Shown: positions 1 to 64,000 of the stretch, piece after piece
Position numbering within the stretch: the stretch's first letter is position 1
Layout of the letters: the number at the start of each line of letters is the position of its first letter
Assembly (NCBI GenBank): GCA_016866775.1
Contig: VGLJ01000001.1
Span: 1-64,000, forward strand
Source of the DNA: Candidatus Rokuibacteriota bacterium
GTDB lineage: Bacteria > Methylomirabilota > Methylomirabilia > Rokubacteriales > CSP1-6
DNA length: 64,000 bases
Direction: 5' to 3'
Position numbers and translations under genes: made by a program
Notes under the pieces: model-generated
Databases searched by the model: none
What the model was told of the DNA's origin: nothing
Seen by the model: the letters and a program-made list of their open reading frames with translations, nothing else

Positions 1-142
1 ATTGCTCTCGCGATGTTTGGCGCGCGGCGCTGGGCGATGATAAACGCGGTTCTCGCGCCCGACCACGTCCTTCTGCGCGAGTCGCGCGCTCATTCGGCGC
101 TGGCGATGGCATGACGGCACGCGACGTCTTCACCACGAACTG

Positions 143-905
143 TTAGAGCGCGTGAGCTGGCGCGACATACTCCGGGAACCCGGCCTCGATGAGAGCACCA
201 TACGTCGGATCCAGCTCGGACGCTGACGGGACGAAGACGAGGACCCCGTCGCGGCCGCGTGTCAGGAGAACGCGATAGGAATTCAGGCGTAGACGCCGAG
301 GATCGCGGATCCGTCGACTTCGCCGAGGCGCTACGTCCCATCCGGAGCCGGCCCACTTGAGGTCGGGGCCCCAGCACACGAGCGGCATGTCAAGCTCCAG
401 GCCCTGGCAACCAAATTCCGAAATGACGAGTTCCAATTGGCACCCGGAGCGGGGATGATCCGCAGGCGCCTCGAACCATTCGCCGTAGTACCAGTACGGA
501 TGTCGCACGCCTTTCAGACCGACTTCCTCGAGACGACGGAACTTCGACGATGCCAGCAAGCCGAAACGCTTGTCGAGGTCGTTGCGATACCGCTCGCGTA
601 AGTACTCCGGAACACTTCGAGATTGCGTGCAATACGATGATCGTTCCGTTCTCGAGCACGATCAAATCCGGACGCCGGCCCCCACTACGGGGCAATTCAA
701 ACTCAAGAATCAGGCCAAAGTTGCGGGCGCGTGGGAGACAACCCTCCAATTCGTTTCGCATGACATTCAGCGTCCGATCCCAAGCGAAGAGCTGCGGCGC
801 GCCGGTCTCTCGTGCGTAGCGCGTCAACTCGCGGAGCATTTCGTCCTGAGGAGTGCCAAGGAACGATTCGACCGTTCCCAGCCACGCGTACGGATGTTCG
901 GGCAT
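143..905 (-). pseudogene. DUF2075 (P-loop NTPase/helicase-like) gene with central domain deleted
   Basis: N-terminal part (905 down to ~635) reads MPEHPYAWLGTVESFLG...AWDRTLNVMRNELEG...ILEFELPRSGGRRPDLIVLENGTIIVL. The C-terminal part resumes in another frame: EYLRERYRNDLDKRFGLLASSKFRR...ISEFGCQGLELDMPLVCWG...RLNSYRVLLTRGRDGVLVFVP. The central NTPase motifs are absent. Confidence 0.75.
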
Positions 906-926
906 ACCGTCAGCGAGGTCGGTGGC

Positions 927-1262
927 TCAACGATGAGGCCATTCGCGCATCGGTCCGGTCGACGACCAATCGGTCTGCACGAAAGACTCGAGGAACGCGG
1001 TGACGAACCGGCGCTCCGGCTGTTGCGGAATGACGACGAGGACGACACTCACGGGCGCCGGGTCGACGAGACTCCCGACCCGCGAAGCGAATTCACGGTC
1101 CTTCGTGAAGAAAAGGTCGTACCGAGCGGCGACTTCCCGATACAGACGTCCGTTCTCCAAGCCTTTGAGGCTGAGAGAACCGATTGAGTCGACGCGATGT
1201 CCGAGGGTTCGAAGCGGCTCGATCAGGCCTTCCGGGATGTTCTCATCGAGAAGGATCGTCAC
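927..1262 (-). CDS. DUF5615 family PIN-like protein (putative toxin)
   Basis: ORF 111 aa, MTILLDENIPEGLIEPLRTLGHRVDSI...FFTKDREFA: DUF5615 PIN-like pattern. 4-bp overlap with upstream DUF433 ORF. Confidence 0.85.
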   Translation of the reverse strand: MTILLDENIPEGLIEPLRTLGHRVDSIGSLSLKGLENGRLYREVAARYDLFFTKDREFASRVGSLVDPAPVSVVLVVIPQQPERRFVTAFLESFVQTDWSSTGPMREWPHR

Positions 1263-1465
1263 GGAGCGCTGAGCTGTTTGGACTGTGCGAGCTCTTCGAG
1301 TGCGCCACGGACTGCCTCCTCCGTCAGCGTGGGATACGCGCGTACGATTTCACCGATCGACATGCCCGCGGCGAGCGACTCCAGGAGAAAGGCGACCGAG
1401 ATCCGCGTCCCAACGACACGCGGCTTTCCGCCCAGATGCTCTGGATCGGCGACGATCCACGCCAT
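1259..1465 (-). CDS. DUF433 domain-containing protein (putative antitoxin)
   Basis: ORF 68 aa: IVADPEHLGGKPRVVGTRISVAFLLESLAAGMSIGEIVRAYPTLTEEAVRGAL, a canonical DUF433 pattern. Confidence 0.9.
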   Translation of the reverse strand: MAWIVADPEHLGGKPRVVGTRISVAFLLESLAAGMSIGEIVRAYPTLTEEAVRGALEELAQSKQLSAP

Positions 1466-1560
1466 CGCTGCCGCCCTCCCGTCTCATTCTAGCTGTGCTC
1501 GGTCGGATACGTCACGGGCCGGCCCGCCGGCTTCGTCTGTCATGGCAGGAGGAGCCAGCC

Positions 1561-2496
1561 ATGATGGACATCGAGCGGCGGTTCGAGCAGGACATGGTCG
1601 AGAAGGTCTACCGGGCGGCGGGGCGCGAGACGGGCTACTGGGCCGGGTACTTCCTCCGATCCGTCAAGCAGTACGGCGGCGTGGGCGCCGCGCGGCGCCT
1701 GCTGGAGCGCGGCGGCGTCTCGAAAGGGCTCGCCAAGCTCGCGAGCCTCAACCGGCTCGATCTCGCCCTGGAGACGCTCGTGCTGGATCCCGCGTACGCG
1801 GTGCTCTTCACCGACGGGGAGCGCCGGGTCGCCGCCCGGAGGCTCGAGGAGGCGCGCGCCGCGATGGCGCGCGCCCCCGGCCCCTGCGAGGCCGTCTGGT
1901 TGCGCTTGACCGGTTCCCTCGACGTGCCGATATATAGGTGGCTGCGTCCGCGAAGCGACCGGAGGGTGCCGAGTGGCCAAAGAGCTGATCATCGTCACGC
2001 GCGACAACCCGGACCTCCTGGAATCGCTGCGCCAGGAGTTCAGCGGGCAGCCGGACGTGCAGGTGCTCGTCGACCGGCGCACCGGCGACCGGCGCCCGCC
2101 GAACGGCGCGACCGCGCCCGAGCGCCGCCGCGCCGAGCAGCGGACGCTGCAAGAAGCGGAGCTGCTGCAGACGATGGCCTTCTTCCGTGTCGCCGCCGCC
2201 GCGGCCGGCGACGCGTTCATCGAGGTCAAGCGGATGGGCCCGCCCACGCCGCAGCAGGTGTCCGGCCGCGTGTTCACGTGGACCGCGGCGCTGAATCAGT
2301 ATCCGCCGAAGCCATGGCGCGAGCTCTTCGGCGACACGAAGGACCGGTCGATCGACCACAGCCCAGACAAGGTCCGCTTCTACCAGACGGTGCTGATCTT
2401 CGACAGCGACGAGGACAAGGTCCCGAACTGGGTCCACTTCATCGACGGCTGGATCCGCTCGGCGAACGAGCGCTACATGAAGCGGCTGGACACTGA
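1561..2496 (+). CDS. Hypothetical protein (MMDIERRFEQDM... family); C-terminal boundary uncertain
   Basis: Conserved-looking N-terminal ~100 aa preceded by GGAGGA. The frame stays open to 2496 over the next gene, so the true end is probably near 1870-1980. Confidence 0.45.
   Translation: MMDIERRFEQDMVEKVYRAAGRETGYWAGYFLRSVKQYGGVGAARRLLERGGVSKGLAKLASLNRLDLALETLVLDPAYAVLFTDGERRVAARRLEEARAAMARAPGPCEAVWLRLTGSLDVPIYRWLRPRSDRRVPSGQRADHRHARQPGPPGIAAPGVQRAAGRAGARRPAHRRPAPAERRDRARAPPRRAADAARSGAAADDGLLPCRRRRGRRRVHRGQADGPAHAAAGVRPRVHVDRGAESVSAEAMARALRRHEGPVDRPQPRQGPLLPDGADLRQRRGQGPELGPLHRRLDPLGERALHEAAGH
1906..1936 (+). promoter_or_regulatory. Putative sigma70-type promoter for the 1973 gene
   Basis: TTGACC (1906-1911), 17-nt spacer, GATATA/TATATA (1929-1936), about 37 nt before the GTG at 1973. 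Confidence 0.45.
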
Positions 2497-2584
2497 GCGG
2501 CGCCTGCGCGAAGAGGAAGAGGCGCTGAGCCGCGACCCGAAAGGCCGGCTCAAGGCCGCCGCGGACCGCTTCAAGAACCTCTGA
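1973..2584 (+). CDS. Hypothetical protein with DRRxGDRR-type Arg-rich segment
   Basis: ORF 203 aa, GTG start. Balanced composition and charged C-terminus. Confidence 0.7.
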   Translation: MAKELIIVTRDNPDLLESLRQEFSGQPDVQVLVDRRTGDRRPPNGATAPERRRAEQRTLQEAELLQTMAFFRVAAAAAGDAFIEVKRMGPPTPQQVSGRVFTWTAALNQYPPKPWRELFGDTKDRSIDHSPDKVRFYQTVLIFDSDEDKVPNWVHFIDGWIRSANERYMKRLDTERRLREEEEALSRDPKGRLKAAADRFKNL

Positions 2585-3773
2585 CGGGCGCCTGCTCGTC
2601 GCCCAGCTCCTTGCGGAGCGCGTCGGCGAGCCGCACGTACTGCGCCGGGTCGTTGTAGAGCTGCGCCGAGATCCGGACGAGGCGCCGCGGCGGCGCGGGC
2701 CAGCTCATGATCGGCACCTCGATCCCCCAGTGCTGGAACAGGCGGGGATGGAGCGGATCCGGGTTGCGCCAGTAGATATCGGTCGTCGGCCCATCGGGCA
2801 GGACGACACTCGCGAGCGATCCGATCATCTGGTCCGGGCACGGCAGTGCGGTGCCGACGGTCTCCGCGAGCAGACGACGCGCGTCGAGCGCCAGCGTGTG
2901 ATTGCGCGCCATGATCGCCGGCCAGCCGCCGGGCACGAGGCCCGCGACGTACTCGATGGCCTTCGGCACCGTGAGCCACGCCGTCGGATCGCTCGTCCCC
3001 GTCCAGTCGAACTCCAGACGAAAGCGCTCGCGGCCCGGCCGGCGCGCGGTCGCGCCGTGGCTGATCGTCAGCGGACGCACGTCGGCGTGACGATCGCGCC
3101 GCACCCAGAGGAACGCGGAGCCCTTCGGCGCGCACAGCCACTTGTGGCAGTTGCCGCTGTAGTACGTGGCCCCGAGCGCATCGAGATTCAGCGGCACCAT
3201 GCCCGGCGCGTGCGCGCCGTCGACCAGCGTGTCGATCCCGCGGCGCCCGAGCTCGGCGATCAGCCGCTCGATCGGAAGGATCAGCGCCGTCGGGCTCGTG
3301 ACGTGATCGAGCAGCGCCAGCCGCGTCCGCGGCGTGACGCGCGCCATGACGGCGTCGACGACGGCGTCGGGCGACGCGACGGGAAACGGCACCGGCGCGA
3401 TGACGACGCGCGCGCCGCTCCGCCGCGCCGCGTACTCCAGCGCGTTCTTGCACGCGGTGTACGCGTGATCGGTGGTGAGCACCTCGTCGCCGCCGGCGAG
3501 CTCGCGCGAGCGGAGCACGGCGTTGACGCCGCTCGTCGCGTTGGTGACGAACGCGAGGTCGTCCGGATCGGCGCCGAGAAACGCGCCGAGCTGGCCACGC
3601 GCGACGTCGAGACGGTCGTCGAGCTCGCGCGACAGGAAGCGCACCGGCTCGCGCTCCATCTCCTGGCGGAGCGCCGTTTGATACCGGAGCACCTCGGTCG
3701 GACACGCGCCGAACGACCCGTGGTTGAGGAAGATCACGGCGGGATCGAGGGACCACTGCGTCGCGAGGTTCAT
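2571..3773 (-). CDS. Aminotransferase class V family (isopenicillin-N epimerase-like, PLP)
   Basis: ORF 400 aa: FLNHGSFGACP, NATSGVNAVL, DGAHAPGM, YYSGNCHKWLCAPKGSAFLWV (PLP lysine). Confidence 0.9.
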   Translation of the reverse strand: MNLATQWSLDPAVIFLNHGSFGACPTEVLRYQTALRQEMEREPVRFLSRELDDRLDVARGQLGAFLGADPDDLAFVTNATSGVNAVLRSRELAGGDEVLTTDHAYTACKNALEYAARRSGARVVIAPVPFPVASPDAVVDAVMARVTPRTRLALLDHVTSPTALILPIERLIAELGRRGIDTLVDGAHAPGMVPLNLDALGATYYSGNCHKWLCAPKGSAFLWVRRDRHADVRPLTISHGATARRPGRERFRLEFDWTGTSDPTAWLTVPKAIEYVAGLVPGGWPAIMARNHTLALDARRLLAETVGTALPCPDQMIGSLASVVLPDGPTTDIYWRNPDPLHPRLFQHWGIEVPIMSWPAPPRRLVRISAQLYNDPAQYVRLADALRKELGDEQAPVRGS

Positions 3774-3780
3774 GGGCCCA

Positions 3781-3786
3781 TATAAT
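3781..3786 (+). promoter_or_regulatory. Consensus -10 box TATAAT upstream of LLM gene
   Basis: Exact TATAAT in otherwise GC-rich DNA. Predicted TSS near 3793. No convincing -35 seen. Confidence 0.4.
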
Positions 3787-3799
3787 CACGCCGAGGGGG

Positions 3800-3877
3800 C
3801 TTGGGGGTCCTGAGCTGTCGGGCCCCATGTTCAAGGGGTTTGGGGTCCTATGATGCGGGGCCCCATCTTTCAAGGAG
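3800..3877 (+). repeat. Two tandem ~39-bp imperfect repeats, each forming a hairpin, in a 5' leader
   Basis: tgggggtcc-tgagctgtc-gggcccca then tcaagg; tggggtcc-tatgatgcg-gggcccca then tcaagg. The second copy ends in aaggagg, the SD of the 3887 ATG. Confidence 0.7.
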
Positions 3878-3886
3878 GGCCAGCCC

Positions 3887-4717
3887 ATGCACTACGGCGT
3901 CGTCATGTTCCCCACCGATTACGCGATCCGCCCCGACGACCTCGGGCGCGCGGCCGAGCAGCGCGGCTTCGAGTCGCTGTGGGTGCCGGAGCACACGCAC
4001 ATTCCCGCGAGCCGCAAGAGCCCGTGGCCCGGCGGGCCGAACCTGCCGAAGGAGTACTGGCACAGCTACGATCCGTTCGTCGGGCTCGCGATGGCGGCCG
4101 CCGTCACCACGAAGCTCAAGCTCGGCACCGGGATCTGTCTCGTCATCGAGCGCGATCCGATCCTCCTCGCGAAGGAGGTCGCGAGCCTCGATCACCTCTC
4201 GAAAGGACGGTTTCTGTTCGGCATCGGCGGCGGATGGAACGCCGAGGAGATGGAGCACCACGGCACGCCGTTCAAGAGCCGCTGGAAGATCCTCCGCGAG
4301 CGCATCCTCGCGATGAAGGAGCTCTGGACGAAGGAAGAGGCGGAGTACCACGGCCAGTACGTGAGCTTCGACAAGAGCTGGGCGCATCCGAAGCCCGTGC
4401 AGAAGCCTCACCCGCCGATCCTCATGGGCGGCGACGGCCCGACGACGTTCGACCGCGTGATCGAGTTCTGCGACGGCTGGATGCCGATCGCCGGGCGCAT
4501 GGGCAACCCGATCGACAAGATCGGCGAGCTGCAGCGGCGCGCGAAGGACGCCGGGCGCAAGCCGATCCCGGTGACCGCGTTCATGCCGAAGCCGGAGCGC
4601 GGTGTGCTCGACGGCCTCGAAGCGGCGGGCGTCGAGCGCGTCGTGCTCGGTCTTCCGTCGGACACGCCGGAGAAGGTGCTGCCGATCCTCGACGGCTACG
4701 CCAAGCTGATGCGTTAA
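3887..4717 (+). CDS. LLM class F420-dependent oxidoreductase
   Basis: ORF 276 aa: WVPEHTHIP, KLGTGICLVIERDPILLAKEVASLDHLSKGRFLFGIGGGWNAEEMEHHG. Confidence 0.93.
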   Translation: MHYGVVMFPTDYAIRPDDLGRAAEQRGFESLWVPEHTHIPASRKSPWPGGPNLPKEYWHSYDPFVGLAMAAAVTTKLKLGTGICLVIERDPILLAKEVASLDHLSKGRFLFGIGGGWNAEEMEHHGTPFKSRWKILRERILAMKELWTKEEAEYHGQYVSFDKSWAHPKPVQKPHPPILMGGDGPTTFDRVIEFCDGWMPIAGRMGNPIDKIGELQRRAKDAGRKPIPVTAFMPKPERGVLDGLEAAGVERVVLGLPSDTPEKVLPILDGYAKLMR

Positions 4718-6135
4718 GCGCGCACGAGCGGCGGCACGCGCTTCGCCCACGGCTGCGCGGCCTCGAACGCGGCGGCCGCGCGGAGCACGGCCGCCTCGCC
4801 GCGCCGCTTGCCGACGATCTGCAGCCCCACCGGCAGCCCGTCGCGCGTGAAGCCGCACGGGATCGAGATCGCCGGCAGCCCGAGTACCGACCACGCGTAC
4901 GTGAGATACGAGCGCTGCATCCCCTTGCCCAGCGGCTGGCCGTTCACCATGAGGACGTACGGCTGGTCGAGCGGGAACGCCGGCGTCGCCATCGTCGGCA
5001 TGGCGAGGAGATCGCGCGTCTCGAAGAACGCGCGCACGCGCTCCCACTGGCGCGTCCGGATCAGCTCGCCCTGCGCGATCTCGCGTGACGTGAGCCGGAG
5101 GCCCTGCTCGGTGTTCTCGACCAGGCCTTCCTGCAGGATCGCGCGATGCTCGGGCAGCTTGTCGGCGTGGCGCGCGACCATCAGCAACCCGCGCGACGTG
5201 CGGACGATCTCCGGCACGTCCGTCATGTCCGGGCACGCGCGCTCCACGCGCGCCGCGAGCGACCGGAAGACCGCGGCCGCGCGCTCGACGATCGCGCGCA
5301 CCTCGTCGTCGACGGGCACGAGCCCGTCGAGGTCCGGCGTCCACGCGATGCGCCAGCCTTTCACCGACGGCGCCTTGACGCTGGCGAGGAACTCGCGCGT
5401 GTCGACGTCGTAGGAAATCGGCGACCGGTCGTCGGGACCGGCCATCACCGACAGCATCAGCGCGGTGTCCGCGACGGTGCGCGCCATCGGCCCTTCCACC
5501 GAGTAGGTGTCCCACGCGAGCGCCGACGGAGCGCGCGGAATGAGCCCGGGGGTCGTTCGGAAACCGACGACGCCGCAGAAGGCCGCCGGGCCGCGCAGCG
5601 ACCCGCCGAGGTCGGTGCCTTCGGCCAGCGGGAACATGCCGGTCGCGAGCCCGGCCGCCGATCCGCCGCTCGATCCGCCCGACGTCCGCGTGAGGTCGTA
5701 CGGGTTGCGCGTGGCGCCGAACACCGCGTTGACCGTGTTGGGGCCGTATGCGAACTCGGGCGTGTTCGTCTTGCCGATGACGATGGCACCCGCGGCGCGC
5801 AGCCGCTGCACGACGAGCGCGTCTTCCTCGGGGACGTGGTTCTCGAAAAGCTTCGAGCCGTGGGTCGTGCGGATGCCCTTCGTGAGCGTCACGTCCTTGA
5901 CCCCGATGGGGAGGCCGAACAGCGGCGGCAGCGGCGCCCCGCGCTTGAGCGACGCCGTCGCGCGGCGCGCGTCCCACAGCGCGGAGTCGCGCGCGAGCGT
6001 CACGATCGCGTTGACCTGCGGGTTGACCCTGTCGATGCGCTCGAGCACGCCCTCCATGACCTCGAGCGGCGAGACCTTCCGCGCCCGGTACAGCTTCAGC
6101 AGCTCCACCGCCGGCGTGAATGTGAGGTCTCTCAT
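4714..6135 (-). CDS. Amidase (amidase signature family)
   Basis: GVKDVTLTKG, GSKLFENHVPEEDALVVQRLRAAGAIVIGKTNTPEFAYG, TSGGSSGGSAAGLATG. ATG at 6135. Confidence 0.93.
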   Translation of the reverse strand: MRDLTFTPAVELLKLYRARKVSPLEVMEGVLERIDRVNPQVNAIVTLARDSALWDARRATASLKRGAPLPPLFGLPIGVKDVTLTKGIRTTHGSKLFENHVPEEDALVVQRLRAAGAIVIGKTNTPEFAYGPNTVNAVFGATRNPYDLTRTSGGSSGGSAAGLATGMFPLAEGTDLGGSLRGPAAFCGVVGFRTTPGLIPRAPSALAWDTYSVEGPMARTVADTALMLSVMAGPDDRSPISYDVDTREFLASVKAPSVKGWRIAWTPDLDGLVPVDDEVRAIVERAAAVFRSLAARVERACPDMTDVPEIVRTSRGLLMVARHADKLPEHRAILQEGLVENTEQGLRLTSREIAQGELIRTRQWERVRAFFETRDLLAMPTMATPAFPLDQPYVLMVNGQPLGKGMQRSYLTYAWSVLGLPAISIPCGFTRDGLPVGLQIVGKRRGEAAVLRAAAAFEAAQPWAKRVPPLVRA

Positions 6136-6189
6136 GGGCCCAGTCTCCGCTTGCGCTGCGGCAAAGGCAAGCGTCATGCTTCTCCTCGC

Positions 6190-8181
6190 ATGGGCTCGAG
6201 GGCCCTTCTGCTCGCGGCCGCGTCCGCCGCGCTCCTCGCCGGCGGCTCTCTCACGTTCGCCCAGCCGCTCCCCGGCACGTCGGCGGCATCGATGGCCGCG
6301 CTCGCGCGCGGCGAGTGGCCCGCCTACGCGGGGACCTACGCGAGCGCGAAGTACTCGCCGCTCGATCAGATCACGCGCGCGAACGTCGGTTCGCTCCGCG
6401 TCGTGTGGCGCTGGGCGTCGCCCGATCAGGGCGTGCGGCGAGCGAACCCCGGCATCGACCCGAGCTTCCTCCACGAGGCCACGCCCATCATGGTCGGCGG
6501 TGTGCTCTACACGGTCACGTCGCTGTCCCAGGTCGCGGCCGTCGACGCGGCGACCGGGACGACGAAGTGGGTCTTCGATCCGGGCGTGTACAAGCACGGC
6601 ATGCCGGCGAACCTCGGGTGGGTGCACCGCGGCGTCGCGTACTGGCGCGACGGCGAGGACGAGCGAATCATCGTGCTCGCCGCGCACGCGTTCATGTTCG
6701 CGCTCGACGCGAAGACCGCCCACCCCGTGCCGGCGTTCGGGGAGAACGGCGTCGTCGACCTGAGCCTGGGCCTCGGGCGGACCGTGCGCGATCGCACGCA
6801 TTACAGCGTCACCTCGCCGCCCGTCATCGTGCGCGACGTCGTCGTCGTGGTCGGCTCGTCGATCACGGACTTCCCGCTGCACCGCGACATGCCGCCCGGC
6901 GACGTGCGTGGCTTCGACGTTCGGACCGGGAAGAAGCTGTGGACGTTCCGCGCGGTGCCCGGCCCCGGCGAGGTCGGCCACGAGACGTGGGAGAACGAAT
7001 CGTGGAAGGTCACCGGCGGCGTCAACGTGTGGGCGTTGATGTCGGGCGACGAAGATCTCGGCTACGTCTCCCTGCCATTCAGCACGCCCGCGAACGACTA
7101 CTACGGCGGACATCGCCACGGCGACAACCTCTTCGCCGAGTCGCTGGTGTGCGTCGACGCGCGCACGGGCCGGCGGATCTGGCACTACCAGATCGTGCGT
7201 CACGGCCTCTGGGACTACGACCTGCCCGCCGCGCCGGTGCTCTTCGACGTCGTACGCGACGGCAAGACGATCAAGGCCGTCGCGCAGCCGACGAAGCAGG
7301 GCTTCCTGTTCGCGTTCGATCGTGTCTCCGGCGCGCCGTTGTGGCCGATCGAGGATCGCCCCGTACCGCAGTCCGCCGTGCCCGGCGAGAAGAGCGCGGC
7401 GACGCAGCCGTTTCCGACGAAGCCCGCGGCGTTCGAGATCCAGGGCGTGCGTGAAGAGGACCTGGTCGACTTCACGCCGGTGCTGAGGGAGGCGGCGATC
7501 GCGATCGTGCAGCGATACGATCGCGGGCCGCTCTACACGCCGCCGACGGAGCGCGGCACGATCACGATGCCGAGCATCGCCGGCGGCGCGAGCTGGTCAG
7601 GGAGCGCCTGGGATCCGGACAGCGCGACCCTCTACGTCACGACGATCCGCATGCCGAGCGTGCTCGCGCTCCGCAAACCGTTCGCCGGGGAGAGTGGGGA
7701 CACGCACGTCGGAAGCCCGCGGCCGTTCCTCTTCGGCCCGGGCATGCCGCTCTTCAAGCCGCCGTGGGGCAGCGTGGTGGCGATCGACATGACGACGGGC
7801 GAGCATCGCTGGCGCGCCGCCGTCGGCAGCGGCGCGTTTCGCGCGCTCGACGGGCTCGGCATCTCCGGGCCGCTCGGCTGGCCCTCGCGCAGCTTCCCGC
7901 TCGTGACGCGCTCGCTCCTGCTGGTCGGGCAGGCCGGATTCCACACGAGCGCGCAGCCTGCGCTCACCAACCCGTTCCGCCGCACGTTCACGCTCAGCAA
8001 CCGCGAGCCGAGGCTGTCGGCGTACGACAAGGCGACGGGCGCGCTCATCGCCGAGGTCCCCGTGCCGGGCAACGCCAACGGCGCGCCGATGACCTATATG
8101 GTGCGCGGCACGCAGTACATCGTATTCCCCGTGGGCGGCTCGAACATTCCCGAGGAGCTGATCGCGCTCACGCTGCCCTGA
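6190..8181 (+). CDS. PQQ-dependent dehydrogenase (quinoprotein, secreted)
   Basis: Signal peptide MGSRALLLAAASAALLAGG; WPAYAGTYASAKYSPLDQITRANVGSL; repeated AVDAATGTTKW-type beta-propeller motifs. Confidence 0.92.
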   Translation: MGSRALLLAAASAALLAGGSLTFAQPLPGTSAASMAALARGEWPAYAGTYASAKYSPLDQITRANVGSLRVVWRWASPDQGVRRANPGIDPSFLHEATPIMVGGVLYTVTSLSQVAAVDAATGTTKWVFDPGVYKHGMPANLGWVHRGVAYWRDGEDERIIVLAAHAFMFALDAKTAHPVPAFGENGVVDLSLGLGRTVRDRTHYSVTSPPVIVRDVVVVVGSSITDFPLHRDMPPGDVRGFDVRTGKKLWTFRAVPGPGEVGHETWENESWKVTGGVNVWALMSGDEDLGYVSLPFSTPANDYYGGHRHGDNLFAESLVCVDARTGRRIWHYQIVRHGLWDYDLPAAPVLFDVVRDGKTIKAVAQPTKQGFLFAFDRVSGAPLWPIEDRPVPQSAVPGEKSAATQPFPTKPAAFEIQGVREEDLVDFTPVLREAAIAIVQRYDRGPLYTPPTERGTITMPSIAGGASWSGSAWDPDSATLYVTTIRMPSVLALRKPFAGESGDTHVGSPRPFLFGPGMPLFKPPWGSVVAIDMTTGEHRWRAAVGSGAFRALDGLGISGPLGWPSRSFPLVTRSLLLVGQAGFHTSAQPALTNPFRRTFTLSNREPRLSAYDKATGALIAEVPVPGNANGAPMTYMVRGTQYIVFPVGGSNIPEELIALTLP

Positions 8182-8199
8182 ACGCTCACGCTCCTGAAG

Positions 8200-8205
8200 T
8201 AGAAT
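8200..8205 (+). promoter_or_regulatory. Putative -10 (TAGAAT) of leaderless LLM transcript
   Basis: TAGAAT followed by 6 nt then ATG at 8212; no SD in between. Confidence 0.35.
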
Positions 8206-8211
8206 GCTGGA

Positions 8212-9429
8212 ATGGCACACAAGGGAATGACGTTCGGCATCTTCCTCGCGCCCTTCCACCGGATCGGTGAGAACCCCACGCTCGCGATGAGCCGGGACAT
8301 GGAGCTCATCGAGTGGATGGACTTCCTCGGCTACGACGAGGTGTGGGTCGGCGAGCACCACTCGGCAGGCTGGGAGCTCATCGCGTCGCCCGAAGTCTTC
8401 ATCGCGGCGGTCGCCGAGCGCACGAAGCACATCCGCCTCGGCTCCGGGGTGACGAGCCTACCGTATCACCATCCGTTCCTCGTGGCGCAGCGCTTCGTGC
8501 AGCTCGACCACATGACGCGCGGCCGGACGATGCTCGGCTGCGGCCCGGGCGCGCTCGTGTCCGACGCGTACATGATGGGCATCGAGCCCGTGCAGACGCG
8601 CCCGCGGATGGACGAGGCGCTCGACGCGATCATGGAGCTCCTCAAGTGCGAGGAGCCCGTGACGATGAAGACCGACTGGTTCGAGCTCCGCCAGGCGCGG
8701 CTCCACCTGGCGCCCTACACCGATCCGCACTTCGAGATCGCGGTGGCCAGCGTCATGACGCCGTCGGGCGTCGTGGCCGCCGGCCGGCACGGGCTCGGCG
8801 TGCTGTCGCTGGGCGCCGGCATTCCCGGCGGTCCCGACGCGCTGGCCGGTCAGTGGAAGATCGCGGAGGAGACCGCCGCGAAACACGGCAAGACCATGGA
8901 CCGCAAGAAGTGGAAGCTCGTCGTCAACGTGCACGTGGCCGAGGACGACGAGGAAGCGCTCCGGCAGGTGCGGAAGGGCGAGCGTCACGAGACCATCACG
9001 TACTTCGAGGAGACGCTGAGCCGCCCGCCCGGTCGCTCGGACGATCCGCTCAGCGACGGCGTCAGGATGGGCACGACGCTCGTCGGCTCACCGGACCTCG
9101 TGATCCGCGGCATCAAGAAGCTGTGGGATCTGAGCGACGGCGGATTCGGCGGCGTGCTCTTCCGCGCGCACAACTGGGCGACGCGGGAGCAGACGCTGAA
9201 GAGCTACGAGCTGTTCGCGCGCTACGTGATGCCGGTCTTCCAGGGCTCGGCCGACGGGCCGCGCAGCTCGAACGAGTGGGCGCGCAGCCACCGCAAGACG
9301 ATCTTCAGCCCCAACGTCGAGGCGATCCAGCGCGCGTACACGGAGCGGGGCCGCGAGGCGCCGAAGGACTTCCGCCAGCGCACGTCGGGCGCGCGCGACG
9401 CGGACGCGATCCCGGGGACGAGTCCTTAG
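8212..9429 (+). CDS. LLM class flavin-dependent oxidoreductase (limonene monooxygenase-like)
   Basis: ORF 405 aa: MTFGIFLAPFHRIGENPTLAMSRDMELIEWMDFLGYDEVWVGEHHSAGWE. Confidence 0.93.
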   Translation: MAHKGMTFGIFLAPFHRIGENPTLAMSRDMELIEWMDFLGYDEVWVGEHHSAGWELIASPEVFIAAVAERTKHIRLGSGVTSLPYHHPFLVAQRFVQLDHMTRGRTMLGCGPGALVSDAYMMGIEPVQTRPRMDEALDAIMELLKCEEPVTMKTDWFELRQARLHLAPYTDPHFEIAVASVMTPSGVVAAGRHGLGVLSLGAGIPGGPDALAGQWKIAEETAAKHGKTMDRKKWKLVVNVHVAEDDEEALRQVRKGERHETITYFEETLSRPPGRSDDPLSDGVRMGTTLVGSPDLVIRGIKKLWDLSDGGFGGVLFRAHNWATREQTLKSYELFARYVMPVFQGSADGPRSSNEWARSHRKTIFSPNVEAIQRAYTERGREAPKDFRQRTSGARDADAIPGTSP

Positions 9430-9430
9430 T

Positions 9431-9498
9431 TTGGGGGGCGCCGGGCGCCCCCCAAAGCCCCCCAACGCTCCGGGCGCGGAGTGGATCCGCGCCCTCCG
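9431..9498. repeat. Two-hairpin G/C-tract element, copy B
   Basis: TTGGGGGGCGCC-G-GGCGCCCCCCAA (perfect 12-bp arms), A, GCCCCCC, then CTCC-GGGCGCGGA-GTGGA-TCCGCGCCC-TCCG (perfect 9-bp arms). Confidence 0.85.
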
Positions 9499-9501
9499 CG
9501 A

Positions 9502-10365
9502 ATGCCTGAAATGATCGCGACACCGGCCGGTCGCTTCACCGCCGACGTCGCGGGCCCGCCCGACGGCGCGCTCGTCGTACTTCTTCACGGGTTCCCGCAG
9601 AGCCGGCACACGTGGCGCGAGCAAGTCCCGGCGCTCGGCGCCGCCCGATATCGCGCGGTCGCGCCCGATCAGCGCGGCTATTCGCCCGGCGTCCGACCCG
9701 ATCCCGGCACGCTCGACGCGTACGGGATCGATCGACTCGTGGGCGATGTGCTCGACATTGCCGACGCGGTCGGTGGCACGGAGGCGCGCTTTCATCTCGT
9801 CGGTCACGACTGGGGAGGCCAGGTCGCGTGGTGCACGGCCGCGCGCCACCCGGAGCGCGTCCGATCTCTCGCCGTGCTTTCGCGTCCGCATCCGGCGGCG
9901 TTCCGGCGCGCCTTCAAGGACGACATCGACAACCAGCGACATCGCTCGCGTCACCACCAGGCGTTCCACGACCCGCGCACGGCGGCGTTCTTGCTCAACA
10001 ACGATGCCGAACGGTTGCGTCGCGTGCTCGCTGACGGGCGCGTGCCGCCGCCCTCGATCGCGGAGTACCTCTCGGTGCTCGGCACCGCCGACGCGCTCGA
10101 AGCCGCCCTCGCGTGGTACCGCGCGGCCGGCGTGCTCGCGAACATGGAAGTCGGCCCGGTCGACGTGCCGACGCTGTACCTCTGGGGCGACGACGACTAC
10201 TCGGTCGGCCGCAGCGCCGCCGAATGGACCGCGCAGTACGTGGGTGCGCCGTACCGCTTCGTGCCGATCGCCGGCCGCGGCCACTTCCTCACCGACGAAG
10301 TTCCCGACGTCGTCACGCGACTGCTGCTCGAGCACCTCGCCACGGCCCGGGTCACAACTCCTTGA
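9502..10365 (+). CDS. Alpha/beta hydrolase (epoxide hydrolase-like)
   Basis: LLHGFPQSRHTWREQ, DQRGYSPG, LVGHDWGGQVAW, GHFLTDEVPD. Confidence 0.93.
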   Translation: MPEMIATPAGRFTADVAGPPDGALVVLLHGFPQSRHTWREQVPALGAARYRAVAPDQRGYSPGVRPDPGTLDAYGIDRLVGDVLDIADAVGGTEARFHLVGHDWGGQVAWCTAARHPERVRSLAVLSRPHPAAFRRAFKDDIDNQRHRSRHHQAFHDPRTAAFLLNNDAERLRRVLADGRVPPPSIAEYLSVLGTADALEAALAWYRAAGVLANMEVGPVDVPTLYLWGDDDYSVGRSAAEWTAQYVGAPYRFVPIAGRGHFLTDEVPDVVTRLLLEHLATARVTTP

Positions 10366-11398
10366 CGGTTTCCGCCCGGCCCGACGCCGCGCTCTTCGCC
10401 ACCGCGTCGGTGAACTCCATGTAGCGCACGCCGTCCTCGAACGTCGTGAGCCCGATCTTCTCGCGGCCGCGGATCGCGTTCACGAACTCCTCTTCCACCC
10501 GCCAGCCGATCCGCTGCGCCTTCGGGACCTCGATCTCCTTCAGCTCCTTGTCGCCGCGGCGGCCGCCGCTGAGCCGCTTCGTCTGCGCCTCGATGCGCAG
10601 CGTGCCCTCGGTGCCGTAGATCCACGCTTCGGGCGCCGGCGCGAGCGCCGTGAGCGCGCTGAAGCGCAGGTGCGCGACGGCGCCGTTGCCGAGCCTGCCG
10701 AGGATGTCGACGTGATCCGGCACCTTCACCTCGTGCATCGCGCCCGTGCTGTCCTTGCGGCGCGGCACCGCGATGCGCGTCATCGACATCACGGTCTTCG
10801 CGGGGCCCACCCAGCGCACCATCGTCTCGTACCAGATGCCCATGTTGAGGACGTTGTTGCCGCTGAGCCGCGCGTCCTGCCGCCAGTGGAGGCCTTCGCC
10901 GACGTCGGCGAAGCGCGCCTGCTGCGTGGCGTGGATCTCCACCGTCTGGATCTCGCCGACATAGCCCTCGCGAACGAGCTTCGCGATCGTCGGGTCGAGC
11001 TCGAGCGTCGGCGGGCCGGGCACGAGCTGGGTGACGAGGTTCGGGCGCTTGCGCGCGGTCTCGAGCATGCGCCGGCCTTCGGCGGCGTTCATCGCCATGC
11101 GCGCCTCGCACAAAACGTGCTTGCCCGCGTCGAGCGCGGCCAGCACCATCTCGCAATGCGTGTACGGCCAGGTGCCGATGCAGATCGCGTCGACGTCGCG
11201 CGCCGTCATGACCGCGCGCCAGTCGGTCTCGACGCGCCCGATGCCGAACTCCTTGGCGACGCGCTCGCCGGACTCCGTCGACCGGTTGGCGACGGCCACC
11301 AGCTCGACGCCGGGCTGGGCCTTCAGCTTCGGGATGTGATGGAGACGACTGTTGCCGCCGGCGCCCACGAACCCCACGCGGATCGGTGTGTCAGCCAT
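10352..11398 (-). CDS. Gfo/Idh/MocA family oxidoreductase
   Basis: VGFVGAGGNSRLHHIPKL, AICIGTWPYTHCEMVLAALDAGKHVLCEARMA. Confidence 0.93.
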   Translation of the reverse strand: MADTPIRVGFVGAGGNSRLHHIPKLKAQPGVELVAVANRSTESGERVAKEFGIGRVETDWRAVMTARDVDAICIGTWPYTHCEMVLAALDAGKHVLCEARMAMNAAEGRRMLETARKRPNLVTQLVPGPPTLELDPTIAKLVREGYVGEIQTVEIHATQQARFADVGEGLHWRQDARLSGNNVLNMGIWYETMVRWVGPAKTVMSMTRIAVPRRKDSTGAMHEVKVPDHVDILGRLGNGAVAHLRFSALTALAPAPEAWIYGTEGTLRIEAQTKRLSGGRRGDKELKEIEVPKAQRIGWRVEEEFVNAIRGREKIGLTTFEDGVRYMEFTDAVAKSAASGRAETVKEL

Positions 11399-11456
11399 GG
11401 CGCGCATGGTAGCACCGACGCGCGTGGGCTAGAATCCGGAGCGTCAAGGAGGACGG

Positions 11457-12896
11457 ATGGCGGGGTCGAGCGACCTCGACAAATACGACGGGCTCGGGCT
11501 CGCCGAATTGGTGCGGGACAAGGAGATCAGCGCCGCCGAGCTGCTCGAGGCGACGATCGCGCGCGCCGAGACGCTCAACCCAGCGCTCAACGCGATCGTC
11601 ACGCGGCTCTACGACGAGGCGCGCGCCACGATCGCCGCCGGGCTGCCATCCGGGCCGTTCACCGGTGTGCCCTATCTGCTGAAGGATCTCGGCACCCTCT
11701 ACAAGGGCGCGCCCAACAGCTTCGGCAGCACGTTCTTCGACGGCTTCGTCGCCGATCACGACAGCGAGCTCACGGTGCGGCTGAAGCGCGCCGGGCTCGT
11801 GATCTTCGGCAAGACGAACACGCCGGAGATGGGGCTCGCGCCCTCGACCGAGCCTCGGCGCTGGGGCGCCACGAAGAATCCGTGGAACCTCGCGCACAGC
11901 GCGGGCGGGTCGAGCGGTGGCGCCGCGGCCGCGGTCGCCGCGGGGATCCTGCCGATGGCGCACGCGACCGACGGCGGCGGGTCGATCAGGATCCCGGCCT
12001 CGTGCTGCGGCCTCGTCGGTCTCAAGCCCACGCGCGCGCGCAATCCGATGGGCCCGGACGCGAGCGAAGGCTGGGGTGGCGCCGCGGTCGGACATGCGGT
12101 GACGCGCTCGGTGCGCGACAGCGCGGCGCTGCTCGACGCGACGTCCGGTCCCGACGTCGGCGATCCGTACTGGGCGCCGCCGCCGGCACGCCCGTTCCTC
12201 GCCGAGGTCGGCCGCGATCCCGGACGCCTGCGTATCGCGCTCACGACCTCGTCGTTCAACGGTCACGCCGTGCATCCGGAGTGCGCGGAAGCGGCGCGGG
12301 CCGCCGCGAAGCTCTGCGAAACGCTCGGCCATGCCGTCGAAGAGGCGTCGCCGGCATTCAACGCAGAGGGGCTCGGCAACGCCTCGCGCGTGATCATCGC
12401 CGCGAACGTGCGCGCCGCGCTCGAAGCACGAGCCCGCGCCCTCGGCCGCGCGGTCGCCGAGGGGGACGTCGAGCGCGTCACCTGGCGCTGGGCGGTCGCC
12501 GCGGACGAGTTCAGGTCGTGGGACTACGCGCGATCGATGGGCGTCGTGCACGGGGTCGGCCGCCAGGTCGCCAGGTTCTTCACGACGTACGACGTGCTGC
12601 TGAGTCCCACGATGGGCCAGCCGCCCTACCCGCTCGGCATCCTCGACATGAGCTCCACCGACGACGCCGCGTACCTCGACGCGGTGCTCGCGAGCATCGG
12701 CTTCACGTCGGTGTTCAACTCCACCGGCAATCCGGCGATCTCGCTGCCGCTCGCGTGGTCGAGTGGCGGGCTGCCGCTCGGGGTGCAGTTCGCCGGCCGC
12801 TTCGGCGACGAGGCGACGCTGTTCCGCCTCGGCGCGCAGCTCGAATCCACGCAGCCCTGGGCGCATCGCCGCCCGAGCCTTGCCCTGTCCGCTTAG
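11457..12896 (+). CDS. Amidase (amidase signature family)
   Basis: [57 protein letters not shown]. Confidence 0.93.
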
Positions 12897-12906
12897 GGAG
12901 ACATCG

Positions 12907-13839
12907 ATGCCGCCACGCCCGCTACCAACCGCCGACGAAGTGAAGAAGTGGCTGCGCGAGCGCCGGAACTGGGGGCGCTGGGGCAAGGACGATCAGAAGG
13001 GCGCGATGAATCTCGTCACTCCCGCGAAGCGCGCCGCCGCGGCACGGCTCGTGAAGAGCGGCCGCAGCGTGTCGATGAGCCGGCCGTTCCCGACCACGCC
13101 GGGCCTGAACAACGCGCTGCCCGCGCACCACTACATGAAGACGCTGCCGCGCGGGAGCGGCGGCTACGCGGCCGATTACTACGGCATCTTCTATCACGGC
13201 GTCGCGTCCACGCACCTCGACGCGCTCTGCCACACGTGGGACGACGACGCGATGTGGAACGGCCGCGATCCGAAGAAGGAGATCACCTTCGACGGCGCCA
13301 CGTTCGGCTCGGTCGAGCACTGGGCCGAAGGCATCATCACGCGCGGCGTGATGCTCGACGTTCCGCGTCACCGGGGCACGAAGTGCGTCACGCAGGACGC
13401 GCCCGTCCACGGCTGGGAGCTCGAGGACATCCTCGCCAAGCGCAACCTCAAGCTCGAGCCCGGCGACGCGATCTGTGTCAACTGCGGCCGCGAGCAGTGG
13501 CAGGCGCAGAACCCGAACCGCGCGTACAGCACGCCGTTCGGCCCGGGCCCGCTCGATCGCCCGGGGCTTCACATCTCGTGTCTCGAGTTCCTCCGCGACC
13601 ACGACGTGAGCCTGCTCGTGTGGGACATGCTCGACCACCTGCCGATCGGCTACGACGTGCCGTGGGCCGTCCACGCGTGTCTCTTCGCGTACGGCGTGGC
13701 GCTGCTCGACAACGCGCTGCTGGAGCCGCTGGCGGAGGCGTGCAAGGAAGAGGGGCGCGACGAGTTCATGCTCGTCATCGCGCCCCTCCGCGTGATCGGG
13801 GGAACGGGCTCGCCGGCGAACCCGCTCGCGGTCTTCTAA
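12907..13839 (+). CDS. Cyclase family protein (kynurenine formamidase-like)
   Basis: STHLDALCHTWDDDAMWNG; GIITRGVMLDVPRHRG; characteristic cyclase-family His/Asp pattern. Confidence 0.88.
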   Translation: MPPRPLPTADEVKKWLRERRNWGRWGKDDQKGAMNLVTPAKRAAAARLVKSGRSVSMSRPFPTTPGLNNALPAHHYMKTLPRGSGGYAADYYGIFYHGVASTHLDALCHTWDDDAMWNGRDPKKEITFDGATFGSVEHWAEGIITRGVMLDVPRHRGTKCVTQDAPVHGWELEDILAKRNLKLEPGDAICVNCGREQWQAQNPNRAYSTPFGPGPLDRPGLHISCLEFLRDHDVSLLVWDMLDHLPIGYDVPWAVHACLFAYGVALLDNALLEPLAEACKEEGRDEFMLVIAPLRVIGGTGSPANPLAVF

Positions 13840-13842
13840 TCG

Positions 13843-15395
13843 CTACCTGGCGGCCTTCACGAGATGGAAGTGCGTGGACCTTCCGGCCGCGATCCCCGGA
13901 TAGACCCAGTCACTCACCACCTTGGGGCTGGCGACGACCTCGTTGGCGAACCAGAAGAGCGGGATGTCGGCGAATTCCTCGAACAGGTGATCGCCGATGG
14001 CGCGCGCCAGCCGCTGACGGTCCTGGGGGGTTCACGGTCTTGATCAGGGTCTCGTGGGTCTTGTCGATGAGCTCGTTCTCGTAGTGGTGGGCGTTCCCCT
14101 TGCTGTGGTAGCTCGTCCGGACCCACTCCTCCGACGGCCGCCAGGAGATGATTGTTGGGCCAGATGCAGCAGTGGATCGCCTTCCTGCGGAACATGTCAC
14201 GCACCTTGGCCCAGTCGAGCACCTCGATCTCGGACTCGCTGCCGACCTCCTTGTAGGAGATTCCGAGAGCCTCGGCGACCTGCGGCCCTTCCGATTCACC
14301 GGGCTCGGTGAACGCGACGATCTTGAGCTTGAGGCCCGGGCCGTAGCCGGCTTCCTTCAGGAGCTCCTTGGCCCGCGCCGGGTTGTAGCCGTACATCCGG
14401 TCGAAACGGCTCTTCCACTCCGGGTTGTAGCCCTCCGACTGCTCGGACCAGCCGGTCACGTACGTCATCGTGCCCTTGCCGGCGAAGACGCTGTTCAGGG
14501 CACGTCGGGCTTGAACGCCGGGTCGCCGGGCAGGTAGTACTGGCCGCCCAGGTACACCGTCATCCAGTCGACGGGGAACGACGACGAGACGATCTTCATG
14601 CCCTTGATGAGGGCGTCCTTCTGCAGCTCGCGGGGCAGGTCCGCGATGTGGGCCTCGCCGGCGATCAGCATCGCGAGTCGCGTCGCTTCTTCGCGGACGA
14701 TCCGGAACGTGAGCTCCTTGAACGCCGGCTTCTCGCCCGCCCAGTGGTTGTCCACGCGCTCGAAGCTGATCGACAGGCCGCGTTCGCGTCCCACGTACCT
14801 ATAGGAGCCCGTCCCCCGACGGCCGTTTCTCGAAACCCTCCAGCCCTTCCTTGTCCCACTGGGCCTTGCTGACGATCCGCAACTCGCCGGCGCGGGAGGC
14901 CGAGTACAGCATCGTCGTCCAGGGGCGTTTCATGCGGAACACGACCTGGTGGTCGTTGACGATCTTGATCTCCTCGACCTGCCGCCAGACCCCCACCTGT
15001 GGTGCCGTCCCCTCCGGCCGCACGAGGAGGGCGTGGCTGTGGACCACGTCCCTCGCGGTGAACGGGCCGAACCCGTAGTGGAACTGAACCCCCTTGCGCA
15101 GGTGGAAGGTCCATTCCCTGAAGTCGGGGGTGGCCGACCACTTCTCGGCCAGGCGCGGGACGTACTCACCGGTTTTCGGATCCACGTCGAGCAGAGTCTC
15201 GAGGAACGGGTCGTACTGGAGATGATCGGGCCGCGCGACCCTCCAGAATCGGTTGGTGTCCTCGAACCCGGCGGACGCGAAGACGAGCCGCTGGACCTTC
15301 GCGTCCTGGGCCGAGCCCGGTGTCGGCGTGGCCCCCGGGATCGATGCCAGGACGACCAGCAGTCCCACCAGCAGGGGAACGAGCCTCGGTCTCAT
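13843..15395 (-). pseudogene. ABC transporter substrate-binding protein (family 5, peptide/nickel type), multiply frameshifted
   Basis: Collinear fragments in changing frames: MRPRLVPLLVGLL...FHLRKGVQFHYG..., then (G)SYRYVGRERGLSISFERVDNHWAGEKPAF..., then RALNSVFAGKGTMTYVTGWSEQSEGYNPEW..., then SYHSKGNAHHYENELIDKTHETLIKTVNP, then QDRQRLARAIGDHLFEEFADIPLFWFANEVVASPKV...*. Confidence 0.85.
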
Positions 15396-15538
15396 CGCGC
15401 ACCTCCTCGGCATGAGTGTTCGGGACACGTGCCTGGGATCGGGATCGCGATCAGGAACGCAAGGGTCGGACGCGGACGAACAGGTACGTCGCGGCGCGGG
15501 CCGTGTCAAGGGCCACTCCCGTCCACTCGCGACGGCGC

Positions 15539-15573
15539 GGGCCTCGGTGTTCCGCTAGTTCCGAGGCCCTTTT
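15539..15573. terminator. Hairpin with T-run between SBP pseudogene and DinB-like gene
   Basis: GGGCCTCGG-N13-CCGAGGCCC-TTTT (9-bp perfect stem). Confidence 0.5.
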
Positions 15574-15580
15574 CCCGACA

Positions 15581-16060
15581 CTAGGCGCCGACGGTCTTCT
15601 TGATGCTGCCGAAGTGGTCGTTGATGTGGTTGATCAGGATGGTGGTCACGATCTGCTCGGCCGTCATCGGCGGCATGCCCGTCAGCACGGTACCGCTCTT
15701 CCCGAGCAGATCGTCGCTCAGGCCGCGCACGCAGCCGGCCGCCGCGGCCGCGCCCTTCTTGTGGAGCGCGATCGTCTCGGCCTTGCCCACGTTCGCGAAG
15801 TCCTTGGCGTGCTTGGCGTTCATCTCGTGCAGCATGTCCATCGAGAAGTTGCCCATCGACTGGCCGCCGACCACCGCCTTGATGATGTTGGCGATGCCCT
15901 CGTGGCTCTGCGCCACGTGATGGGCGGTGACGCCGACCGACCACTTCTCGGCCTCGGTCACCTTCTTCCAGTCCGCGTCACTGAGCTTCTCGAGCACCGC
16001 CGTCGCTTCCTGAGCCTTGGTCTCGAACTGCTTCGCGAGCGCTTCAGCTTTCGCTCCCAT
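15581..16060 (-). CDS. DinB-like/maleylpyruvate isomerase N-terminal-like protein
   Basis: ORF 159 aa helical; KWSVGVTAHHVAQSHEGI...ILINHINDHFGSI His triad-like layout. Confidence 0.65.
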   Translation of the reverse strand: MGAKAEALAKQFETKAQEATAVLEKLSDADWKKVTEAEKWSVGVTAHHVAQSHEGIANIIKAVVGGQSMGNFSMDMLHEMNAKHAKDFANVGKAETIALHKKGAAAAAGCVRGLSDDLLGKSGTVLTGMPPMTAEQIVTTILINHINDHFGSIKKTVGA

Positions 16061-16093
16061 GGGGTCCTCCTTTGTGCCCGGACGGGCTGCCGA

Positions 16094-17143
16094 CTAGTCC
16101 CAGGTGGTTGGATGCCCGGTGAAGGGGCTGGGGATTCTCTTGAGGTCCTGGATCAGGTCCGCGGGCAGGTCCTGGTGGACGCCGTAGCCGCCTGACGGCG
16201 CCACCGCGTCGCAGACCCCGCCGAAGCGCGCCTCGATCGCCCGCGCGAGCTCCTTGTGGGTGCCGACGGCGGCGAAGAGCCGGACCACGTCGTCGGAGAT
16301 CTCAGCCGACATCCTGTCCCACTGCCCCGCCTTCGACATGACGTTGAGCTTGCGCCCCAGCTCGTGGAGCCCGTGCACCTCGAGCACCGGCCAGTACGCC
16401 GGCGTCGAGCCGTAGAAGGCGACGCGGTAGCGCACCCACTCCACCATCTTCGCGACCGCGGCCTCGTCCGGCCCCGTCGCGATGAATCCGCCGCCGGAGA
16501 TCGCGAACCGATCGCGCGTGCGGTTCGCCTTCGCCATCCCCGTGCGCAGCTCCTTCATCACGATCTCGTCGATGTACTTGCGCGTGCAGAAGCCGTGGAG
16601 GCGCACGCCGTCGCACGTCTCGCCCGCCACGCGCAGCATCGCCGGACCGACGGCCGCGATCGTGACGGCGATCGGAGGCTGGTGCGTCGACACCGGCGTG
16701 AAGTTCGGCGTCATCAGCGTGAACGTGTAATGCGCGCCGCGGAAGTCCAGCTTCTCGCCTTTCTCCCAGTTGCGCCAGATCGCGCGCAGCGCCAGCACGT
16801 ACTCGCGCATGCGCGGCGCCGGCGCGGTCCACGGCACGCTGAACCGGTTCTCGTTGTGCGCGCGGACCTGCGAGCCGAGGCCGAGCACGAAGCGTCCGCG
16901 CGAGGCGCTCTGCAGATCCCAGCTCACGTTCGCCACCGCCATCGGGCTGCGCGAGAACGAGATCGCGATGCTGGTCTCGAGCGACACACGCGTGGTCGCG
17001 ACGCCGGCGAGCGCGTGGGCGAGGAACGGGTCGTTCTTGTTCTCCGACGTGGTCACGCCGTCGTAGCCCGCGGCCTCGGCGGCCTTCGCGGCGGCAGCCA
17101 CCTGGGCCAGATCGTGCTGCGGAAGCTGGGTCAGGATGCGCAT
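16094..17143 (-). CDS. LLM class F420-dependent oxidoreductase
   Basis: ORF 349 aa: AAKAAEAAGYDGVTTSENKNDPFLAHALAG, SFSRSPMAVANVSWDLQSASRGRFVLGLGSQVRAHNENRF. Confidence 0.93.
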   Translation of the reverse strand: MRILTQLPQHDLAQVAAAAKAAEAAGYDGVTTSENKNDPFLAHALAGVATTRVSLETSIAISFSRSPMAVANVSWDLQSASRGRFVLGLGSQVRAHNENRFSVPWTAPAPRMREYVLALRAIWRNWEKGEKLDFRGAHYTFTLMTPNFTPVSTHQPPIAVTIAAVGPAMLRVAGETCDGVRLHGFCTRKYIDEIVMKELRTGMAKANRTRDRFAISGGGFIATGPDEAAVAKMVEWVRYRVAFYGSTPAYWPVLEVHGLHELGRKLNVMSKAGQWDRMSAEISDDVVRLFAAVGTHKELARAIEARFGGVCDAVAPSGGYGVHQDLPADLIQDLKRIPSPFTGHPTTWD

Positions 17144-17170
17144 GGTTCATGATGATACGATCCCCGCACG

Positions 17171-18715
17171 ATGGACGTCCGTCCCTTTACGGGCGACGAG
17201 TTCCTCGAGAGCCTCCGCGGGCCGCGCGAGGTGTGGATCTACGGGGAGCGCGTGAAGGACGTCACCGCGCATCCGGCCTTTCGCAACCCCGCGCGCATGA
17301 TCGCGCGGCTCTACGACGCGCTCCACGATCCGACGACGCGCGACGTCCTCACCTGCCCCACCGACACCGGCTCCGGCGGCGTCACGCACCGCTACTTCCG
17401 CGCGCCGGCGAACGGGGAGGATCTCGTGGCCGCGCGCGACGCCATCGCCGCGTGGGCGCGCATCACCTACGGCTGGATGGGACGCTCGCCCGACTACAAG
17501 GCCGCGTTCCTCGCGACGCTCGGGGCGAACGCCGAGTACTACGCGCCCTACCAGGCCAACGCGCGCCGCTGGTACCGCGAGGCGCAGGAGCGCGTGCTCT
17601 TCATGAACCACGCGCTCCTCCATCCGCCGGTCGACCGGCATCGGCCGCCGGACGACGTCAGCGACGTCTACGTGCACGTCGAGCGCGAGACCGACGCCGG
17701 CCTGATCGTCAGCGGCGCGAAGGTCGTCGCCACGGGCTCCGCGCTCACGCACTACAACTTCGTGGCGCACCCGAGCACGGCCGGGGTCACGAGCAAGGCG
17801 CTCGCCGCCACGTTCCTCGTCGCGATGGACACGCCCGGCGTGAAGCTGATCTGCCGGCCGTCGTACGCGATGACCGCCGAGGTCATGGGCAGCCCGTTCG
17901 ATTACCCGCTCTCGAGCCGCATGGACGAGAACGACGCGATCCTCGTGCTCGATCACGCGCTGGTGCCGTGGGAGAACGTGTTCATCTACGAGGACGTCGA
18001 GAAGGCGAACGCGTTCTTCCCGCGCTCGGGCTTCTTCCCGCGCGCGATGTTCCAGGGCTGTACGCGCCTGGCGGTAAAGCTCGACTTCGTCGCCGGCCTG
18101 CTCCTGAAGGCGGTGGAGCTGGTCGGATCGAACGAGATGCGCCACGTGCAGTCGTCGATCGGCGAAGCGCTCGCGTGGCGCAACCTCTTCTGGGGCCTGA
18201 GCGATGCGATGGCGCGCACGCCCGTGCCGTGGGCCGGCAGCTCCGTCCTGCCGAATCCGGACTACGGGCAGGCCTACCGGCTCTTCTCGACGATCGCCTA
18301 TCCGCGCGTGAAGGAGATCACCGAGAGCATCCTCGGCTCCGGGCTCATCTACCAGAACTCGCACGCGGCCGACTTCAAGTCGCCCGAGCTCCGCCCGTAC
18401 CTCGACAAGTACCTCCGCGGATCGAACGGCCGCGACGCGGTAGACCGGATCAAGGTCATGAAGCTCCTGTGGGACGCGATGGGCACCGAGTTCGGCGGCC
18501 GCCACGAGCTGTACGAGCGCAACTACGCCGGCGCCCCGGAGACGATCCGCTTCCTCACGTGGCAGATGGCGCACGGGAGCGGCCAGGCCGACCGCTTCAA
18601 GGCGTTCGCCGAGCAATGCATGGCCGAGTACGACCTCGAGGGCTGGACGGCGCCGGACCTCGTCACGCCGCACGACGTGAACCTGTTTCTGAAGAAAGGC
18701 ACCCGCGATGGCTGA
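17171..18715 (+). CDS. 4-hydroxyphenylacetate 3-hydroxylase (HpaB) family flavin monooxygenase
   Basis: ORF 514 aa: [82 protein letters not shown]. Confidence 0.92.
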
Positions 18716-20351
18716 GAAGCTCACGGTCCTCAACCCGCTCGGCTACCCGCCGAAGATCACGCGGAAGGCGCTGGCGCCGCGGCTGTCGACGCTCGAAGGC
18801 AAGACGGTGTATCTCGTCGACTGCCGCTTCGACGACTCCGACCTGTTCTTGAAGCAGATGCAGGCGTGGCTCGCCGAGCACATGCCCGGCGTGAAGACCG
18901 TCTTCAAACCGATCTCGAGCGTCTACCTGCAGGACGATCCGACCACGTGGGAGGAGATCAAGGCGCGCGGCCACGCCGCGATCCTCGGCGTCGGCCACTG
19001 AAGCACCTGCGCGCCGGCGGTCGCCGCGCACGCGATGACGATCGAAGCGAAGTACGGCGTCCCCACCATCGCCATGCACACCGACAAGTTCGACAAGGTG
19101 GCGCGCTCGGTGGCGACGGTCAACGGGATGCCCGGCCTGCGGCAGGTCTTCGTGCCGCAGCCGATCATGGGCAAGACGGCGCAGCAGCTCCGCGCGTACG
19201 TCGACGGGGTCGATCCGATCACCGGGCGGCCGGTGATGCAGGAAGTGATCGAGGGTCTCACACAGCCGATCGACGAGCGCGAGCTCGGGGCGATCGCGTT
19301 CGATCGCTCGACGCCGCGCTCGGTGCCGGCAGACACCGCCGAGAACCTCGAGCAGGTCTTCCTCGAGAACCGCTGGACCGACATGCTCCCGATCGTGCTG
19401 CCGACGGAGGAGCGCGTCGCGAAGATGCTCGCCGCGACGAAGCGCAAGCCCGAGGAGGTCGTCGGCCGCATGCGATCGACGCACTTCCGCGAGTACTGGG
19501 AGTACACCGTCGAAAAAGTAGCGGTGAACGCGGTGATGGCGGGGGCGAGGCCCGCGTACTTTCCCGTGATCCTCGCGCTGGCGGCGACCGGCGTGACCGC
19601 GCGCGGCAGCAGCTCGAGCGCGGTGGCGGGGATGGCGGTCGTGAACGGGCCGATCCGCAACGAGATCGGGATGAGCGCCGGCCTCGGCGCGATGGGACCG
19701 TACAACCACGCCAACGCCACCATCGGCCGCGCGTACGGCCTGCTCTCGCAGAACGGCCAGGGCGGCTCCGTGCCCGGTCTGAGCTACATGGGCAATCAGG
19801 GCAACAGCTACGGCTACAACAGCGCGACGTTCGCGGAGAACGAGGAGCGCAGCCCGTGGACGCCGTTCCACACTCAGCACGGCCGCGCCGCGCAGGAGAG
19901 CGCCGTGAGCGTCTTTTCGAGCGTCCGCTCGACCGCGTTCACGCTCGGCCTGCCCGAGAAGCACTGGCGCGAGCACGTCGAGCACATGCTGCGCGGCATG
20001 GATCCGCACGGACCACCGACGTTGCTGCTCGACCCGATCGCGGCGCGGCAGTTCGTCGACCGCGGCGCGTTCACGACGAAAGAGCTCCTGATCGACTGGC
20101 TCTACGACACCGCGCGGATGCGCGCGAGCGAGTACTGGAACTACCAGCTCATCCAGAACTACATCTACCCGCGCGCCACGTTCGGCGAGGAGCCGTGGGC
20201 CTCGAAGCTCAAGGCGGAGCCCGACGAGATGATCCCGATGTTCCGGCGCGAGGACATCCACGTGGTCGTCGTGGGCGGCGAGTCGAACGGCTACTGGCGG
20301 ATGATGGGCTGCAACTACCAGAAGACGGTCTCGGTCGACGACTGGCGCTGA
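18708..20351 (+). CDS. UGSC-like family selenoprotein with in-frame UGA (Sec98, USTC motif)
   Basis: 18708-19001 and 19035-20351 share one frame: ...[44 protein letters not shown].... No other stop in 548 codons; SECIS-like hairpin just downstream; overlaps HpaB stop by 8 bp. Confidence 0.85.
18999..19030 (+). promoter_or_regulatory. Candidate bacterial SECIS element following UGA
   Basis: TGA(18999-19001)-17 nt-GGTC apical loop. Stem TGCGC-(gcc)-GGC-[GGTC]-GCC-GCGCA at 19008-19030. Confidence 0.7.
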
Positions 20352-20352
20352 G

Positions 20353-21567
20353 ATGAGCACGAGGAGATTCAGGGAGCAGCGCTGGCTCATCGACAACACG
20401 ATCCGCGCGGTCGGGATGGACTGGGACCAGCCGCGCTCGATCTACCTGTCCTCGCCGTGCGGGCCGGAAGCCAACGCCGACTTCGCGCTGATCCGGCAGC
20501 GGATCACGAAGCTCGCCGACGCCTCGCCGGTGTTCGAAGCCGTCGCGCGGCGGCGGGAAGGCAAGGCGCAGGCAGCCGAGAAGGACGGCGCGACGACGAC
20601 CGCGCGCGAGAACTACTTCATCGCCGCGGTGTGCTGGGGCGCCGCGCAGTGGCCCATCGACGAGAACGACGACCAGAATCGCTTCTACAACCCGCGCAAG
20701 CGCGAGTGCTACGCGAAGTACGCGTCGCTCGCCGACCACCGCGTGGAGCCGGCGTGGATTCCGCTGCCGACGGGTCAGTCGCTGCCGGCGTGGTTCCACG
20801 TGCCGCCGGGCTATACGGGCGGACGCATTCCGGCCGTGATCTCGCTGCCGGGCATGGACAGCTTCAAGGAGATCGGCGTCGCGATGTACGGCGACCGCTG
20901 GCTCTCGCGCGGCATCGCCGTGCTCGCGCTCGACGGCCCGGGTCAGTACGAGAGCCCGGTGCTCGACATCTACTTCAGCATGGCGGCCTGGACGCAGACG
21001 GCCACGGCCGCCGTGAACTGGCTGGCGGCGCGTCCTGAAGTCGATCCCGCGAGGATCGGGCTCAGCGGCAACAGCTTCGGCTCGTTCTTCGGCACGATCG
21101 CCGCCGCGCACGAGCCGCGCATCCGCGCGCTGTCCGTCTCCGCCGTCTGTCACGAGCCCGGCTTCCACACGATCTTCGAAGAGGCGTCGCCGACCTTCAA
21201 GGTGCGCTTCATGTACATGTCTGGGATCACCGACGAAGCCGAGTTCGACGCGCTTCGAAAGGCCATGACGTGGGAGGGTCACGCGGAACGGATCACCGCG
21301 CCGTACCTCTGCGTGGCCGGCGAGTTCCACGAGCTCTCGCCGCTCGTCCACACCGAGGCGCTGATGCGGGCGCTGCCCGGGCCGAAGCGGCTCGTCGTCT
21401 ATCAGGACTCGCGACACTCCGTCGGCAACGTGCCGGCCGCAAACCTCGGTCCCTTCCCGCCGATCCTCATGGCCGACTGGATGGCCGCCACGCTGAACGG
21501 GATACCGTTCCCGAGCGAGCGATGGCTCGTCGAGAGCACCGGCCGCATCGCCAAGACGCCGCTGTGA
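20353..21567 (+). CDS. Alpha/beta hydrolase (FrsA/DUF1100-like)
   Basis: ORF 404 aa: PAVISLPGMDSFKE, GIAVLALDGPGQYES, ARIGLSGNSFGSFFG. Confidence 0.88.
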   Translation: MSTRRFREQRWLIDNTIRAVGMDWDQPRSIYLSSPCGPEANADFALIRQRITKLADASPVFEAVARRREGKAQAAEKDGATTTARENYFIAAVCWGAAQWPIDENDDQNRFYNPRKRECYAKYASLADHRVEPAWIPLPTGQSLPAWFHVPPGYTGGRIPAVISLPGMDSFKEIGVAMYGDRWLSRGIAVLALDGPGQYESPVLDIYFSMAAWTQTATAAVNWLAARPEVDPARIGLSGNSFGSFFGTIAAAHEPRIRALSVSAVCHEPGFHTIFEEASPTFKVRFMYMSGITDEAEFDALRKAMTWEGHAERITAPYLCVAGEFHELSPLVHTEALMRALPGPKRLVVYQDSRHSVGNVPAANLGPFPPILMADWMAATLNGIPFPSERWLVESTGRIAKTPL

Positions 21568-22577
21568 CCCCGCGGTTCGGCCTCAGCCTGCCGAATCGCG
21601 GCGTGCTCTTCGGCGCGACGAGCGTCGACGAGCTGCTCGCGCTTTCCGAGCAGGCGGAAGCGTCCGGCGCGTTCGAGTCGATCTGGGCCGGCGACAGTCT
21701 GTTCGCGAAGCCGCGGCTCGAGTCGCTGGTGCTGCTCGGGGCGATCGCCGCGCGCACGCGCCGCGTGCGTCTCGGCACCTGCTGCCTCTCGACGTTTCCC
21801 CTGCGCGACCCGATCTTCCTCGCCGCGCAATGGGCCGCGCTCGATCAGGTCTCGCACGGCCGCATGGTCCTCGGCGCCTGCATCGGCGGCAGCCAGCCGC
21901 GCGAGAAGGCCGAGGCGGAGTTCGCGCCGTTCCGCGTGAAGCTGAGCGAGCGCGCGCCCCGCCTCGAAGAGGGCATGACGATCCTTCGCCGGCTCTGGAG
22001 CGAGGACCACGTCACGCACGAGGGCCGCTTCTGGCAGTTCCGCGATCTCACGCTCGAGCCGAAGCCCGTCCAGCAGCCGTGCCCGATCTGGATCGCGACG
22101 AACCCGAAGCCCGGGCTCGCCGCGCCGCACATTGCCGACCGCGCCGTTCGGAGAGTCGGCCTGATGGGCGACGGGTGGATGACGGACAACACCCCCGTCG
22201 CGACGTTCCGGCTGCGGTGGGATCTCATCCGCCAGGTCGCGCGCGAGGCCGGCCGCGCGACCGAGGGCATGGAGTCCGCCCTTCACCTGATGGTGAACCT
22301 CAACGACGATCGGCAGGCGGCGTTCGAAGAGTCGGTGAAGTTCCTCCACACGTACTACAGCCCCGCGATGACCCGCGAGTACATCGAGAGCTGGCTCGCG
22401 TACGGACCGCCGTCCGCGGTGATCGAGAAGATCCGGGCGTACGTCGAGGCCGGGTGCACGACGCCGATCCTGCGCTTCGCGTCGTGGGACCAGAAAGGGC
22501 AGATGGCGCGCGCGATCGACATGTTGGGGGGTGCGAGACGCACCCCCCAAGCCCCCCTCGCCTCCGAGCGGACGTGA
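21564..22577 (+). CDS. LLM class flavin-dependent oxidoreductase
   Basis: GTG start overlapping previous TGA (GTGA). TPRFGLSLPNRGVLFG...HGRMVLGACIGGSQPREKAEAEF. C-terminal tail lies inside repeat copy C. Confidence 0.92.
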   Translation: MTPRFGLSLPNRGVLFGATSVDELLALSEQAEASGAFESIWAGDSLFAKPRLESLVLLGAIAARTRRVRLGTCCLSTFPLRDPIFLAAQWAALDQVSHGRMVLGACIGGSQPREKAEAEFAPFRVKLSERAPRLEEGMTILRRLWSEDHVTHEGRFWQFRDLTLEPKPVQQPCPIWIATNPKPGLAAPHIADRAVRRVGLMGDGWMTDNTPVATFRLRWDLIRQVAREAGRATEGMESALHLMVNLNDDRQAAFEESVKFLHTYYSPAMTREYIESWLAYGPPSAVIEKIRAYVEAGCTTPILRFASWDQKGQMARAIDMLGGARRTPQAPLASERT

Positions 22578-22590
22578 AGTCCGCTCTCCG
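22524..22590. repeat. Two-hairpin G/C-tract element, copy C
   Basis: TTGGGGGGTGCG-AGA-CGCACCCCCCAA (perfect 12-bp arms), GCCCCCC, then CTCC-GAGCGGAC-GTGAA-GTCCGCTC-TCCG (perfect 8-bp arms). Confidence 0.85.
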
Positions 22591-22601
22591 GCGGCTGCCC
22601 C

Positions 22602-23666
22602 TTAACGGAAGTTCGGCGCCACGTGCTCGCCGAAGCGGCGCAGCGAGGCGACGACCTTCTCGTGCGCCAGGCCGCCCCAGCTCGCCTGGCACATCACGTG
22701 GCCGAGGCCGGCGTCACGAAGGGCCGCGATCTGCTCGGCGACACGCTTGGGCGTCCCGTACAGCGCGCCGGTCTCGAGCACGAAGCGCACGCCGTCCGGA
22801 TGCGAGACCGCTGGATCCATCCACGGGTTGATCGCCGCCGTGTTCACGCGGAAGTCGGCGGGGTTGTACGCCTCGCGCACGTGATGCATGTGCTGCCGGT
22901 ACGCCAGCGTCGCGGTCTGGACGTCGTCCTCGGCCTGCGCCTCGCTCTCGGCGACGTAGAGGAAGCGCCACACGGACGCCTCGCCGAGCAGACGCCGCTG
23001 CGTCGCCGCGTCGTGGCCCCCGGCCTCGAGGCCCTCGCGATAGCGCGCGAGCCGCTCCGGGATCCGCGCGTTCGGCACGCGCGACATCATCACGGGGATG
23101 CCGTCGCGCCCGCATTCCACGAGTGACTCGACGGCGATCACGCTGCGCCAGATCGGCGGATGCGGGCGCTGGACGGGTCGCGGGCGAATCGAAGGCAATC
23201 GCACCGAGAAGAACTTGCCGTCGTGGACGAACGGCTCCTCGGTCCAGGCGCGCGTGAGCACCTCGACCGCTTCTTCCATCCGCTCGCGGCTGTCGTCGCT
23301 CCGCAGGCCGAAGCCGACGTACTCGTACTCGTTGTAGCTCGACCCGCGCCCGATGCCGACGTCGAGGCGCCCGCGACTGAGGTTGTCCAGCACGGCAAGC
23401 TGGATCGCGAGGCGCACCGGATGGTGGAGCGCCATCTGGATGACGGCAAAGCCGATCCGTGCCCGCGACGTGCGCGCCGCCAGCGCGCCGGCGAACGGGA
23501 TCGGGTCGGCGTACGCGCACTCGCCGGTGAAGTTGTGCTCGGTGAGCCAGAGGTAGTCGAAGCCCATCGCCTCGGCCAGCACGCCCTGCTCGAGCTGCTG
23601 GTGGACGCAGGCGAGATCGTCTTCGGCCGACGGCGAGAGCGAGAGCGTCATCCATCCGAACTTCAT
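22602..23666 (-). CDS. LLM class flavin-dependent oxidoreductase
   Basis: ORF 354 aa: MKFGWMTLSLSPS, MGFDYLWLTEHNFTGECAYADPIPFAGALAARTSRARIGFAVIQMALHHPVRLAIQLAVLDNLSRGRLDVGIGRGSS. Confidence 0.94.
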   Translation of the reverse strand: MKFGWMTLSLSPSAEDDLACVHQQLEQGVLAEAMGFDYLWLTEHNFTGECAYADPIPFAGALAARTSRARIGFAVIQMALHHPVRLAIQLAVLDNLSRGRLDVGIGRGSSYNEYEYVGFGLRSDDSRERMEEAVEVLTRAWTEEPFVHDGKFFSVRLPSIRPRPVQRPHPPIWRSVIAVESLVECGRDGIPVMMSRVPNARIPERLARYREGLEAGGHDAATQRRLLGEASVWRFLYVAESEAQAEDDVQTATLAYRQHMHHVREAYNPADFRVNTAAINPWMDPAVSHPDGVRFVLETGALYGTPKRVAEQIAALRDAGLGHVMCQASWGGLAHEKVVASLRRFGEHVAPNFR

Positions 23667-23884
23667 GGCCCGACACTGTACCGCGTTGGCGGACGCGCCG
23701 CGATGCGCCGTGGCGCGAGACGGACCGCGCGCTGGGCGACCTGCACATCAGCAACCTGGTCGAAGATCCCGAGACCGGCCGCCTGTTCGCCGGGACGCAC
23801 GGCCACGGGATCCACGCCAGCGACGACGGCGGGCGGACGTGGCAGCGCGAGGACCGCGGCGTCGCCTTCGCGAACATCGACGCG

Positions 23885-24688
23885 ATGAGCGCGGTGCGCG
23901 CCGCCGACGGCGTGCGCCTCTACGCGGGGACCGAGCCCGCTCACCTGTTCGTGAGCCGCGACTCCGGCGAGACGTGGGAGGAGCTGCCGTCGCTCCGCGC
24001 CGTGCCGAGCGTCGAGAAGTGGATGTTCCCGGGCCCGCCGCACGTCGCGCACGTCAAGCACATCACGTTCGATCCGCGCACGGCCGACACGATCGATGCG
24101 AGCGTCGAGGTCGGCGCCGGCCTGAAGAGCACGGACGGCGGCAAGAGCTGGACGCAGATGAGCGGCTTCTTCGAGGACGTGCACCGGATGGTCCTGACCG
24201 CGTCACGCCCCGACGACGTGTTCATGGGCAACGGGATCGGGATCTATCACAGCGCGGATGCCGGCGCGACGTGGGAGCAGCTCACCGATCGCTCCGCGCG
24301 CATCGCCTATCCGGATCAGGTCATCGTGCATCCGCAGAAGCCCGACACGGTCTTCATCGCCGGCGCGATCTGCGGACCGGGCGACTGGCGGAAGACCAAG
24401 ACCGCCGACGCGCGGATCGCGCGCAGCCGCGATGCGGGCAAGCACTGGCAGTACCTCGAAGGCGGGCTCCCGTCGCACATCCACGGGAACATCGAAGGCT
24501 TCGCGCTGAACACGTGGCCGGGCGGCTCGGCCCTTTTCGCCGGCACCACGGACGGCGACGTCTTTCTGAGCCAGAACGAAGGCGAGACCTGGTCGACGAT
24601 CGCGCGGCGCATCGGCGCGATCTCCAAGGGTGGCCATCACCTCGCGCTGCCGATCGACGAGGCCGCCCTCGAGACCGCGGCCGGCTAG
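23885..24688 (+). CDS. BNR/sialidase-like beta-propeller protein, 5' end uncertain (possibly truncated)
   Basis: Repeated FVSRDSGETWEEL, LKSTDGGKSWTQM, IYHSADAGATWEQL, FLSQNEGETWSTI. The repeat-like sequence extends upstream to ~23700 without an in-frame ATG/GTG/TTG. Confidence 0.75.
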   Translation: MSAVRAADGVRLYAGTEPAHLFVSRDSGETWEELPSLRAVPSVEKWMFPGPPHVAHVKHITFDPRTADTIDASVEVGAGLKSTDGGKSWTQMSGFFEDVHRMVLTASRPDDVFMGNGIGIYHSADAGATWEQLTDRSARIAYPDQVIVHPQKPDTVFIAGAICGPGDWRKTKTADARIARSRDAGKHWQYLEGGLPSHIHGNIEGFALNTWPGGSALFAGTTDGDVFLSQNEGETWSTIARRIGAISKGGHHLALPIDEAALETAAG

Positions 24689-24700
24689 CGACCCGGAGCG

Positions 24701-24818
24701 GGTCGGCGGCGGGTGGACGCGGGGGCCCGCCGCCTTGGTGCTCAAAAAGGCGAGCCTGACGGCTCGCCTTTTCTGCGCAATCGGCTGGACGGGCCCCCGC
24801 GTCCACCCGCCGCCGACC
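24701..24818. repeat. Perfect 29-bp inverted repeat flanking an intrinsic terminator
   Basis: ggtcggcggcgggtggacgcgggggcccg (24701-24729) and its exact reverse complement (24790-24818), 60-nt spacer. Confidence 0.95.
24745..24772. terminator. Bidirectional intrinsic terminator between convergent genes
   Basis: AAAAGGCGAGCC-TGAC-GGCTCGCCTTTT, perfect 12-bp arms with A/T tails on both strands. Confidence 0.88.
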
Positions 24819-24847
24819 GGCTCCTACCCCCGGGGCCAGAGCCCCGA

Positions 24848-27166
24848 TCAGCGGAGCCGAGCGGATTCGATCAATGCGCGGACGCGCTGCGGTGTCAGCA
24901 CGGGGTCGCGGATGTCCAGGCGGCCTTCGAACGCGTCGTCCACCGCGTTCGCGATGACCGCGACCGGGGAGCACGTCGGGCCCTCGCCCGCGCCGCGCAC
25001 GCCGAGCGGGTTGTGATCGGTCGCGAAGACCAGGTGCTCGGTCACGACGTCCGGGACGTCGTCGGCGCGCGGGATCGGATAGTCCATCAACGTTCCGGTG
25101 AGCAGTTGCCCTGTGTCGTCGTAGACGACGTGCTCGCCGAGCGACACACCGAGCCCCTGCAGGAATCCGCCCATCACCTGGCCGTCCACGATCGCCGGGT
25201 GAAGCTGACGCCCGCAGTCGTGGACCATGACGTACTTCACCACCGACACCACGCCGGTTTCCGGATCGACCTCGACGACCGCGACGTGCACGCCGCTCGC
25301 CCACGTCACCGTCGGCAGCGCGTAGAAGGACGTCTCCCACAGCCCGGGGCCGCCGAGATCCACGAGCGACCGATCCCGTAACGCCGCGCGCGCGACGCGC
25401 GCGAGCGGTACCGCGCGCATCGGCGCGCCCGTCACGAACGCCTGGCCGTGCTCGATGCGCACGTCCTGCTCGTCGCACTCGAGCAATCGCGCGGCCACGC
25501 GACACGCTTTGCGCTTCACCGCGCCGGCGGCGAGCGCGACCGCGTTGCCCGTGTTCACCGCCACGCGGCTCGCGCCCGTGCCGTAGCCGTACGGCACGAG
25601 CGTGGTGTCGCCGCCGCGCACGCGGATGTCGTCGAAGCGCGCGCCGAGATACTCCGCGCACACCTGCGCGAACACCGTCTCGTGCCCCTGCCCCGACGCC
25701 GACACGCCGATCGACACCGCGACCTGGCCCTGAGCGTCGACCTTCACCGACGCCCACTCGCCCGGGCTCGGACTTCCGCCCGCCTCGACGTACGCGGCGA
25801 TGCCGACGCCGACGTGACGCCCCTGGCGACGAAGCTCCGCCTGCCGCTTGCGCCAGCCGTCGTAGTCCGCCAGCTCGAGCGCGCGGCGAAGCTCGAGCGG
25901 ATAGTCGCCGCCGTCGTAGCGAATGGGCACGCCGTCGCGATAGACGAGGTGCGGCGCGTACGGCATCTCGTCGGGCGACACGAGGTTCTTGAAGCGGACC
26001 TCAGCAGGATCCATCCCGATACGGCGCGCGAGACGATCGAGCAGCCGCTCGATGACGAAGACCGCCTCCGGCCGGCCCGCGCCGCGATACGGAGAGCTCG
26101 CCACCTTGTTCGTCATCACCGACACCGCTTCGGCGCGGAGCGCGGGGACCCGGTACTGCGACGGCAGGTGGTTGATCGTGTTGCTCGGCTCGCTGATCGA
26201 GAAGTAGTGATACGCCCCGACGTCCTTCACCATCCGCACGTCGAGCCCGAGCACGCGGCCGTCGCGCGTGGCGGCAAGCCGCGCCTCGTGCCGCTGCTCG
26301 CGCGCGTGGTGCGAGCTCTGCATGAACTCCGTGCGCGTCTGGATCCACTTCACGGGACGACGGACGTGATACGCGAGCACCGGGACGAGGACGTCTTCCG
26401 GATACACCGCGATCTTCGGGCCGAAGCCTCCGCCGGTGTCCGGAACGAGCACTCGCACGCGCTCGACGGACCAGCCGAGAGACGCCGCCACCGCGTCGCG
26501 AAGGTTGAACGGGTTCTGGTGCCCCGCCCACACGGTGAGGATCTCTGTCTCGGCGTCGAACGCCGCGCACACCGCCCGCGGCTCGATGGGCATCGACGTC
26601 ACGCGCACGTGCGCGAGCCGCTCCTCCACCACCACGTCGGCCTCGGCGAACGCCTTGTCGACGTCGCCGAACGCCGCCCGCACGCGCCCGACGACGTTGC
26701 TGTGTCCGTCGTGCACGCGCGGACCGTCGTCGCGCATCCCGACCTCCGCGTCGACGACCGCGGGCCACGGCTCGTACTCCACGGTGGCCGCCGACGCCGC
26801 GTCGACTGCGCGGGCCCGGTCCGGCGCGAGCACCGCGGCGATCGCTTCGCCGACGTGCCGCACTTCACCACGCGCGAGGACGTGCTGGGGCCGCGGGGAA
26901 TCGAGGACGACGTACGGGTTCGTCGTCTCCGCGCCACGGACGGGCAACGGCATCGCGAGCTCGGGGAGATCGCCCGCCACGAAGGCCATCACGCCGGGCA
27001 GCGCGCGGGCCGCGCTCAGGTCGACCCGGTGCACGCGCGCGCGTGCGTGAGTCGACCGCACGAGCGTGAGATGCAGGGGGTCCGGAAGCCGGATGTCGTC
27101 GACGAACCGTCCGCGCCCGACGAGGAGCCGCTCGTCCTCCTTGCGCCGCGGCGACTGGCCGATCAC
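24848..27166 (-). CDS. Xanthine dehydrogenase family molybdopterin-binding subunit
   Basis: ORF 772 aa: IRLPDPLHLTLVRSTHARARVHRVD, TGGGFGPKIAVYPEDVLVPVLA, SPYRGAGRPEAVFVIERLLDRLARRIGMDPAEVRFKN. Confidence 0.94.
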   Translation of the reverse strand: MIGQSPRRKEDERLLVGRGRFVDDIRLPDPLHLTLVRSTHARARVHRVDLSAARALPGVMAFVAGDLPELAMPLPVRGAETTNPYVVLDSPRPQHVLARGEVRHVGEAIAAVLAPDRARAVDAASAATVEYEPWPAVVDAEVGMRDDGPRVHDGHSNVVGRVRAAFGDVDKAFAEADVVVEERLAHVRVTSMPIEPRAVCAAFDAETEILTVWAGHQNPFNLRDAVAASLGWSVERVRVLVPDTGGGFGPKIAVYPEDVLVPVLAYHVRRPVKWIQTRTEFMQSSHHAREQRHEARLAATRDGRVLGLDVRMVKDVGAYHYFSISEPSNTINHLPSQYRVPALRAEAVSVMTNKVASSPYRGAGRPEAVFVIERLLDRLARRIGMDPAEVRFKNLVSPDEMPYAPHLVYRDGVPIRYDGGDYPLELRRALELADYDGWRKRQAELRRQGRHVGVGIAAYVEAGGSPSPGEWASVKVDAQGQVAVSIGVSASGQGHETVFAQVCAEYLGARFDDIRVRGGDTTLVPYGYGTGASRVAVNTGNAVALAAGAVKRKACRVAARLLECDEQDVRIEHGQAFVTGAPMRAVPLARVARAALRDRSLVDLGGPGLWETSFYALPTVTWASGVHVAVVEVDPETGVVSVVKYVMVHDCGRQLHPAIVDGQVMGGFLQGLGVSLGEHVVYDDTGQLLTGTLMDYPIPRADDVPDVVTEHLVFATDHNPLGVRGAGEGPTCSPVAVIANAVDDAFEGRLDIRDPVLTPQRVRALIESARLR

Positions 27167-27167
27167 G

Positions 27168-27809
27168 TCAGACGCCGCGGTACGGATTGCCCCAGCGGTC
27201 CTGGTAGACGACCTCGCTCAGCGGCCCGCGGCCGACCGGCCCGAACTTCCCCATCGGGTACCCGATCGGAAGGATCGCGTACGAGTGGACGCCCGGCGGC
27301 AGGCCGAGCGCGGCTTCGCTGTCTTTCTCGTAGAGCAGGTGCCGCGTCGTGAGCGTGGCCCCGAGACCGAGAGCGCGCGCCGCGAGCAGCATGTTCTGCA
27401 CGGCGGGATAAATGGATGCGCCGGACATGCGCGTCGGCGGCGCCGTCTCTTCCAGACACGCGACGATCCACACGGGCGCTTCGTGGAAGTGGTCGGTCAG
27501 GTATTCGACCGCCGCGTGCTGCCGCAGGTACTTCTCCTTCGTGACGCCGGGCGGCGGCGCGCTGTTGAGGTACCGCGGGCCGACGACTTCGTCGAACGCG
27601 CGCTTGTAGATCACCTGCACGCGCTTCTTGATCTCCTGGTCCTTGATCACGAGGAACCGCCAGCGCTGCGTGTTCGCGCCGTTCGGCGCGCTCGTGCCCG
27701 CGCGGAGGATCTTCGCGATCAGCGCGTCCGGGACCGGGTCCGGCTTGAGCCGGCGCATGGCGCGCATCGTGCCCATGATGTCGAACACGTCCGTGCTGTC
27801 GACGACCAT
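27168..27809 (-). CDS. Nitroreductase family protein
   Basis: ORF 213 aa: MGTMRAMRRLKPDPVPDALIAKILRAGTSAPNGANTQRWRFLVIKD. Confidence 0.92.
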   Translation of the reverse strand: MVVDSTDVFDIMGTMRAMRRLKPDPVPDALIAKILRAGTSAPNGANTQRWRFLVIKDQEIKKRVQVIYKRAFDEVVGPRYLNSAPPPGVTKEKYLRQHAAVEYLTDHFHEAPVWIVACLEETAPPTRMSGASIYPAVQNMLLAARALGLGATLTTRHLLYEKDSEAALGLPPGVHSYAILPIGYPMGKFGPVGRGPLSEVVYQDRWGNPYRGV

Positions 27810-27819
27810 ACCGGGCCTC

Positions 27820-29394
27820 CTAGCGCGCGTACTTGTGGCCGAGCGCTTCTTCCCAGCGGAGGTAGTTCTGCATGTCGGCGAAGTTGCGATCCGGCCCGGC
27901 GAGCAACACGTCCGTCGGCGCCGCCATCACGCCGGCGAGCCCGCGCTCCACCGGCAAGCCGGCCGCGCGCCACGCGTCCATCCCGCCGTCGAGCACCGAC
28001 ACGCGCTGATAGCCGAGCTCCTTCAGCGTCGCCGCCGCGAGCGCGGACGCGCGGCCGTCGGTGCACGTGACCGCCATCGGCGTGTCCTTGGCCGGCACCA
28101 TCTCGGTGATCCAGATCTCCATCCACCCGCGCGGCACCCACCGCGCGCCCGGCCCGTGACCGCGCGCGAAGTCCTGGCTCGTGTCGACGAAGATCACCGC
28201 GGGCGGCGGCGACGCCTGCAGCGCTTTGGGCGCGATCAGCGTCGCGGCGCTGCGCGCGGCATCGTACCCCGCGGGCACCTCGTGCGGCGCGCCCCGCTCG
28301 AGCGCATGGCCCGCCGCCGTCCACGCGGTCGTGCCGCCGGCGAACGCGTAGACCTCGTCGACGCCCATCTGCCGGTACCACGACGCGATCAGCGTCGCGC
28401 GCGCCATGCGATCGCACGCGAAGACGAGCGGCGCGTGCTTCACGACGGCGAGCTCGTCGGAGCGCTGCACGGCCTGACCGCCGGGGAACCAGCGGAAGCC
28501 GGGAAGGTGGCCCGCCGTGTACTCCTCGCGCGTGCGCACGTCGATCAGATAGACGCTCTCGTGCCGGCCGCGCTCGATCATCTTCTGCATGCCGGCCACG
28601 TCGAGCGTGCGCACGCCGTCCTCCGCGCCGACCTTCGCGGCGTACGCTTCCGCTGCCACCACGCCGGCGGGCGACGGCTCCGGCAGCGCCACGCGATCGG
28701 CGCCGCTCTCGAGCTGATGCCCGGCCAGCATCCAGCCGGCCGTCCCGTTCTTCAGGCCGAGCGCCGGAATGCCCATGCGCTGGAGCACGCGCGTGCCGAT
28801 GATGCTGCGCGTGCGGCCCGCGCAGTTGACGATGATCGTCGCGTCCTTGTCGGCGTCCTTCACGATGTCCGTGATACGCAGCGCCAGCTCGCCGCCCGGC
28901 ACGCTGCGCCCCCCGGGGATGCAGAAGCGCCGGAACTCCTCGGGCGTCCGCGTGTCGAGGATGACGAACTTCTCGCCGCGCGCCATGCGCTCCGCGAGCT
29001 CCTTCGCCTCGATCTCCGGCACGTGGTGGACGACCTCGACCTTCTCGCCGAAGTCCTTGCTGGGCACGTTCGTGCCCCACTCGGTGGCGAAGCCGTCGGT
29101 CACCCAGCGATTGATGCCGCCGTCGAGCACCGACACGTCGCGGTAGCCCATGCGCTCGAGGGTGGCCGCCGCGAGCCGCGCGCGCCGGCCGTCGTCGTCA
29201 CACACCACGACGGGCGTTCCGAGATACGGCACCGCATGCGGCATGGCGGACTCGAGCTGACGGCGGGGCATCGGCGAGGCCCCGGGGATGTGACTGCTGT
29301 TGTACTCGCCGGCTTCGCGGACGTCGATCAGCGCGAACGGCGCGCGGCCCGCGAGCCGCGTGCGAAGGGTGTCGGGCACGACCGTGGCAGCCAT
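27820..29394 (-). CDS. Multidomain rhodanese-like protein (four tandem domains)
   Basis: Four DVR/DT...EE(Y/F)...G(H/F) cassettes with catalytic-loop Cys segments CDDDGRR, CAGRTRS, CDRMARA, CTDGRAS. Confidence 0.92.
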   Translation of the reverse strand: MAATVVPDTLRTRLAGRAPFALIDVREAGEYNSSHIPGASPMPRRQLESAMPHAVPYLGTPVVVCDDDGRRARLAAATLERMGYRDVSVLDGGINRWVTDGFATEWGTNVPSKDFGEKVEVVHHVPEIEAKELAERMARGEKFVILDTRTPEEFRRFCIPGGRSVPGGELALRITDIVKDADKDATIIVNCAGRTRSIIGTRVLQRMGIPALGLKNGTAGWMLAGHQLESGADRVALPEPSPAGVVAAEAYAAKVGAEDGVRTLDVAGMQKMIERGRHESVYLIDVRTREEYTAGHLPGFRWFPGGQAVQRSDELAVVKHAPLVFACDRMARATLIASWYRQMGVDEVYAFAGGTTAWTAAGHALERGAPHEVPAGYDAARSAATLIAPKALQASPPPAVIFVDTSQDFARGHGPGARWVPRGWMEIWITEMVPAKDTPMAVTCTDGRASALAAATLKELGYQRVSVLDGGMDAWRAAGLPVERGLAGVMAAPTDVLLAGPDRNFADMQNYLRWEEALGHKYAR

Positions 29395-29516
29395 GGCGCC
29401 TCCTGTGCGGCGCATCATCGGCCCCGGCCGACGAGCCGTCAAGCGTGCGGCTTGCCGCTTGCGTTCCCATCAGCCGGGTGGTCTGCTATCCGCCGCGCGA
29501 TCCCCAGGAGGACGTC

Positions 29517-30509
29517 ATGGCCGACACGATGAAGGCGTGGTTCACGGTGCCCGGGCCCGACGGAGCGAAGTTCGAGCTGCGCGAGATCCCCGTGCCCGAG
29601 CCCGGAGCGGGCCAGGTCCTGATTCGCGTGCGCGCCGCGGGAACGAATCGCGGAGAGCTGATCCGCGGCGCGGCGCTCAAGTCGGGCGACCCCGCGGCGA
29701 AACCCACGCGCTCCGGCGGCGAGTTCGCCGGCGAGATCGCCGCAGCCGGCGAGGGCGTCAGCGGATACCGCCAGGGCGATCGCGTGATGGGCCGCACGCC
29801 CGGAAGCTACGCGGAGCACGTGGTCGCATCCCAGCGTGCGCTGATGCGCGTGCCCGACGGGATGACGTGGCCCGAAGCGGCGGCGATTCCGAACGTGTTC
29901 GTCACCGCGCACGACGCGATCGTCACCAATGCGGAGACCGCGGCCGGCGAGTCCGTGCTGGTCACCGCCGCGCCGTCGGGTGTCGGCACGGCGGCGATCC
30001 AGATCGCGCGCCACATCGGCGCCAACCCCGTCCTCGCCACCACCCGCACACCGGCCAAGGCCGCGGCCTTGCGCAAGCTGGGCGCCCACGAGGTCGTCGA
30101 CACGCGCGACGCCTCGTGGGTCGACGCCGTGCTGCGCGCGACGAACGGCCGCGGCGTCGACGTCATCATCGACCACGTCGGCGGCCCGATGCTCGCCGAC
30201 AACATCCGGGTGCTCGCGCTGAAGGGGCGCCTGGTCAGCGTCGGCCGCAACGCGGCGCGCGTGGGCGACTGCGATCTCGACGAGATCGCGCGCAAGCGCG
30301 CGAAGATCATCGGCGTGACGTTCCGCACCCGCACGCCGGAGGAGACGCTCGCGTGCAGCGAGCGCTTCGCCTCGCAGCTGCTCGGCGCGGTCGCGAGCGG
30401 CGCGCTCCAGCCCGTGCTCGACCGCACGTTCCCCATGGAGCGCCTCGCCGATGCCCACGCGTACATGCTGAGCGACGCGCAGACCGGAAAGATCGTCCTC
30501 ACGATGTAG
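29517..30509 (+). CDS. Zinc-binding alcohol dehydrogenase family/quinone oxidoreductase
   Basis: EPGAGQVLIRVRAAGTNRGELI, GGEFAGEIAAAGEGVSGYRQGDRVMG, VLVTAAPSGVGTAAIQIARHIGA. Confidence 0.93.
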   Translation: MADTMKAWFTVPGPDGAKFELREIPVPEPGAGQVLIRVRAAGTNRGELIRGAALKSGDPAAKPTRSGGEFAGEIAAAGEGVSGYRQGDRVMGRTPGSYAEHVVASQRALMRVPDGMTWPEAAAIPNVFVTAHDAIVTNAETAAGESVLVTAAPSGVGTAAIQIARHIGANPVLATTRTPAKAAALRKLGAHEVVDTRDASWVDAVLRATNGRGVDVIIDHVGGPMLADNIRVLALKGRLVSVGRNAARVGDCDLDEIARKRAKIIGVTFRTRTPEETLACSERFASQLLGAVASGALQPVLDRTFPMERLADAHAYMLSDAQTGKIVLTM

Positions 30510-30521
30510 GAGGGCCCAGAC

Positions 30522-31637
30522 ATGACGACGGGCCACAAGCTCATCTCCGCGGATTCCCACGTCAGCGAGCCGACGGACCTGTGGCTCGAGCGCGTCGACA
30601 CGCGGTACCGCGACCGCGCGCCGCGGCTCGTCGAGAACCCGCGCGACCCGAAGGGCGCGTACTTCTACTACGAGGGCTACGCGCCCCATCCGATCGGCAT
30701 CGGGCTCGGCGCCGGCAAGACGCCCGAGGAGCTCGCGCAGTTCCTCACGCGGGGCACGTACGCGGACGCGCGGCCCGGCGGCTGGGATCCGGCCGAGCGC
30801 CTGAAGGACAACGAGCTCGACGGCGTCGAGGCCGACGTGCTCTCCACGACGCTCGGCTTCCGCATCTTCTGGCTGAAGGACGCCGGGCTCCAGGAAGACT
30901 GCTTCCGCGTCTACAACGACTGGCTCGCCGACTATTGCAGCTACGCGCCGAAGCGCATGGCGGGCCTCGCGATGATCTCGCTCTACGACCCGAAGGCGGG
31001 GGTGCAGGAGCTCGAGCGGTGCGCGAAGCGCGGCCTCAAGGGCGCGATGATCTGGTGCTCGCCGCCCCCCGAGCAGCCGTACAGCTCCGAGCACTACGAT
31101 CCGTTCTGGGCGGCGGCGCAGGAGCTGCGCATGCCGATCAGCCTGCACTCGATCACCGGCATGGGCCACGAGAGCCAGTGGGACTTCGGCGACCGCTACA
31201 TGCGGGCGACCGTGCTGTCGCACGAGGTCGAGCGCTCGTTCAGCGCGCTGATCTTCTCGGGCGTGCTCGACCGCTTCCCGGAGCTGCAGATCGTCTCCGC
31301 GGAGAACAACTGCGGCTGGCTGCCGTACTACCTGCAGCGCATGGACCGCACGTTCGAGCGCGGACGCTACGCCGCGAAGTTCACCATCAGGCTGAAGCCG
31401 AGCGAGTACTTCCGCCGCCAGATGCACTGCACGTACATCGACGACTACGTGGGCGTCGCCAACCGCCACTTCGTCGGCGTGGACCGGATCATGTGGTCCT
31501 CGGACTACCCGCACCAGGCGTCGTCGTGGCCGCACTCCCAGGACGTGGTCGCGCGCGACTTCAAGGACGCGAGCCCGGAGGATCGCTTCCAGATCACCCG
31601 GGGCAACGTCGCGAAGCTGTACCGCTTCGAGCTCTGA
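30522..31637 (+). CDS. Amidohydrolase family protein
   Basis: ISADSHVSEPTDLW, GAMIWCSPPPEQPYSSEHYDPFWAAAQEL, VDRIMWSSDYPHQASSWPHS. Confidence 0.92.
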   Translation: MTTGHKLISADSHVSEPTDLWLERVDTRYRDRAPRLVENPRDPKGAYFYYEGYAPHPIGIGLGAGKTPEELAQFLTRGTYADARPGGWDPAERLKDNELDGVEADVLSTTLGFRIFWLKDAGLQEDCFRVYNDWLADYCSYAPKRMAGLAMISLYDPKAGVQELERCAKRGLKGAMIWCSPPPEQPYSSEHYDPFWAAAQELRMPISLHSITGMGHESQWDFGDRYMRATVLSHEVERSFSALIFSGVLDRFPELQIVSAENNCGWLPYYLQRMDRTFERGRYAAKFTIRLKPSEYFRRQMHCTYIDDYVGVANRHFVGVDRIMWSSDYPHQASSWPHSQDVVARDFKDASPEDRFQITRGNVAKLYRFEL

Positions 31638-31639
31638 CC

Positions 31640-32170
31640 ATGAGAAAAGTGCGTCGCATCGTCACGGGCGTGAACGCCGCCGGACGCTCCTGCATCCTTT
31701 CGGATACGCAACTCCCCGCGGGCGACGTCGCGGCCGACCAGCCCGTGCGCGTCGGCTTGTGGATGACCGACCGTTCGCCCGCCTCGAACCAGGGAACGCA
31801 CGATCCCGTCCCCGACGGCGTGATCATGCGCACGCCGCCGCCCCACCGCGGCGGGAGCGTCATCCGCATCACGGACATCCCGCCCGAGCGGACGCAGCGC
31901 TACGATCCGGAAGAGCTGAGGCGTCGGGGCTGCAAGACCACGCCGGATCGTTCCGCGAAGCATCCGGGCTTCCACGCGACCGACACGATCGACTACGCCA
32001 TCTGTCTCGAAGGCGAAGTGTGGGCCGTGCTGGACGACGACGAGACATTGATGAAGCCGGGCGACGTGCTGATCCAGCGCGGGACGTACCACGCCTGGGC
32101 GAATCGGAGCGACACGATCGCCCGGATGGCGTTCATCCTCATCGATGCCGAGCCCCTCGACAACCACTAA
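31640..32170 (+). CDS. Cupin domain-containing protein
   Basis: IDYAICLEGEVWAVLDDDETLMKPGDVLIQRGTYHAWANRSD. Confidence 0.9.
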   Translation: MRKVRRIVTGVNAAGRSCILSDTQLPAGDVAADQPVRVGLWMTDRSPASNQGTHDPVPDGVIMRTPPPHRGGSVIRITDIPPERTQRYDPEELRRRGCKTTPDRSAKHPGFHATDTIDYAICLEGEVWAVLDDDETLMKPGDVLIQRGTYHAWANRSDTIARMAFILIDAEPLDNH

Positions 32171-32186
32171 CGACGAGACGAGGCCC

Positions 32187-33044
32187 ATGGACCGACGGAT
32201 CATCGACCTCTACGACGACTTCACGCACTGCCACCTCGACCGGCGGCTGTTCATCGAACGGCTCGCGCGGCTGGTCGGCTCCACCGCCGCGGCGCTCGCG
32301 CTGCTGCCTCAGCTCGAGTCGAACCTCGCCATCGCGCAGACGATTCCCGAAACCGACGCGCGGCTTCGCGCCCAGGACGTGACGTACGAGGGCTCGAGCG
32401 GCGTCATGACGGGCTATCTCGCCCGTCCCGCCGGCGACACGAAGGCGCCGGCCGTGCTCGTGATCCACGAGAACCGCGGGCCCCAGCCGCACATCCGCGA
32501 CGTCGCGCGGCGTGTCGCCGTCGCCGGCTTCGTCGCGCTCGCGCCCGACTTCATGTCGCCGATCGGCGGCACGCCGGCGACCGAGGACGAAGCGCGGACG
32601 AAGTTCTCCGGCGTCCGGGTCCCGGTCGCGCTCGCGGACGCGCTCAAGTCCACGGCGTTTCTGCGAAGCCGGCCCGAAGCGACCGGCAAGGTCGGGGTCG
32701 TCGGCTTCTGCTGGGGCGGCGCGATGACCGGTCACGTCGCCGCCGCCGGCGACGACGTCCAGGGCGCCGTGGTCTTCTACGGCACCGCGCCGGCCCTCGA
32801 CAAGGTGCCGGCGATCAAGGCGCCGCTGCTCCTCCACTACGCCGGCATCGACGAGCGCGTGAACGCCACCGTGCCCGGGTTCGAGGCCGCGCTGAAGCAG
32901 GCGGCCAAGACGTACACGCTCCACATGTACGAAGGCGTGAACCACGCGTTCCACAACGACACGGCGGGCACCCGCTACAACGCGGACGCCGCGCGCCTCG
33001 CGTGGACACGCACGGTCGACTTCTTCAACCGGACGCTCCGCTGA
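32187..33044 (+). CDS. Dienelactone hydrolase family protein
   Basis: VLVIHENRGPQPHIRDVARRVAVAGFVALAPD, VGVVGFCWGGAMTGHVAA, YEGVNHAFHNDTAGTRYN. Confidence 0.94.
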   Translation: MDRRIIDLYDDFTHCHLDRRLFIERLARLVGSTAAALALLPQLESNLAIAQTIPETDARLRAQDVTYEGSSGVMTGYLARPAGDTKAPAVLVIHENRGPQPHIRDVARRVAVAGFVALAPDFMSPIGGTPATEDEARTKFSGVRVPVALADALKSTAFLRSRPEATGKVGVVGFCWGGAMTGHVAAAGDDVQGAVVFYGTAPALDKVPAIKAPLLLHYAGIDERVNATVPGFEAALKQAAKTYTLHMYEGVNHAFHNDTAGTRYNADAARLAWTRTVDFFNRTLR

Positions 33045-33045
33045 C

Positions 33046-33969
33046 ATGGCGCTGAAAGATCGGATCCCGTTCGGGCTGTCGCTGCCGCATCGCTCCCCCG
33101 ACCCGATCGACGTCGAGGCGGTGCGCGCGGTCGCGCAGCGCGCGGATGCGCTCGGCTTCCGCGACGTGTGGGTCACGCACAACGCGCTCGATCCGGTGTT
33201 CAGCTTCGACTCCGTGGTCGTCCTCACCTACGCCGCGGCGGTGACGACGAAGATCCGCGTCGGCGTGTCCGTGATCGTCCTGCCCGTGCAGCACCCCGTC
33301 CAGGTGGCGCACCAGTTCGCGTCGCTGGATCGTCTCAGCAACGGCCGCGCGATCCTCGGCGCCGGGATCGGCCGGGAGCATCACTACAAGGAGTTCCAGG
33401 TGCCGATGGAGCACCGCGTGCGGCGCTTCCGCGAGCAGATCGAGGTGATCAAGGCGCTGTGGACCGAGTCGAAGGTGACCTACCACGGCGGCATCTTCCA
33501 TCTCGACGGCGAGACGATGACGATCAAGCCCGTGCAGAAGCCGCATCCGCCGATCTGGTTCGGCGGCGATCATCCGGACGCCGTCCGTCGCGCGGCGTCG
33601 CTGGCGGACGCGTGGATGGGATCGGGCGGGTCGAGCAAGGCGGTGTTCGGGCGCAGCGTGCCGATCCTGAAGGCGGAGCTGGAGAAGCTCGGGCGCGATC
33701 CGAAGACGTTCCCGGTCTCGAAGCGCGTGTTCATGTCGGTGCACGAGCGCGCCGACGTCGCGCGCGCCGAGGTGAACCGCTGGTACACGGAGGTCTATCA
33801 CAACCCGGCGGGGACGGACGCATCCGGCGTCCACGGCACGCCGGAGCAGGTGCGCGAACAGCTCGAAGAGCTGATCGCCGCGGGGGCGACTCATCTCCTT
33901 CTCAACCCGGTCGCGCGCTACACCGAGCAGGCCGACGCGCTCGCGGAGGTCGTGGGCCTCTCGCAATGA
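33046..33969 (+). CDS. LLM class F420-dependent oxidoreductase
   Basis: FGLSLPHRSPDPIDVEAV, TTKIRVGVSVIVLPVQHPVQVAHQFASLDRLSNGRAILGAGIGREH. Confidence 0.94.
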   Translation: MALKDRIPFGLSLPHRSPDPIDVEAVRAVAQRADALGFRDVWVTHNALDPVFSFDSVVVLTYAAAVTTKIRVGVSVIVLPVQHPVQVAHQFASLDRLSNGRAILGAGIGREHHYKEFQVPMEHRVRRFREQIEVIKALWTESKVTYHGGIFHLDGETMTIKPVQKPHPPIWFGGDHPDAVRRAASLADAWMGSGGSSKAVFGRSVPILKAELEKLGRDPKTFPVSKRVFMSVHERADVARAEVNRWYTEVYHNPAGTDASGVHGTPEQVREQLEELIAAGATHLLLNPVARYTEQADALAEVVGLSQ

Positions 33970-34553
33970 CGCTGCCCGGCGACGTTCATCCCGAATCGCT
34001 TTCGCGGCTTCCCCGGCTCGCCCGCGAGCAGATGGACGAGCGAGGCCAGGCGTTCTACGACGCCGTCACCGGCCCGCAGAGCCGCACGCTGGTCGGCTTG
34101 CAGGGGCCGAGCGGCATCTGGCTCCACAGCCCGGAGCTCGGCGAGCGCGTGCGGGCCGTCAACCAGTACCTGCGTTACGACACCACGCTGGATCGACGCC
34201 TGACCGAGCTCGCGATCCTCGTGACGGCGCGCGAGCTCGATCAGCAGTTCGAGTGGACCGCGCACGAGCCGGCCGCGCTGAAGGAAGGGCTCGAGCCCGA
34301 GATCATCGACGTGGTGAAGCATGGAAAGCCGGTCGACGGCCTCGGGCCGAAAGAAGCGCTGATCGTCAGCTTCGGGCGCGAGGCCTTCCGCGAGCGCAAG
34401 GTCCGCTCCGAGACGTTCGCGCGCGCGGTCGAGGCCTTCGGCACGCGCGGCGTCGTGGACCTCGCGGCGCTGATGGGCAACTACGCGATGACCGCGGTCA
34501 TCCTCAACGCGGTCGATCAGCAGCTGCGTCCCGGGCAGAAGTCCCTGCTCTGA
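33966..34553 (+). CDS. Carboxymuconolactone decarboxylase family protein
   Basis: LQGPSGIWLHSPELGERVRAVNQYLRYDTTLDRRLTELAILVTARELDQQFEWTAHEPAALKEGL. ATGA overlap with previous gene. Confidence 0.9.
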   Translation: MTLPGDVHPESLSRLPRLAREQMDERGQAFYDAVTGPQSRTLVGLQGPSGIWLHSPELGERVRAVNQYLRYDTTLDRRLTELAILVTARELDQQFEWTAHEPAALKEGLEPEIIDVVKHGKPVDGLGPKEALIVSFGREAFRERKVRSETFARAVEAFGTRGVVDLAALMGNYAMTAVILNAVDQQLRPGQKSLL

Positions 34554-34563
34554 CGAGCACTCC

Positions 34564-35571
34564 ATGAAGGCGATCGTGATGCGCGCGTTCGGCCCGCCGA
34601 AGGTCCTGCGCCTCGAAGAGATCGCAACCCCGGTGCCCGGAGCCGGCGAGGTGCTGATCCGCGTGCACGCGGTCTCCGTCAACCGCACGCTCGACCTCGC
34701 CGTCCGCGCGGGAACCTATCCGGCGCGCGTGGCGCTGCCTCACGTCCTCGGCGTGGATCCGTCCGGGGTGATCGCCGCCGTCGGCGACGGCGTGACCGCG
34801 CGCAAGGTCGGCGATCGCGTCGCCACGCGGCAGATCGTCCGTCCGGCCACGACGACATCGGGGCCGATGCTCCTCGGCGTGCACACGTGGGGAGGCTACG
34901 CGGAGTACGTGAAGGTCCCCGTCGACATGACGCACGCGGTCCCCGCAGGTCTGGACTTCGTCACCGCCACGGTGGTCGCGCGTCACGGCCCGACGGCGCT
35001 CAGCATGCTGCGCGACGCCGCGAACTTGACGCGCGACGAGTGGGTGCTGGTGATGGGCGCCGCCGGCGGGCTCGGCAGCGCGGGCATCCAGGTGGCGAAA
35101 GAATTCGGCGCGAAGGTCATCGCGGCGGCCGGCGCCGACGAGCGCGTGCGAGCAGCCGTCGAGCTCGGCGCCGACGCCGGCGTGAACTACCGCGCGAAGG
35201 ATCTGACGGAAGAAGTGCGCAGAATCACCGACGGGCGCGGCGTCGACGTGGTGTTCGAGAACATCGCCGATCCCGCGCTGTTCCCGAAGGCCTTCGCCAC
35301 GCTCGCGCGCAACGGACGGCTCGTCACCGCGGGCGCGCACGGCGGCGGCACCGTGCCGCTCGACGTCCAGCGGCTCTACCTGAACGGGATCTCGGTCATC
35401 GGGTCGGTGGGCCGGATCACCGCCGACGATCTCGCGCACTGCTTGCGCGCGGCGGCCGAAGGCCGGCACCGCGTGCTGCTCGACCGCGTGATGCCGCTCG
35501 CGGACGCGGCGCTCGCGCACCGGATCGTGGCCGAGCGATCCGGCACGGGCAAGGTCGTGCTCCAGCCCTGA
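34564..35571 (+). CDS. Zinc-binding alcohol dehydrogenase family/NADPH:quinone reductase
   Basis: MKAIVMRAFGPPKVLRLEEIATPVPGAGEVLIRVHAVSVN, VLVMGAAGGLGSAGIQVAKEFGAKVIAAA. Confidence 0.94.
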   Translation: MKAIVMRAFGPPKVLRLEEIATPVPGAGEVLIRVHAVSVNRTLDLAVRAGTYPARVALPHVLGVDPSGVIAAVGDGVTARKVGDRVATRQIVRPATTTSGPMLLGVHTWGGYAEYVKVPVDMTHAVPAGLDFVTATVVARHGPTALSMLRDAANLTRDEWVLVMGAAGGLGSAGIQVAKEFGAKVIAAAGADERVRAAVELGADAGVNYRAKDLTEEVRRITDGRGVDVVFENIADPALFPKAFATLARNGRLVTAGAHGGGTVPLDVQRLYLNGISVIGSVGRITADDLAHCLRAAAEGRHRVLLDRVMPLADAALAHRIVAERSGTGKVVLQP

Positions 35572-36321
35572 TCAGTAGTACGCGGCGCCGCCGTTGACGT
35601 GAATCGTCTGGCCGGTGACGAAGCCGCCGTCGTCGGTGACGAGGAAGAGACACGTCGCGGCGATCTCGTCGACGTGCCCCTGCCGTCCGAGCGGGATTCC
35701 TGCCGCGCTCGGCGGCCGCCCGTGGTACCACTCCGGATTCGCGCGCGACGTGTCGATGCTACCGGGCGAGACGACGTTGACGCGGATGTTGTGCTCGGCG
35801 AATTCGGACGCGAGCCCGCGCGCGAGACCGACCAGCCCCATCTTCGCCGCCGAGACGTGCGCACGCCCCTTGCCGCCCACGAACGCGCCCTCACCGGTGA
35901 GGAACACGATGCGGCCGTATCTGTTCGCGACCATCGACTCGATCACGGCGCGCGCGCAATGGATCCCGCCGTCGAGCACCACGCCGCGCACGGCCTCCCA
36001 GTCCTCCCCCTTCAGCTCGGTGAACGGCTTGTGCGGGCGGATGGCGGCGTTGCTGATGAGGATGTCGATGCGGCCGAACTCCGACATCGCGCGCGCGACC
36101 ATCCGCTCGATGTCGTCGCGCTTCGCCACGTCGGCGACCACGGAGAGCGCCTTGACGCCGCGGGCGCGCGCCTCGCCCGCGACGGCGTCGGCCTCCGCCT
36201 GGTTGCTGCGCGCGTTGACGACGACGTGCGCGCCGTCCGCCGCGAGCTTCAGCACCGTGGCACGGCCGATGTTCCGTCCGGAGCCGGTCACCAGCGCCAC
36301 TTTGCCGTCGAGCTTGCCCAC
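35572..36321 (-). CDS. SDR family oxidoreductase
   Basis: GTG start; KVALVTGSGRNIGRATVLKLAADGA, NRYGRIVFLTGEGAFVGGKGRAHVSAAKMGLVGLARGLASEFAEHNIRVNVVSPG. Confidence 0.94.
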   Translation of the reverse strand: MGKLDGKVALVTGSGRNIGRATVLKLAADGAHVVVNARSNQAEADAVAGEARARGVKALSVVADVAKRDDIERMVARAMSEFGRIDILISNAAIRPHKPFTELKGEDWEAVRGVVLDGGIHCARAVIESMVANRYGRIVFLTGEGAFVGGKGRAHVSAAKMGLVGLARGLASEFAEHNIRVNVVSPGSIDTSRANPEWYHGRPPSAAGIPLGRQGHVDEIAATCLFLVTDDGGFVTGQTIHVNGGAAYY

Positions 36322-36416
36322 GAGAGCACCTCCGTGTTCCAGCCTGCGAGCCGGCGGCGATTGTACTATCCTCGCCTCGACGTCACCCGAACCGCCCTCC
36401 CCCGGGAGGTCAGCCA

Positions 36417-36788
36417 TGGCGCGGATCCAGCAGATCCATCAACGGTGAGATTCACTTCACGGAGACCCCGCATCCGGCCCCCGTGCCGTCGAGCCACTTC
36501 GCGCTCGAGGTGACCGACTGGGACGCGATGCTCGCCCACCTGGACGTGCTCGGCATCGCGCACGTGCGGACGTCGGCCGCCGGCACCATGCGGACCATCG
36601 GCGGCACCGATCCGTACCAAGGGCGCCGCGAGGACACGGGCGAGCACGACACGTACATCCATGACCCCGACGGCAACATGATCGAGCTCGTCTACCATCC
36701 GCTCGGCATCCAGGCATCGGAGCACGGCCCGCGCTGGACCCAGCGTCCGGGCTTCGTCGACGCGGCGTACCAGGAGAGGGAGCGATGA
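36417..36788 (+). pseudogene. VOC family protein with internal deletion/frameshift near N-terminus
   Basis: MARIQQIH(QR*) start joins out of frame to GEIHFTETPHPAPVPSSHFALEVTDWDAMLAHLDVLGIAHV...YIHDPDGNMIELVYH. The first glyoxalase-fold half is missing. Confidence 0.7.
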
Positions 36789-37123
36789 CCAAACCGAGGA
36801 TCCGGCACATCGCGCTCAACGTGAAAGACCGCGATGCGGTCGCCGACTACTACAAGAAGATCTTCGGGCTGGAGGAAAAGTACCGCGGACCGAACGGCAC
36901 CGTCTACCTCTCCGACGGCTTCGTGGGCGTCGCGTTGATCTCGCGGCCGGATCGGCCGTGGGGGATCAACCACTTCGGCTTCCAGGTCGGGGACGTCCAG
37001 GCCATCGTGGACGCGGCCGAGACGACGGCGGAGTCGAACACGTTCGGCGCGGTGGCGGAGAGCTGGATCCACGACCCCGAGGGCAACCGGGTCGACGTCA
37101 CCGAACACGGCTGGCCGATTTGA
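36785..37123 (+). CDS. VOC family protein (glyoxalase/extradiol dioxygenase-like)
   Basis: IRHIALNVKDRDAVADYYKKIFGLEEKYR, WIHDPEGNRVDV. Confidence 0.9.
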   Translation: MTKPRIRHIALNVKDRDAVADYYKKIFGLEEKYRGPNGTVYLSDGFVGVALISRPDRPWGINHFGFQVGDVQAIVDAAETTAESNTFGAVAESWIHDPEGNRVDVTEHGWPI

Positions 37124-38289
37124 CGTCTGACGAGTATCTCGCCCGCGTTCGCGCGCTGCTGCCCGCGCTGCGCGAGCGCACGGCACGGGCCGAACAGCTC
37201 CGGCGGCTGCCCGACGAGACCTACAAGGACTTTCAGGCGGCCGGGCTCTTTCGGTGCCTCCAGCCCAAGCGTTACGAAGGGTACGAGCTCGATCCCGGCA
37301 CGTTCTATCAGGCGATCATGGACGTGGCCGCGGTCTGCGGGTCGAGCGGGTGGATCCTCGCGGTGATCGGCGTCCACAACTGGCACCTCGCCCTTTTTCC
37401 ACCACAGGCCCAGGAAGACGTCTGGGGCGAGGACACGAGCGTTCAGGTCTCGACGGGCCTGTCGCCGACGGGCATCGTGGACCGCGCCGACGGCGGCTTC
37501 CGTCTCCGTGGGCGCTGGTCGTTCTCGAGCGGCTGCGACTTCTGCTCGTGGGCGGTGGTCGGCGGCGTCGTGCCACCGACCAATGCGAGCGCCCCGCCCG
37601 ACGTGCGGACCTTTCTCGTCCCGCGCGGCGACTACACGATCGAAGACAACTGGCACGTGATGGGCCTGTGCGGCACCGGCAGCAAGAACGTCGTCGTCGC
37701 GGACGCCTTCGTGCCGGAGTACCGCACGCACTCGTATCTCGACGCGTTCCGTCTCACGAACCCTGGCGCCGCCGTCAACGATGGGCCGCTCTACCGCCTG
37801 CCCCTGGGGCTGGTCTTCCCCAACGCGCTCGCGTCCTCGGCCGTCGGTGTGGCGCTCGGGGCCATCGAGACGTTTCGGGAACAATCGAAAGTGCGCGTCA
37901 ACGTGCGCGACCGGACGCGCGTGGCCGAGGATCCTTTCATCCAGCTTCGCCTGGCGGACGCGTCTTCCGAAGTGGACGGCGCCCGTGAACGGATGCTCGC
38001 GAACTTCGCCGGGATGATGCGCCTGGTCTCGGCCGGCAACGAGATCCCGCTGACCCAACGCGCCCGCTATCGCTGGGACGCGGCGAAGGCGATCGACTGG
38101 AGTGTGAGGGCCGTGGACCGCTTGTTCGAGGCCAGCGGCGGCCGCGGCATCTTCCTCGACAACCCGATCCAGCGCGCGTGGCGCGACGTGCACGCGATGC
38201 GGGCGCACGTGGCGAACAATCCGGAGAAGGTCGCCCCGGTGTTCGGTCGCTCGGAGTTCGGCCTCGCACCACTCGACATCAGATTCTGA
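37120..38289 (+). CDS. Acyl-CoA dehydrogenase-fold flavin-dependent monooxygenase (HsaA-like)
   Basis: TTG start overlapping TGA of VOC. DETYKDFQAAGLFRCLQPKRYEGYELDPGTFYQAIMDVAAVCGSSGW, GRWSFSSGCDFCSWAVVGG, GTGSKNVVVADAFVPEYRTHS. Confidence 0.88.
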   Translation: MTSDEYLARVRALLPALRERTARAEQLRRLPDETYKDFQAAGLFRCLQPKRYEGYELDPGTFYQAIMDVAAVCGSSGWILAVIGVHNWHLALFPPQAQEDVWGEDTSVQVSTGLSPTGIVDRADGGFRLRGRWSFSSGCDFCSWAVVGGVVPPTNASAPPDVRTFLVPRGDYTIEDNWHVMGLCGTGSKNVVVADAFVPEYRTHSYLDAFRLTNPGAAVNDGPLYRLPLGLVFPNALASSAVGVALGAIETFREQSKVRVNVRDRTRVAEDPFIQLRLADASSEVDGARERMLANFAGMMRLVSAGNEIPLTQRARYRWDAAKAIDWSVRAVDRLFEASGGRGIFLDNPIQRAWRDVHAMRAHVANNPEKVAPVFGRSEFGLAPLDIRF

Positions 38290-38318
38290 GGGGTTGGAGT
38301 ACAAAGGAAGGTCCTCGC

Positions 38319-40502
38319 ATGGCGCATCGGATCGTCGGACAACGTTTCGGACGGCTCGACGGTGCGGACAAGGTCACGGGCGCGGCGCGGTACTCCGCGG
38401 ACGTGACGCTGCCCGGGATGGTCTGGGGCAAAGCGCTGCGCAGCCCGCTCCCGCACGCGCGCATCGTGCGCGTCGACGCGAGCCGGGCGCGCGCGCTGCC
38501 CGGCGTGCTCGCGGTCCTCACGGCCGCGGATGTGCCGGACCTCCTGGTCGGGCGGCGCATGTTCGACATGCCGCTGCTCGCCCGCGATCGCGTGCGATTC
38601 GTCGGCGAGAAGGTCGCGGTGGTGGCCGCGCTCGATCCGGACGTCGCGGAAGAGGCGCTGGCGTTCATCGAGGTCGAGTACGACGAGCTGCCCGCCGTGT
38701 TCGATCCGGCCGACGCGATCCAGCCCGGTGCTCCGCTCGTCCACGAGAACCCGGGCGCGTATCACGGCGCCCCGGCCGAGCGGCCGCACGCGAACGTCCA
38801 GTCGGTCCTCCGCTTCAAGCTCGGCGACGTGGACGCGGGGTTCCGCGAAGCGGACCGCGTCTTCGAGCACACCTTCCGGACGCAGCTCGCGCATCACGGG
38901 TACATCGAGCCGCACGCGGGTGTGATCGCGCTCGACGAGGACGAGCGCGTGCAGGTCTGGGCGTCGAACAAGATGCCGTACCGCCTGAAGGAGCTCCTGT
39001 CGCACGCGCTCGAGCTGCCGCCCGCGCGGATCCGCGTGAACCTCACGCCCATCGGCGGCGACTTCGGCGGCAAGGGCTCGCTGATGGATCTGCCGCTCGC
39101 CTATCACCTCGCGCGCGTGACCCGGCGGCCGGTGAAGATGGTCATGCGCTACACCGAGGAGCTGATGGCGGGCAACCCGCGCCATCCGTCCGTCGTGACG
39201 ATGCGCACCGGCGTGACGAAGGACGGACGCATCGTGGCCCGGCGCGCGACGGCGCTCTACAACAGCGGCGCCTACGCGGCGTTCAAGCCCGCGCCCAGCG
39301 TGAACCTCGGCGGCACGAGCATGGGCGCCGGCGTCTACCGGATCCCGCACCTCCTGCTCGAAGGCTTCTGCGTCTACACGAACACCATCCCGTGCGGTCA
39401 CGCGCGATCGCCCGGCGAGCCGCAGATGCTGTTCGCCGAAGAGTCGCACATGGACATGATCGCGAAGGAGCTCGGGCTCGATCCGGTCGAGCTCCGCCGG
39501 CGCAACCTGCTCCGCGACGGCGATGCCCTCGCCAACGGCCACCACCTCGAGCACGTGCGCGCGACCGAGACGCTCGACGCCGCGCTGGCGGCGAGCGACT
39601 GGGCGAAGCCGAAGCCGCGCGGGGTGGGCCGCGGCGTCGCGATGGGCCATCGCCACATCGGCGTCGGCTTCACCAACGCGCAGGTGCGGCTCGAGACGAA
39701 GGGCACGGTGACGCTGACGATCGGGCTGCCGGACACGGGCACGGGCGCGCACCTCGTGCTCCGCCAGGTCGTCGCCGAGGTGCTCGGCCTCTCGATCGAC
39801 GAGGTCCAGATCGAGCTCGCCACGACGGACCTGTTCGAGACCGATTCGGGCGTGGGCGGCAGCCGCGTCACGCACACGGGCGGCCGCGCGGCGTTTCACG
39901 CGGCGGAGAAGCTCAAGGAGCAGATTCACGCCGAGGCGACGAAGCTCGGCACGCCGGACGCCTCGTTCGCCACGATCGCCCAGGCGGCGGCGCGCGAGGG
40001 CCGCACGCTCGAAGCCGTGCACTTCTACGACGCGAAGTCGCATGCCGCGGTGACGTCGTTCACCGCGCAAGTCGCGGAAGTCGCCGTCGACCCCGCAACG
40101 GGTCAGGTCACGGTGCTCCGCTTCACGACCGCGCACGACGTCGGTACGATCATCAATCCGCTCGGCCACCAGGGGCAGATCGAGGGCGGGCTGATCCAGG
40201 GTCTCGGCTTCGCGTTGATGGAAGAGCTGCAGACGGCGGAGGGCCGTATCAGCACGCTCAGTCTCGGCGACTTCAAGCTGCCGACGATCCGCGACATCCC
40301 GCCGCTCACCACCGTGATCGTCGAAGACGCGGTCGGCCCGGGGCCGTTCCGCGCCAAGGCGATCGGCGAAGGCAGCATCAGCCCGGTCGCGCCGGCGATC
40401 GCCAATGCGGTCGCCGACGCGTGCGGCGTCCGCATCGTGGACCTGCCGATCACGGCGGAGAAGGTCTACTTCGCGCTGCAGGACAGAAAGGGCCGGTCGT
40501 GA
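38319..40502 (+). CDS. Xanthine dehydrogenase family molybdopterin-binding subunit
   Basis: GRLDGADKVTGAARYSADVTLPGMVWGKALRSPLPHARIVRVDAS, GGDFGGKGSLMDLPLAYHLAR, GVGGSRVTHTGGRAAF. Confidence 0.94.
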   Translation: MAHRIVGQRFGRLDGADKVTGAARYSADVTLPGMVWGKALRSPLPHARIVRVDASRARALPGVLAVLTAADVPDLLVGRRMFDMPLLARDRVRFVGEKVAVVAALDPDVAEEALAFIEVEYDELPAVFDPADAIQPGAPLVHENPGAYHGAPAERPHANVQSVLRFKLGDVDAGFREADRVFEHTFRTQLAHHGYIEPHAGVIALDEDERVQVWASNKMPYRLKELLSHALELPPARIRVNLTPIGGDFGGKGSLMDLPLAYHLARVTRRPVKMVMRYTEELMAGNPRHPSVVTMRTGVTKDGRIVARRATALYNSGAYAAFKPAPSVNLGGTSMGAGVYRIPHLLLEGFCVYTNTIPCGHARSPGEPQMLFAEESHMDMIAKELGLDPVELRRRNLLRDGDALANGHHLEHVRATETLDAALAASDWAKPKPRGVGRGVAMGHRHIGVGFTNAQVRLETKGTVTLTIGLPDTGTGAHLVLRQVVAEVLGLSIDEVQIELATTDLFETDSGVGGSRVTHTGGRAAFHAAEKLKEQIHAEATKLGTPDASFATIAQAAAREGRTLEAVHFYDAKSHAAVTSFTAQVAEVAVDPATGQVTVLRFTTAHDVGTIINPLGHQGQIEGGLIQGLGFALMEELQTAEGRISTLSLGDFKLPTIRDIPPLTTVIVEDAVGPGPFRAKAIGEGSISPVAPAIANAVADACGVRIVDLPITAEKVYFALQDRKGRS

Positions 40503-40960
40503 TCCGCCTCACGGTGAACGGCCAGGCGCACGAGCTGGACGTGCCGAGCTACCGCACGCTCCTCGACTGCCTCCGCTACGACCTCGGGCTGACGGGCTCG
40601 AAGGAAGGCTGCGGCGTCGGCGTCTGCGGCGCGTGCACGGTGCTGCTCGACGGCAAGATGATCAGCTCGTGCATCGCGCTGGCGGTCTTCGCTGACGGCC
40701 GCGAGGTGACGACCGTCGAAGGTCTCGCCGAGGACGAGCGGCTCCATCCGGTCCAGCAAGCGTTCATGGACGCCGGCGGCTTCCAGTGCGGGATCTGCAC
40801 GCCGGGTCAGGTCGTGGCCGCCAAGGCGCTGCTCGACGCGATCCCCCACCCGAGTGAGGCGGAGATCAAGGAGTGGATGCTCGGCAATCTCTGCCGGTGC
40901 ACGGGCTACTACAAGATCGTCGAGTCGATCCAGGCCGCGGCCGGGCAGGCGCGGGCATGA
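40499..40960 (+). CDS. (2Fe-2S)-binding protein, XDH small subunit
   Basis: SKEGCGVGVCGACTVLLDGKMISSC; FQCGICTPGQVVAAKALL; GNLCRCTGYYKIVESI. GTG start overlapping previous TGA. Confidence 0.97.
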   Translation: MIRLTVNGQAHELDVPSYRTLLDCLRYDLGLTGSKEGCGVGVCGACTVLLDGKMISSCIALAVFADGREVTTVEGLAEDERLHPVQQAFMDAGGFQCGICTPGQVVAAKALLDAIPHPSEAEIKEWMLGNLCRCTGYYKIVESIQAAAGQARA

Positions 40961-41844
40961 TCGCCTTCGACTATCGCGCGCCGCGGTCGCTCGACGAAAC
41001 GCTCGCGATCCTCCAGGAGTACGGCGACGAGGCGCGTGTCATCGCCGGCGGCACCGCGCTCGTGACCATGATGCGACAGCGCCTGGCGCAGCCGGCCTGC
41101 GTGGTGAGCGTGCGCGGCGTCGCCGGGCTCGGACGGATCGAGGCGACCAACGGCTCCATCCGGATCGGCGCGCTCGTCACGCATCGCGAAGCGGAGTGCT
41201 CGCCGCTGATTCAGGAACGGCTGCCCGTCCTCGCGGAGACGTTTCGCCGCGTGGGAACGATCCGGATCCGCCACATGGCCACGGTCGGTGGCGCGCTGGC
41301 TCACGCCGATCCGAATCAGGATCCGCCCGTGACGCTCATGGCCCTCGACGCGGGCGTGGAGGTGCAACGTGCGGGGGGCGGGCGCGAGCTGCCGGTCGCC
41401 GAGTTCTTCCGTGACTACTACGAATCAGCGCTCGAGCCCGGCGAGCTGGTCACGGCGGTCACCGTGCCGCTGCTTCCGGCGGCGACGGGCGCGAGCTACG
41501 TGAAGTTCCTCCCGCGCACCGCCGACGACTACGCCACCGTGGCGGTGGCCGCGACCGTGACGCTGGAGCCGGACGGCGAGCACTGTCGCGAGGCGCGGAT
41601 CGCGCTCGGCTCGGTGGCGACCACGCCGCTGCGCGAGCGCGCGGCGGAAGCGCTGCTCTCCGGCGCACGGCTCGGCGAGCGTCTCCTGAAGGCCGCAGGC
41701 TCGGCGGCGAAGACGGCGGTGGATCCGCTGGACGACCACCGAGGCTCGGCGGCGTACAAGCGCGAGATGACCGCGGTCATGGTGGAGCGCGCGCTCACCC
41801 AGGCATGGGCGGAAGCCCGTCGCGCCGCGCGAGCTTCCGGGTGA
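40957..41844 (+). CDS. FAD-binding domain protein, XDH medium subunit
   Basis: FDYRAPRSLDETLAILQEYGDEARVIAGGTALVTMMRQRLAQP, TIRIRHMATVGGALAHADPNQDPPVTLMAL. Confidence 0.96.
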   Translation: MIAFDYRAPRSLDETLAILQEYGDEARVIAGGTALVTMMRQRLAQPACVVSVRGVAGLGRIEATNGSIRIGALVTHREAECSPLIQERLPVLAETFRRVGTIRIRHMATVGGALAHADPNQDPPVTLMALDAGVEVQRAGGGRELPVAEFFRDYYESALEPGELVTAVTVPLLPAATGASYVKFLPRTADDYATVAVAATVTLEPDGEHCREARIALGSVATTPLRERAAEALLSGARLGERLLKAAGSAAKTAVDPLDDHRGSAAYKREMTAVMVERALTQAWAEARRAARASG

Positions 41845-42296
41845 CCTTCACGCAGGAGTGCGTCATCCCCGTGGAGCACGAGCGGCTGTGGAACTTCCTG
41901 ATGGATGTGCCGGCGGTCGGCCGCTGCGTCCCCGGCGTCCAGACCATCGAGGCCGTGAACGGCAGCGTCTACGAAGGTGAACTGAAGGTTCACGTGGGGC
42001 CGATCCGTCTCGCGCTCGAAGGCACGATCACCGTCGAGGAAGCCGACGCCCCGGCCGGCCGCGCGCGCATGCGCGCCGAAGCGAATGACCGGCGGCTGGG
42101 CGGAGGGATCCGCGCCCGCATGAGCCTCACCCTGTCACCCGCCGACGCCGGCACGCGCGTGCAGATCGACACCGACCTCGCCGTCCTGGGCAAGATCGGA
42201 GAGTTCGGTCAACCGGTCATCAAGAAGAAGGCGGACGCGATCCTCGACGAGTTCGTTCGCAACGTCCGATCTCATCTCGCGGCGGTGACACCATGA
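41841..42296 (+). CDS. CoxG-like SRPBCC family protein
   Basis: VPVEHERLWNFLMDVPAVGRCVPGVQTIEAVNGSVYEGELKVHVGPIRLALEGTITVEEAD. Confidence 0.92.
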   Translation: MTFTQECVIPVEHERLWNFLMDVPAVGRCVPGVQTIEAVNGSVYEGELKVHVGPIRLALEGTITVEEADAPAGRARMRAEANDRRLGGGIRARMSLTLSPADAGTRVQIDTDLAVLGKIGEFGQPVIKKKADAILDEFVRNVRSHLAAVTP

Positions 42297-43030
42297 GCGC
42301 CAGGATCATCGACGACATCCATGCGATCCGGGAGCGGTGGCACACGAAGAATCATCCGTTCTTCGCGGCCCTCGGCGAGGGCACGCTGCCGCTGCGCGCG
42401 CTCGGTGTCTACCTGGCGATGCACTACCAGTTCGTGCAGCGCGCGCTCGCGAGCTTCGGCATCCTCTACACGCGGCTCTACGCGTACGAGGACGTGCGCA
42501 AGGCGATCATCGAGAACCTGGCGGAAGAGGAAGGGTTGAAGGCGATCCCGCGCGAGGGGCACGTGCCCCACGACCACAACGAGCTCATCGTGCGGTTCTG
42601 CAAGGCCGCGGGCCTCGCGGAGCACGACGTGCACGCGACGAAGATGACGCCCGCGTGGTGGGCCCGGTCACTGCACTACTACCACACGGCACTGCACGAG
42701 CCGATCGGCGTGATCCTCGCGATGCAGACCACGCAGGAGGGCCAGCAGCCCGCGCTCAACAGCGAGGTCGTGCTCCCGGCGCTCGCGCGCCACTACGGCT
42801 TTGCGCCCGGCGCGCGCGAGATCGAGTTCTTCACCGAGCACGCGGAGGCGGACATCGAGCACAGCCGCCGCCAGGCCGAGCTGTGCGCGCGCTATCTCGA
42901 CACCGATGCCGCGAAGGCGCGCGCGCTCGAGGTGGCGGCGCAGGCGTGCCGTCTGAGGTGGGCGTCGATCACCGATCTCTATCGGCGCGACTACCTCGGC
43001 GAGAAGGAGATCCTCCCGGCCGGCGTCTAG
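42293..43030 (+). CDS. TenA/PqqC-like family protein
   Basis: HPFFAALGEGTLPLRALGVYLAMHYQFVQRALASFGILYTRLY...ENLAEEEG...FFTEHAEADIEHSRRQAEL. Confidence 0.82.
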   Translation: MSARIIDDIHAIRERWHTKNHPFFAALGEGTLPLRALGVYLAMHYQFVQRALASFGILYTRLYAYEDVRKAIIENLAEEEGLKAIPREGHVPHDHNELIVRFCKAAGLAEHDVHATKMTPAWWARSLHYYHTALHEPIGVILAMQTTQEGQQPALNSEVVLPALARHYGFAPGAREIEFFTEHAEADIEHSRRQAELCARYLDTDAAKARALEVAAQACRLRWASITDLYRRDYLGEKEILPAGV

Positions 43031-44211
43031 GGCCGAACCTCGCGGCCGAGATACTCCACGGCCGCCTGCACGCCGCCGCGGCCGTGCGGGATGCCGAGCG
43101 CGGCGAGCGCCATCTCGATCGCGCCGAGGACGCCGAGGGCCACGGGCGCGTTGACGTGGCCCATGTGCGCGATGCGGAACGCACGGCCCTGGAGCTCACC
43201 GATCCCCCGCCCGAGGACCACCCCGCACTTCTCGCGGCAGTAGTCGCTGAGCGGCGCGGGATCGCGGCCCTGCGTCAAGACGGTCGTGACGGAGTTCGCG
43301 CGCTCTTCCGGACGCGTGACGTTGAACGCGACCACGTCGCCTTCCGCCCATCGCGCCACGGCCTGGCGCGTCGCCTCGGCGAGCAGCGCGTGACGGCGCG
43401 CCGCCGCGTCGAGCCCTTCTTCCAGCAGCAGGTCGAGCGCCTTGCGCAAGCCGAACAGCAGATGCTCGGGCGGCGTGCCGCCGTACTTCTGGTAGTGCGC
43501 CTCGCCGTTCCGGAACGTCCAGTCCCAGTACCGCGTGCGAAGGTCGGCCTTCTGGTGCGCGGCGTGGGCACGCTCGTTGGCGGCGACGAACGCGAGGCCG
43601 GGCGGCGTCATCAAGCCCTTCTGCGAGCCCGCCATCGCCACGTCGATGCCCCACGCGTCCATCTCGAACGGCATGCAGCCGAGCGACGCCACGCAGTCCA
43701 CCATCAGCAGCGCCGGGTGGCCGACGCTCTCGATCGCGCGGTGGATCGCCGGAAGGTCGTTGACGACGCCGGACGCGGTGTCGATCTGGACGACGAGGAC
43801 GGCCTTGATCTCGTGCGCCGTGTCGGCCGCCAGGCGCTGCGCGACCGCCGCGGGATCGACCGCGCGCCGCGCGTCGCCCTTCAGCACGTCGACCTTCACG
43901 CCCATGATCCGCGCCATCTCGCCCCACCCGAGCGCGAACAGTCCGCTCTCGAGCACCAGCACGGTCTCGCCGCGCGAGAGCACGTTGGTGAGCGCGGCCT
44001 CCCAGCCCCCGTGGCCGTTCGCGGCATAGACGTACGTCTGCCCGCTGGTCCGGAAGATCTTCGGCAGATCCTCGAGCAGCGTGCGCGTGATGTCGATCAT
44101 GTCGCCCGCGTAGATGTCGATGGCCGGCCGGTGCATCGCGGCGAGCACGGCGTCGGGGATGTTGGTCGGCCCGGGAATGCTGAGGAACTGTCGACCTCTG
44201 GAGACTGTCAT
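43027..44211 (-). CDS. Alanine/serine-glyoxylate aminotransferase family (class V PLP)
   Basis: IPGPTNIPDAVLAAMHRPAIDIY, VDCVASLGCMPFEMDAWGIDVAMAGSQKGLMTPPGLAF. Confidence 0.94.
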   Translation of the reverse strand: MTVSRGRQFLSIPGPTNIPDAVLAAMHRPAIDIYAGDMIDITRTLLEDLPKIFRTSGQTYVYAANGHGGWEAALTNVLSRGETVLVLESGLFALGWGEMARIMGVKVDVLKGDARRAVDPAAVAQRLAADTAHEIKAVLVVQIDTASGVVNDLPAIHRAIESVGHPALLMVDCVASLGCMPFEMDAWGIDVAMAGSQKGLMTPPGLAFVAANERAHAAHQKADLRTRYWDWTFRNGEAHYQKYGGTPPEHLLFGLRKALDLLLEEGLDAAARRHALLAEATRQAVARWAEGDVVAFNVTRPEERANSVTTVLTQGRDPAPLSDYCREKCGVVLGRGIGELQGRAFRIAHMGHVNAPVALGVLGAIEMALAALGIPHGRGGVQAAVEYLGREVRP

Positions 44212-44217
44212 TGTGCC

Positions 44218-44223
44218 ATTGTA
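44218..44223 (-). promoter_or_regulatory. Putative -10 (TACAAT) of leaderless aminotransferase transcript
   Basis: On minus strand TACAAT, 6 nt, then ATG at 44211; no SD in between. Confidence 0.35.
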
Positions 44224-44228
44224 AGCCG

Positions 44229-45155
44229 ATGCGAATCGCGACGCCGGATCTGGTGACCAACTCGTACTTCCCCGCCCTCGCCGCCGAGGAGCTCGGCCTC
44301 TTCCGTGAAGAAGGGCTCGACGCGCATGTCGAGCTGCTGCCGTCGCTCGACGCGGTCAACGCGCTGCGCGACGGCGCCGTCGATTTCGTGGCCGGCGGCG
44401 CGCACACGATGCTCCTCGCGTTTCCCCGGTGGAAGGGCGCGAAGCTCGTCGTCACGCTGTCGCAAGGAACGCCGTGGCTGCTGGTCTTGCGCTCCGACAT
44501 TCCGGCCCGGCGCGGCGAGATCGCCGCCGTGAAGGGACTGAAGATCGGCGCCGCGCCCGGACCCGACCGCGCGTTCCTCCGTCTGCTCGCCGAGGTGGGC
44601 ATCGATCCCAAGCGGGACGGCATCACGATCGGTCCCGTGCCCGGCGCGCTCGAGCCCGGCGCGTCGTTCGGCGTCGTCGCGGCCGACGCGCTCGAGCGGC
44701 GCTTCGTCGACGGCTTCTGGGCGAACGCGCTCGGCAGCGAGACCGCCGTGCGGCGGGGCGTGGGCAGGATCGTCGCCGACGTCCGCCGCGGCGACGGCCC
44801 GCCCGGCGCCGGCCAGTACACGTTCGCCGCGCTCGCGACGACGGACGCGCTGATCGCGCGCGAGCCCGACCGCGTGGCGGGAGCGGTGCGCGCGATCGTG
44901 CGCGCGCAGCGTGTGCTGCGGAGCGATCCCGCGCGCGCCACCGACGTCGGCCGCCTGCGCTTCCCGCCGGCGAGCGCCGAGATCATCGCGGCCATCGTGG
45001 AGCGCGACCTGCCGTTCTACGACCCTGCCGTCGCCGAGCCCGCCGTGACGGCGATGCATCGCTTCGCGCAGGCGATCGGCATGCTGGCGGCGCCCGTCGC
45101 CTACAATGACGTCGTCGCGACGCGATTTCGCAGCCTCTGGGAGGCCCGCGCATGA
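44229..45155 (+). CDS. ABC transporter substrate-binding protein (NMT1/THI5-like)
   Basis: TPDLVTNSYFPALAAEELGLFREEGLDAHVELLPSLDAVNALRDGAVDFVAGGAH. Confidence 0.88.
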   Translation: MRIATPDLVTNSYFPALAAEELGLFREEGLDAHVELLPSLDAVNALRDGAVDFVAGGAHTMLLAFPRWKGAKLVVTLSQGTPWLLVLRSDIPARRGEIAAVKGLKIGAAPGPDRAFLRLLAEVGIDPKRDGITIGPVPGALEPGASFGVVAADALERRFVDGFWANALGSETAVRRGVGRIVADVRRGDGPPGAGQYTFAALATTDALIAREPDRVAGAVRAIVRAQRVLRSDPARATDVGRLRFPPASAEIIAAIVERDLPFYDPAVAEPAVTAMHRFAQAIGMLAAPVAYNDVVATRFRSLWEARA

Positions 45156-46684
45156 CCCGTCCCCGCGCTGTGTCGACGGCGGTGGTCGTTCTGCTCCTTC
45201 TTGCCGCGGCCGCGCCCGCGGTGGCCGCGCCCGAAGGCCAGGTGACGTGGGGCATTCACATCTCGCTCGCGCCCACGTGGTTCGATCCCGCGGAGACCAC
45301 GGGGATCGTCACGCCGTTCATGCTGCTGTACGCGATCCACGACGCGATGGTGAAGCCGCTGCCGGGCAACCCGCTGTCGCCGAGCCTCGCCGAATCGTGG
45401 ACGGTCGCGCCCGACGGGCTCACGTACGACTTCGTCCTGCGCAAGGGCCCGCGCTTCCACACCGGCGATCCGGTGACGTCCGACGACGTGAAGTTCTCGT
45501 TCGAGCGCTACCGGGGCGCGGCGAGCAAGCAGTTCAAGGAGCGCGTCACGGCGGTCGAGACGCCGGATCCGGGGCGCGTCCGCTTCCGCCTCAAGCAGCC
45601 GTGGCCGGACTTCCTCACGTTCTATTCGAGCGCGACGGGCGCCGGCTGGATTGTGCCGAAGAAGTACGTGGAGAAGGTCGGCGACGAAGGATTCAAGAAG
45701 CATCCGATGGGCGCCGGCCCGTACAGGTTCGTCTCGTACACGCCGGGCGTGGAGCTCGTGCTCGAGGCCGTCGACCGGTACTGGCGGAAAACGCCGCACG
45801 TGAAGCGGCTCGTGTTCAAGGCGATCCCCGACCCGTCCACGCGCTTCGCCGCGCTCAAGCGTGGAGAGATCGACGTGAGCTACTGGATGACGGCGTCGCT
45901 CGGTGAAGAGCTGCGCCGCACGCAGGGCCTCACGCTCAAGCCCGCCACCGCGAACAACACGTACTGGGTCTACTTCGTCGACCAGTGGGACCCGAAATCG
46001 CCGTGGCACGACCGGCGCGTCCGGCTCGCCGCCAACCACGCCATCGACCGCGCGGGCATCAACCAGGCCGAGACGCTCGGCGCGTCGCGGATGACATACA
46101 GCCTGATCCCCGGGCACTTCGAGTTCTTCTGGCAGCCGCCGGTCATCGCCCACGATCGCGCCCGGGCGAAGCAGCTCCTCGCCGAAGCCGGGTATCCCAA
46201 CGGCTTCGACGCCGGCGATTTCACCTGCGACGCCGTGCACGCAGGCATCGCGGAGCCGATCGCCAACGACCTCCAGGCGGCCGGCATCCGCGTGAAGCTC
46301 CGCCCGCTCGAGCGCGCGGCCTACAACAAGGGCCAGGTCGAGAAGAAGTTCAAGAACCTCGTGCTGAGCGCGAGCGCGGCGTTCGGCAACGCGGCGACCC
46401 GGACCGAGGCCTTCGTGGCCGCCGGCGGCACGTACGTGTACGGCAGCTATCCCGACATCGACGGGCTCTTCCGCGAGCAGGCGGCCGAGCTCGATCGCAA
46501 GAAGCGCGAGGCGACGCTCCATCGGATCCAGCAGCTCGTCCACGAGAAGGCGATGTTCGCGCCGATCTTCAACCTCGCGGCGATGGGCGGCTACGGGCCG
46601 AAGCTGGAGGAGTCCGGGCTCGGGCTCATCACCGGCTTTCCCTTCTCGGGTCCCTACGAGGACGTGAAGCTCAAAGACCGGTGA
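45152..46684 (+). CDS. ABC transporter substrate-binding protein, family 5
   Basis: Signal peptide; LAESWTVAPDGLTYDFVLRKGPRFHTGDPVTSDDVKFSFERYRG; HDRRVRLAANHAIDR. Confidence 0.95.
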   Translation: MTRPRAVSTAVVVLLLLAAAAPAVAAPEGQVTWGIHISLAPTWFDPAETTGIVTPFMLLYAIHDAMVKPLPGNPLSPSLAESWTVAPDGLTYDFVLRKGPRFHTGDPVTSDDVKFSFERYRGAASKQFKERVTAVETPDPGRVRFRLKQPWPDFLTFYSSATGAGWIVPKKYVEKVGDEGFKKHPMGAGPYRFVSYTPGVELVLEAVDRYWRKTPHVKRLVFKAIPDPSTRFAALKRGEIDVSYWMTASLGEELRRTQGLTLKPATANNTYWVYFVDQWDPKSPWHDRRVRLAANHAIDRAGINQAETLGASRMTYSLIPGHFEFFWQPPVIAHDRARAKQLLAEAGYPNGFDAGDFTCDAVHAGIAEPIANDLQAAGIRVKLRPLERAAYNKGQVEKKFKNLVLSASAAFGNAATRTEAFVAAGGTYVYGSYPDIDGLFREQAAELDRKKREATLHRIQQLVHEKAMFAPIFNLAAMGGYGPKLEESGLGLITGFPFSGPYEDVKLKDR

Positions 46685-47832
46685 TCCCGACGCAGGCGAT
46701 CGACGACCGAGGGCAGGAGCTCGAGGACATGGTCGACCTCGGCTCGAGTCGTCGGCGCCCCGAGGCTCAGACGGACCGCGGTGTGGGCGATCTCGGGACT
46801 CCGGCCGATCGCCAGAAGCACGTGGGACGGATCCTGGGAGCCGGCGTGACAGGCTGATCCGCTCGACGCGTAGACGTCTTCTCGTTCCAGCTCGAGCAGG
46901 ATGGTCTCGCCTTGCACGTCGCGGAAGCAAAAGTTGGCGTTGGTTGGCAGGCGACGCTCCCGGTCGCCGTTGAGGAGCGCGCCGGGCACCGTCGCCTCGA
47001 TGCCTTCGACCAGACGATCACGCAGCACGGCCAGGCGCGCGCAGGTCTCGGGGCGGTGCGCCTCGACCAGCTCGAGCGCGGCGCCACAGGCGACGATGCC
47101 GGCCACGTTCTCGGTGCCCGCCCGTCGCTGCCGTTCCTGATCTCCCCCGTGAATCAAGGGCGCGAGCGCAGTGCCGCGCCGGACATAGAGGATGCCGACG
47201 CCCTTCGGGGCGTAGAACTTGTGGGCGGAGAGCGAGAGCAGATCGACGCCGAGGCGGTCGACGTCGAGATCGAGAAACCCGGCCGCCTGCACGGCATCGG
47301 TGTGCATCAAGGCCCCACGGTCCCTGACGAGCCGCGCGATGTCGGCGATGGGCTGGAGGGTCCCGATCTCGTTGTTCGCGAGCATGACGCTCACGAGGAA
47401 CGTGTCGGGCCGGAGGGCCGCCCCGACGGCGGCAGGGTCGACGATCCCCTGCTCGCCGACGGGCACATAGGTCACGTCCACGCCGAAGTGTTCCTGAAGA
47501 TCGCGGGCCGCGCCCAGGATGGCGCTGTGCTCGATCGTCGTGGTGACGAGGTGTCGCTTGCCCCGCCGGGCCAGCGCCGCGCCCTTGAGCGCGAGGTTAT
47601 CGCTTTCGGAGCCCCCGCTGGTGAAAACGACCTCGTCGTCGTGGCAGCCGAGCGCTCCGGCCGCCTGAGCCCGTGCCCGCTCGACCGCCGCGGCGGCGCG
47701 CCGGCCGGGCGGAGAGAGGCTCGAGGGATTGCCGAACTCGAGCTGCAGGTACGGCTCCATGGCCCGGCGCACGAGCGGATGCACCGGAGTGGTCGACGCG
47801 TAGTCGAGGTAGATCGGCCGGTGCGGAGTCAT
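46654..47832 (-). CDS. Cysteine desulfurase family protein (NifS/IscS-like)
   Basis: IYLDYASTTPVHPLVRRAM, FTSGGSESDNLALKG, LSLSAHKFYAPKGVGILYVRRG, SSGSACHAGSQDPSHVLLAIG. Confidence 0.96.
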   Translation of the reverse strand: MTPHRPIYLDYASTTPVHPLVRRAMEPYLQLEFGNPSSLSPPGRRAAAAVERARAQAAGALGCHDDEVVFTSGGSESDNLALKGAALARRGKRHLVTTTIEHSAILGAARDLQEHFGVDVTYVPVGEQGIVDPAAVGAALRPDTFLVSVMLANNEIGTLQPIADIARLVRDRGALMHTDAVQAAGFLDLDVDRLGVDLLSLSAHKFYAPKGVGILYVRRGTALAPLIHGGDQERQRRAGTENVAGIVACGAALELVEAHRPETCARLAVLRDRLVEGIEATVPGALLNGDRERRLPTNANFCFRDVQGETILLELEREDVYASSGSACHAGSQDPSHVLLAIGRSPEIAHTAVRLSLGAPTTRAEVDHVLELLPSVVDRLRRDHRSLSFTSS

Positions 47833-47845
47833 CGCGTGAGCGTCC

Positions 47846-48730
47846 TCACTCGACGTCGATCTCGAGACTGAGGTCGAGGGCTTTCGCCGAGTGTGTCAGC
47901 GCGCCGGACGAGATCAGATCCACGCCGGTCTCGGCCCGCTCGCGCACCGTCTCGAGGCTGACCGTCCCCGAGCACTCGGTGAGCGCTCGCCCGCCGATCC
48001 GCCGGACGGCTTCGCGCATGTCCGCGTTGGACATGTTGTCGAGGAGGACGACGTCCGCGCCGCCGGCGAGCGCGGCGTCGATCTGGTCGAGCGTGGTCAC
48101 CTCCACCTCGACCGTCATCGTGTGCGGGATGCGCTGCTTCATCGAGCGGATGGCGGCGGCGAGATCGAGGCCCCGCGCGCGCAGCGCCGCGAGGTGGTTG
48201 TCCTTGAGGAGCACGCCGTCGGACAGATTGAAGCGATGGTTGTATCCGCCGCCGACTCGCACCGCGTACTTCTCCAGCAGCCGCAACCCCGGCGACGTCT
48301 TCCGTGTGTCGATCAGCTTGGTCGGGAGCCCCTGGAGACGAGCGACGAACGCGGCGGTCATGGTGGCGATCCCGCTCAGGCGCTGCACGAAGTTCAAGGC
48401 CGTGCGCTCGGCGGTGAGCAGCGCGCGCGTCGGTCCCTCGAGACGCGCGGCGACGGCGCCGCGCTTGATCGTCGCGCCGTCCGGCAGCAGGAGGTCGACG
48501 GTGGTGGCCGCGCTCACCAGCGCGAACGTCTCCGCGAACACGCGGCCGCCGCAGAGGACCCCCTCCGTCTTCGCGAGCAGCACGCCGCGCGACCACTGAT
48601 CGGCCGGCACGCTGTTGTCGGTCGTCACGTCGCCCCAGCTCACGTCTTCGTCGAGCGCCCGCTGGATGATCGTGTGCACGTGCCGGAGCGGCGGGTGGAC
48701 GTGCTCCCGCTCGGTCATGAGCCCGTTCAT
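47846..48730 (-). CDS. nadC: Carboxylating nicotinate-nucleotide diphosphorylase
   Basis: ALDEDVSWGDVTTD, AERTALNFVQRLSGIATMTAAFV, DTRKTSPGLRLLEKYAVRVGGGYNHRFNLSDGVLLKDNHL. Confidence 0.96.
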   Translation of the reverse strand: MNGLMTEREHVHPPLRHVHTIIQRALDEDVSWGDVTTDNSVPADQWSRGVLLAKTEGVLCGGRVFAETFALVSAATTVDLLLPDGATIKRGAVAARLEGPTRALLTAERTALNFVQRLSGIATMTAAFVARLQGLPTKLIDTRKTSPGLRLLEKYAVRVGGGYNHRFNLSDGVLLKDNHLAALRARGLDLAAAIRSMKQRIPHTMTVEVEVTTLDQIDAALAGGADVVLLDNMSNADMREAVRRIGGRALTECSGTVSLETVRERAETGVDLISSGALTHSAKALDLSLEIDVE

Positions 48731-50022
48731 GAAGCCACCTCCGTTGCGATACGAGGCTGCGTGGCGTGGCCGGGAAGCGAAAGCATGCGGTCGAGCGCGA
48801 CTTTCGCCGCCGCCTTCACCCGATCGGAGACGATGATCTCGTTCAGCACGTGGCCTTCGACGAGCGCCTCCAGCACCCATGCGAGATACGCCGGGTGGAT
48901 GCGGTACATGGTCGAGCAGGGACAGATCACCGGATCGAGGCAGAAGATCAGCTTGTCCGGGTGATCGGCGGCGAGCCGGTTCACCATGTTGATCTCGGTG
49001 CCGACCGCCCACCGGCTCCCGGGCGGCGCCGACGAGATCGTCTCGAGGATCAACTCCGTGGACCCGTCGATATCCGCCGCCGCGACGACCTCGCGCCGGC
49101 ACTCCGGGTGGACGATGACGCGGATCCCGGGATGATTGCGCCGCGCCTCGGCGACCTGCGCCACCGTGAAGCGCGCGTGCACCGAGCACCAGCCGCGCCA
49201 GAGGATCAGGCGGGCCCGGCGCAGCGCATCGGCGGAGTTGCCGCCCAGCGGCCGGCGGGGATCCCAGACGACCATCGCGTCGTCCGGGATGCCGAGCTTC
49301 ACGCCGGTGTTGCGCCCCAGGTGCTCGTCAGGGAAGAAGAGCACGCGCTCGCCGCGGGCGAAGGCCCACTGCACCACTCGCGTCGCGTTGGACGAGGTGC
49401 AGACCACGCCGCCCCGCTCGCCACAGAACGCCTTGAGCGCCGCCGAGGAGTTCATGTACGTGACGGGAATGACGTCGGACACGAGCGCCTCGGCGAGCTG
49501 CGTCCAGCACAACGCGACCTGCGCCGCGTCGGCCATGTCGGCCATCGAGCAGCCGGCAGCGAGGTTCGGCAGGATCACGCGCTGGCGATCGGCCGCGAGG
49601 ATATCGGCGCTCTCGGCCATGAAGTGCACGCCGCAGAACACGATGGAGTCCGCTTCCGTGCGCGCCGCGGCCTGCTGCGAGAGCTTGAAGGAGTCTCCGC
49701 GGAAGTCGGCCCAGCGGATGATCTCGTCACGCTGGTAGTGGTGGCCGAGGATCACCAGCCGCGAGCCGAGCGTTGCCTTCGCGGCGCCGATGCGGTCCGC
49801 GAGCTCCGCCTCCGACATCTGACGGTAGCGTTCGGGGATCTCCGTTTGCACCGGAGCCGCCGGAGGGATCGCGTCCCACTGACTGGCTCCCGCCCCGTAG
49901 CGCGGTGCCCGCGACTCTCCCGATCGAGCGTCGTACGCCCAGGGATCCCACGTCAGCTCGCTCGTGCACAAGTCGCGAGCCGGTGTCGCCTTGATTCGTG
50001 CCACGACTGAACGCTCGCTCAT
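48727..50022 (-). CDS. nadA: Quinolinate synthase
   Basis: LVILGHHYQRDEIIRWADFRGDSFKLSQQAA, CGVHFMAESADILAADRQRVILPNLAAGCSMADM, VHPECRREVV, CLDPVICPCSTMYRIHPAYLAWVLE. Confidence 0.97.
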   Translation of the reverse strand: MSERSVVARIKATPARDLCTSELTWDPWAYDARSGESRAPRYGAGASQWDAIPPAAPVQTEIPERYRQMSEAELADRIGAAKATLGSRLVILGHHYQRDEIIRWADFRGDSFKLSQQAAARTEADSIVFCGVHFMAESADILAADRQRVILPNLAAGCSMADMADAAQVALCWTQLAEALVSDVIPVTYMNSSAALKAFCGERGGVVCTSSNATRVVQWAFARGERVLFFPDEHLGRNTGVKLGIPDDAMVVWDPRRPLGGNSADALRRARLILWRGWCSVHARFTVAQVAEARRNHPGIRVIVHPECRREVVAAADIDGSTELILETISSAPPGSRWAVGTEINMVNRLAADHPDKLIFCLDPVICPCSTMYRIHPAYLAWVLEALVEGHVLNEIIVSDRVKAAAKVALDRMLSLPGHATQPRIATEVAS

Positions 50023-50102
50023 CGGACGTTCCTCCGCCTGCAGTTAGGGTCTAGACAACCTTTACTCGGCCGCGACATGTTGCTCGCATCCTCAGCCGGT
50101 CC

Positions 50103-50882
50103 TCAGCGCGCGTGAGAGGGGTGGGAGATCAGGCCCGCGGTGGCCCTGAGCGGCCTCCGCGGCCGCACGGTCTTGATGAAGGTCGTCGGATTCTTGGCAC
50201 AGCGATAGAGCGCCGGCGGGCGGTGCCGCCCGCCGACGACAACCTCTCCGGTCGGCACGATCGTCCCCGTCGCCTCGACGCGGCGACGGAAGTTCGTCGG
50301 GTCGATGCGGCGCCCCCGGATGACCTGGTAGACGGCGCGCAGCTGCGCCATCGTGAACGACGGCGGCAGGAACTGGAACGCCACGTGGGCGTACTCGACT
50401 TTGGCGCGCAACCGCTGCAGGCCGTAGTGCAGGATCTCGTCGTTGTCGAAGGCGAGCTCGGCCGGCACGGCGTCGACGGGGAACCACGCGGCTTCCATCG
50501 TCTTGCGTCCCGCGGAGATCTCGGCGTCGTCGGTGCGGACAAGCGCGTAGTACGCGACGACCGCGGCCTCGAGCTGGCGTGAGGCATCGCAGAGCTCGAA
50601 GGTGTAGAGCTGCTCGAGATAGGAAGCGCGCAGTGCGGTCTTCTCGGCGAGCTGTCGCCACGCCGCCTCGTCGAGCGCCTCGTGCCCCCAGAGCTTGCCG
50701 CCCGGGAGCGACCAGTGCCCCGCGAACGGCGGGACGCCACGCCGGACCAGGAGCACTTGCAGGCGCGGCCGGCCCGCGCCGTCGGGGCGGATGCTGAAGA
50801 TCACGACGGCGACGACCACCGACGCCTCGACGCCGGAGGGCCGAGAGACCTTCAGCGAAAGCCGGTCGCCTTCAGTCTTCAT
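50103..50882 (-). CDS. NUDIX-related regulator (NrtR-like) with degenerate Nudix box
   Basis: N-terminal Nudix fold (LLVRRGVPPFAGHWSLPGGKLWGHEALDEAAWRQLAEKTAL) and C-terminal winged-helix-like segment (FTMAQLRAVYQVIRGRRIDPTNFRRRVEATGTI). Adjacent to nadA/nadC. Confidence 0.85.
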   Translation of the reverse strand: MKTEGDRLSLKVSRPSGVEASVVVAVVIFSIRPDGAGRPRLQVLLVRRGVPPFAGHWSLPGGKLWGHEALDEAAWRQLAEKTALRASYLEQLYTFELCDASRQLEAAVVAYYALVRTDDAEISAGRKTMEAAWFPVDAVPAELAFDNDEILHYGLQRLRAKVEYAHVAFQFLPPSFTMAQLRAVYQVIRGRRIDPTNFRRRVEATGTIVPTGEVVVGGRHRPPALYRCAKNPTTFIKTVRPRRPLRATAGLISHPSHAR

Positions 50883-50955
50883 CGTTCTTGCTTAAGGTCG
50901 ATGGAACCATAACAAGGCCCGGGCGACTCCGCAAGCCCCTCCCTGCGGGTCGTCC

Positions 50956-51801
50956 TCACGTCTGCCGGCGCAGGCGCGGGTCGAGCAGGTCGCGGAGGCC
51001 GTCGCCGAGCAGGTTGATGCCGAGCACCGTGACGAGAATCGCGAGGCCCGGGAAGACCGCGATCCACCCGGCGACGGTCAGGTAGTCGCGGCCTTCGGCG
51101 AGCATGCGGCCCCACGTCGGCGTCGGCGGCGGCACGCCGAGGCCCAGGAACGACAGCGCGGACTCCATGAGGATCACGCGCGCGACCTCGAGCGTCCAGA
51201 TCACGAGAATCGGCGGCAGCACGTTCGGCAGCACGTGGCGGGCGACGATCCGGATGTCGTGCGCACCGAGCGCGCGCACGGCCTGCACGAACTCCCGCTC
51301 GCGCAGCGCGAGGCTCAGCCCGCGCAGCACGCGCGCGTAGATCATCCACGTGGTGATCGACATCACGATGACGAGGTTGCGCAGGCTCGGGCCGAGGATC
51401 GCCACCACCGCGAGCGCGAGCAGGATCAGCGGGAACGCGAGGTTCAGGTCCACGACCCGCATGATGATCGCGTCCACGCGCCCGCCGAGGTAGCCGGCGA
51501 CGAGTCCGGCCACCACGCCGACCATCGCGCCGAGCAGCGCGGCGAGCACGCTGATCGTCAGCGAGATCTGGGCGCCGTACACGAGACGCGAGTAGACGTC
51601 GCGCCCCAGGTGGTCGGTGCCGAGCGGGTGGCGCAGCGAGCCCTCGTCCCACCAGAACGGCGGTTTGAGGACGACGGTGAGGTCCTGATCGATCGGATCG
51701 GACGTCGCGAGCAACGGGGCGCCGAGCGCGGCCACGCAGACGAGCCCCACGATCACCGCACCGACCGTGACGAGCGGACTCTTGCCGGCGAGCGCGCGCA
51801 C
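50956..51801 (-). CDS. ABC transporter permease (OppC-like)
   Basis: TM-rich; HPLGTDHLGRDVYSRLVYGAQISLTISVLA; EFVQAVRALGAHDIRIVARHVLPNVLPPILV. Confidence 0.95.
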   Translation of the reverse strand: MRALAGKSPLVTVGAVIVGLVCVAALGAPLLATSDPIDQDLTVVLKPPFWWDEGSLRHPLGTDHLGRDVYSRLVYGAQISLTISVLAALLGAMVGVVAGLVAGYLGGRVDAIIMRVVDLNLAFPLILLALAVVAILGPSLRNLVIVMSITTWMIYARVLRGLSLALREREFVQAVRALGAHDIRIVARHVLPNVLPPILVIWTLEVARVILMESALSFLGLGVPPPTPTWGRMLAEGRDYLTVAGWIAVFPGLAILVTVLGINLLGDGLRDLLDPRLRRQT

Positions 51802-52718
51802 TACGCGAGGCGGATGCGGGGGTCGAGCCAGACGTAGAGCAGATCGACCACCAGGTTGATGAGGACGACCGCCGTCGCGAGGATGAACACGGAGGCCTGC
51901 ACCACCGGATAGTCGCGGTTCAGGATCGCCTGGATCGTGAACAGGCCCACGCCCGGCCACGTGAAGATGGTCTCGATCACGACCGCGCCGCCGAGGATGT
52001 AGCCGAACTGCAGCCCCACCACCGTGACGAGCGGGATCAGCGCGTTCGGCACGGCGTGGCGCATGACGACGAGGAGCTCGCGCAGCCCCTTGCCGCGCGC
52101 CGTCCGCACGTAATCCTCGGAGAGGACTTCGATCACCGCGGTGCGCACGAGGCGCGTCAGCAACGCCATCAGGTTGATCGCGATCGCGGTGGCCGGCATC
52201 ACCACGTGCGTCCACTCCCCGCGTCCCGACGTCGGCAGCACGCCCCACGACACGGCGAAGAGCAGGATCATCATGATCGCCAGCCAGAAGTTCGGCACCG
52301 ACTGGCCGAGCAGCGCCACGCCCATCGCGACGAGGTCCATGGCGCGACCGCGATGCGTCGCGGCCACCACGCCCAGCGGCACCGCGAGCACGATCGCGAG
52401 GAGCATCGCGGTCACGGTGAGCTGCAGCGTCGCCGGCAGGCGCGCAGCGATCAGCGGAAGCGACGACTGGCCGTGACGCAGCGAGACGCCGAAGTCACCC
52501 TGCACCGCGCGGCGCAGGAAGCGCCAGTACTGCACGGTGAGCGGGTCGTCGAAGCCCCACTCGGCGCGGAACTGCGCGATCTGTACCGCGGTGGCGCCCG
52601 GCGGCAACATGATCTCCGCCGGGTCGCCGGTGAGGAACGTCAGGAGAAACGAGACGACGGACACGGCGAACACGACGAGGACCGCCGTGACGATCCTCGT
52701 CGCGATGTAGCGCCGCAT
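51801..52718 (-). CDS. ABC transporter permease (OppB-like)
   Basis: MRRYIATRIVTAVLVVFAVSVVSFLLTFLTGDPAEIMLP; EDYVRTARGKGLRELLVVMRHAVPNALIPLVTVVGLQ. Confidence 0.96.
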   Translation of the reverse strand: MRRYIATRIVTAVLVVFAVSVVSFLLTFLTGDPAEIMLPPGATAVQIAQFRAEWGFDDPLTVQYWRFLRRAVQGDFGVSLRHGQSSLPLIAARLPATLQLTVTAMLLAIVLAVPLGVVAATHRGRAMDLVAMGVALLGQSVPNFWLAIMMILLFAVSWGVLPTSGRGEWTHVVMPATAIAINLMALLTRLVRTAVIEVLSEDYVRTARGKGLRELLVVMRHAVPNALIPLVTVVGLQFGYILGGAVVIETIFTWPGVGLFTIQAILNRDYPVVQASVFILATAVVLINLVVDLLYVWLDPRIRLA

Positions 52719-52731
52719 GACCGCCGGGCGA

Positions 52732-54234
52732 TCACCCCTTGATGCCGAGCGGATAGAGCCACTGCGTCTCGTCCGGCCGCGGCGCGTAGTCGATGCGCGT
52801 GCTCATCCCGAACGCCGCGTCGGCCTGGAAGAGGAAGATGAACGGCGCCTCGTCCTTGATGAGCCGCTGCACGTCGCCGTAGAGCTGCGCGCGCCGCGCG
52901 CGGTCGTCGGTCGCCTCGATGCGCGTCAGCATCTCGTCGAGCTTCGGGTTCTTGTAGTGCATGCCGAGGCCGCCCTGCGTCAGCCAGCGGATGACCCACG
53001 ACGGCTCGAGGTACGAGTTGCCGATGCTGTAGATGAACAGCGGCGCCGTCGTGTTGGAGACCCGGCGCGGCCCGAAGGCGGAGAACTCGAAGACGTTCTG
53101 CTTGACCCGGAGGCCGACCTTCTGCAGATAGCCGACGATCGCCTCGGCGGGCTTCGCGTGATCCGCGATGCTGCCGGTGAAGCTGTCGAACTCGACGTCG
53201 AGGCCGTTCGGGAAGCCGGCTTCGGCGAGCAGCGCCTTCGCGCGGTTCGGATCGTACGCGTAGGGCGGCACGCCCGCGTCGTAGCCGAGCGCGTTCTTGT
53301 CGACGACGGTGGCGAGCCGCGTGCCGTGGCCGAAATAGAGGCTGCGGAGGATCGCGTTGACGTCCACCGCGTGGTTCAACGCCTGACGGACCTTCACGTT
53401 GTCGAAGGGCGGCTTCCGCACGTCGATCGTCACGTGGAAGATGCGCGGCGCGGGGATCGTCTTGATCGCGAGCTTCGCGTTGCGCTTGAGCTCCTCGATC
53501 CGCACGTGCGGGATCGGCGCGATCATGTCGACCTCGCCGGCCTGCAGCGCGGCGATGCGCGCCGCGTCCTCGAGGATCGGCCGGACGACGATCGTCTTCA
53601 CCTTCGGGGCGCCGCGCCAGTACTGCTCGTTCGCCTCGAGCACCAGCCGCTCGTTCTTCGCCCAGGACACGAGCTTGAACGGGCCCGTTCCGTTCGGCTT
53701 CGTCGCGATGCCTTCCTTGCCGACGGCGTTGGTGTGCTTCGGCGAGAGCATCAACCCGAAGAGCTCGCCGAGGCGCACCGGGAGGAGGAAGTCCGGCGCC
53801 TTGGTCACGACGTTCACCGTGTACGGGTCGACGATCTCGGTCCGCGCGATGGTGCTGAGCTCGGAGATGATGGTCGCTTTCGTCTCCGGGTTGATCCCCC
53901 GGTCGAGCGTGAACTTCACGCACTCGGCGTTGAAGTCGTCCCCGTTGTGGAACTTGACGCCCTTGCGCAGCGCGAACTGCCACGTGGTCGGGTTGACCCT
54001 CTTCCACGACTCCGCGAGCGCCGGCACGAGGTTGCCCTGCGCATCGCGCGCCGTCAGCCCGTCGAAGACGTTGACGATGAAGATCTGGCTGTTGCGGCCG
54101 ACCGTGAGGTGCGGATCGAACGTGTTCGGCTCGGCCGCGAGCCCGATCTTCACCTCGCCCTGCGGCTTGGCGGCGACCGGCCCGGCCGCGACCGCGACGA
54201 CGACAGCAACACTGAGTGCCACGACGCGGATCAT
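52732..54234 (-). CDS. ABC transporter substrate-binding protein, family 5
   Basis: Signal peptide MIRVVALSVAVVVAVAAGPVAA; LAESWKRVNPTTWQFALRKGVKFHNGDDFNAECVKFTLDR; PPFDNVKVRQALNHAVDV. Confidence 0.95.
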   Translation of the reverse strand: MIRVVALSVAVVVAVAAGPVAAKPQGEVKIGLAAEPNTFDPHLTVGRNSQIFIVNVFDGLTARDAQGNLVPALAESWKRVNPTTWQFALRKGVKFHNGDDFNAECVKFTLDRGINPETKATIISELSTIARTEIVDPYTVNVVTKAPDFLLPVRLGELFGLMLSPKHTNAVGKEGIATKPNGTGPFKLVSWAKNERLVLEANEQYWRGAPKVKTIVVRPILEDAARIAALQAGEVDMIAPIPHVRIEELKRNAKLAIKTIPAPRIFHVTIDVRKPPFDNVKVRQALNHAVDVNAILRSLYFGHGTRLATVVDKNALGYDAGVPPYAYDPNRAKALLAEAGFPNGLDVEFDSFTGSIADHAKPAEAIVGYLQKVGLRVKQNVFEFSAFGPRRVSNTTAPLFIYSIGNSYLEPSWVIRWLTQGGLGMHYKNPKLDEMLTRIEATDDRARRAQLYGDVQRLIKDEAPFIFLFQADAAFGMSTRIDYAPRPDETQWLYPLGIKG

Positions 54235-54758
54235 CGTCGGACCTCCACGATCTTCCCCTGCTCGTCCAGGTCGAACCCCTTGTCGCGCACGGCTTGCATC
54301 ACGTCGCTGGCCCACGCGACGCGGCCCGGATCGTCGCCGCCGACGATCGCCAGCAGATGCGCCTCGTCCGCGCTGTCGTTCCGGAATCCGCGCATGATCC
54401 CGGTCGGGATCGAGATCACGTCCCACGGCCCGAGCGTGAGCTCGTTCTCGCCGTCGTCGCCCCACTGCACCGACCACGTGCCCGTCAGCACCACGAAGAC
54501 CTCGACGGTCTTGTGATTGTGCAGCCCGGTCCCCTTCTTCGGGCCGGCCTTGACGATCGACAGGTGGAAGCCCTCGACGGCCGTGATCGGCGCCCGGATC
54601 GACGCGTCCTCGGTGACGCCGCCGCCGATGATCTGAAAGATCTCGCGCTGGAACTGCGGCAGCACCGCGTCGACGAGCGGCCGGGCGCTCGGCGTCAGGT
54701 CCTTGAACCGCGCCACGCGCTTCACCATCTCGTCCTTCGTCACGACTTTCGAACCCAT
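54231..54758 (-). CDS. Cupin domain-containing protein
   Basis: GTGLHNHKTVEVFVVLTGTWSVQWGDDGENELTLGPWDVISIPTGIMRGFRN. Confidence 0.92.
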   Translation of the reverse strand: MGSKVVTKDEMVKRVARFKDLTPSARPLVDAVLPQFQREIFQIIGGGVTEDASIRAPITAVEGFHLSIVKAGPKKGTGLHNHKTVEVFVVLTGTWSVQWGDDGENELTLGPWDVISIPTGIMRGFRNDSADEAHLLAIVGGDDPGRVAWASDVMQAVRDKGFDLDEQGKIVEVRR

Positions 54759-54818
54759 GGCTTACCCTCTCGACGTTGGAATCGCAGGCGCCGACACTGT
54801 ACCGCAGGAGGAACCGCC

Positions 54819-56507
54819 ATGGCCGGAAAGCCGCGCATCGCGCACCTCGCCGGACCGAACGCCACCATCCAGAACAGTCCGCCGCTGGTCACCAGCAACA
54901 AGGCCCGCGCGAAGCACGGGCTGCCGCCGCTGACCGACGACGACGGTGGCGCGCTCCGCTTCGACGTCCTGCGCGCCCAGCGCCTGGCGGCACCGGCGAC
55001 CGTCTACGTCGAGCAGTTCAGCGCGCATCCGCTCGAGCGCGACGCCGCCGAGCTCTACGGCCCGCCCGACGGCTATCTCGACGCGAGCGGCACGTTCCAC
55101 AAGGAGCGCCGCGGCGCCGACGACACGCCGGTCTACGAAATCACGCTCCAGCCGGAGGACGGCGTGTATCCGTTGCCGTACATGGCGCGCCAGCTCGACG
55201 GGCGCCCGTGGGAGGAAGACTGCGCGCATCCGATGGCGCCGGAAGCGCGGGCGCGGCAGCCGTTCTATCCCGACGGCTCGCGCCTGTTCGAGGAGATCGA
55301 CCGCCTCGGCATCGGCGAGAAGGGCATCGGCAACCTGATCGGCTCGCGCGCGGAGGTCGACTTCTACCGCGTGGTGCCGTCATCCGGATACACGAAGGGC
55401 CTCGCGGCCAAGCTGCGGACCGACGCCGGTGACGGCGACATCGAGGCCGAAGTACGCGGGCGTGACTTCTTTCCGTATCGCCCGTACCACCTCGGCCCCG
55501 CGCCCCCGCGGCCGGCGCTGGCGCGCATCGCGAACGCGGTGCAGCGGGTGCTCGCGAGCGGACGCTACGCGGGCGCGGTGTGGACACAGGGCAGCCCGCG
55601 GATCGAGGAGACCGTCTACTGGCTGAATCTCCTCGTCGACACCACGCTGCCGATCTGCGGCAACGCCGCGCAGCGCCCGCACGGGCAGGTCAGCAACGAC
55701 GGCGACAAGAACATCGTCGACTCCGTCGACTACATCGTCTCGCGCGTGTGGGCGGACGAGGCCGGGCGCGACCGCGCGGGCGTGGTGCTCGTGCAGGACC
55801 AGCAGGTGTTCGCGGCGCGCGACGTGCAGAAAGCGGACGCGCGTCCCGGCGGCTACGTCGCCACCGGCGGGCACGGCGGGATCATCGGCGCCGCGGGATG
55901 GGACGGGCCGGCGGTCCTCACCTACATTCCGGCGACGCGCCACACGTATCAGTCACTCGTCAACCTCACGCGCCTGCCGAACGAAGTCGCCGGGCGCCTC
56001 GCGAGCGGCCCCACGCGCGTGGCGATCAAGGACGCGCACGGCGAGCTGCTCGACTCGGCCATTCCGAAAGTCACCATCGTGAAGGACGGCAACTACAACA
56101 TCGACGACTACGACGACGATCCCTCGCGCGAGGTCGACCTGCTCGCGCAGATCGATCGCAATCTGGCCGCGCATCCGCTCGCGGGGTTCGTCGTGGAAGG
56201 GCTCTCACCGTACGGCCGGCTCACGTCGGCGGTGAGAACGCGTGTCATGCGCCGCGCCGCCTATGCCGGGATGCCGGTCGTCTTGACGGGGCGCGGGAAT
56301 GCGGAGGGCTTCGTGCCGCCGCCGGCGGCGCCGTTCATCGGCGGACGGAATCTGACCGCGACGAAGGCGCGCCTGCTCCTGATGGCGTGTCTGATGAAGC
56401 TCGGCAGCCTGCCCGCGGCGGCCGATCCCGATCGCCCGACGGCGACCGAGATCGGCGCGGCGCGGCAGGCGATCGCGGCGTACCAGGAGGTGTTCGACAC
56501 TCACTGA
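54819..56507 (+). CDS. Asparaginase domain-containing protein
   Basis: IANAVQRVLASGRYAGAVWTQGSPRIEETVYWLNLLVDTTLPICGNAAQRPHGQVSNDGDKNIVDSVDYI; GGRNLTATKARLLLMACLMKLG. Confidence 0.88.
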   Translation: MAGKPRIAHLAGPNATIQNSPPLVTSNKARAKHGLPPLTDDDGGALRFDVLRAQRLAAPATVYVEQFSAHPLERDAAELYGPPDGYLDASGTFHKERRGADDTPVYEITLQPEDGVYPLPYMARQLDGRPWEEDCAHPMAPEARARQPFYPDGSRLFEEIDRLGIGEKGIGNLIGSRAEVDFYRVVPSSGYTKGLAAKLRTDAGDGDIEAEVRGRDFFPYRPYHLGPAPPRPALARIANAVQRVLASGRYAGAVWTQGSPRIEETVYWLNLLVDTTLPICGNAAQRPHGQVSNDGDKNIVDSVDYIVSRVWADEAGRDRAGVVLVQDQQVFAARDVQKADARPGGYVATGGHGGIIGAAGWDGPAVLTYIPATRHTYQSLVNLTRLPNEVAGRLASGPTRVAIKDAHGELLDSAIPKVTIVKDGNYNIDDYDDDPSREVDLLAQIDRNLAAHPLAGFVVEGLSPYGRLTSAVRTRVMRRAAYAGMPVVLTGRGNAEGFVPPPAAPFIGGRNLTATKARLLLMACLMKLGSLPAAADPDRPTATEIGAARQAIAAYQEVFDTH

Positions 56508-57949
56508 GCGGCGAGCACCTCCGCCGCCTGCTTCTCGACGACCGTGCCCTTGAAGAAGTCGGGGTTCACCTCGCCCCAGAAGCGCACGGCGTTGGCGAAC
56601 ATGAAGTCGCGGAAGTCGTCGTCCGTGAGCAGGCCGTGCTCGACGAGCTCGTACGCCTCGGGCACCACCTCGCTCATGTCCGGGACGTCGAAGTGGCCGA
56701 TGTCCGAGCTGAACAGCGCGTTCAGCCGCGCGCGCATCGGATTCGCCTTCGTGTTGAAGGCCCACGCGTTGAGCGGGTCGTCGGCCTCGCACCCGAAGTA
56801 GAAGCGCTTCACGTAGAGGTCGACGAAGTCCTTCTTGCCGGTGATCTTGCACCGCGAGTAGTCGTCGAGGTCGTCGACGTTGCCGGTGCCGTCCCCGTTG
56901 TCGTCGAGGCCTTCGCCGCGGCGCACCGCGGCGGCCACCTCGGGCTTGCCGTACTGCTCCGCGAGCGAGAGCAGGAGCGCGCGGTCGAGATTCGCCGGGT
57001 TCGTGTTCTCGAGGGCGTCGCGGTGGCGCTTCTCCCAGTGCCCGATGAGATCGGCGTAGAGCGAGCACGCCCAGCCGGCGCCGCCTTCGAGGAAGGCGAA
57101 GTTCAGCTCGGGGAAGCGGCGCGTGACGCCGCCGAAGAAGATCGCCTTGGCCATCGCCTCGCCCGCGGAGGCGAAGTGGCCGATGTGGTTGTAGCAGAAG
57201 TTGGACGGCGAGTTGCGGAGCAGGATCGAGCGCGCGCCGTTGTGGAAGCTCGGCGCGATCCTGAGCTCGCGGCACTTCGCCCAGACCGGGTCGTAGTCGT
57301 GGTCGCTGTCGATGCCGATCACGTCGTACCACTCGACGAACTTCGACGCCTCGGGGTGCTCCTGCACGAGCGCGGGAATCCGGCGGCGGATCAGGCCGCC
57401 CATCATGATGACGCGCAGGCCGAGCTGCTTCGAGGCGAACTCCAGCTCCTCGATCGCTTCCTCGGGCGTGTACATCGGGATGATCGCCGCGGGGATGATC
57501 CGGTCGTTGTACGGCCGGAACTGGTCCGCCGTGAACGTGTTGTAGGCGCGGCACAGCGCGCGGCGCAGCGTGTCGTCCGGCAGCCGGTAGTAGCCGAGTC
57601 CCGCCGTCGGATACACGACGCAGAAGTCGAGGCCGAGGTCGTCGAGGCGCTCGTAGAGCAGGCGCGGCAGCATCGCGGTCGCCCGGTCGTACGTGTTCTT
57701 CGTCGGCAGGAACCAGAACGCTTCCTGGCCGATCTTGCGGTGCCGGCGCTCGGCGAGCGACATCGAGAGCGAGCGCGGGATGCGCGCGCTCGCCATGTCG
57801 TACGCCTGGACCGCGGCGTCGCCGCCGATCCGCCGGAACTCGTCGCGCATGTGCGGCGCGTACTCGGCCCAGTGGCCGTCGGCGTCGATGACGGGATGCT
57901 TCAGGCGATCGTGCAGCGTGCGCGCCCCGGTGTGTCCGTTGGTCGACAT
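56501..57949 (-). CDS. Amidohydrolase family protein
   Basis: HPVIDADGHWAEYAPHMRDEFRRIGG, AIIPMYTPEEAIEELEFASKQLGLRVIMMGG, FPELNFAFLEGGAGWACSLYADLIGHWEKR. Confidence 0.92.
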   Translation of the reverse strand: MSTNGHTGARTLHDRLKHPVIDADGHWAEYAPHMRDEFRRIGGDAAVQAYDMASARIPRSLSMSLAERRHRKIGQEAFWFLPTKNTYDRATAMLPRLLYERLDDLGLDFCVVYPTAGLGYYRLPDDTLRRALCRAYNTFTADQFRPYNDRIIPAAIIPMYTPEEAIEELEFASKQLGLRVIMMGGLIRRRIPALVQEHPEASKFVEWYDVIGIDSDHDYDPVWAKCRELRIAPSFHNGARSILLRNSPSNFCYNHIGHFASAGEAMAKAIFFGGVTRRFPELNFAFLEGGAGWACSLYADLIGHWEKRHRDALENTNPANLDRALLLSLAEQYGKPEVAAAVRRGEGLDDNGDGTGNVDDLDDYSRCKITGKKDFVDLYVKRFYFGCEADDPLNAWAFNTKANPMRARLNALFSSDIGHFDVPDMSEVVPEAYELVEHGLLTDDDFRDFMFANAVRFWGEVNPDFFKGTVVEKQAAEVLAAQ

Positions 57950-57973
57950 GGCCAGCCTCCGCAACAGAGCGTG

Positions 57974-57997
57974 TGCGGGATAATACCGCATCCCGCA
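57974..57997. promoter_or_regulatory. Palindromic operator/promoter-like site between divergent genes
   Basis: TGCGGGA-taataccgca-TCCCGCA (7-bp perfect arms) containing GATAAT on + and TATTAT on -. Confidence 0.4.
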
Positions 57998-58014
57998 AAG
58001 GGGGTTGGGGTCAG

Positions 58015-60336
58015 ATGGCGTACGTCGGCGCGGCGCTGAGCCCGCGCGAGACGAAGAAGCTGGTCCTCGGGCACGGGCGCTACATCGGCGACCTCACGAT
58101 GCCCGGCGTGCTGCACGCCGCGTTCGTCCGCAGCCCGCACGCTCACGCGCGCCTCGGGCGCATCGACACCGGCGCCGCGCGGCGCGCGCCCGGCATCGTC
58201 GCGGTGCTGACCGGCGAGGATCTCGCGCGCATGACCGCGTCGCTTCGCATCGCGCCGCCGATCGAGGGGCTGCGGCCGATGGAGATGGCGACGCTCCCCA
58301 CCGACACGGTGCGCTTCGTCGGCGATCCGGTCGCGTGTGTGGTCGGCGACGATCGTTACCAGGTCGAGGACGCGTGCGCGCTCGTCGCCGTCGACTACGA
58401 GCCGCTTTCCGCGGTCATCGATCCCGAGCGGGCCGACGCGACGGACGTGGCGCTGGTCGACGATCGGATTCCGGCGAACCGTCCGTACCGTGGCGTGTTC
58501 GCGCACGGTGACGTCGACGCGGCGCTGCGCGCGGCCGACCGCGTGGTCGAGGCGCGCTTCCACCAGGGCCGTCAGACGCACGCGCCCCTCGAGCCGCGGG
58601 GCTGTCTCGCGAGCTGGGTCCCCGGCGACGACACGCTCACGTTCTGGCACTCCACGCAGATCCCCCACCCGATGCGTTCCGCGCTGGCCGCGCGGCTCGG
58701 GATTCCGGAGAGCGCGGTGCGCGTGATCACGCCGGACGTCGGGGGCGGCTTCGGTCAGAAGATTCCGCTCTACCGCGAGGAGCTGACGACGGCGGCGGCC
58801 TCGCGCCTGCTCCGACGCCCCGTGCGCTGGATCGAGACGCGCCGCGAAAACCTGCTCGCGTCGCTCCATGCGCGCGAGGACATCGTCGACGTGCGGGCGG
58901 CCGTGACGTCGGACGGCACGCTCCTCGGGCTCGACGTGAAGATCCTGGCCGACTTCGGCGCCTACGCGTACTTCCCCGCGAACTACATGGCGCGCGTGGT
59001 CGGGATGATGATCCCGGGTGCGTACCGGCTGCGAGACTACCGCTACGCGATCACGACTGTGCTCACCAGCAAGTGCCCGTCGGGCCCGTACCGCGCCCCG
59101 ATGCTGATCTGCAGCTGGGTCACGGAAGGCACGATCGACGCGATCGCCCGCGCGCTCGGGCTCGATCCGCTGGAGGTGCGGCGGCGAAACATGATCGCCG
59201 ACGACGACCTGCCGTACGCGACGGCGACGGCACTCAGCTATCGGTCGGTTCACCCGCGCGAGACGCTCGAGCGCGCGCTCACCTCGTTCGACTACGCGGA
59301 GGCGCGGCGGCGCCAGGCGAAGGCGCGCGCCGAAGGACGCGTGGTGGGCATCGGTGTCGCGACGTACATCGAGCCGAACACGTACGGCTCGGAGTTCTAC
59401 AAGGCGGCCGGGATTCCAGGCTCCGGCCACGACGCGGCGATCGTCCGCGTCGAGCCGAGCGGCGCGGTGTCGGCGCAGATCGGCATCGTCAGCCAGGGCC
59501 AGGGGCATCTCACCACGGTCGCGCAGGCGCTGGCCGACGCATTCACGGTGCCCGTGGAAACGGTGCGCGTCCACTCCGGCGACACGGCGGCCGCGCCGTA
59601 CGGCATGGGCACGCGCGGCAGCCGTGGCGGCGTCGTCAGCGCGGGCGCCGCGCTCGGGGCGGCGCAGGTCGTGAAACAGAAGCTGCTGCGGATCGCCGCG
59701 CATGTGCTCGAGGCGCCGCTCGACGATCTGGAGCTCGCGGCGGGCCGCGTCACCGTGCGCGGCGCGCCGGCCTCGAGCTTGACGATCGCGCAGGTCGCGC
59801 AGAAGGCGTACCTCGCGCCCCTCGAGCTGCCGCCCGGAATCGAGCCGGGGCTCGAAGCGACGCACGCCTTCGATCCGCCGGCGCTCACGTTCTCGAGCGG
59901 CACCCACGCGTGCGAGATCGAGATCGATCCCGAAACCGGCCGCGTGACGATTCCTCGCTACACGATCGTCGAAGACTGCGGGCGGGTCCTGAACCCCCGC
60001 GTCGTCGACGGACAGCTCCACGGCGCGACCGCGCAGGGCCTGGGCGGCGCGCTCTTCGAGGAGGTCGTGTACGACGCTGCCGGACAGAATCTGAGCGCGA
60101 CGTTCATGGACTACGCGATTCCCACGGCGGACCGCCTGCCATCGTTCGGCACCGAGCACGTCGAGCGCCCGGATCCCGGCACGCCGCTCGGCATGAAGGG
60201 CATGGCGGAGGGCGGCACGATGGGTGCGTCGGCCGCGATCTCGAACGCGGTGGCCGACGCGCTGGCGCCGCTCGGCATCGACGCGAGCCGTCAGCCATTC
60301 ACCGCGCGCCGCCTGGGGGAGAGGCTCCTTCGGTGA
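58015..60336 (+). CDS. Xanthine dehydrogenase family molybdopterin-binding subunit
   Basis: KLVLGHGRYIGDLTMPGVLHAAFVRSPHAHARLGRID, DVGGGFGQKIPLYREEL, CPSGPYRAPMLICSWVTEGTIDAIARALGLDPLEVRRRN. Confidence 0.94.
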   Translation: MAYVGAALSPRETKKLVLGHGRYIGDLTMPGVLHAAFVRSPHAHARLGRIDTGAARRAPGIVAVLTGEDLARMTASLRIAPPIEGLRPMEMATLPTDTVRFVGDPVACVVGDDRYQVEDACALVAVDYEPLSAVIDPERADATDVALVDDRIPANRPYRGVFAHGDVDAALRAADRVVEARFHQGRQTHAPLEPRGCLASWVPGDDTLTFWHSTQIPHPMRSALAARLGIPESAVRVITPDVGGGFGQKIPLYREELTTAAASRLLRRPVRWIETRRENLLASLHAREDIVDVRAAVTSDGTLLGLDVKILADFGAYAYFPANYMARVVGMMIPGAYRLRDYRYAITTVLTSKCPSGPYRAPMLICSWVTEGTIDAIARALGLDPLEVRRRNMIADDDLPYATATALSYRSVHPRETLERALTSFDYAEARRRQAKARAEGRVVGIGVATYIEPNTYGSEFYKAAGIPGSGHDAAIVRVEPSGAVSAQIGIVSQGQGHLTTVAQALADAFTVPVETVRVHSGDTAAAPYGMGTRGSRGGVVSAGAALGAAQVVKQKLLRIAAHVLEAPLDDLELAAGRVTVRGAPASSLTIAQVAQKAYLAPLELPPGIEPGLEATHAFDPPALTFSSGTHACEIEIDPETGRVTIPRYTIVEDCGRVLNPRVVDGQLHGATAQGLGGALFEEVVYDAAGQNLSATFMDYAIPTADRLPSFGTEHVERPDPGTPLGMKGMAEGGTMGASAAISNAVADALAPLGIDASRQPFTARRLGERLLR

Positions 60337-61751
60337 TGCCCGACGATCTGTGCTTTGCGCCGGCGCTCGAGCTTGCGACGCTGATCCGCGAGCGTGCGCT
60401 GTCGCCGGTCGAGCTCACGCACGCGGTGCTGGATCAGATCCAGCGCCTCAACCCGAAGCTCGGCGCCTACGTGCTCGTCCATGCCGAGCGCGCGCTCGAC
60501 GAAGCCCGACGCGCGGAGCGCGCCGTGATGACGGGCGCGCCACTCGGCGCGCTGCACGGCGTGCCGGTGTCGATCAAGGACAACCTCTGGACGGCGGGCG
60601 AGCGCACGACGTCGGGCTCGCGGTTGCTGGCCGACTTCATCGCGCCTGAAGACACGCCAAGCGTCGCGGGCCTGCGCGCGGCGGGCGCCATCTTCGTCGG
60701 CCGGACGAACCTGCCCGAGTTCGCCTGGCGCGGCTCGACCGACAACCCGTTGTTCGGCGAGTCCCGCAATCCGTGGGACCTCACGCGGACGCCCGGAGGG
60801 TCGACGGGAGGCGGCGCCGCGGCAGTCGCGGCGGGTCTGGCGCCGCTCGCGCTCGGGTCCGACGGCGCGGGCTCGATCCGCATCCCGGCGAGCTTCTCTG
60901 GGCTCGTCGGCTTGAAGCCGACGTTCGGCCGCGTGCCGATGTATCCCGCCCCCGGCGGCCACGAGCTGGTCGCGCACGTGTGTCCGCTCGCGCGCACCGT
61001 GCGCGACGTCGCGCTGATGATGAACGCGACCGCGCGCCACGACGCCCGCGACCCATTCGCGCTCCCCGACGACGCCGTCGACTACGTCGCGTCGTGCGAC
61101 GCGCCCCTGGCGCTCACCGGGCCGCTTCGCGTCGCGTGGTCGCCGGATCTCGGCTTCGCGCCCGTCGAAGCGGAAACACGCGACATCGTCGCGGACGCGG
61201 CACGCCTGTTCACCCATCTCGGGGCCAAGGTCGACGACGCGACGCCCGACATCGGCGATCCGGGCTGGATCCTCCGCACGCTCTACGGCGGCGCGCAGGC
61301 CGGCGCGCATGCCGCGCGGCCGAAAGAGCAGAAGGCGCGGATGGATCCGGAGCTGGTCGCCTATGCGGAAGCGTCGGCGAGCCTGACCGTGGTCGATCAC
61401 GTGAAAGCCGTCGCGGCACGTCAAGCGATGGTCGACACACTCCGCCGGTTCTTCGAGCGCTACGACCTTCTGATCACGCCGACGCTGTGCCTGCCCGCGT
61501 TTCCGTTGGGCGTCGTCGGGCCGCGCGAGGTCGCCGGCCGCGAGGTGACGCATCTCGGATGGACGCTGTGCTACCCGTTCAACTACAGCGGACAGCCCGC
61601 GATCTCGGTGCCCGCGGGGTGGACGAAGAGTGGGCTGCCCGTCGGGATGCAGATCGTCGGCCGGCGTCTCGACGACGCGCTGGTGCTGCGCGCCGCCGCG
61701 GCATTCGAGGCCGCGCGCCCGTGGGCGGCGCGCCGGCCGCCGCTCACTTGA
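60336..61751 (+). CDS. Amidase (amidase signature family)
   Basis: [87 protein letters not shown]. Confidence 0.95.
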   Translation: MPDDLCFAPALELATLIRERALSPVELTHAVLDQIQRLNPKLGAYVLVHAERALDEARRAERAVMTGAPLGALHGVPVSIKDNLWTAGERTTSGSRLLADFIAPEDTPSVAGLRAAGAIFVGRTNLPEFAWRGSTDNPLFGESRNPWDLTRTPGGSTGGGAAAVAAGLAPLALGSDGAGSIRIPASFSGLVGLKPTFGRVPMYPAPGGHELVAHVCPLARTVRDVALMMNATARHDARDPFALPDDAVDYVASCDAPLALTGPLRVAWSPDLGFAPVEAETRDIVADAARLFTHLGAKVDDATPDIGDPGWILRTLYGGAQAGAHAARPKEQKARMDPELVAYAEASASLTVVDHVKAVAARQAMVDTLRRFFERYDLLITPTLCLPAFPLGVVGPREVAGREVTHLGWTLCYPFNYSGQPAISVPAGWTKSGLPVGMQIVGRRLDDALVLRAAAAFEAARPWAARRPPLT

Positions 61752-62778
61752 ACGCGGGCGCGACCTCGTTCAGGAGGATGCGGAGACTCCGCAGCTCCTG
61801 ATCCGGCGTGAGCAGCCCGCCCGGGTTCAGCTCGGCGGCGATGCCGTTGACGCCGAGCTCTTCCTTCAGCCGTCCGAGACGATCGACCAGCCCCGCACCG
61901 GTACCGAACGCGACCTTCGTGGTGAGGATGTCGTCGTACGTCAGGGCGGAGAGCCGCTGCGCTTGCGCGACGCGCCGCGCCGCGGGGCCGGTGCCGGCGC
62001 GGCCGATGGGCGCGCGCGTGAGATCGGCCTGACGCCGGAAGTAGTACGTGATCGTCTCCTTCGGCTCCTTCATCGCCGCCTGCTCGGTGGGCGCCGCGTA
62101 GACGGGAATCCGCAGGCGCGCGTCACCGTCTCCCGGATGTCCGGCCTCGCGCCACGCCGCGCGATAGACCTTCAGGTGTCCCTGGAGCTCGGGAATGCTC
62201 ATGCCGCGCAGGCCGACGAAGATCGGCAAGCCCATCTTCGCGACGCGCGGAAAGGTTTCCGGCGTCGTCGCCGCCATGCGCAAGGGCGGATGCGGCGAGC
62301 GGAACGGCTTCGGCGCGACACCGACGTCGGTGAAGCGATAGAACTTCCCCTCGTAGCTGAACGGCTTGCCCTTCCACGCCTCGAGGATGATCTCCAGCGC
62401 CTCGAAGAAGCGGTCCTGGCTCTCCGCGTACGGCACGCCGAGCGCGTCGTAGGCGCGCGGCCCGCCGCTCCGCCCGATGCCGAAATCGAAGCGGCCCTGG
62501 CTCAGGTGATCGAGCGTCGCGACTTCCCCGGCGATGCGAAGCGGATGATTCAGCGGAAGGAGCTGCACGGCGGTGCCGAAACGCATGCGCTTGGTGCGGC
62601 CCGCGAGCCAGCCCGCCATGACCAGCGGCGCGCCCAGCACCGAGCGCGCGGGGTTGGCGATCATCTCGGCCATCCAGAAGACGTCCAGCCCCGCGGCTTC
62701 GCCCAGGTCGGCGAGCGCGATCATCTCGTGGAAGGCTTCTTCCTGGCTGGCGCCGCGCCGCATCTGCTCCGCGAACAC
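61744..62778 (-). CDS. LLM class flavin-dependent oxidoreductase
   Basis: ORF 344 aa: GLDVFWMAEMIANPARSVLGAPLVMAGWLAGRTKRMRFGTAVQLLPLNHPLRIAGEVATLDHLSQGRFDFGIGRSGG. Confidence 0.94.
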   Translation of the reverse strand: MFAEQMRRGASQEEAFHEMIALADLGEAAGLDVFWMAEMIANPARSVLGAPLVMAGWLAGRTKRMRFGTAVQLLPLNHPLRIAGEVATLDHLSQGRFDFGIGRSGGPRAYDALGVPYAESQDRFFEALEIILEAWKGKPFSYEGKFYRFTDVGVAPKPFRSPHPPLRMAATTPETFPRVAKMGLPIFVGLRGMSIPELQGHLKVYRAAWREAGHPGDGDARLRIPVYAAPTEQAAMKEPKETITYYFRRQADLTRAPIGRAGTGPAARRVAQAQRLSALTYDDILTTKVAFGTGAGLVDRLGRLKEELGVNGIAAELNPGGLLTPDQELRSLRILLNEVAPAFK

Positions 62779-62858
62779 GCCGAATGGGGCCCTCCGCTCC
62801 AGCGGAGCATCTTCGACCCGCCGCTGCCCGGGGTCAAGCGCGTGGTATCGTCCGGGCC

Positions 62859-64000
62859 GTGGCCTCGCTCAGCCGTCAGCTCGCGCGATGGCTCGTCGGT
62901 CTGCGGTACGAGGACCTGCCGCCCGCCGTCATCGACCGCGCCAAGGGCCTGACACTCCACGGTCTCGCGTCCGTCCTGCTCGGCTCGCGGACGGCCGAAG
63001 GCCGGCAGGCGGTCGCCCTCATCAGCGAGGAAGAAGCCGGCGTGCGCCAGGGCGCCACCATCATGGTGGACGGCACACGCGTGACGAGGGGTGGCGCCGC
63101 GTTCGCCAACGCCGAGATGGCGATGGCCGGCGGCAAGTGGGACACGTTCCGCATGCTCACCCACCCCGGCACGAGCATCCTTCCCGGCGCGTTCGTCGCC
63201 GCGGAGACCGGCGCCGCGTCCGGGCGTGACTTCATCACCGGCCTCGCCGCGGGGTACGAGGTCATGGAGCGGATGGCCGCCGACTTCATCCCGACGGTGA
63301 TGGCGCGCGGGTTCCACGCCGGCGTGGTGTTCGGGATCTTCGGTCCCGCCATCGCCGCGGCGAAGATCCTGAAGCTCACCGAGGACCAGGTGAACAGCAC
63401 GATCGCGCTGTGCGCGAGCCTGGCGGCGAGCAACCTCGAAGGCGCGCGCAGCGGCGGCCGCGCGCTGCGCGAGGGCGCGGCGGTGCGCAACGCGATGCTC
63501 GCCGTCGCGCTCGCGAAGCACGGACACGTCGGCGGCGAGACCGTCCTCGAAGGCGACGCGGGCTTCTATCACGCGTACGCCGGCAACAATCGCGGCCAGC
63601 TCACCTACAGCTTCGTCGGCGACACGCGCACGAGCCTCGACACGATCACCGCGGGCCTCGGCACCGAGTGGCTCTTTCTGGAAACGCTGTACCGCATTTA
63701 TTCCACCGCCGGCTACAACATCGCGCACATCGACGTGACGGCGACGCTCTGCGAGGAGCACGACATCCGGCCCGAGCAGGTCGATCGCGTGGAGGCGGTG
63801 GTGAACTGGCTCGAGACGCAGTATCCGAGCCCCGCGTTCCCCAGCCGTCGCGAGGATCTGGACGTGCGGCCGGGCAGCACGGCGTACTTCTCGGCCTATG
63901 GCGTCGTGAAGCGCGGGCTCCCGCTGCTGTGGCGCGCGCCCGGCCCCGACGATCCGCCGGACGTCCTCGACCTCATGAAGCGCGTCACGCTGATCCCGTC
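62859..64000 (+). CDS. MmgE/PrpD family protein (partial, runs off window)
   Basis: GTG start; VASLSRQLARWLVGLRYEDLPPAVIDRAKGLTLHGLASVLLGS, HPGTSILPGAFVAAE, GFHAGVVFGIFGPAIAAAKILKL. Confidence 0.9.
   Translation, partial: MASLSRQLARWLVGLRYEDLPPAVIDRAKGLTLHGLASVLLGSRTAEGRQAVALISEEEAGVRQGATIMVDGTRVTRGGAAFANAEMAMAGGKWDTFRMLTHPGTSILPGAFVAAETGAASGRDFITGLAAGYEVMERMAADFIPTVMARGFHAGVVFGIFGPAIAAAKILKLTEDQVNSTIALCASLAASNLEGARSGGRALREGAAVRNAMLAVALAKHGHVGGETVLEGDAGFYHAYAGNNRGQLTYSFVGDTRTSLDTITAGLGTEWLFLETLYRIYSTAGYNIAHIDVTATLCEEHDIRPEQVDRVEAVVNWLETQYPSPAFPSRREDLDVRPGSTAYFSAYGVVKRGLPLLWRAPGPDDPPDVLDLMKRVTLIP

Follow-up and report, generated by a model that had tools for sequence, protein, structure and literature searches.

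Three groups of dispersed bacterial repeats are the closest described systems to the element reported here. The mycobacterial interspersed repetitive units (MIRUs) are small, dispersed and seemingly mobile repeats; they go into start codons and leave the host gene largely undisturbed (PMC12548453). The REP/BIME sequences are palindromes of 20-40 bp that occur at high copy number, form a single hairpin, show an intergenic bias and are found as dimers and nested composites (PMC3733652), and REPs favour gene ends (PMC12306157). The Rickettsia palindromic elements (RPEs) are palindromic, carry an open reading frame and occur within protein genes unrelated to one another, in frame with them (PMC10969869).

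The locus compared here lies in a window of 64,000 nt, the whole stretch of DNA analyzed, from a 5.13-Mb genome of Candidatus Rokubacteria, where two hairpins adjoin the Shine-Dalgarno sequence (SD) of an oxidoreductase gene. We read them, with a probability of roughly four in five, as separate insertions of a new REP/MIRU/RPE-like miniature palindromic element with SDs or their immediate surroundings as insertion sites; the reading builds on a dispersed family, a bias in location, orthologous junctions that are empty, copies nested in other repeats and covariation of stem length, all observed directly. By analogy, the repeat is MIRU-like in its place of insertion, REP-like in its build and RPE-like in its tolerance by genes, and fully shows the defining features of none. 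It shares with REPs the small palindrome, the single hairpin, the high copy number (~90), the mainly extragenic location and the dimers and nested composites, but it lacks the GTAG or CGTC tag, having instead the ends GAGGGG... and ...ATGTTCAA(A)GG, and it favours SDs, not gene ends. In-frame intragenic copies are common to this repeat and RPEs, whereas RPEs are ~150 bp in size (PMC10969869) and often intragenic and the present repeat is ~45 bp and mainly located at SDs. MIRUs belong to another host phylum, and the comparison with them is one of published descriptions.

Two hairpins between a probable promoter and a Shine-Dalgarno sequence

The intergenic space between the aminotransferase-like gene and the LLM gene (3774-3886) and its surroundings contain the following features:

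2571..3773, minus strand: divergent class-V aminotransferase-like gene (PF00266)
3781..3786, plus strand: probable -10 promoter element TATAAT, an exact match to the motif; similar boxes stand at the comparable place in orthologues; expected transcription start site ~3793
3793..3836, plus strand: copy 1 of the dispersed palindromic repeat, with a left arm of the 5-G subtype; hairpin ~3803-3826, tail ATGTTCAAGG
3832..3878, plus strand: copy 2 of the dispersed palindromic repeat, 4-G subtype; stem 3841-3848 / 3857-3865, tail TCTTTCAAGGAGG
3872..3878, plus strand: Shine-Dalgarno AAGGAGG, formed where the tail of copy 2 ends; element-free orthologues have it as well
3887..4717, plus strand: F420-dependent LLM-class oxidoreductase gene (TIGR03619, PF00296)

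The original prediction, which described a promoter at 3781, a transcribed leader and two tandem hairpins abutting the SD, was right about this order: TATAAT is present exactly at 3781-3786, and the -10-like boxes of orthologues agree with it. The tandem repeats are likewise real, with direct repeat units at 3797-3831 and 3835-3869 that are 77% identical over 35 nt, although their spacing is 38 nt and not the 39 nt given before. The stem with a U-G pair that had been assigned to both copies is found as claimed in copy 2 (TGGGGTCC/GGGGCCCCA), while the arms of copy 1 have five G against four C, so that its outer pairing is imperfect. As had also been proposed, the tail of copy 2 becomes the SD, running into AAGGAGG 8 nt before the ATG at 3887. 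The 5' flank of copy 2 and the tail of copy 1 have AAGG in common.

The TATAAT string alone is weak evidence for a promoter, since 0.43 occurrences are expected by chance in the window and one was found; no -35 box was found for it. Its assignment as a -10 element is supported by the Rokubacteria orthologues of the LLM gene, in which a comparable box (TATGCT, TATCAT or TATAAT) lies 9-16 nt upstream of the same SD (for example TATGCTACATCGACCCAAGGAGG in L058 and TATAATGCCGGCACGCACCCTCAGGAGG in L066). In the window this distance is 85 nt, and subtraction of two 38-nt units leaves ~9 nt; both units therefore lie between the old promoter and the old SD. The repeat unit was found at none of the 80 orthologous loci searched (HMM, E<=3), and the orthologues without the element still keep the -10-like box and the SD. 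Absence of the repeats upstream of orthologous genes is the very result that the original prediction had named as speaking against it.

The fold of the whole leader RNA is not more stable than that of shuffled sequences (z=+0.52). In the predicted fold, copy 1 is paired with the SD region and the SD is partially paired, and the accessibility of the SD is intermediate to low whether the elements are present or removed. Since the fold does not stand out from shuffles and the accessibility of the SD is similar with and without the elements, the leader fold is no argument for a switch.

A dispersed repeat family

A DNA search of the genome with positions 3700-3890 as the query gave 40 scored matches among 123 candidates and, apart from the window itself, every match falls in the hairpin units. 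A covariance model built from 48 copies finds, at a cut-off of E<=0.01, at least 95 places across the 5.13 Mb, and 87 distinct copies were located in 1.45 Mb, in regions picked around copies; these are minimum numbers. Some 90 more copies outside the window show that the repeat there is not due to chance. The consensus of the ~40-45 bp unit is GAGGGG-TTTGGGGTCC-(7-9 nt)-GGGGCCCC-ATGTTCAA(A)GG, with a very conserved core and with conservation also of the loop and both tails. An Rfam scan of the locus gave no match near any gathering score, and our literature searches turned up no account of repeats of this kind in Rokubacteria.

The lengths of the G-run and C-run arms covary, with 48 copies of type 4/4, 22 of type 5/5 and 9 discordant (4+5); the associated p of 4e-11 (Fisher) is optimistic, since the copies are related by descent. 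RNAalifold reported no compensatory substitutions in the core, as is expected where the core is invariant. In relatives, the outer pair changes jointly (GTGGGGG...CCCCCAC, CTGGGGG...CCCCCAG and ATGGGGG...CCCCCAT, that is G-C, C-G and A-T). The covariation of arm length together with these joint changes argues that the hairpin is real, as DNA or as RNA.

In the window, one copy is of the 5-G and the other of the 4-G subtype, and their loops differ; they are 77% identical to each other, while matches to copies elsewhere reach 91%. Unlike subtypes are more readily explained by two separate insertions than by duplication in place. A translational switch specific to the LLM gene, built by local tandem duplication of one hairpin, would explain why two units stand in tandem 38 nt apart and adjoin the SD, but the mismatch of subtypes, a mutual similarity no higher than that to distant copies, the lack of both units in orthologues and, above all, the genome-wide family already contradict it, and we regard it as barely credible.

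Empty junctions and nested copies

Separate insertion also agrees with element-free versions of the sites occupied in this genome, which were compared with relatives of other genera at about 65-89% protein identity. At the etfB-etfA junction, several relatives have 12-20 nt from stop to start (TGA-GGGGGCGGGAGACC-ATG; TAG-GGAGACGACGAC-ATG), and this genome has TGA-AGGGG(element)TCCAAAGGGGAGACGGGG-ATG. Between hisC and hisB, the relative G012 has GCAAAGGGAGACACCGCATGAGC and this genome has GAAAAGAGGGGGC(element)TTCAAAGGAGACGCGATGAGC. Moreover, three copies lie in the loop of another copy (L034, L141 and L143), and four are embedded, with near-identical junctions, in a second palindromic repeat that is G-rich (L031, L040, L139 and L168). 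At the level of sequence comparison, the nested copies and the element-free orthologous junctions indicate that the family has spread by insertion. The test for target-site duplication was borderline, the longest k-mer shared by the flanks being slightly above shuffles and reached by 26 of 500 shuffled sets; possible duplications are seen in single cases, such as AAGGGG at etfA.

GTAG REPs are tied to a RAYT/Y1 transposase, and in this respect too the repeat differs from them. No RAYT-type Y1 transposase (PF01797/Y1_Tnp) was found in this genome, which is 97.5% complete and in which the controls were positive; Y1_Tnp occurs in some relatives, yet is absent from most of those that bear the element. 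We rejected a RAYT/Y1 transposase as the mobiliser on these grounds.

Position of the copies relative to genes

Genes were called with our own script (codon model and codon-position GC filter), by which 92.8% of the sequence is coding. As with MIRUs, the preferred place is at start codons: by a simple ORF test, separate from these gene calls, 43 of the 87 copies have a same-strand start codon with an SD close behind the hairpin, and in 40 of them it follows 15-23 nt past the C-run, with a peak at 18-19, compared with 39 of 4000 random sites (1%) at 14-23 nt; copies directly before starts form the largest class. Crowding does not explain this position: where 20 nt or more lie free upstream of the element, 16 of 19 copies still have the start 17-22 nt past the hairpin. 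The short ORF of MIRUs is coupled, at a spacing of -4 nt, to the gene that follows, whereas the present repeat has a hairpin and an SD-like tail before the start. No fixed coupled ORF was found in it: the stretch between its ATG and the start of the gene ranges over 15-23 nt, in all frames.

At start copies, the CAA(A)GG tail of the repeat forms or abuts the SD. The tail CAA(A/G)GG is the same in start and non-start copies and is followed by AG at starts and mostly by CG elsewhere; since the tail does not differ, the element brings CAAGG, and the SD was either completed by the target or was itself the target. Twelve copies are reversed at a gene end, where the stop codon is mostly a TGA from the element's own TTCA. 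Despite the high coding density, only 13 of the 87 copies lie clearly inside genes, all of them in open frames. The in-frame insert in HisF reads EGGLGVLSDGAPMSKGT and is absent from the 11 orthologues compared, which have variable loops there (for example ESGAGERP). In-frame copies, which add ~12-18 residues in protein genes, occur at L018 9378-10181 (minus strand), L034 11522-12961 (plus), L158 7762-9855 (minus), L149 8247-10481 (plus) and L010 9696-10613 (plus); the hosts are HisF and proteins that, judged by eye, resemble GTPase Der, molybdopterin oxidoreductase, CoxL-like and spermidine-synthase-like proteins.

No common function was found among the ~40 downstream genes, which include those for HisB, ribosomal protein L25, urease, malic enzyme and ETF; solute-binding proteins account for 7 of the 40, a count that stands without a genome-wide base rate. 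The claim that the hairpins are a translational switch or regulatory leader dedicated to the LLM gene thus does not hold, as the same unit precedes ~40 functionally unrelated genes and also lies in genes and behind stops. A wider regulatory reading would make the hairpin and SD a co-opted module that binds a protein or a small RNA, or influences mRNA stability, with a regulon of ~40-50 genes in which the LLM copies are tandem sites. The tight, fixed spacing to start codons and the very conserved core are as such a module would have them, and the partial SD pairing predicted in the window leader and the several solute-binding protein genes point the same way. Against this, many copies lie inside genes or reversed at gene ends, the element is absent from the LLM orthologues, and the leader folds no better than shuffled RNA. 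CsrA is the obvious candidate binder for SD-overlapping sites; it was looked for and not detected. Because the downstream genes have no common function and CsrA was not detected, we consider such a regulon unlikely.

Related elements in other Rokubacteria

Of the 40 relatives searched, 8 have a related element in which both hairpin and tail recur, with up to 28 matches (G015), and the same search with the pattern read backwards gave 0 matches. These elements of other genera have the TTGGGGGCC...GGGGCCCCCATGTTCAA hairpin and the tail of the repeat described here but, unlike it, mostly carry an extra 5' hairpin (GGAGCGCCACGGCTTCGCCGGGGCGCTCC). Twenty of their 45 copies are reversed directly behind stop codons, against 2 at starts. 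In two other Rokubacteria genera, G001 (L214) and G011 (L211), different hairpin elements have been placed independently just ahead of the etfA SD, in the stretch ~20-110 nt before position 1501. With elements at stops in relatives and at the etfA SD in G001 and G011, the preference for gene boundaries is wider than this genome; the preference for SDs is strongest in it. In L203 (G009), L131 (G033) and L137 (G013), the hairpin element of the relatives forms short tandem arrays.

The frequent location behind stop codons in relatives, together with the G+C-rich stems, would suit transcription terminators or attenuators that recur by convergence and have not spread. This is very unlikely, however, since neither a U-tract nor a terminator-like site was found, conservation extends to the loop and both tails, for which termination has no need, and the largest class of copies in this genome stands directly before starts.

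A model for insertion at Shine-Dalgarno sequences

For the mobile element we infer insertion by transposition, in which the SD would be the target and not a product of selection, with a near-neutral effect on expression. The element would enter, or survive only at, purine-rich AAGG sites. At an SD, it would land just ahead of the SD, behind the promoter or the stop codon that lies upstream, and its tail would form or abut the SD at a working distance, with the start 17-22 nt past the hairpin, so that downstream translation would be preserved. In reverse, its TTCA would supply a TGA stop, and inside genes it would be tolerated because its frame is open. At the LLM gene, two such insertions would have lengthened a short 5' UTR to ~94 nt, and any regulatory effect on this gene would probably be secondary. 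Such an element would be miniature and non-autonomous and tolerated where translation is left intact. More tentatively, and at somewhat less than even odds, we propose a selfish element with insertion specificity for SDs (AAGG), compatible with translation in these three ways (re-forming the SD when forward, giving a TGA stop when reversed, and staying in frame inside genes), moved by a non-Y1 mobiliser and present in lineage-specific versions across Rokubacteria.

Gene ends are the usual home of small palindromic repeats, and insertion at a ribosome-binding site is expected to be harmful, yet the family prefers exactly that place and would rebuild the SD there, which illustrates how selfish DNA may multiply where genes are densely packed. 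Within a single genome, tens of 5' leaders could thus be rewritten with no visible functional logic, and hairpins adjoining an SD are, by themselves, no proof of a riboregulator.

Other palindromes in the genome

The second G-rich palindromic family, composed of a variable 5' hairpin followed by GCGTGGGGGGCTTGGGGGGCGCCCGGAGCCCCCCAA, has 12 exact core copies in 1.45 Mb of this genome, for example at L162 1680 (minus strand), L160 8717 (minus) and L173 6587 (plus). Counts of k-mers revealed a third abundant short palindrome, with ~12 copies in the same 1.45 Mb and with 16-mers such as CGGAGGGGGGCTTCGC / GGGGGCTTCGCCCCCC.

Follow-up and report, generated by a model that had tools for sequence, protein, structure and literature searches.

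The window analysed here, a stretch of 64,000 nucleotides from G000, the genome of an uncultured soil bacterium of Candidatus Rokuibacteriota, contains two copies, B and C, of a short two-hairpin element associated with genes for luciferase-like monooxygenases (LLM). Copy B occupies positions 9431 to 9506 of the forward strand (79.6 bits, E 1.2e-12 in the window with covariance model R1; boundaries taken from 59 aligned copies). It starts one nucleotide past the TAG stop codon (9427-9429) of a forward-strand LLM gene (8227-9429; PF00296, E 1e-43), where an earlier note on this DNA had correctly seen two perfect hairpins, and it ends 4 nucleotides before the start of a forward-strand alpha/beta-hydrolase gene (9511-10365; PF00561). 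The codon model behind all gene calls had the window itself as its training sequence.

Copy B can be divided into four parts, all on the forward strand: hairpin 1 (9431-9455), in which TTGGGGGGCGC pairs with GCGCCCCCCAA across a 3-nucleotide loop, as found in pair counts and in RNA and DNA folds of this strand; a linker (9456-9465) that carries a second C-run (AGCCCCCCAA); hairpin 2 (9466-9500), which folds into an outer CGC/GCG helix, a TCC/TCC internal loop, a variable stem of 9 bp (GGGCGCGGA/TCCGCGCCC) and the loop GTGGA; and a conserved 3' tail (9501-9506, consensus AGTGCC), at the end of which similarity between copies stops and information content falls to background. The C-run in the linker repeats the 3' arm of hairpin 1 in direct orientation and is a possible alternative partner of the G-run, a pairing that is used in the centroid structure of the forward-strand RNA. 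The earlier note had located the two elements properly and had ended them too soon, at 9498 and 22590; with the conserved tail they extend to 9506 and 22599. Likewise, the sequences CTCC..TCCG that it took for flanks are indeed conserved, but they belong to the outer CGC/GCG helix around the symmetric TCC/TCC internal loop.

Copy C (22524-22599, forward strand; R1, 85.4 bits, E 1.1e-13) has the architecture of copy B with both stems altered. The inner stem of its hairpin 2 (22559-22593, from sequence and fold) is GAGCGGAC/GTCCGCTC with the loop GTGAA, and the outer helix is CGCC/GGCG as against CGC/GCG in copy B, a gain of one whole matched base pair. This agrees with the compensatory stem changes around a conserved loop and flanks that had been described for copy C, and adds the extra outer pair to them. 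A forward-strand LLM gene (21564-22577; PF00296) runs into copy C, such that its TGA stop codon (22575-22577) is the TGA of the GTGAA loop. On the other side lies a convergent LLM gene on the reverse strand (22602-23666; PF00296), whose ortholog in G007 is 93.5% identical and also has an element 2 nucleotides from its 3' end. The pattern TTGGGGGG..CCCCCCAA occurs twice in the window and in none of 100 dinucleotide shuffles; with the covariance model there is no third copy in the window, the rest of which scores at noise level. The three PF00296 genes lie inside 15 kb and all adjoin copies B and C. The PF00296 family itself is strongly expanded, since a search with one LLM gene of the window returns at least 33-34 matches in some genomes of the family.

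A covariance model built from 25 copies finds at least 144 copies of the repeat (E<=1e-3) in the 5.13-Mb genome, so that it is not limited to the two copies that would have spoken against the earlier reading; reversed-pattern controls gave 0 matches. The first model represented a subset of copies, because alignment A1 misaligned hairpin 1 of the long-loop type. The unit is 76-80 bp long (76 bases in copy B) and has a fixed order: a G6/C6 hairpin, the second C-run, and a hairpin with a variable stem and a short conserved loop, GTGAA in this genome, enclosed by the outer CGC/GCG helix. In 59 full copies from this genome the element is sharply bounded and its flanks drop to background; the consensus ends are [A/T]TGGGGGG and GCGAGTGCC, with a conserved tail ..GCGAATGCC, and the types of hairpin 1 and hairpin 2 are freely combined. 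Three loci of G000 (L006, L012 and L013) have a clear hairpin 1 and C-run without a normal hairpin 2, so that hairpin 1 may be older than the rest or may spread on its own. At another locus (L028, 1380-1660, on contig C42 of G000) a copy occupies the beginning of a gene, and a frame from an upstream ATG crosses the element into a signal peptide. The ortholog of this gene in L252 lacks the element, which may therefore be a source of new N-terminal coding sequence in L028.

Base pairing in the element is kept through many paired changes. In alignment A2, from this genome, 9 of 22 pairs are altered on both sides, including six of the nine pairs of the hairpin 2 inner stem where two-sided changes occur, and the covariation score is 0.173 as against 0.051 for shuffled alignments and 0.016-0.035 for slid structures. 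Across genera (alignment A4), 14 of 21 pairs are altered on both sides, with a score of 0.268 against 0.098; here the covariation across related genomes that the earlier note had anticipated is found. Neither score was reached by any of 500 shuffles, counts that are not probabilities because related copies are not independent. On either strand, whether folded as RNA or as DNA, copies B and C also far surpass shuffled sequence (z -2.9 to -5.9). Covariation alone, however, fits pairing at the RNA or the DNA level, and selection or template-switch repair alike. G-T pairs are rare in the stems of this genome (of 531 stem pairs in 59 copies, 3 are G-T, 4 are A-C and 5 are mismatched otherwise), which gives no support for selection at the RNA level and fits DNA-level pairing or template-switch correction. 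The mismatches of the relatives (10 G-T against 53 A-C) are left uninterpreted, because inherited mismatches are counted many times. The paired changes may accordingly reflect quasi-palindrome correction by template switching, or gene conversion between copies, and not structural selection. In favour of such an origin, alignment A2 has 35 cells changed on both sides and only two half-way states, changed on one side with pairing kept, and the free combination of hairpin types points the same way; the conserved loop, internal loop, outer helix and tail would be left unexplained. We regard this origin as a serious possibility, though not a probable one, and it is compatible with a mobile-element explanation of the repeat.

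The element lies between genes, near their 3' ends. In three samples it was present in 16/35, 13/32 and 36/97 convergent gaps, as against 1/28, 4/23 and 7/95 divergent gaps (Fisher p 1e-4, 0.08 and 6e-7, respectively). Between tandem genes, 76 copies run along the gene direction and 60 against it, a bias that is not significant (p 0.2). Placement at 3' ends, in convergent and unidirectional gaps, has been described for REPs (PMC3733652).

Outside this genome, a family-level covariance model has matches in 46 of the 57 genomes of the family, many with at least 49 matches (copy counts in relatives are lower bounds), and in only one, weakly, of 38 genomes from elsewhere in the phylum. Related genera keep the architecture with different stems. 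The hairpin 1 pattern of the relatives was found in 113 stretches of named genomes, 112 of them titled Candidatus Rokubacteria or Rokuibacteriota. The remaining one, a contig of 4.7 kb (L275, QHVJ01000397.1), is assigned to Acidobacteria and comes from soil metagenomes similar to those that yielded the AR MAGs; this contig with a Rokubacteria repeat is probably misbinned. The exact pattern of hairpin 2 of this genome had no match in 84,980 named genomes, and neither pattern matched viral contigs. Two further observations concern the relatives. A 3.8-kb contig of G045 (C95, locus L117) has a single copy of the G000 type (94 bits), the other copies in G045 being of another form, and is either a misbinned contig or a recent transfer. 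Loci in G043 (L128) and G070 (L131) contain G-run hairpins, related but distinct, with other stem-loops after them, which may represent sister families of the repeat. In the open-access literature, a search found no earlier account of a repeat of this kind from Rokubacteria.

Comparison of orthologous sites reveals presence and absence of the kind expected of a dispersed mobile element. The site of copy B is empty after all 21 orthologous LLM genes of other genomes (74-86% identical). The junction between gcvPB (assigned from Pfam) and a putative lplA (named by the sequence of the frame that follows) is without the element in several genera (G041, G006, G014, G001 and others), has it in plus orientation in G009 and minus in G045, and holds a degenerate copy in G000; in G017 two reverse copies lie 3' of gcvPB. 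At one operon junction the two genes abut in L281 and are separated in L218 by 443 bp with five direct copies. Such head-to-tail arrays, in which the period is roughly 90-100 bp, comprise three to five elements (L218, 6366-6810; L223, 3931-4287; L217, 6892-7176). The same gap can hold the element in opposite orientations in different genomes (L218/L250, L214/L238, L215/L222), and in a comparison of L039 with L127, in which both flanks are orthologous, only G000 has the element. The orthologous gene pairs comprise 10 with the same orientation, six with opposite orientation and 19 with an element in one genome only, which are counts and not rates because pairs were sampled for an element on at least one side; two of the six, involving L266, were excluded as overlap artefacts of the pattern. 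Judged from these sites, the element moves or turns over.

This turnover bears on the possibility that the element is a fixed, selected and immobile bidirectional terminator or 3'-end processing signal, whose hairpins serve both converging transcripts. The strong preference for convergent over divergent gaps would suit such a signal, as would the stability of the RNA on both strands (-48 to -52 kcal/mol) and the G+C-rich hairpin that the element-free gap of L127 has of its own. However, no T-tract follows either hairpin on either strand, which argues against classical intrinsic termination and agrees with the earlier view that this is not a plain terminator; the intrinsic terminator class was rejected on this ground. 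A fixed signal would also be expected neither to be absent at the 21 other orthologs of the gene of copy B and at many gcvPB junctions, nor to differ in orientation between genomes and form tandem arrays. We therefore consider a fixed terminator improbable.

Other known classes fit the element in part. As with REPs sensu stricto, it is a short intergenic palindrome of high copy number (144 copies) placed at 3' ends, but the GTAG or CGTC end tag is absent from the consensus of 59 copies. A cognate Y1 transposase (TnpA-REP) flanked by the repeat, typical of RAYT-mobilised REPs and REPINs, was not found; the two hairpins are unrelated in sequence, and multiple copies are mostly head-to-tail rather than the inverted REPs of a REPIN. 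The earlier note had proposed a search for a RAYT transposase, and no Y1 transposase/RAYT (PF01797) is present in the G000 assembly, so that a Y1 (RAYT-type) mobiliser encoded in this genome is not supported. All genomes here are metagenome assemblies, in which the absence of a gene from a single genome is weak evidence. Across the family, only one of the 23 genomes in which 20 or more copies were scored has Y1, as against 10 of the 34 below that number (Fisher p 0.04); conversely, 1 of 11 genomes with Y1 is rich in the element, as against 22 of 46 without (p 0.04). Its absence from 22 of 23 element-rich genomes is stronger evidence than its absence from one assembly, and the 10 Y1 loci of the family that were examined carry no element. 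A canonical REP/RAYT system was rejected for want of a tag and of a Y1 in this genome. A canonical REP or REPIN whose RAYT is missing from the assembly, which is 97.5% and not 100% complete, would account for copy number, 3'-end placement and the structured single units and tandem groups known from REPs (PMC3733652), but is very unlikely given the missing tags and the rarity of Y1 where the element abounds. The ends are not inverted repeats and no convincing target-site duplication was found (k=2-12), and a classical MITE of a DDE transposase was thus rejected. A known Rfam RNA was also rejected, as the window has no match to a curated model. A strand-specific structured RNA (riboswitch, sRNA or leader) that evolved by compensatory change at the RNA level would explain the covariation and the conserved loop, but is scarcely credible in view of the missing Rfam match, the insignificant orientation bias, the avoidance of divergent, promoter-side gaps and the lack of an excess of G-U intermediates.

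A high copy number, sharply defined ends, arrays in tandem, orthologous sites that are occupied, empty or occupied in inverted orientation, 3'-end placement and maintained pairing together point to a dispersed element. The repeat is, in our view, likely to be a palindromic DNA element, dispersed and non-autonomous, that belongs to the REP/BIME type, is specific to a single family of Candidatus Rokubacteria and acts as follows. Its hairpins, when single-stranded, would be recognised by a copying machinery, at the lagging strand or during repair. Insertions would survive mainly at 3' ends, where they may be least harmful, and most others would be removed by selection. Transcribed copies would then form 3'-end hairpins in either orientation that may block exonucleases or aid termination. 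Of the two alternatives in the earlier note, an RNA structure or a REP-like repeat, the latter is favoured by the 144 copies, the covariation and the site differences, while a strand-specific RNA is disfavoured by the lack of a significant orientation bias and the rare G-U pairs. Against a dispersed element, neither a mobilising enzyme nor a target-site duplication was found, mobility being read from site comparisons. Deletion could also have caused part of the presence/absence pattern, and the 10 gene pairs that keep the same orientation fit long residence or selection equally. It is conceivable, though we think it unlikely, that a mobilising enzyme from some family other than Y1/RAYT recognises the two unlike hairpins in single-stranded DNA.

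The usual explanation of a REP population is a resident RAYT. A comparable population with turnover at orthologous sites and maintained hairpins, present in most genomes of this Rokubacteria family and mostly without a detectable Y1, thus offers a natural test of other means of spreading, and a mobiliser outside the Y1/RAYT family, if true, would be a second, independent bacterial route to REP-like populations. In addition, many Rokubacteria genomes gain a repeat that had no annotation, together with a covariance model ready for annotating it. The non-coding share of Rokubacteria genomes is reported to be large, 8-17% (PMC5712423).

Several known systems resemble the Rokubacteria element in part. 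Intrinsic (Rho-independent) terminators are also G+C-rich hairpins just past stop codons; here, in contrast, there are two hairpins and no T-tract, in a dispersed family with a conserved loop and tail. In enterobacterial BIMEs, palindromic units are combined as mosaics and arranged in alternating arrays at 3' ends. Mosaics and arrays at 3' ends are shared with them, whereas the Rokubacteria arrays are direct and unrelated in sequence. The GTAG REPs and REPINs with a RAYT are likewise hairpin-forming, non-autonomous, high in copy number and placed at 3' ends (PMC3116915, PMC8049555), but the element lacks the GTAG tag and an inverted REP pair, and a RAYT is missing from this genome and from nearly all relatives rich in the element. 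For CGTC-tagged REPs, too, no dedicated transposase is known, and they likewise lie at 3' ends, in convergent and unidirectional gaps, with several stem types per family (PMC3733652). They are, however, mostly head-head dimers (PMC3733652), whereas the Rokubacteria element is head-to-tail and without the CGTC tag. Untagged REP-like families, noted in M. tuberculosis, D. radiodurans, Bordetella, Brucella and Cyanobacteria, are also short, dispersed, mostly intergenic palindromic DNA with no conserved terminal tag (PMC3733652). In contrast to these, the element described here is bipartite, its two hairpins being unlike, its C-run duplicated and its TCC/TCC internal loop enclosed by an outer helix, and is confined to one Rokubacteria family.
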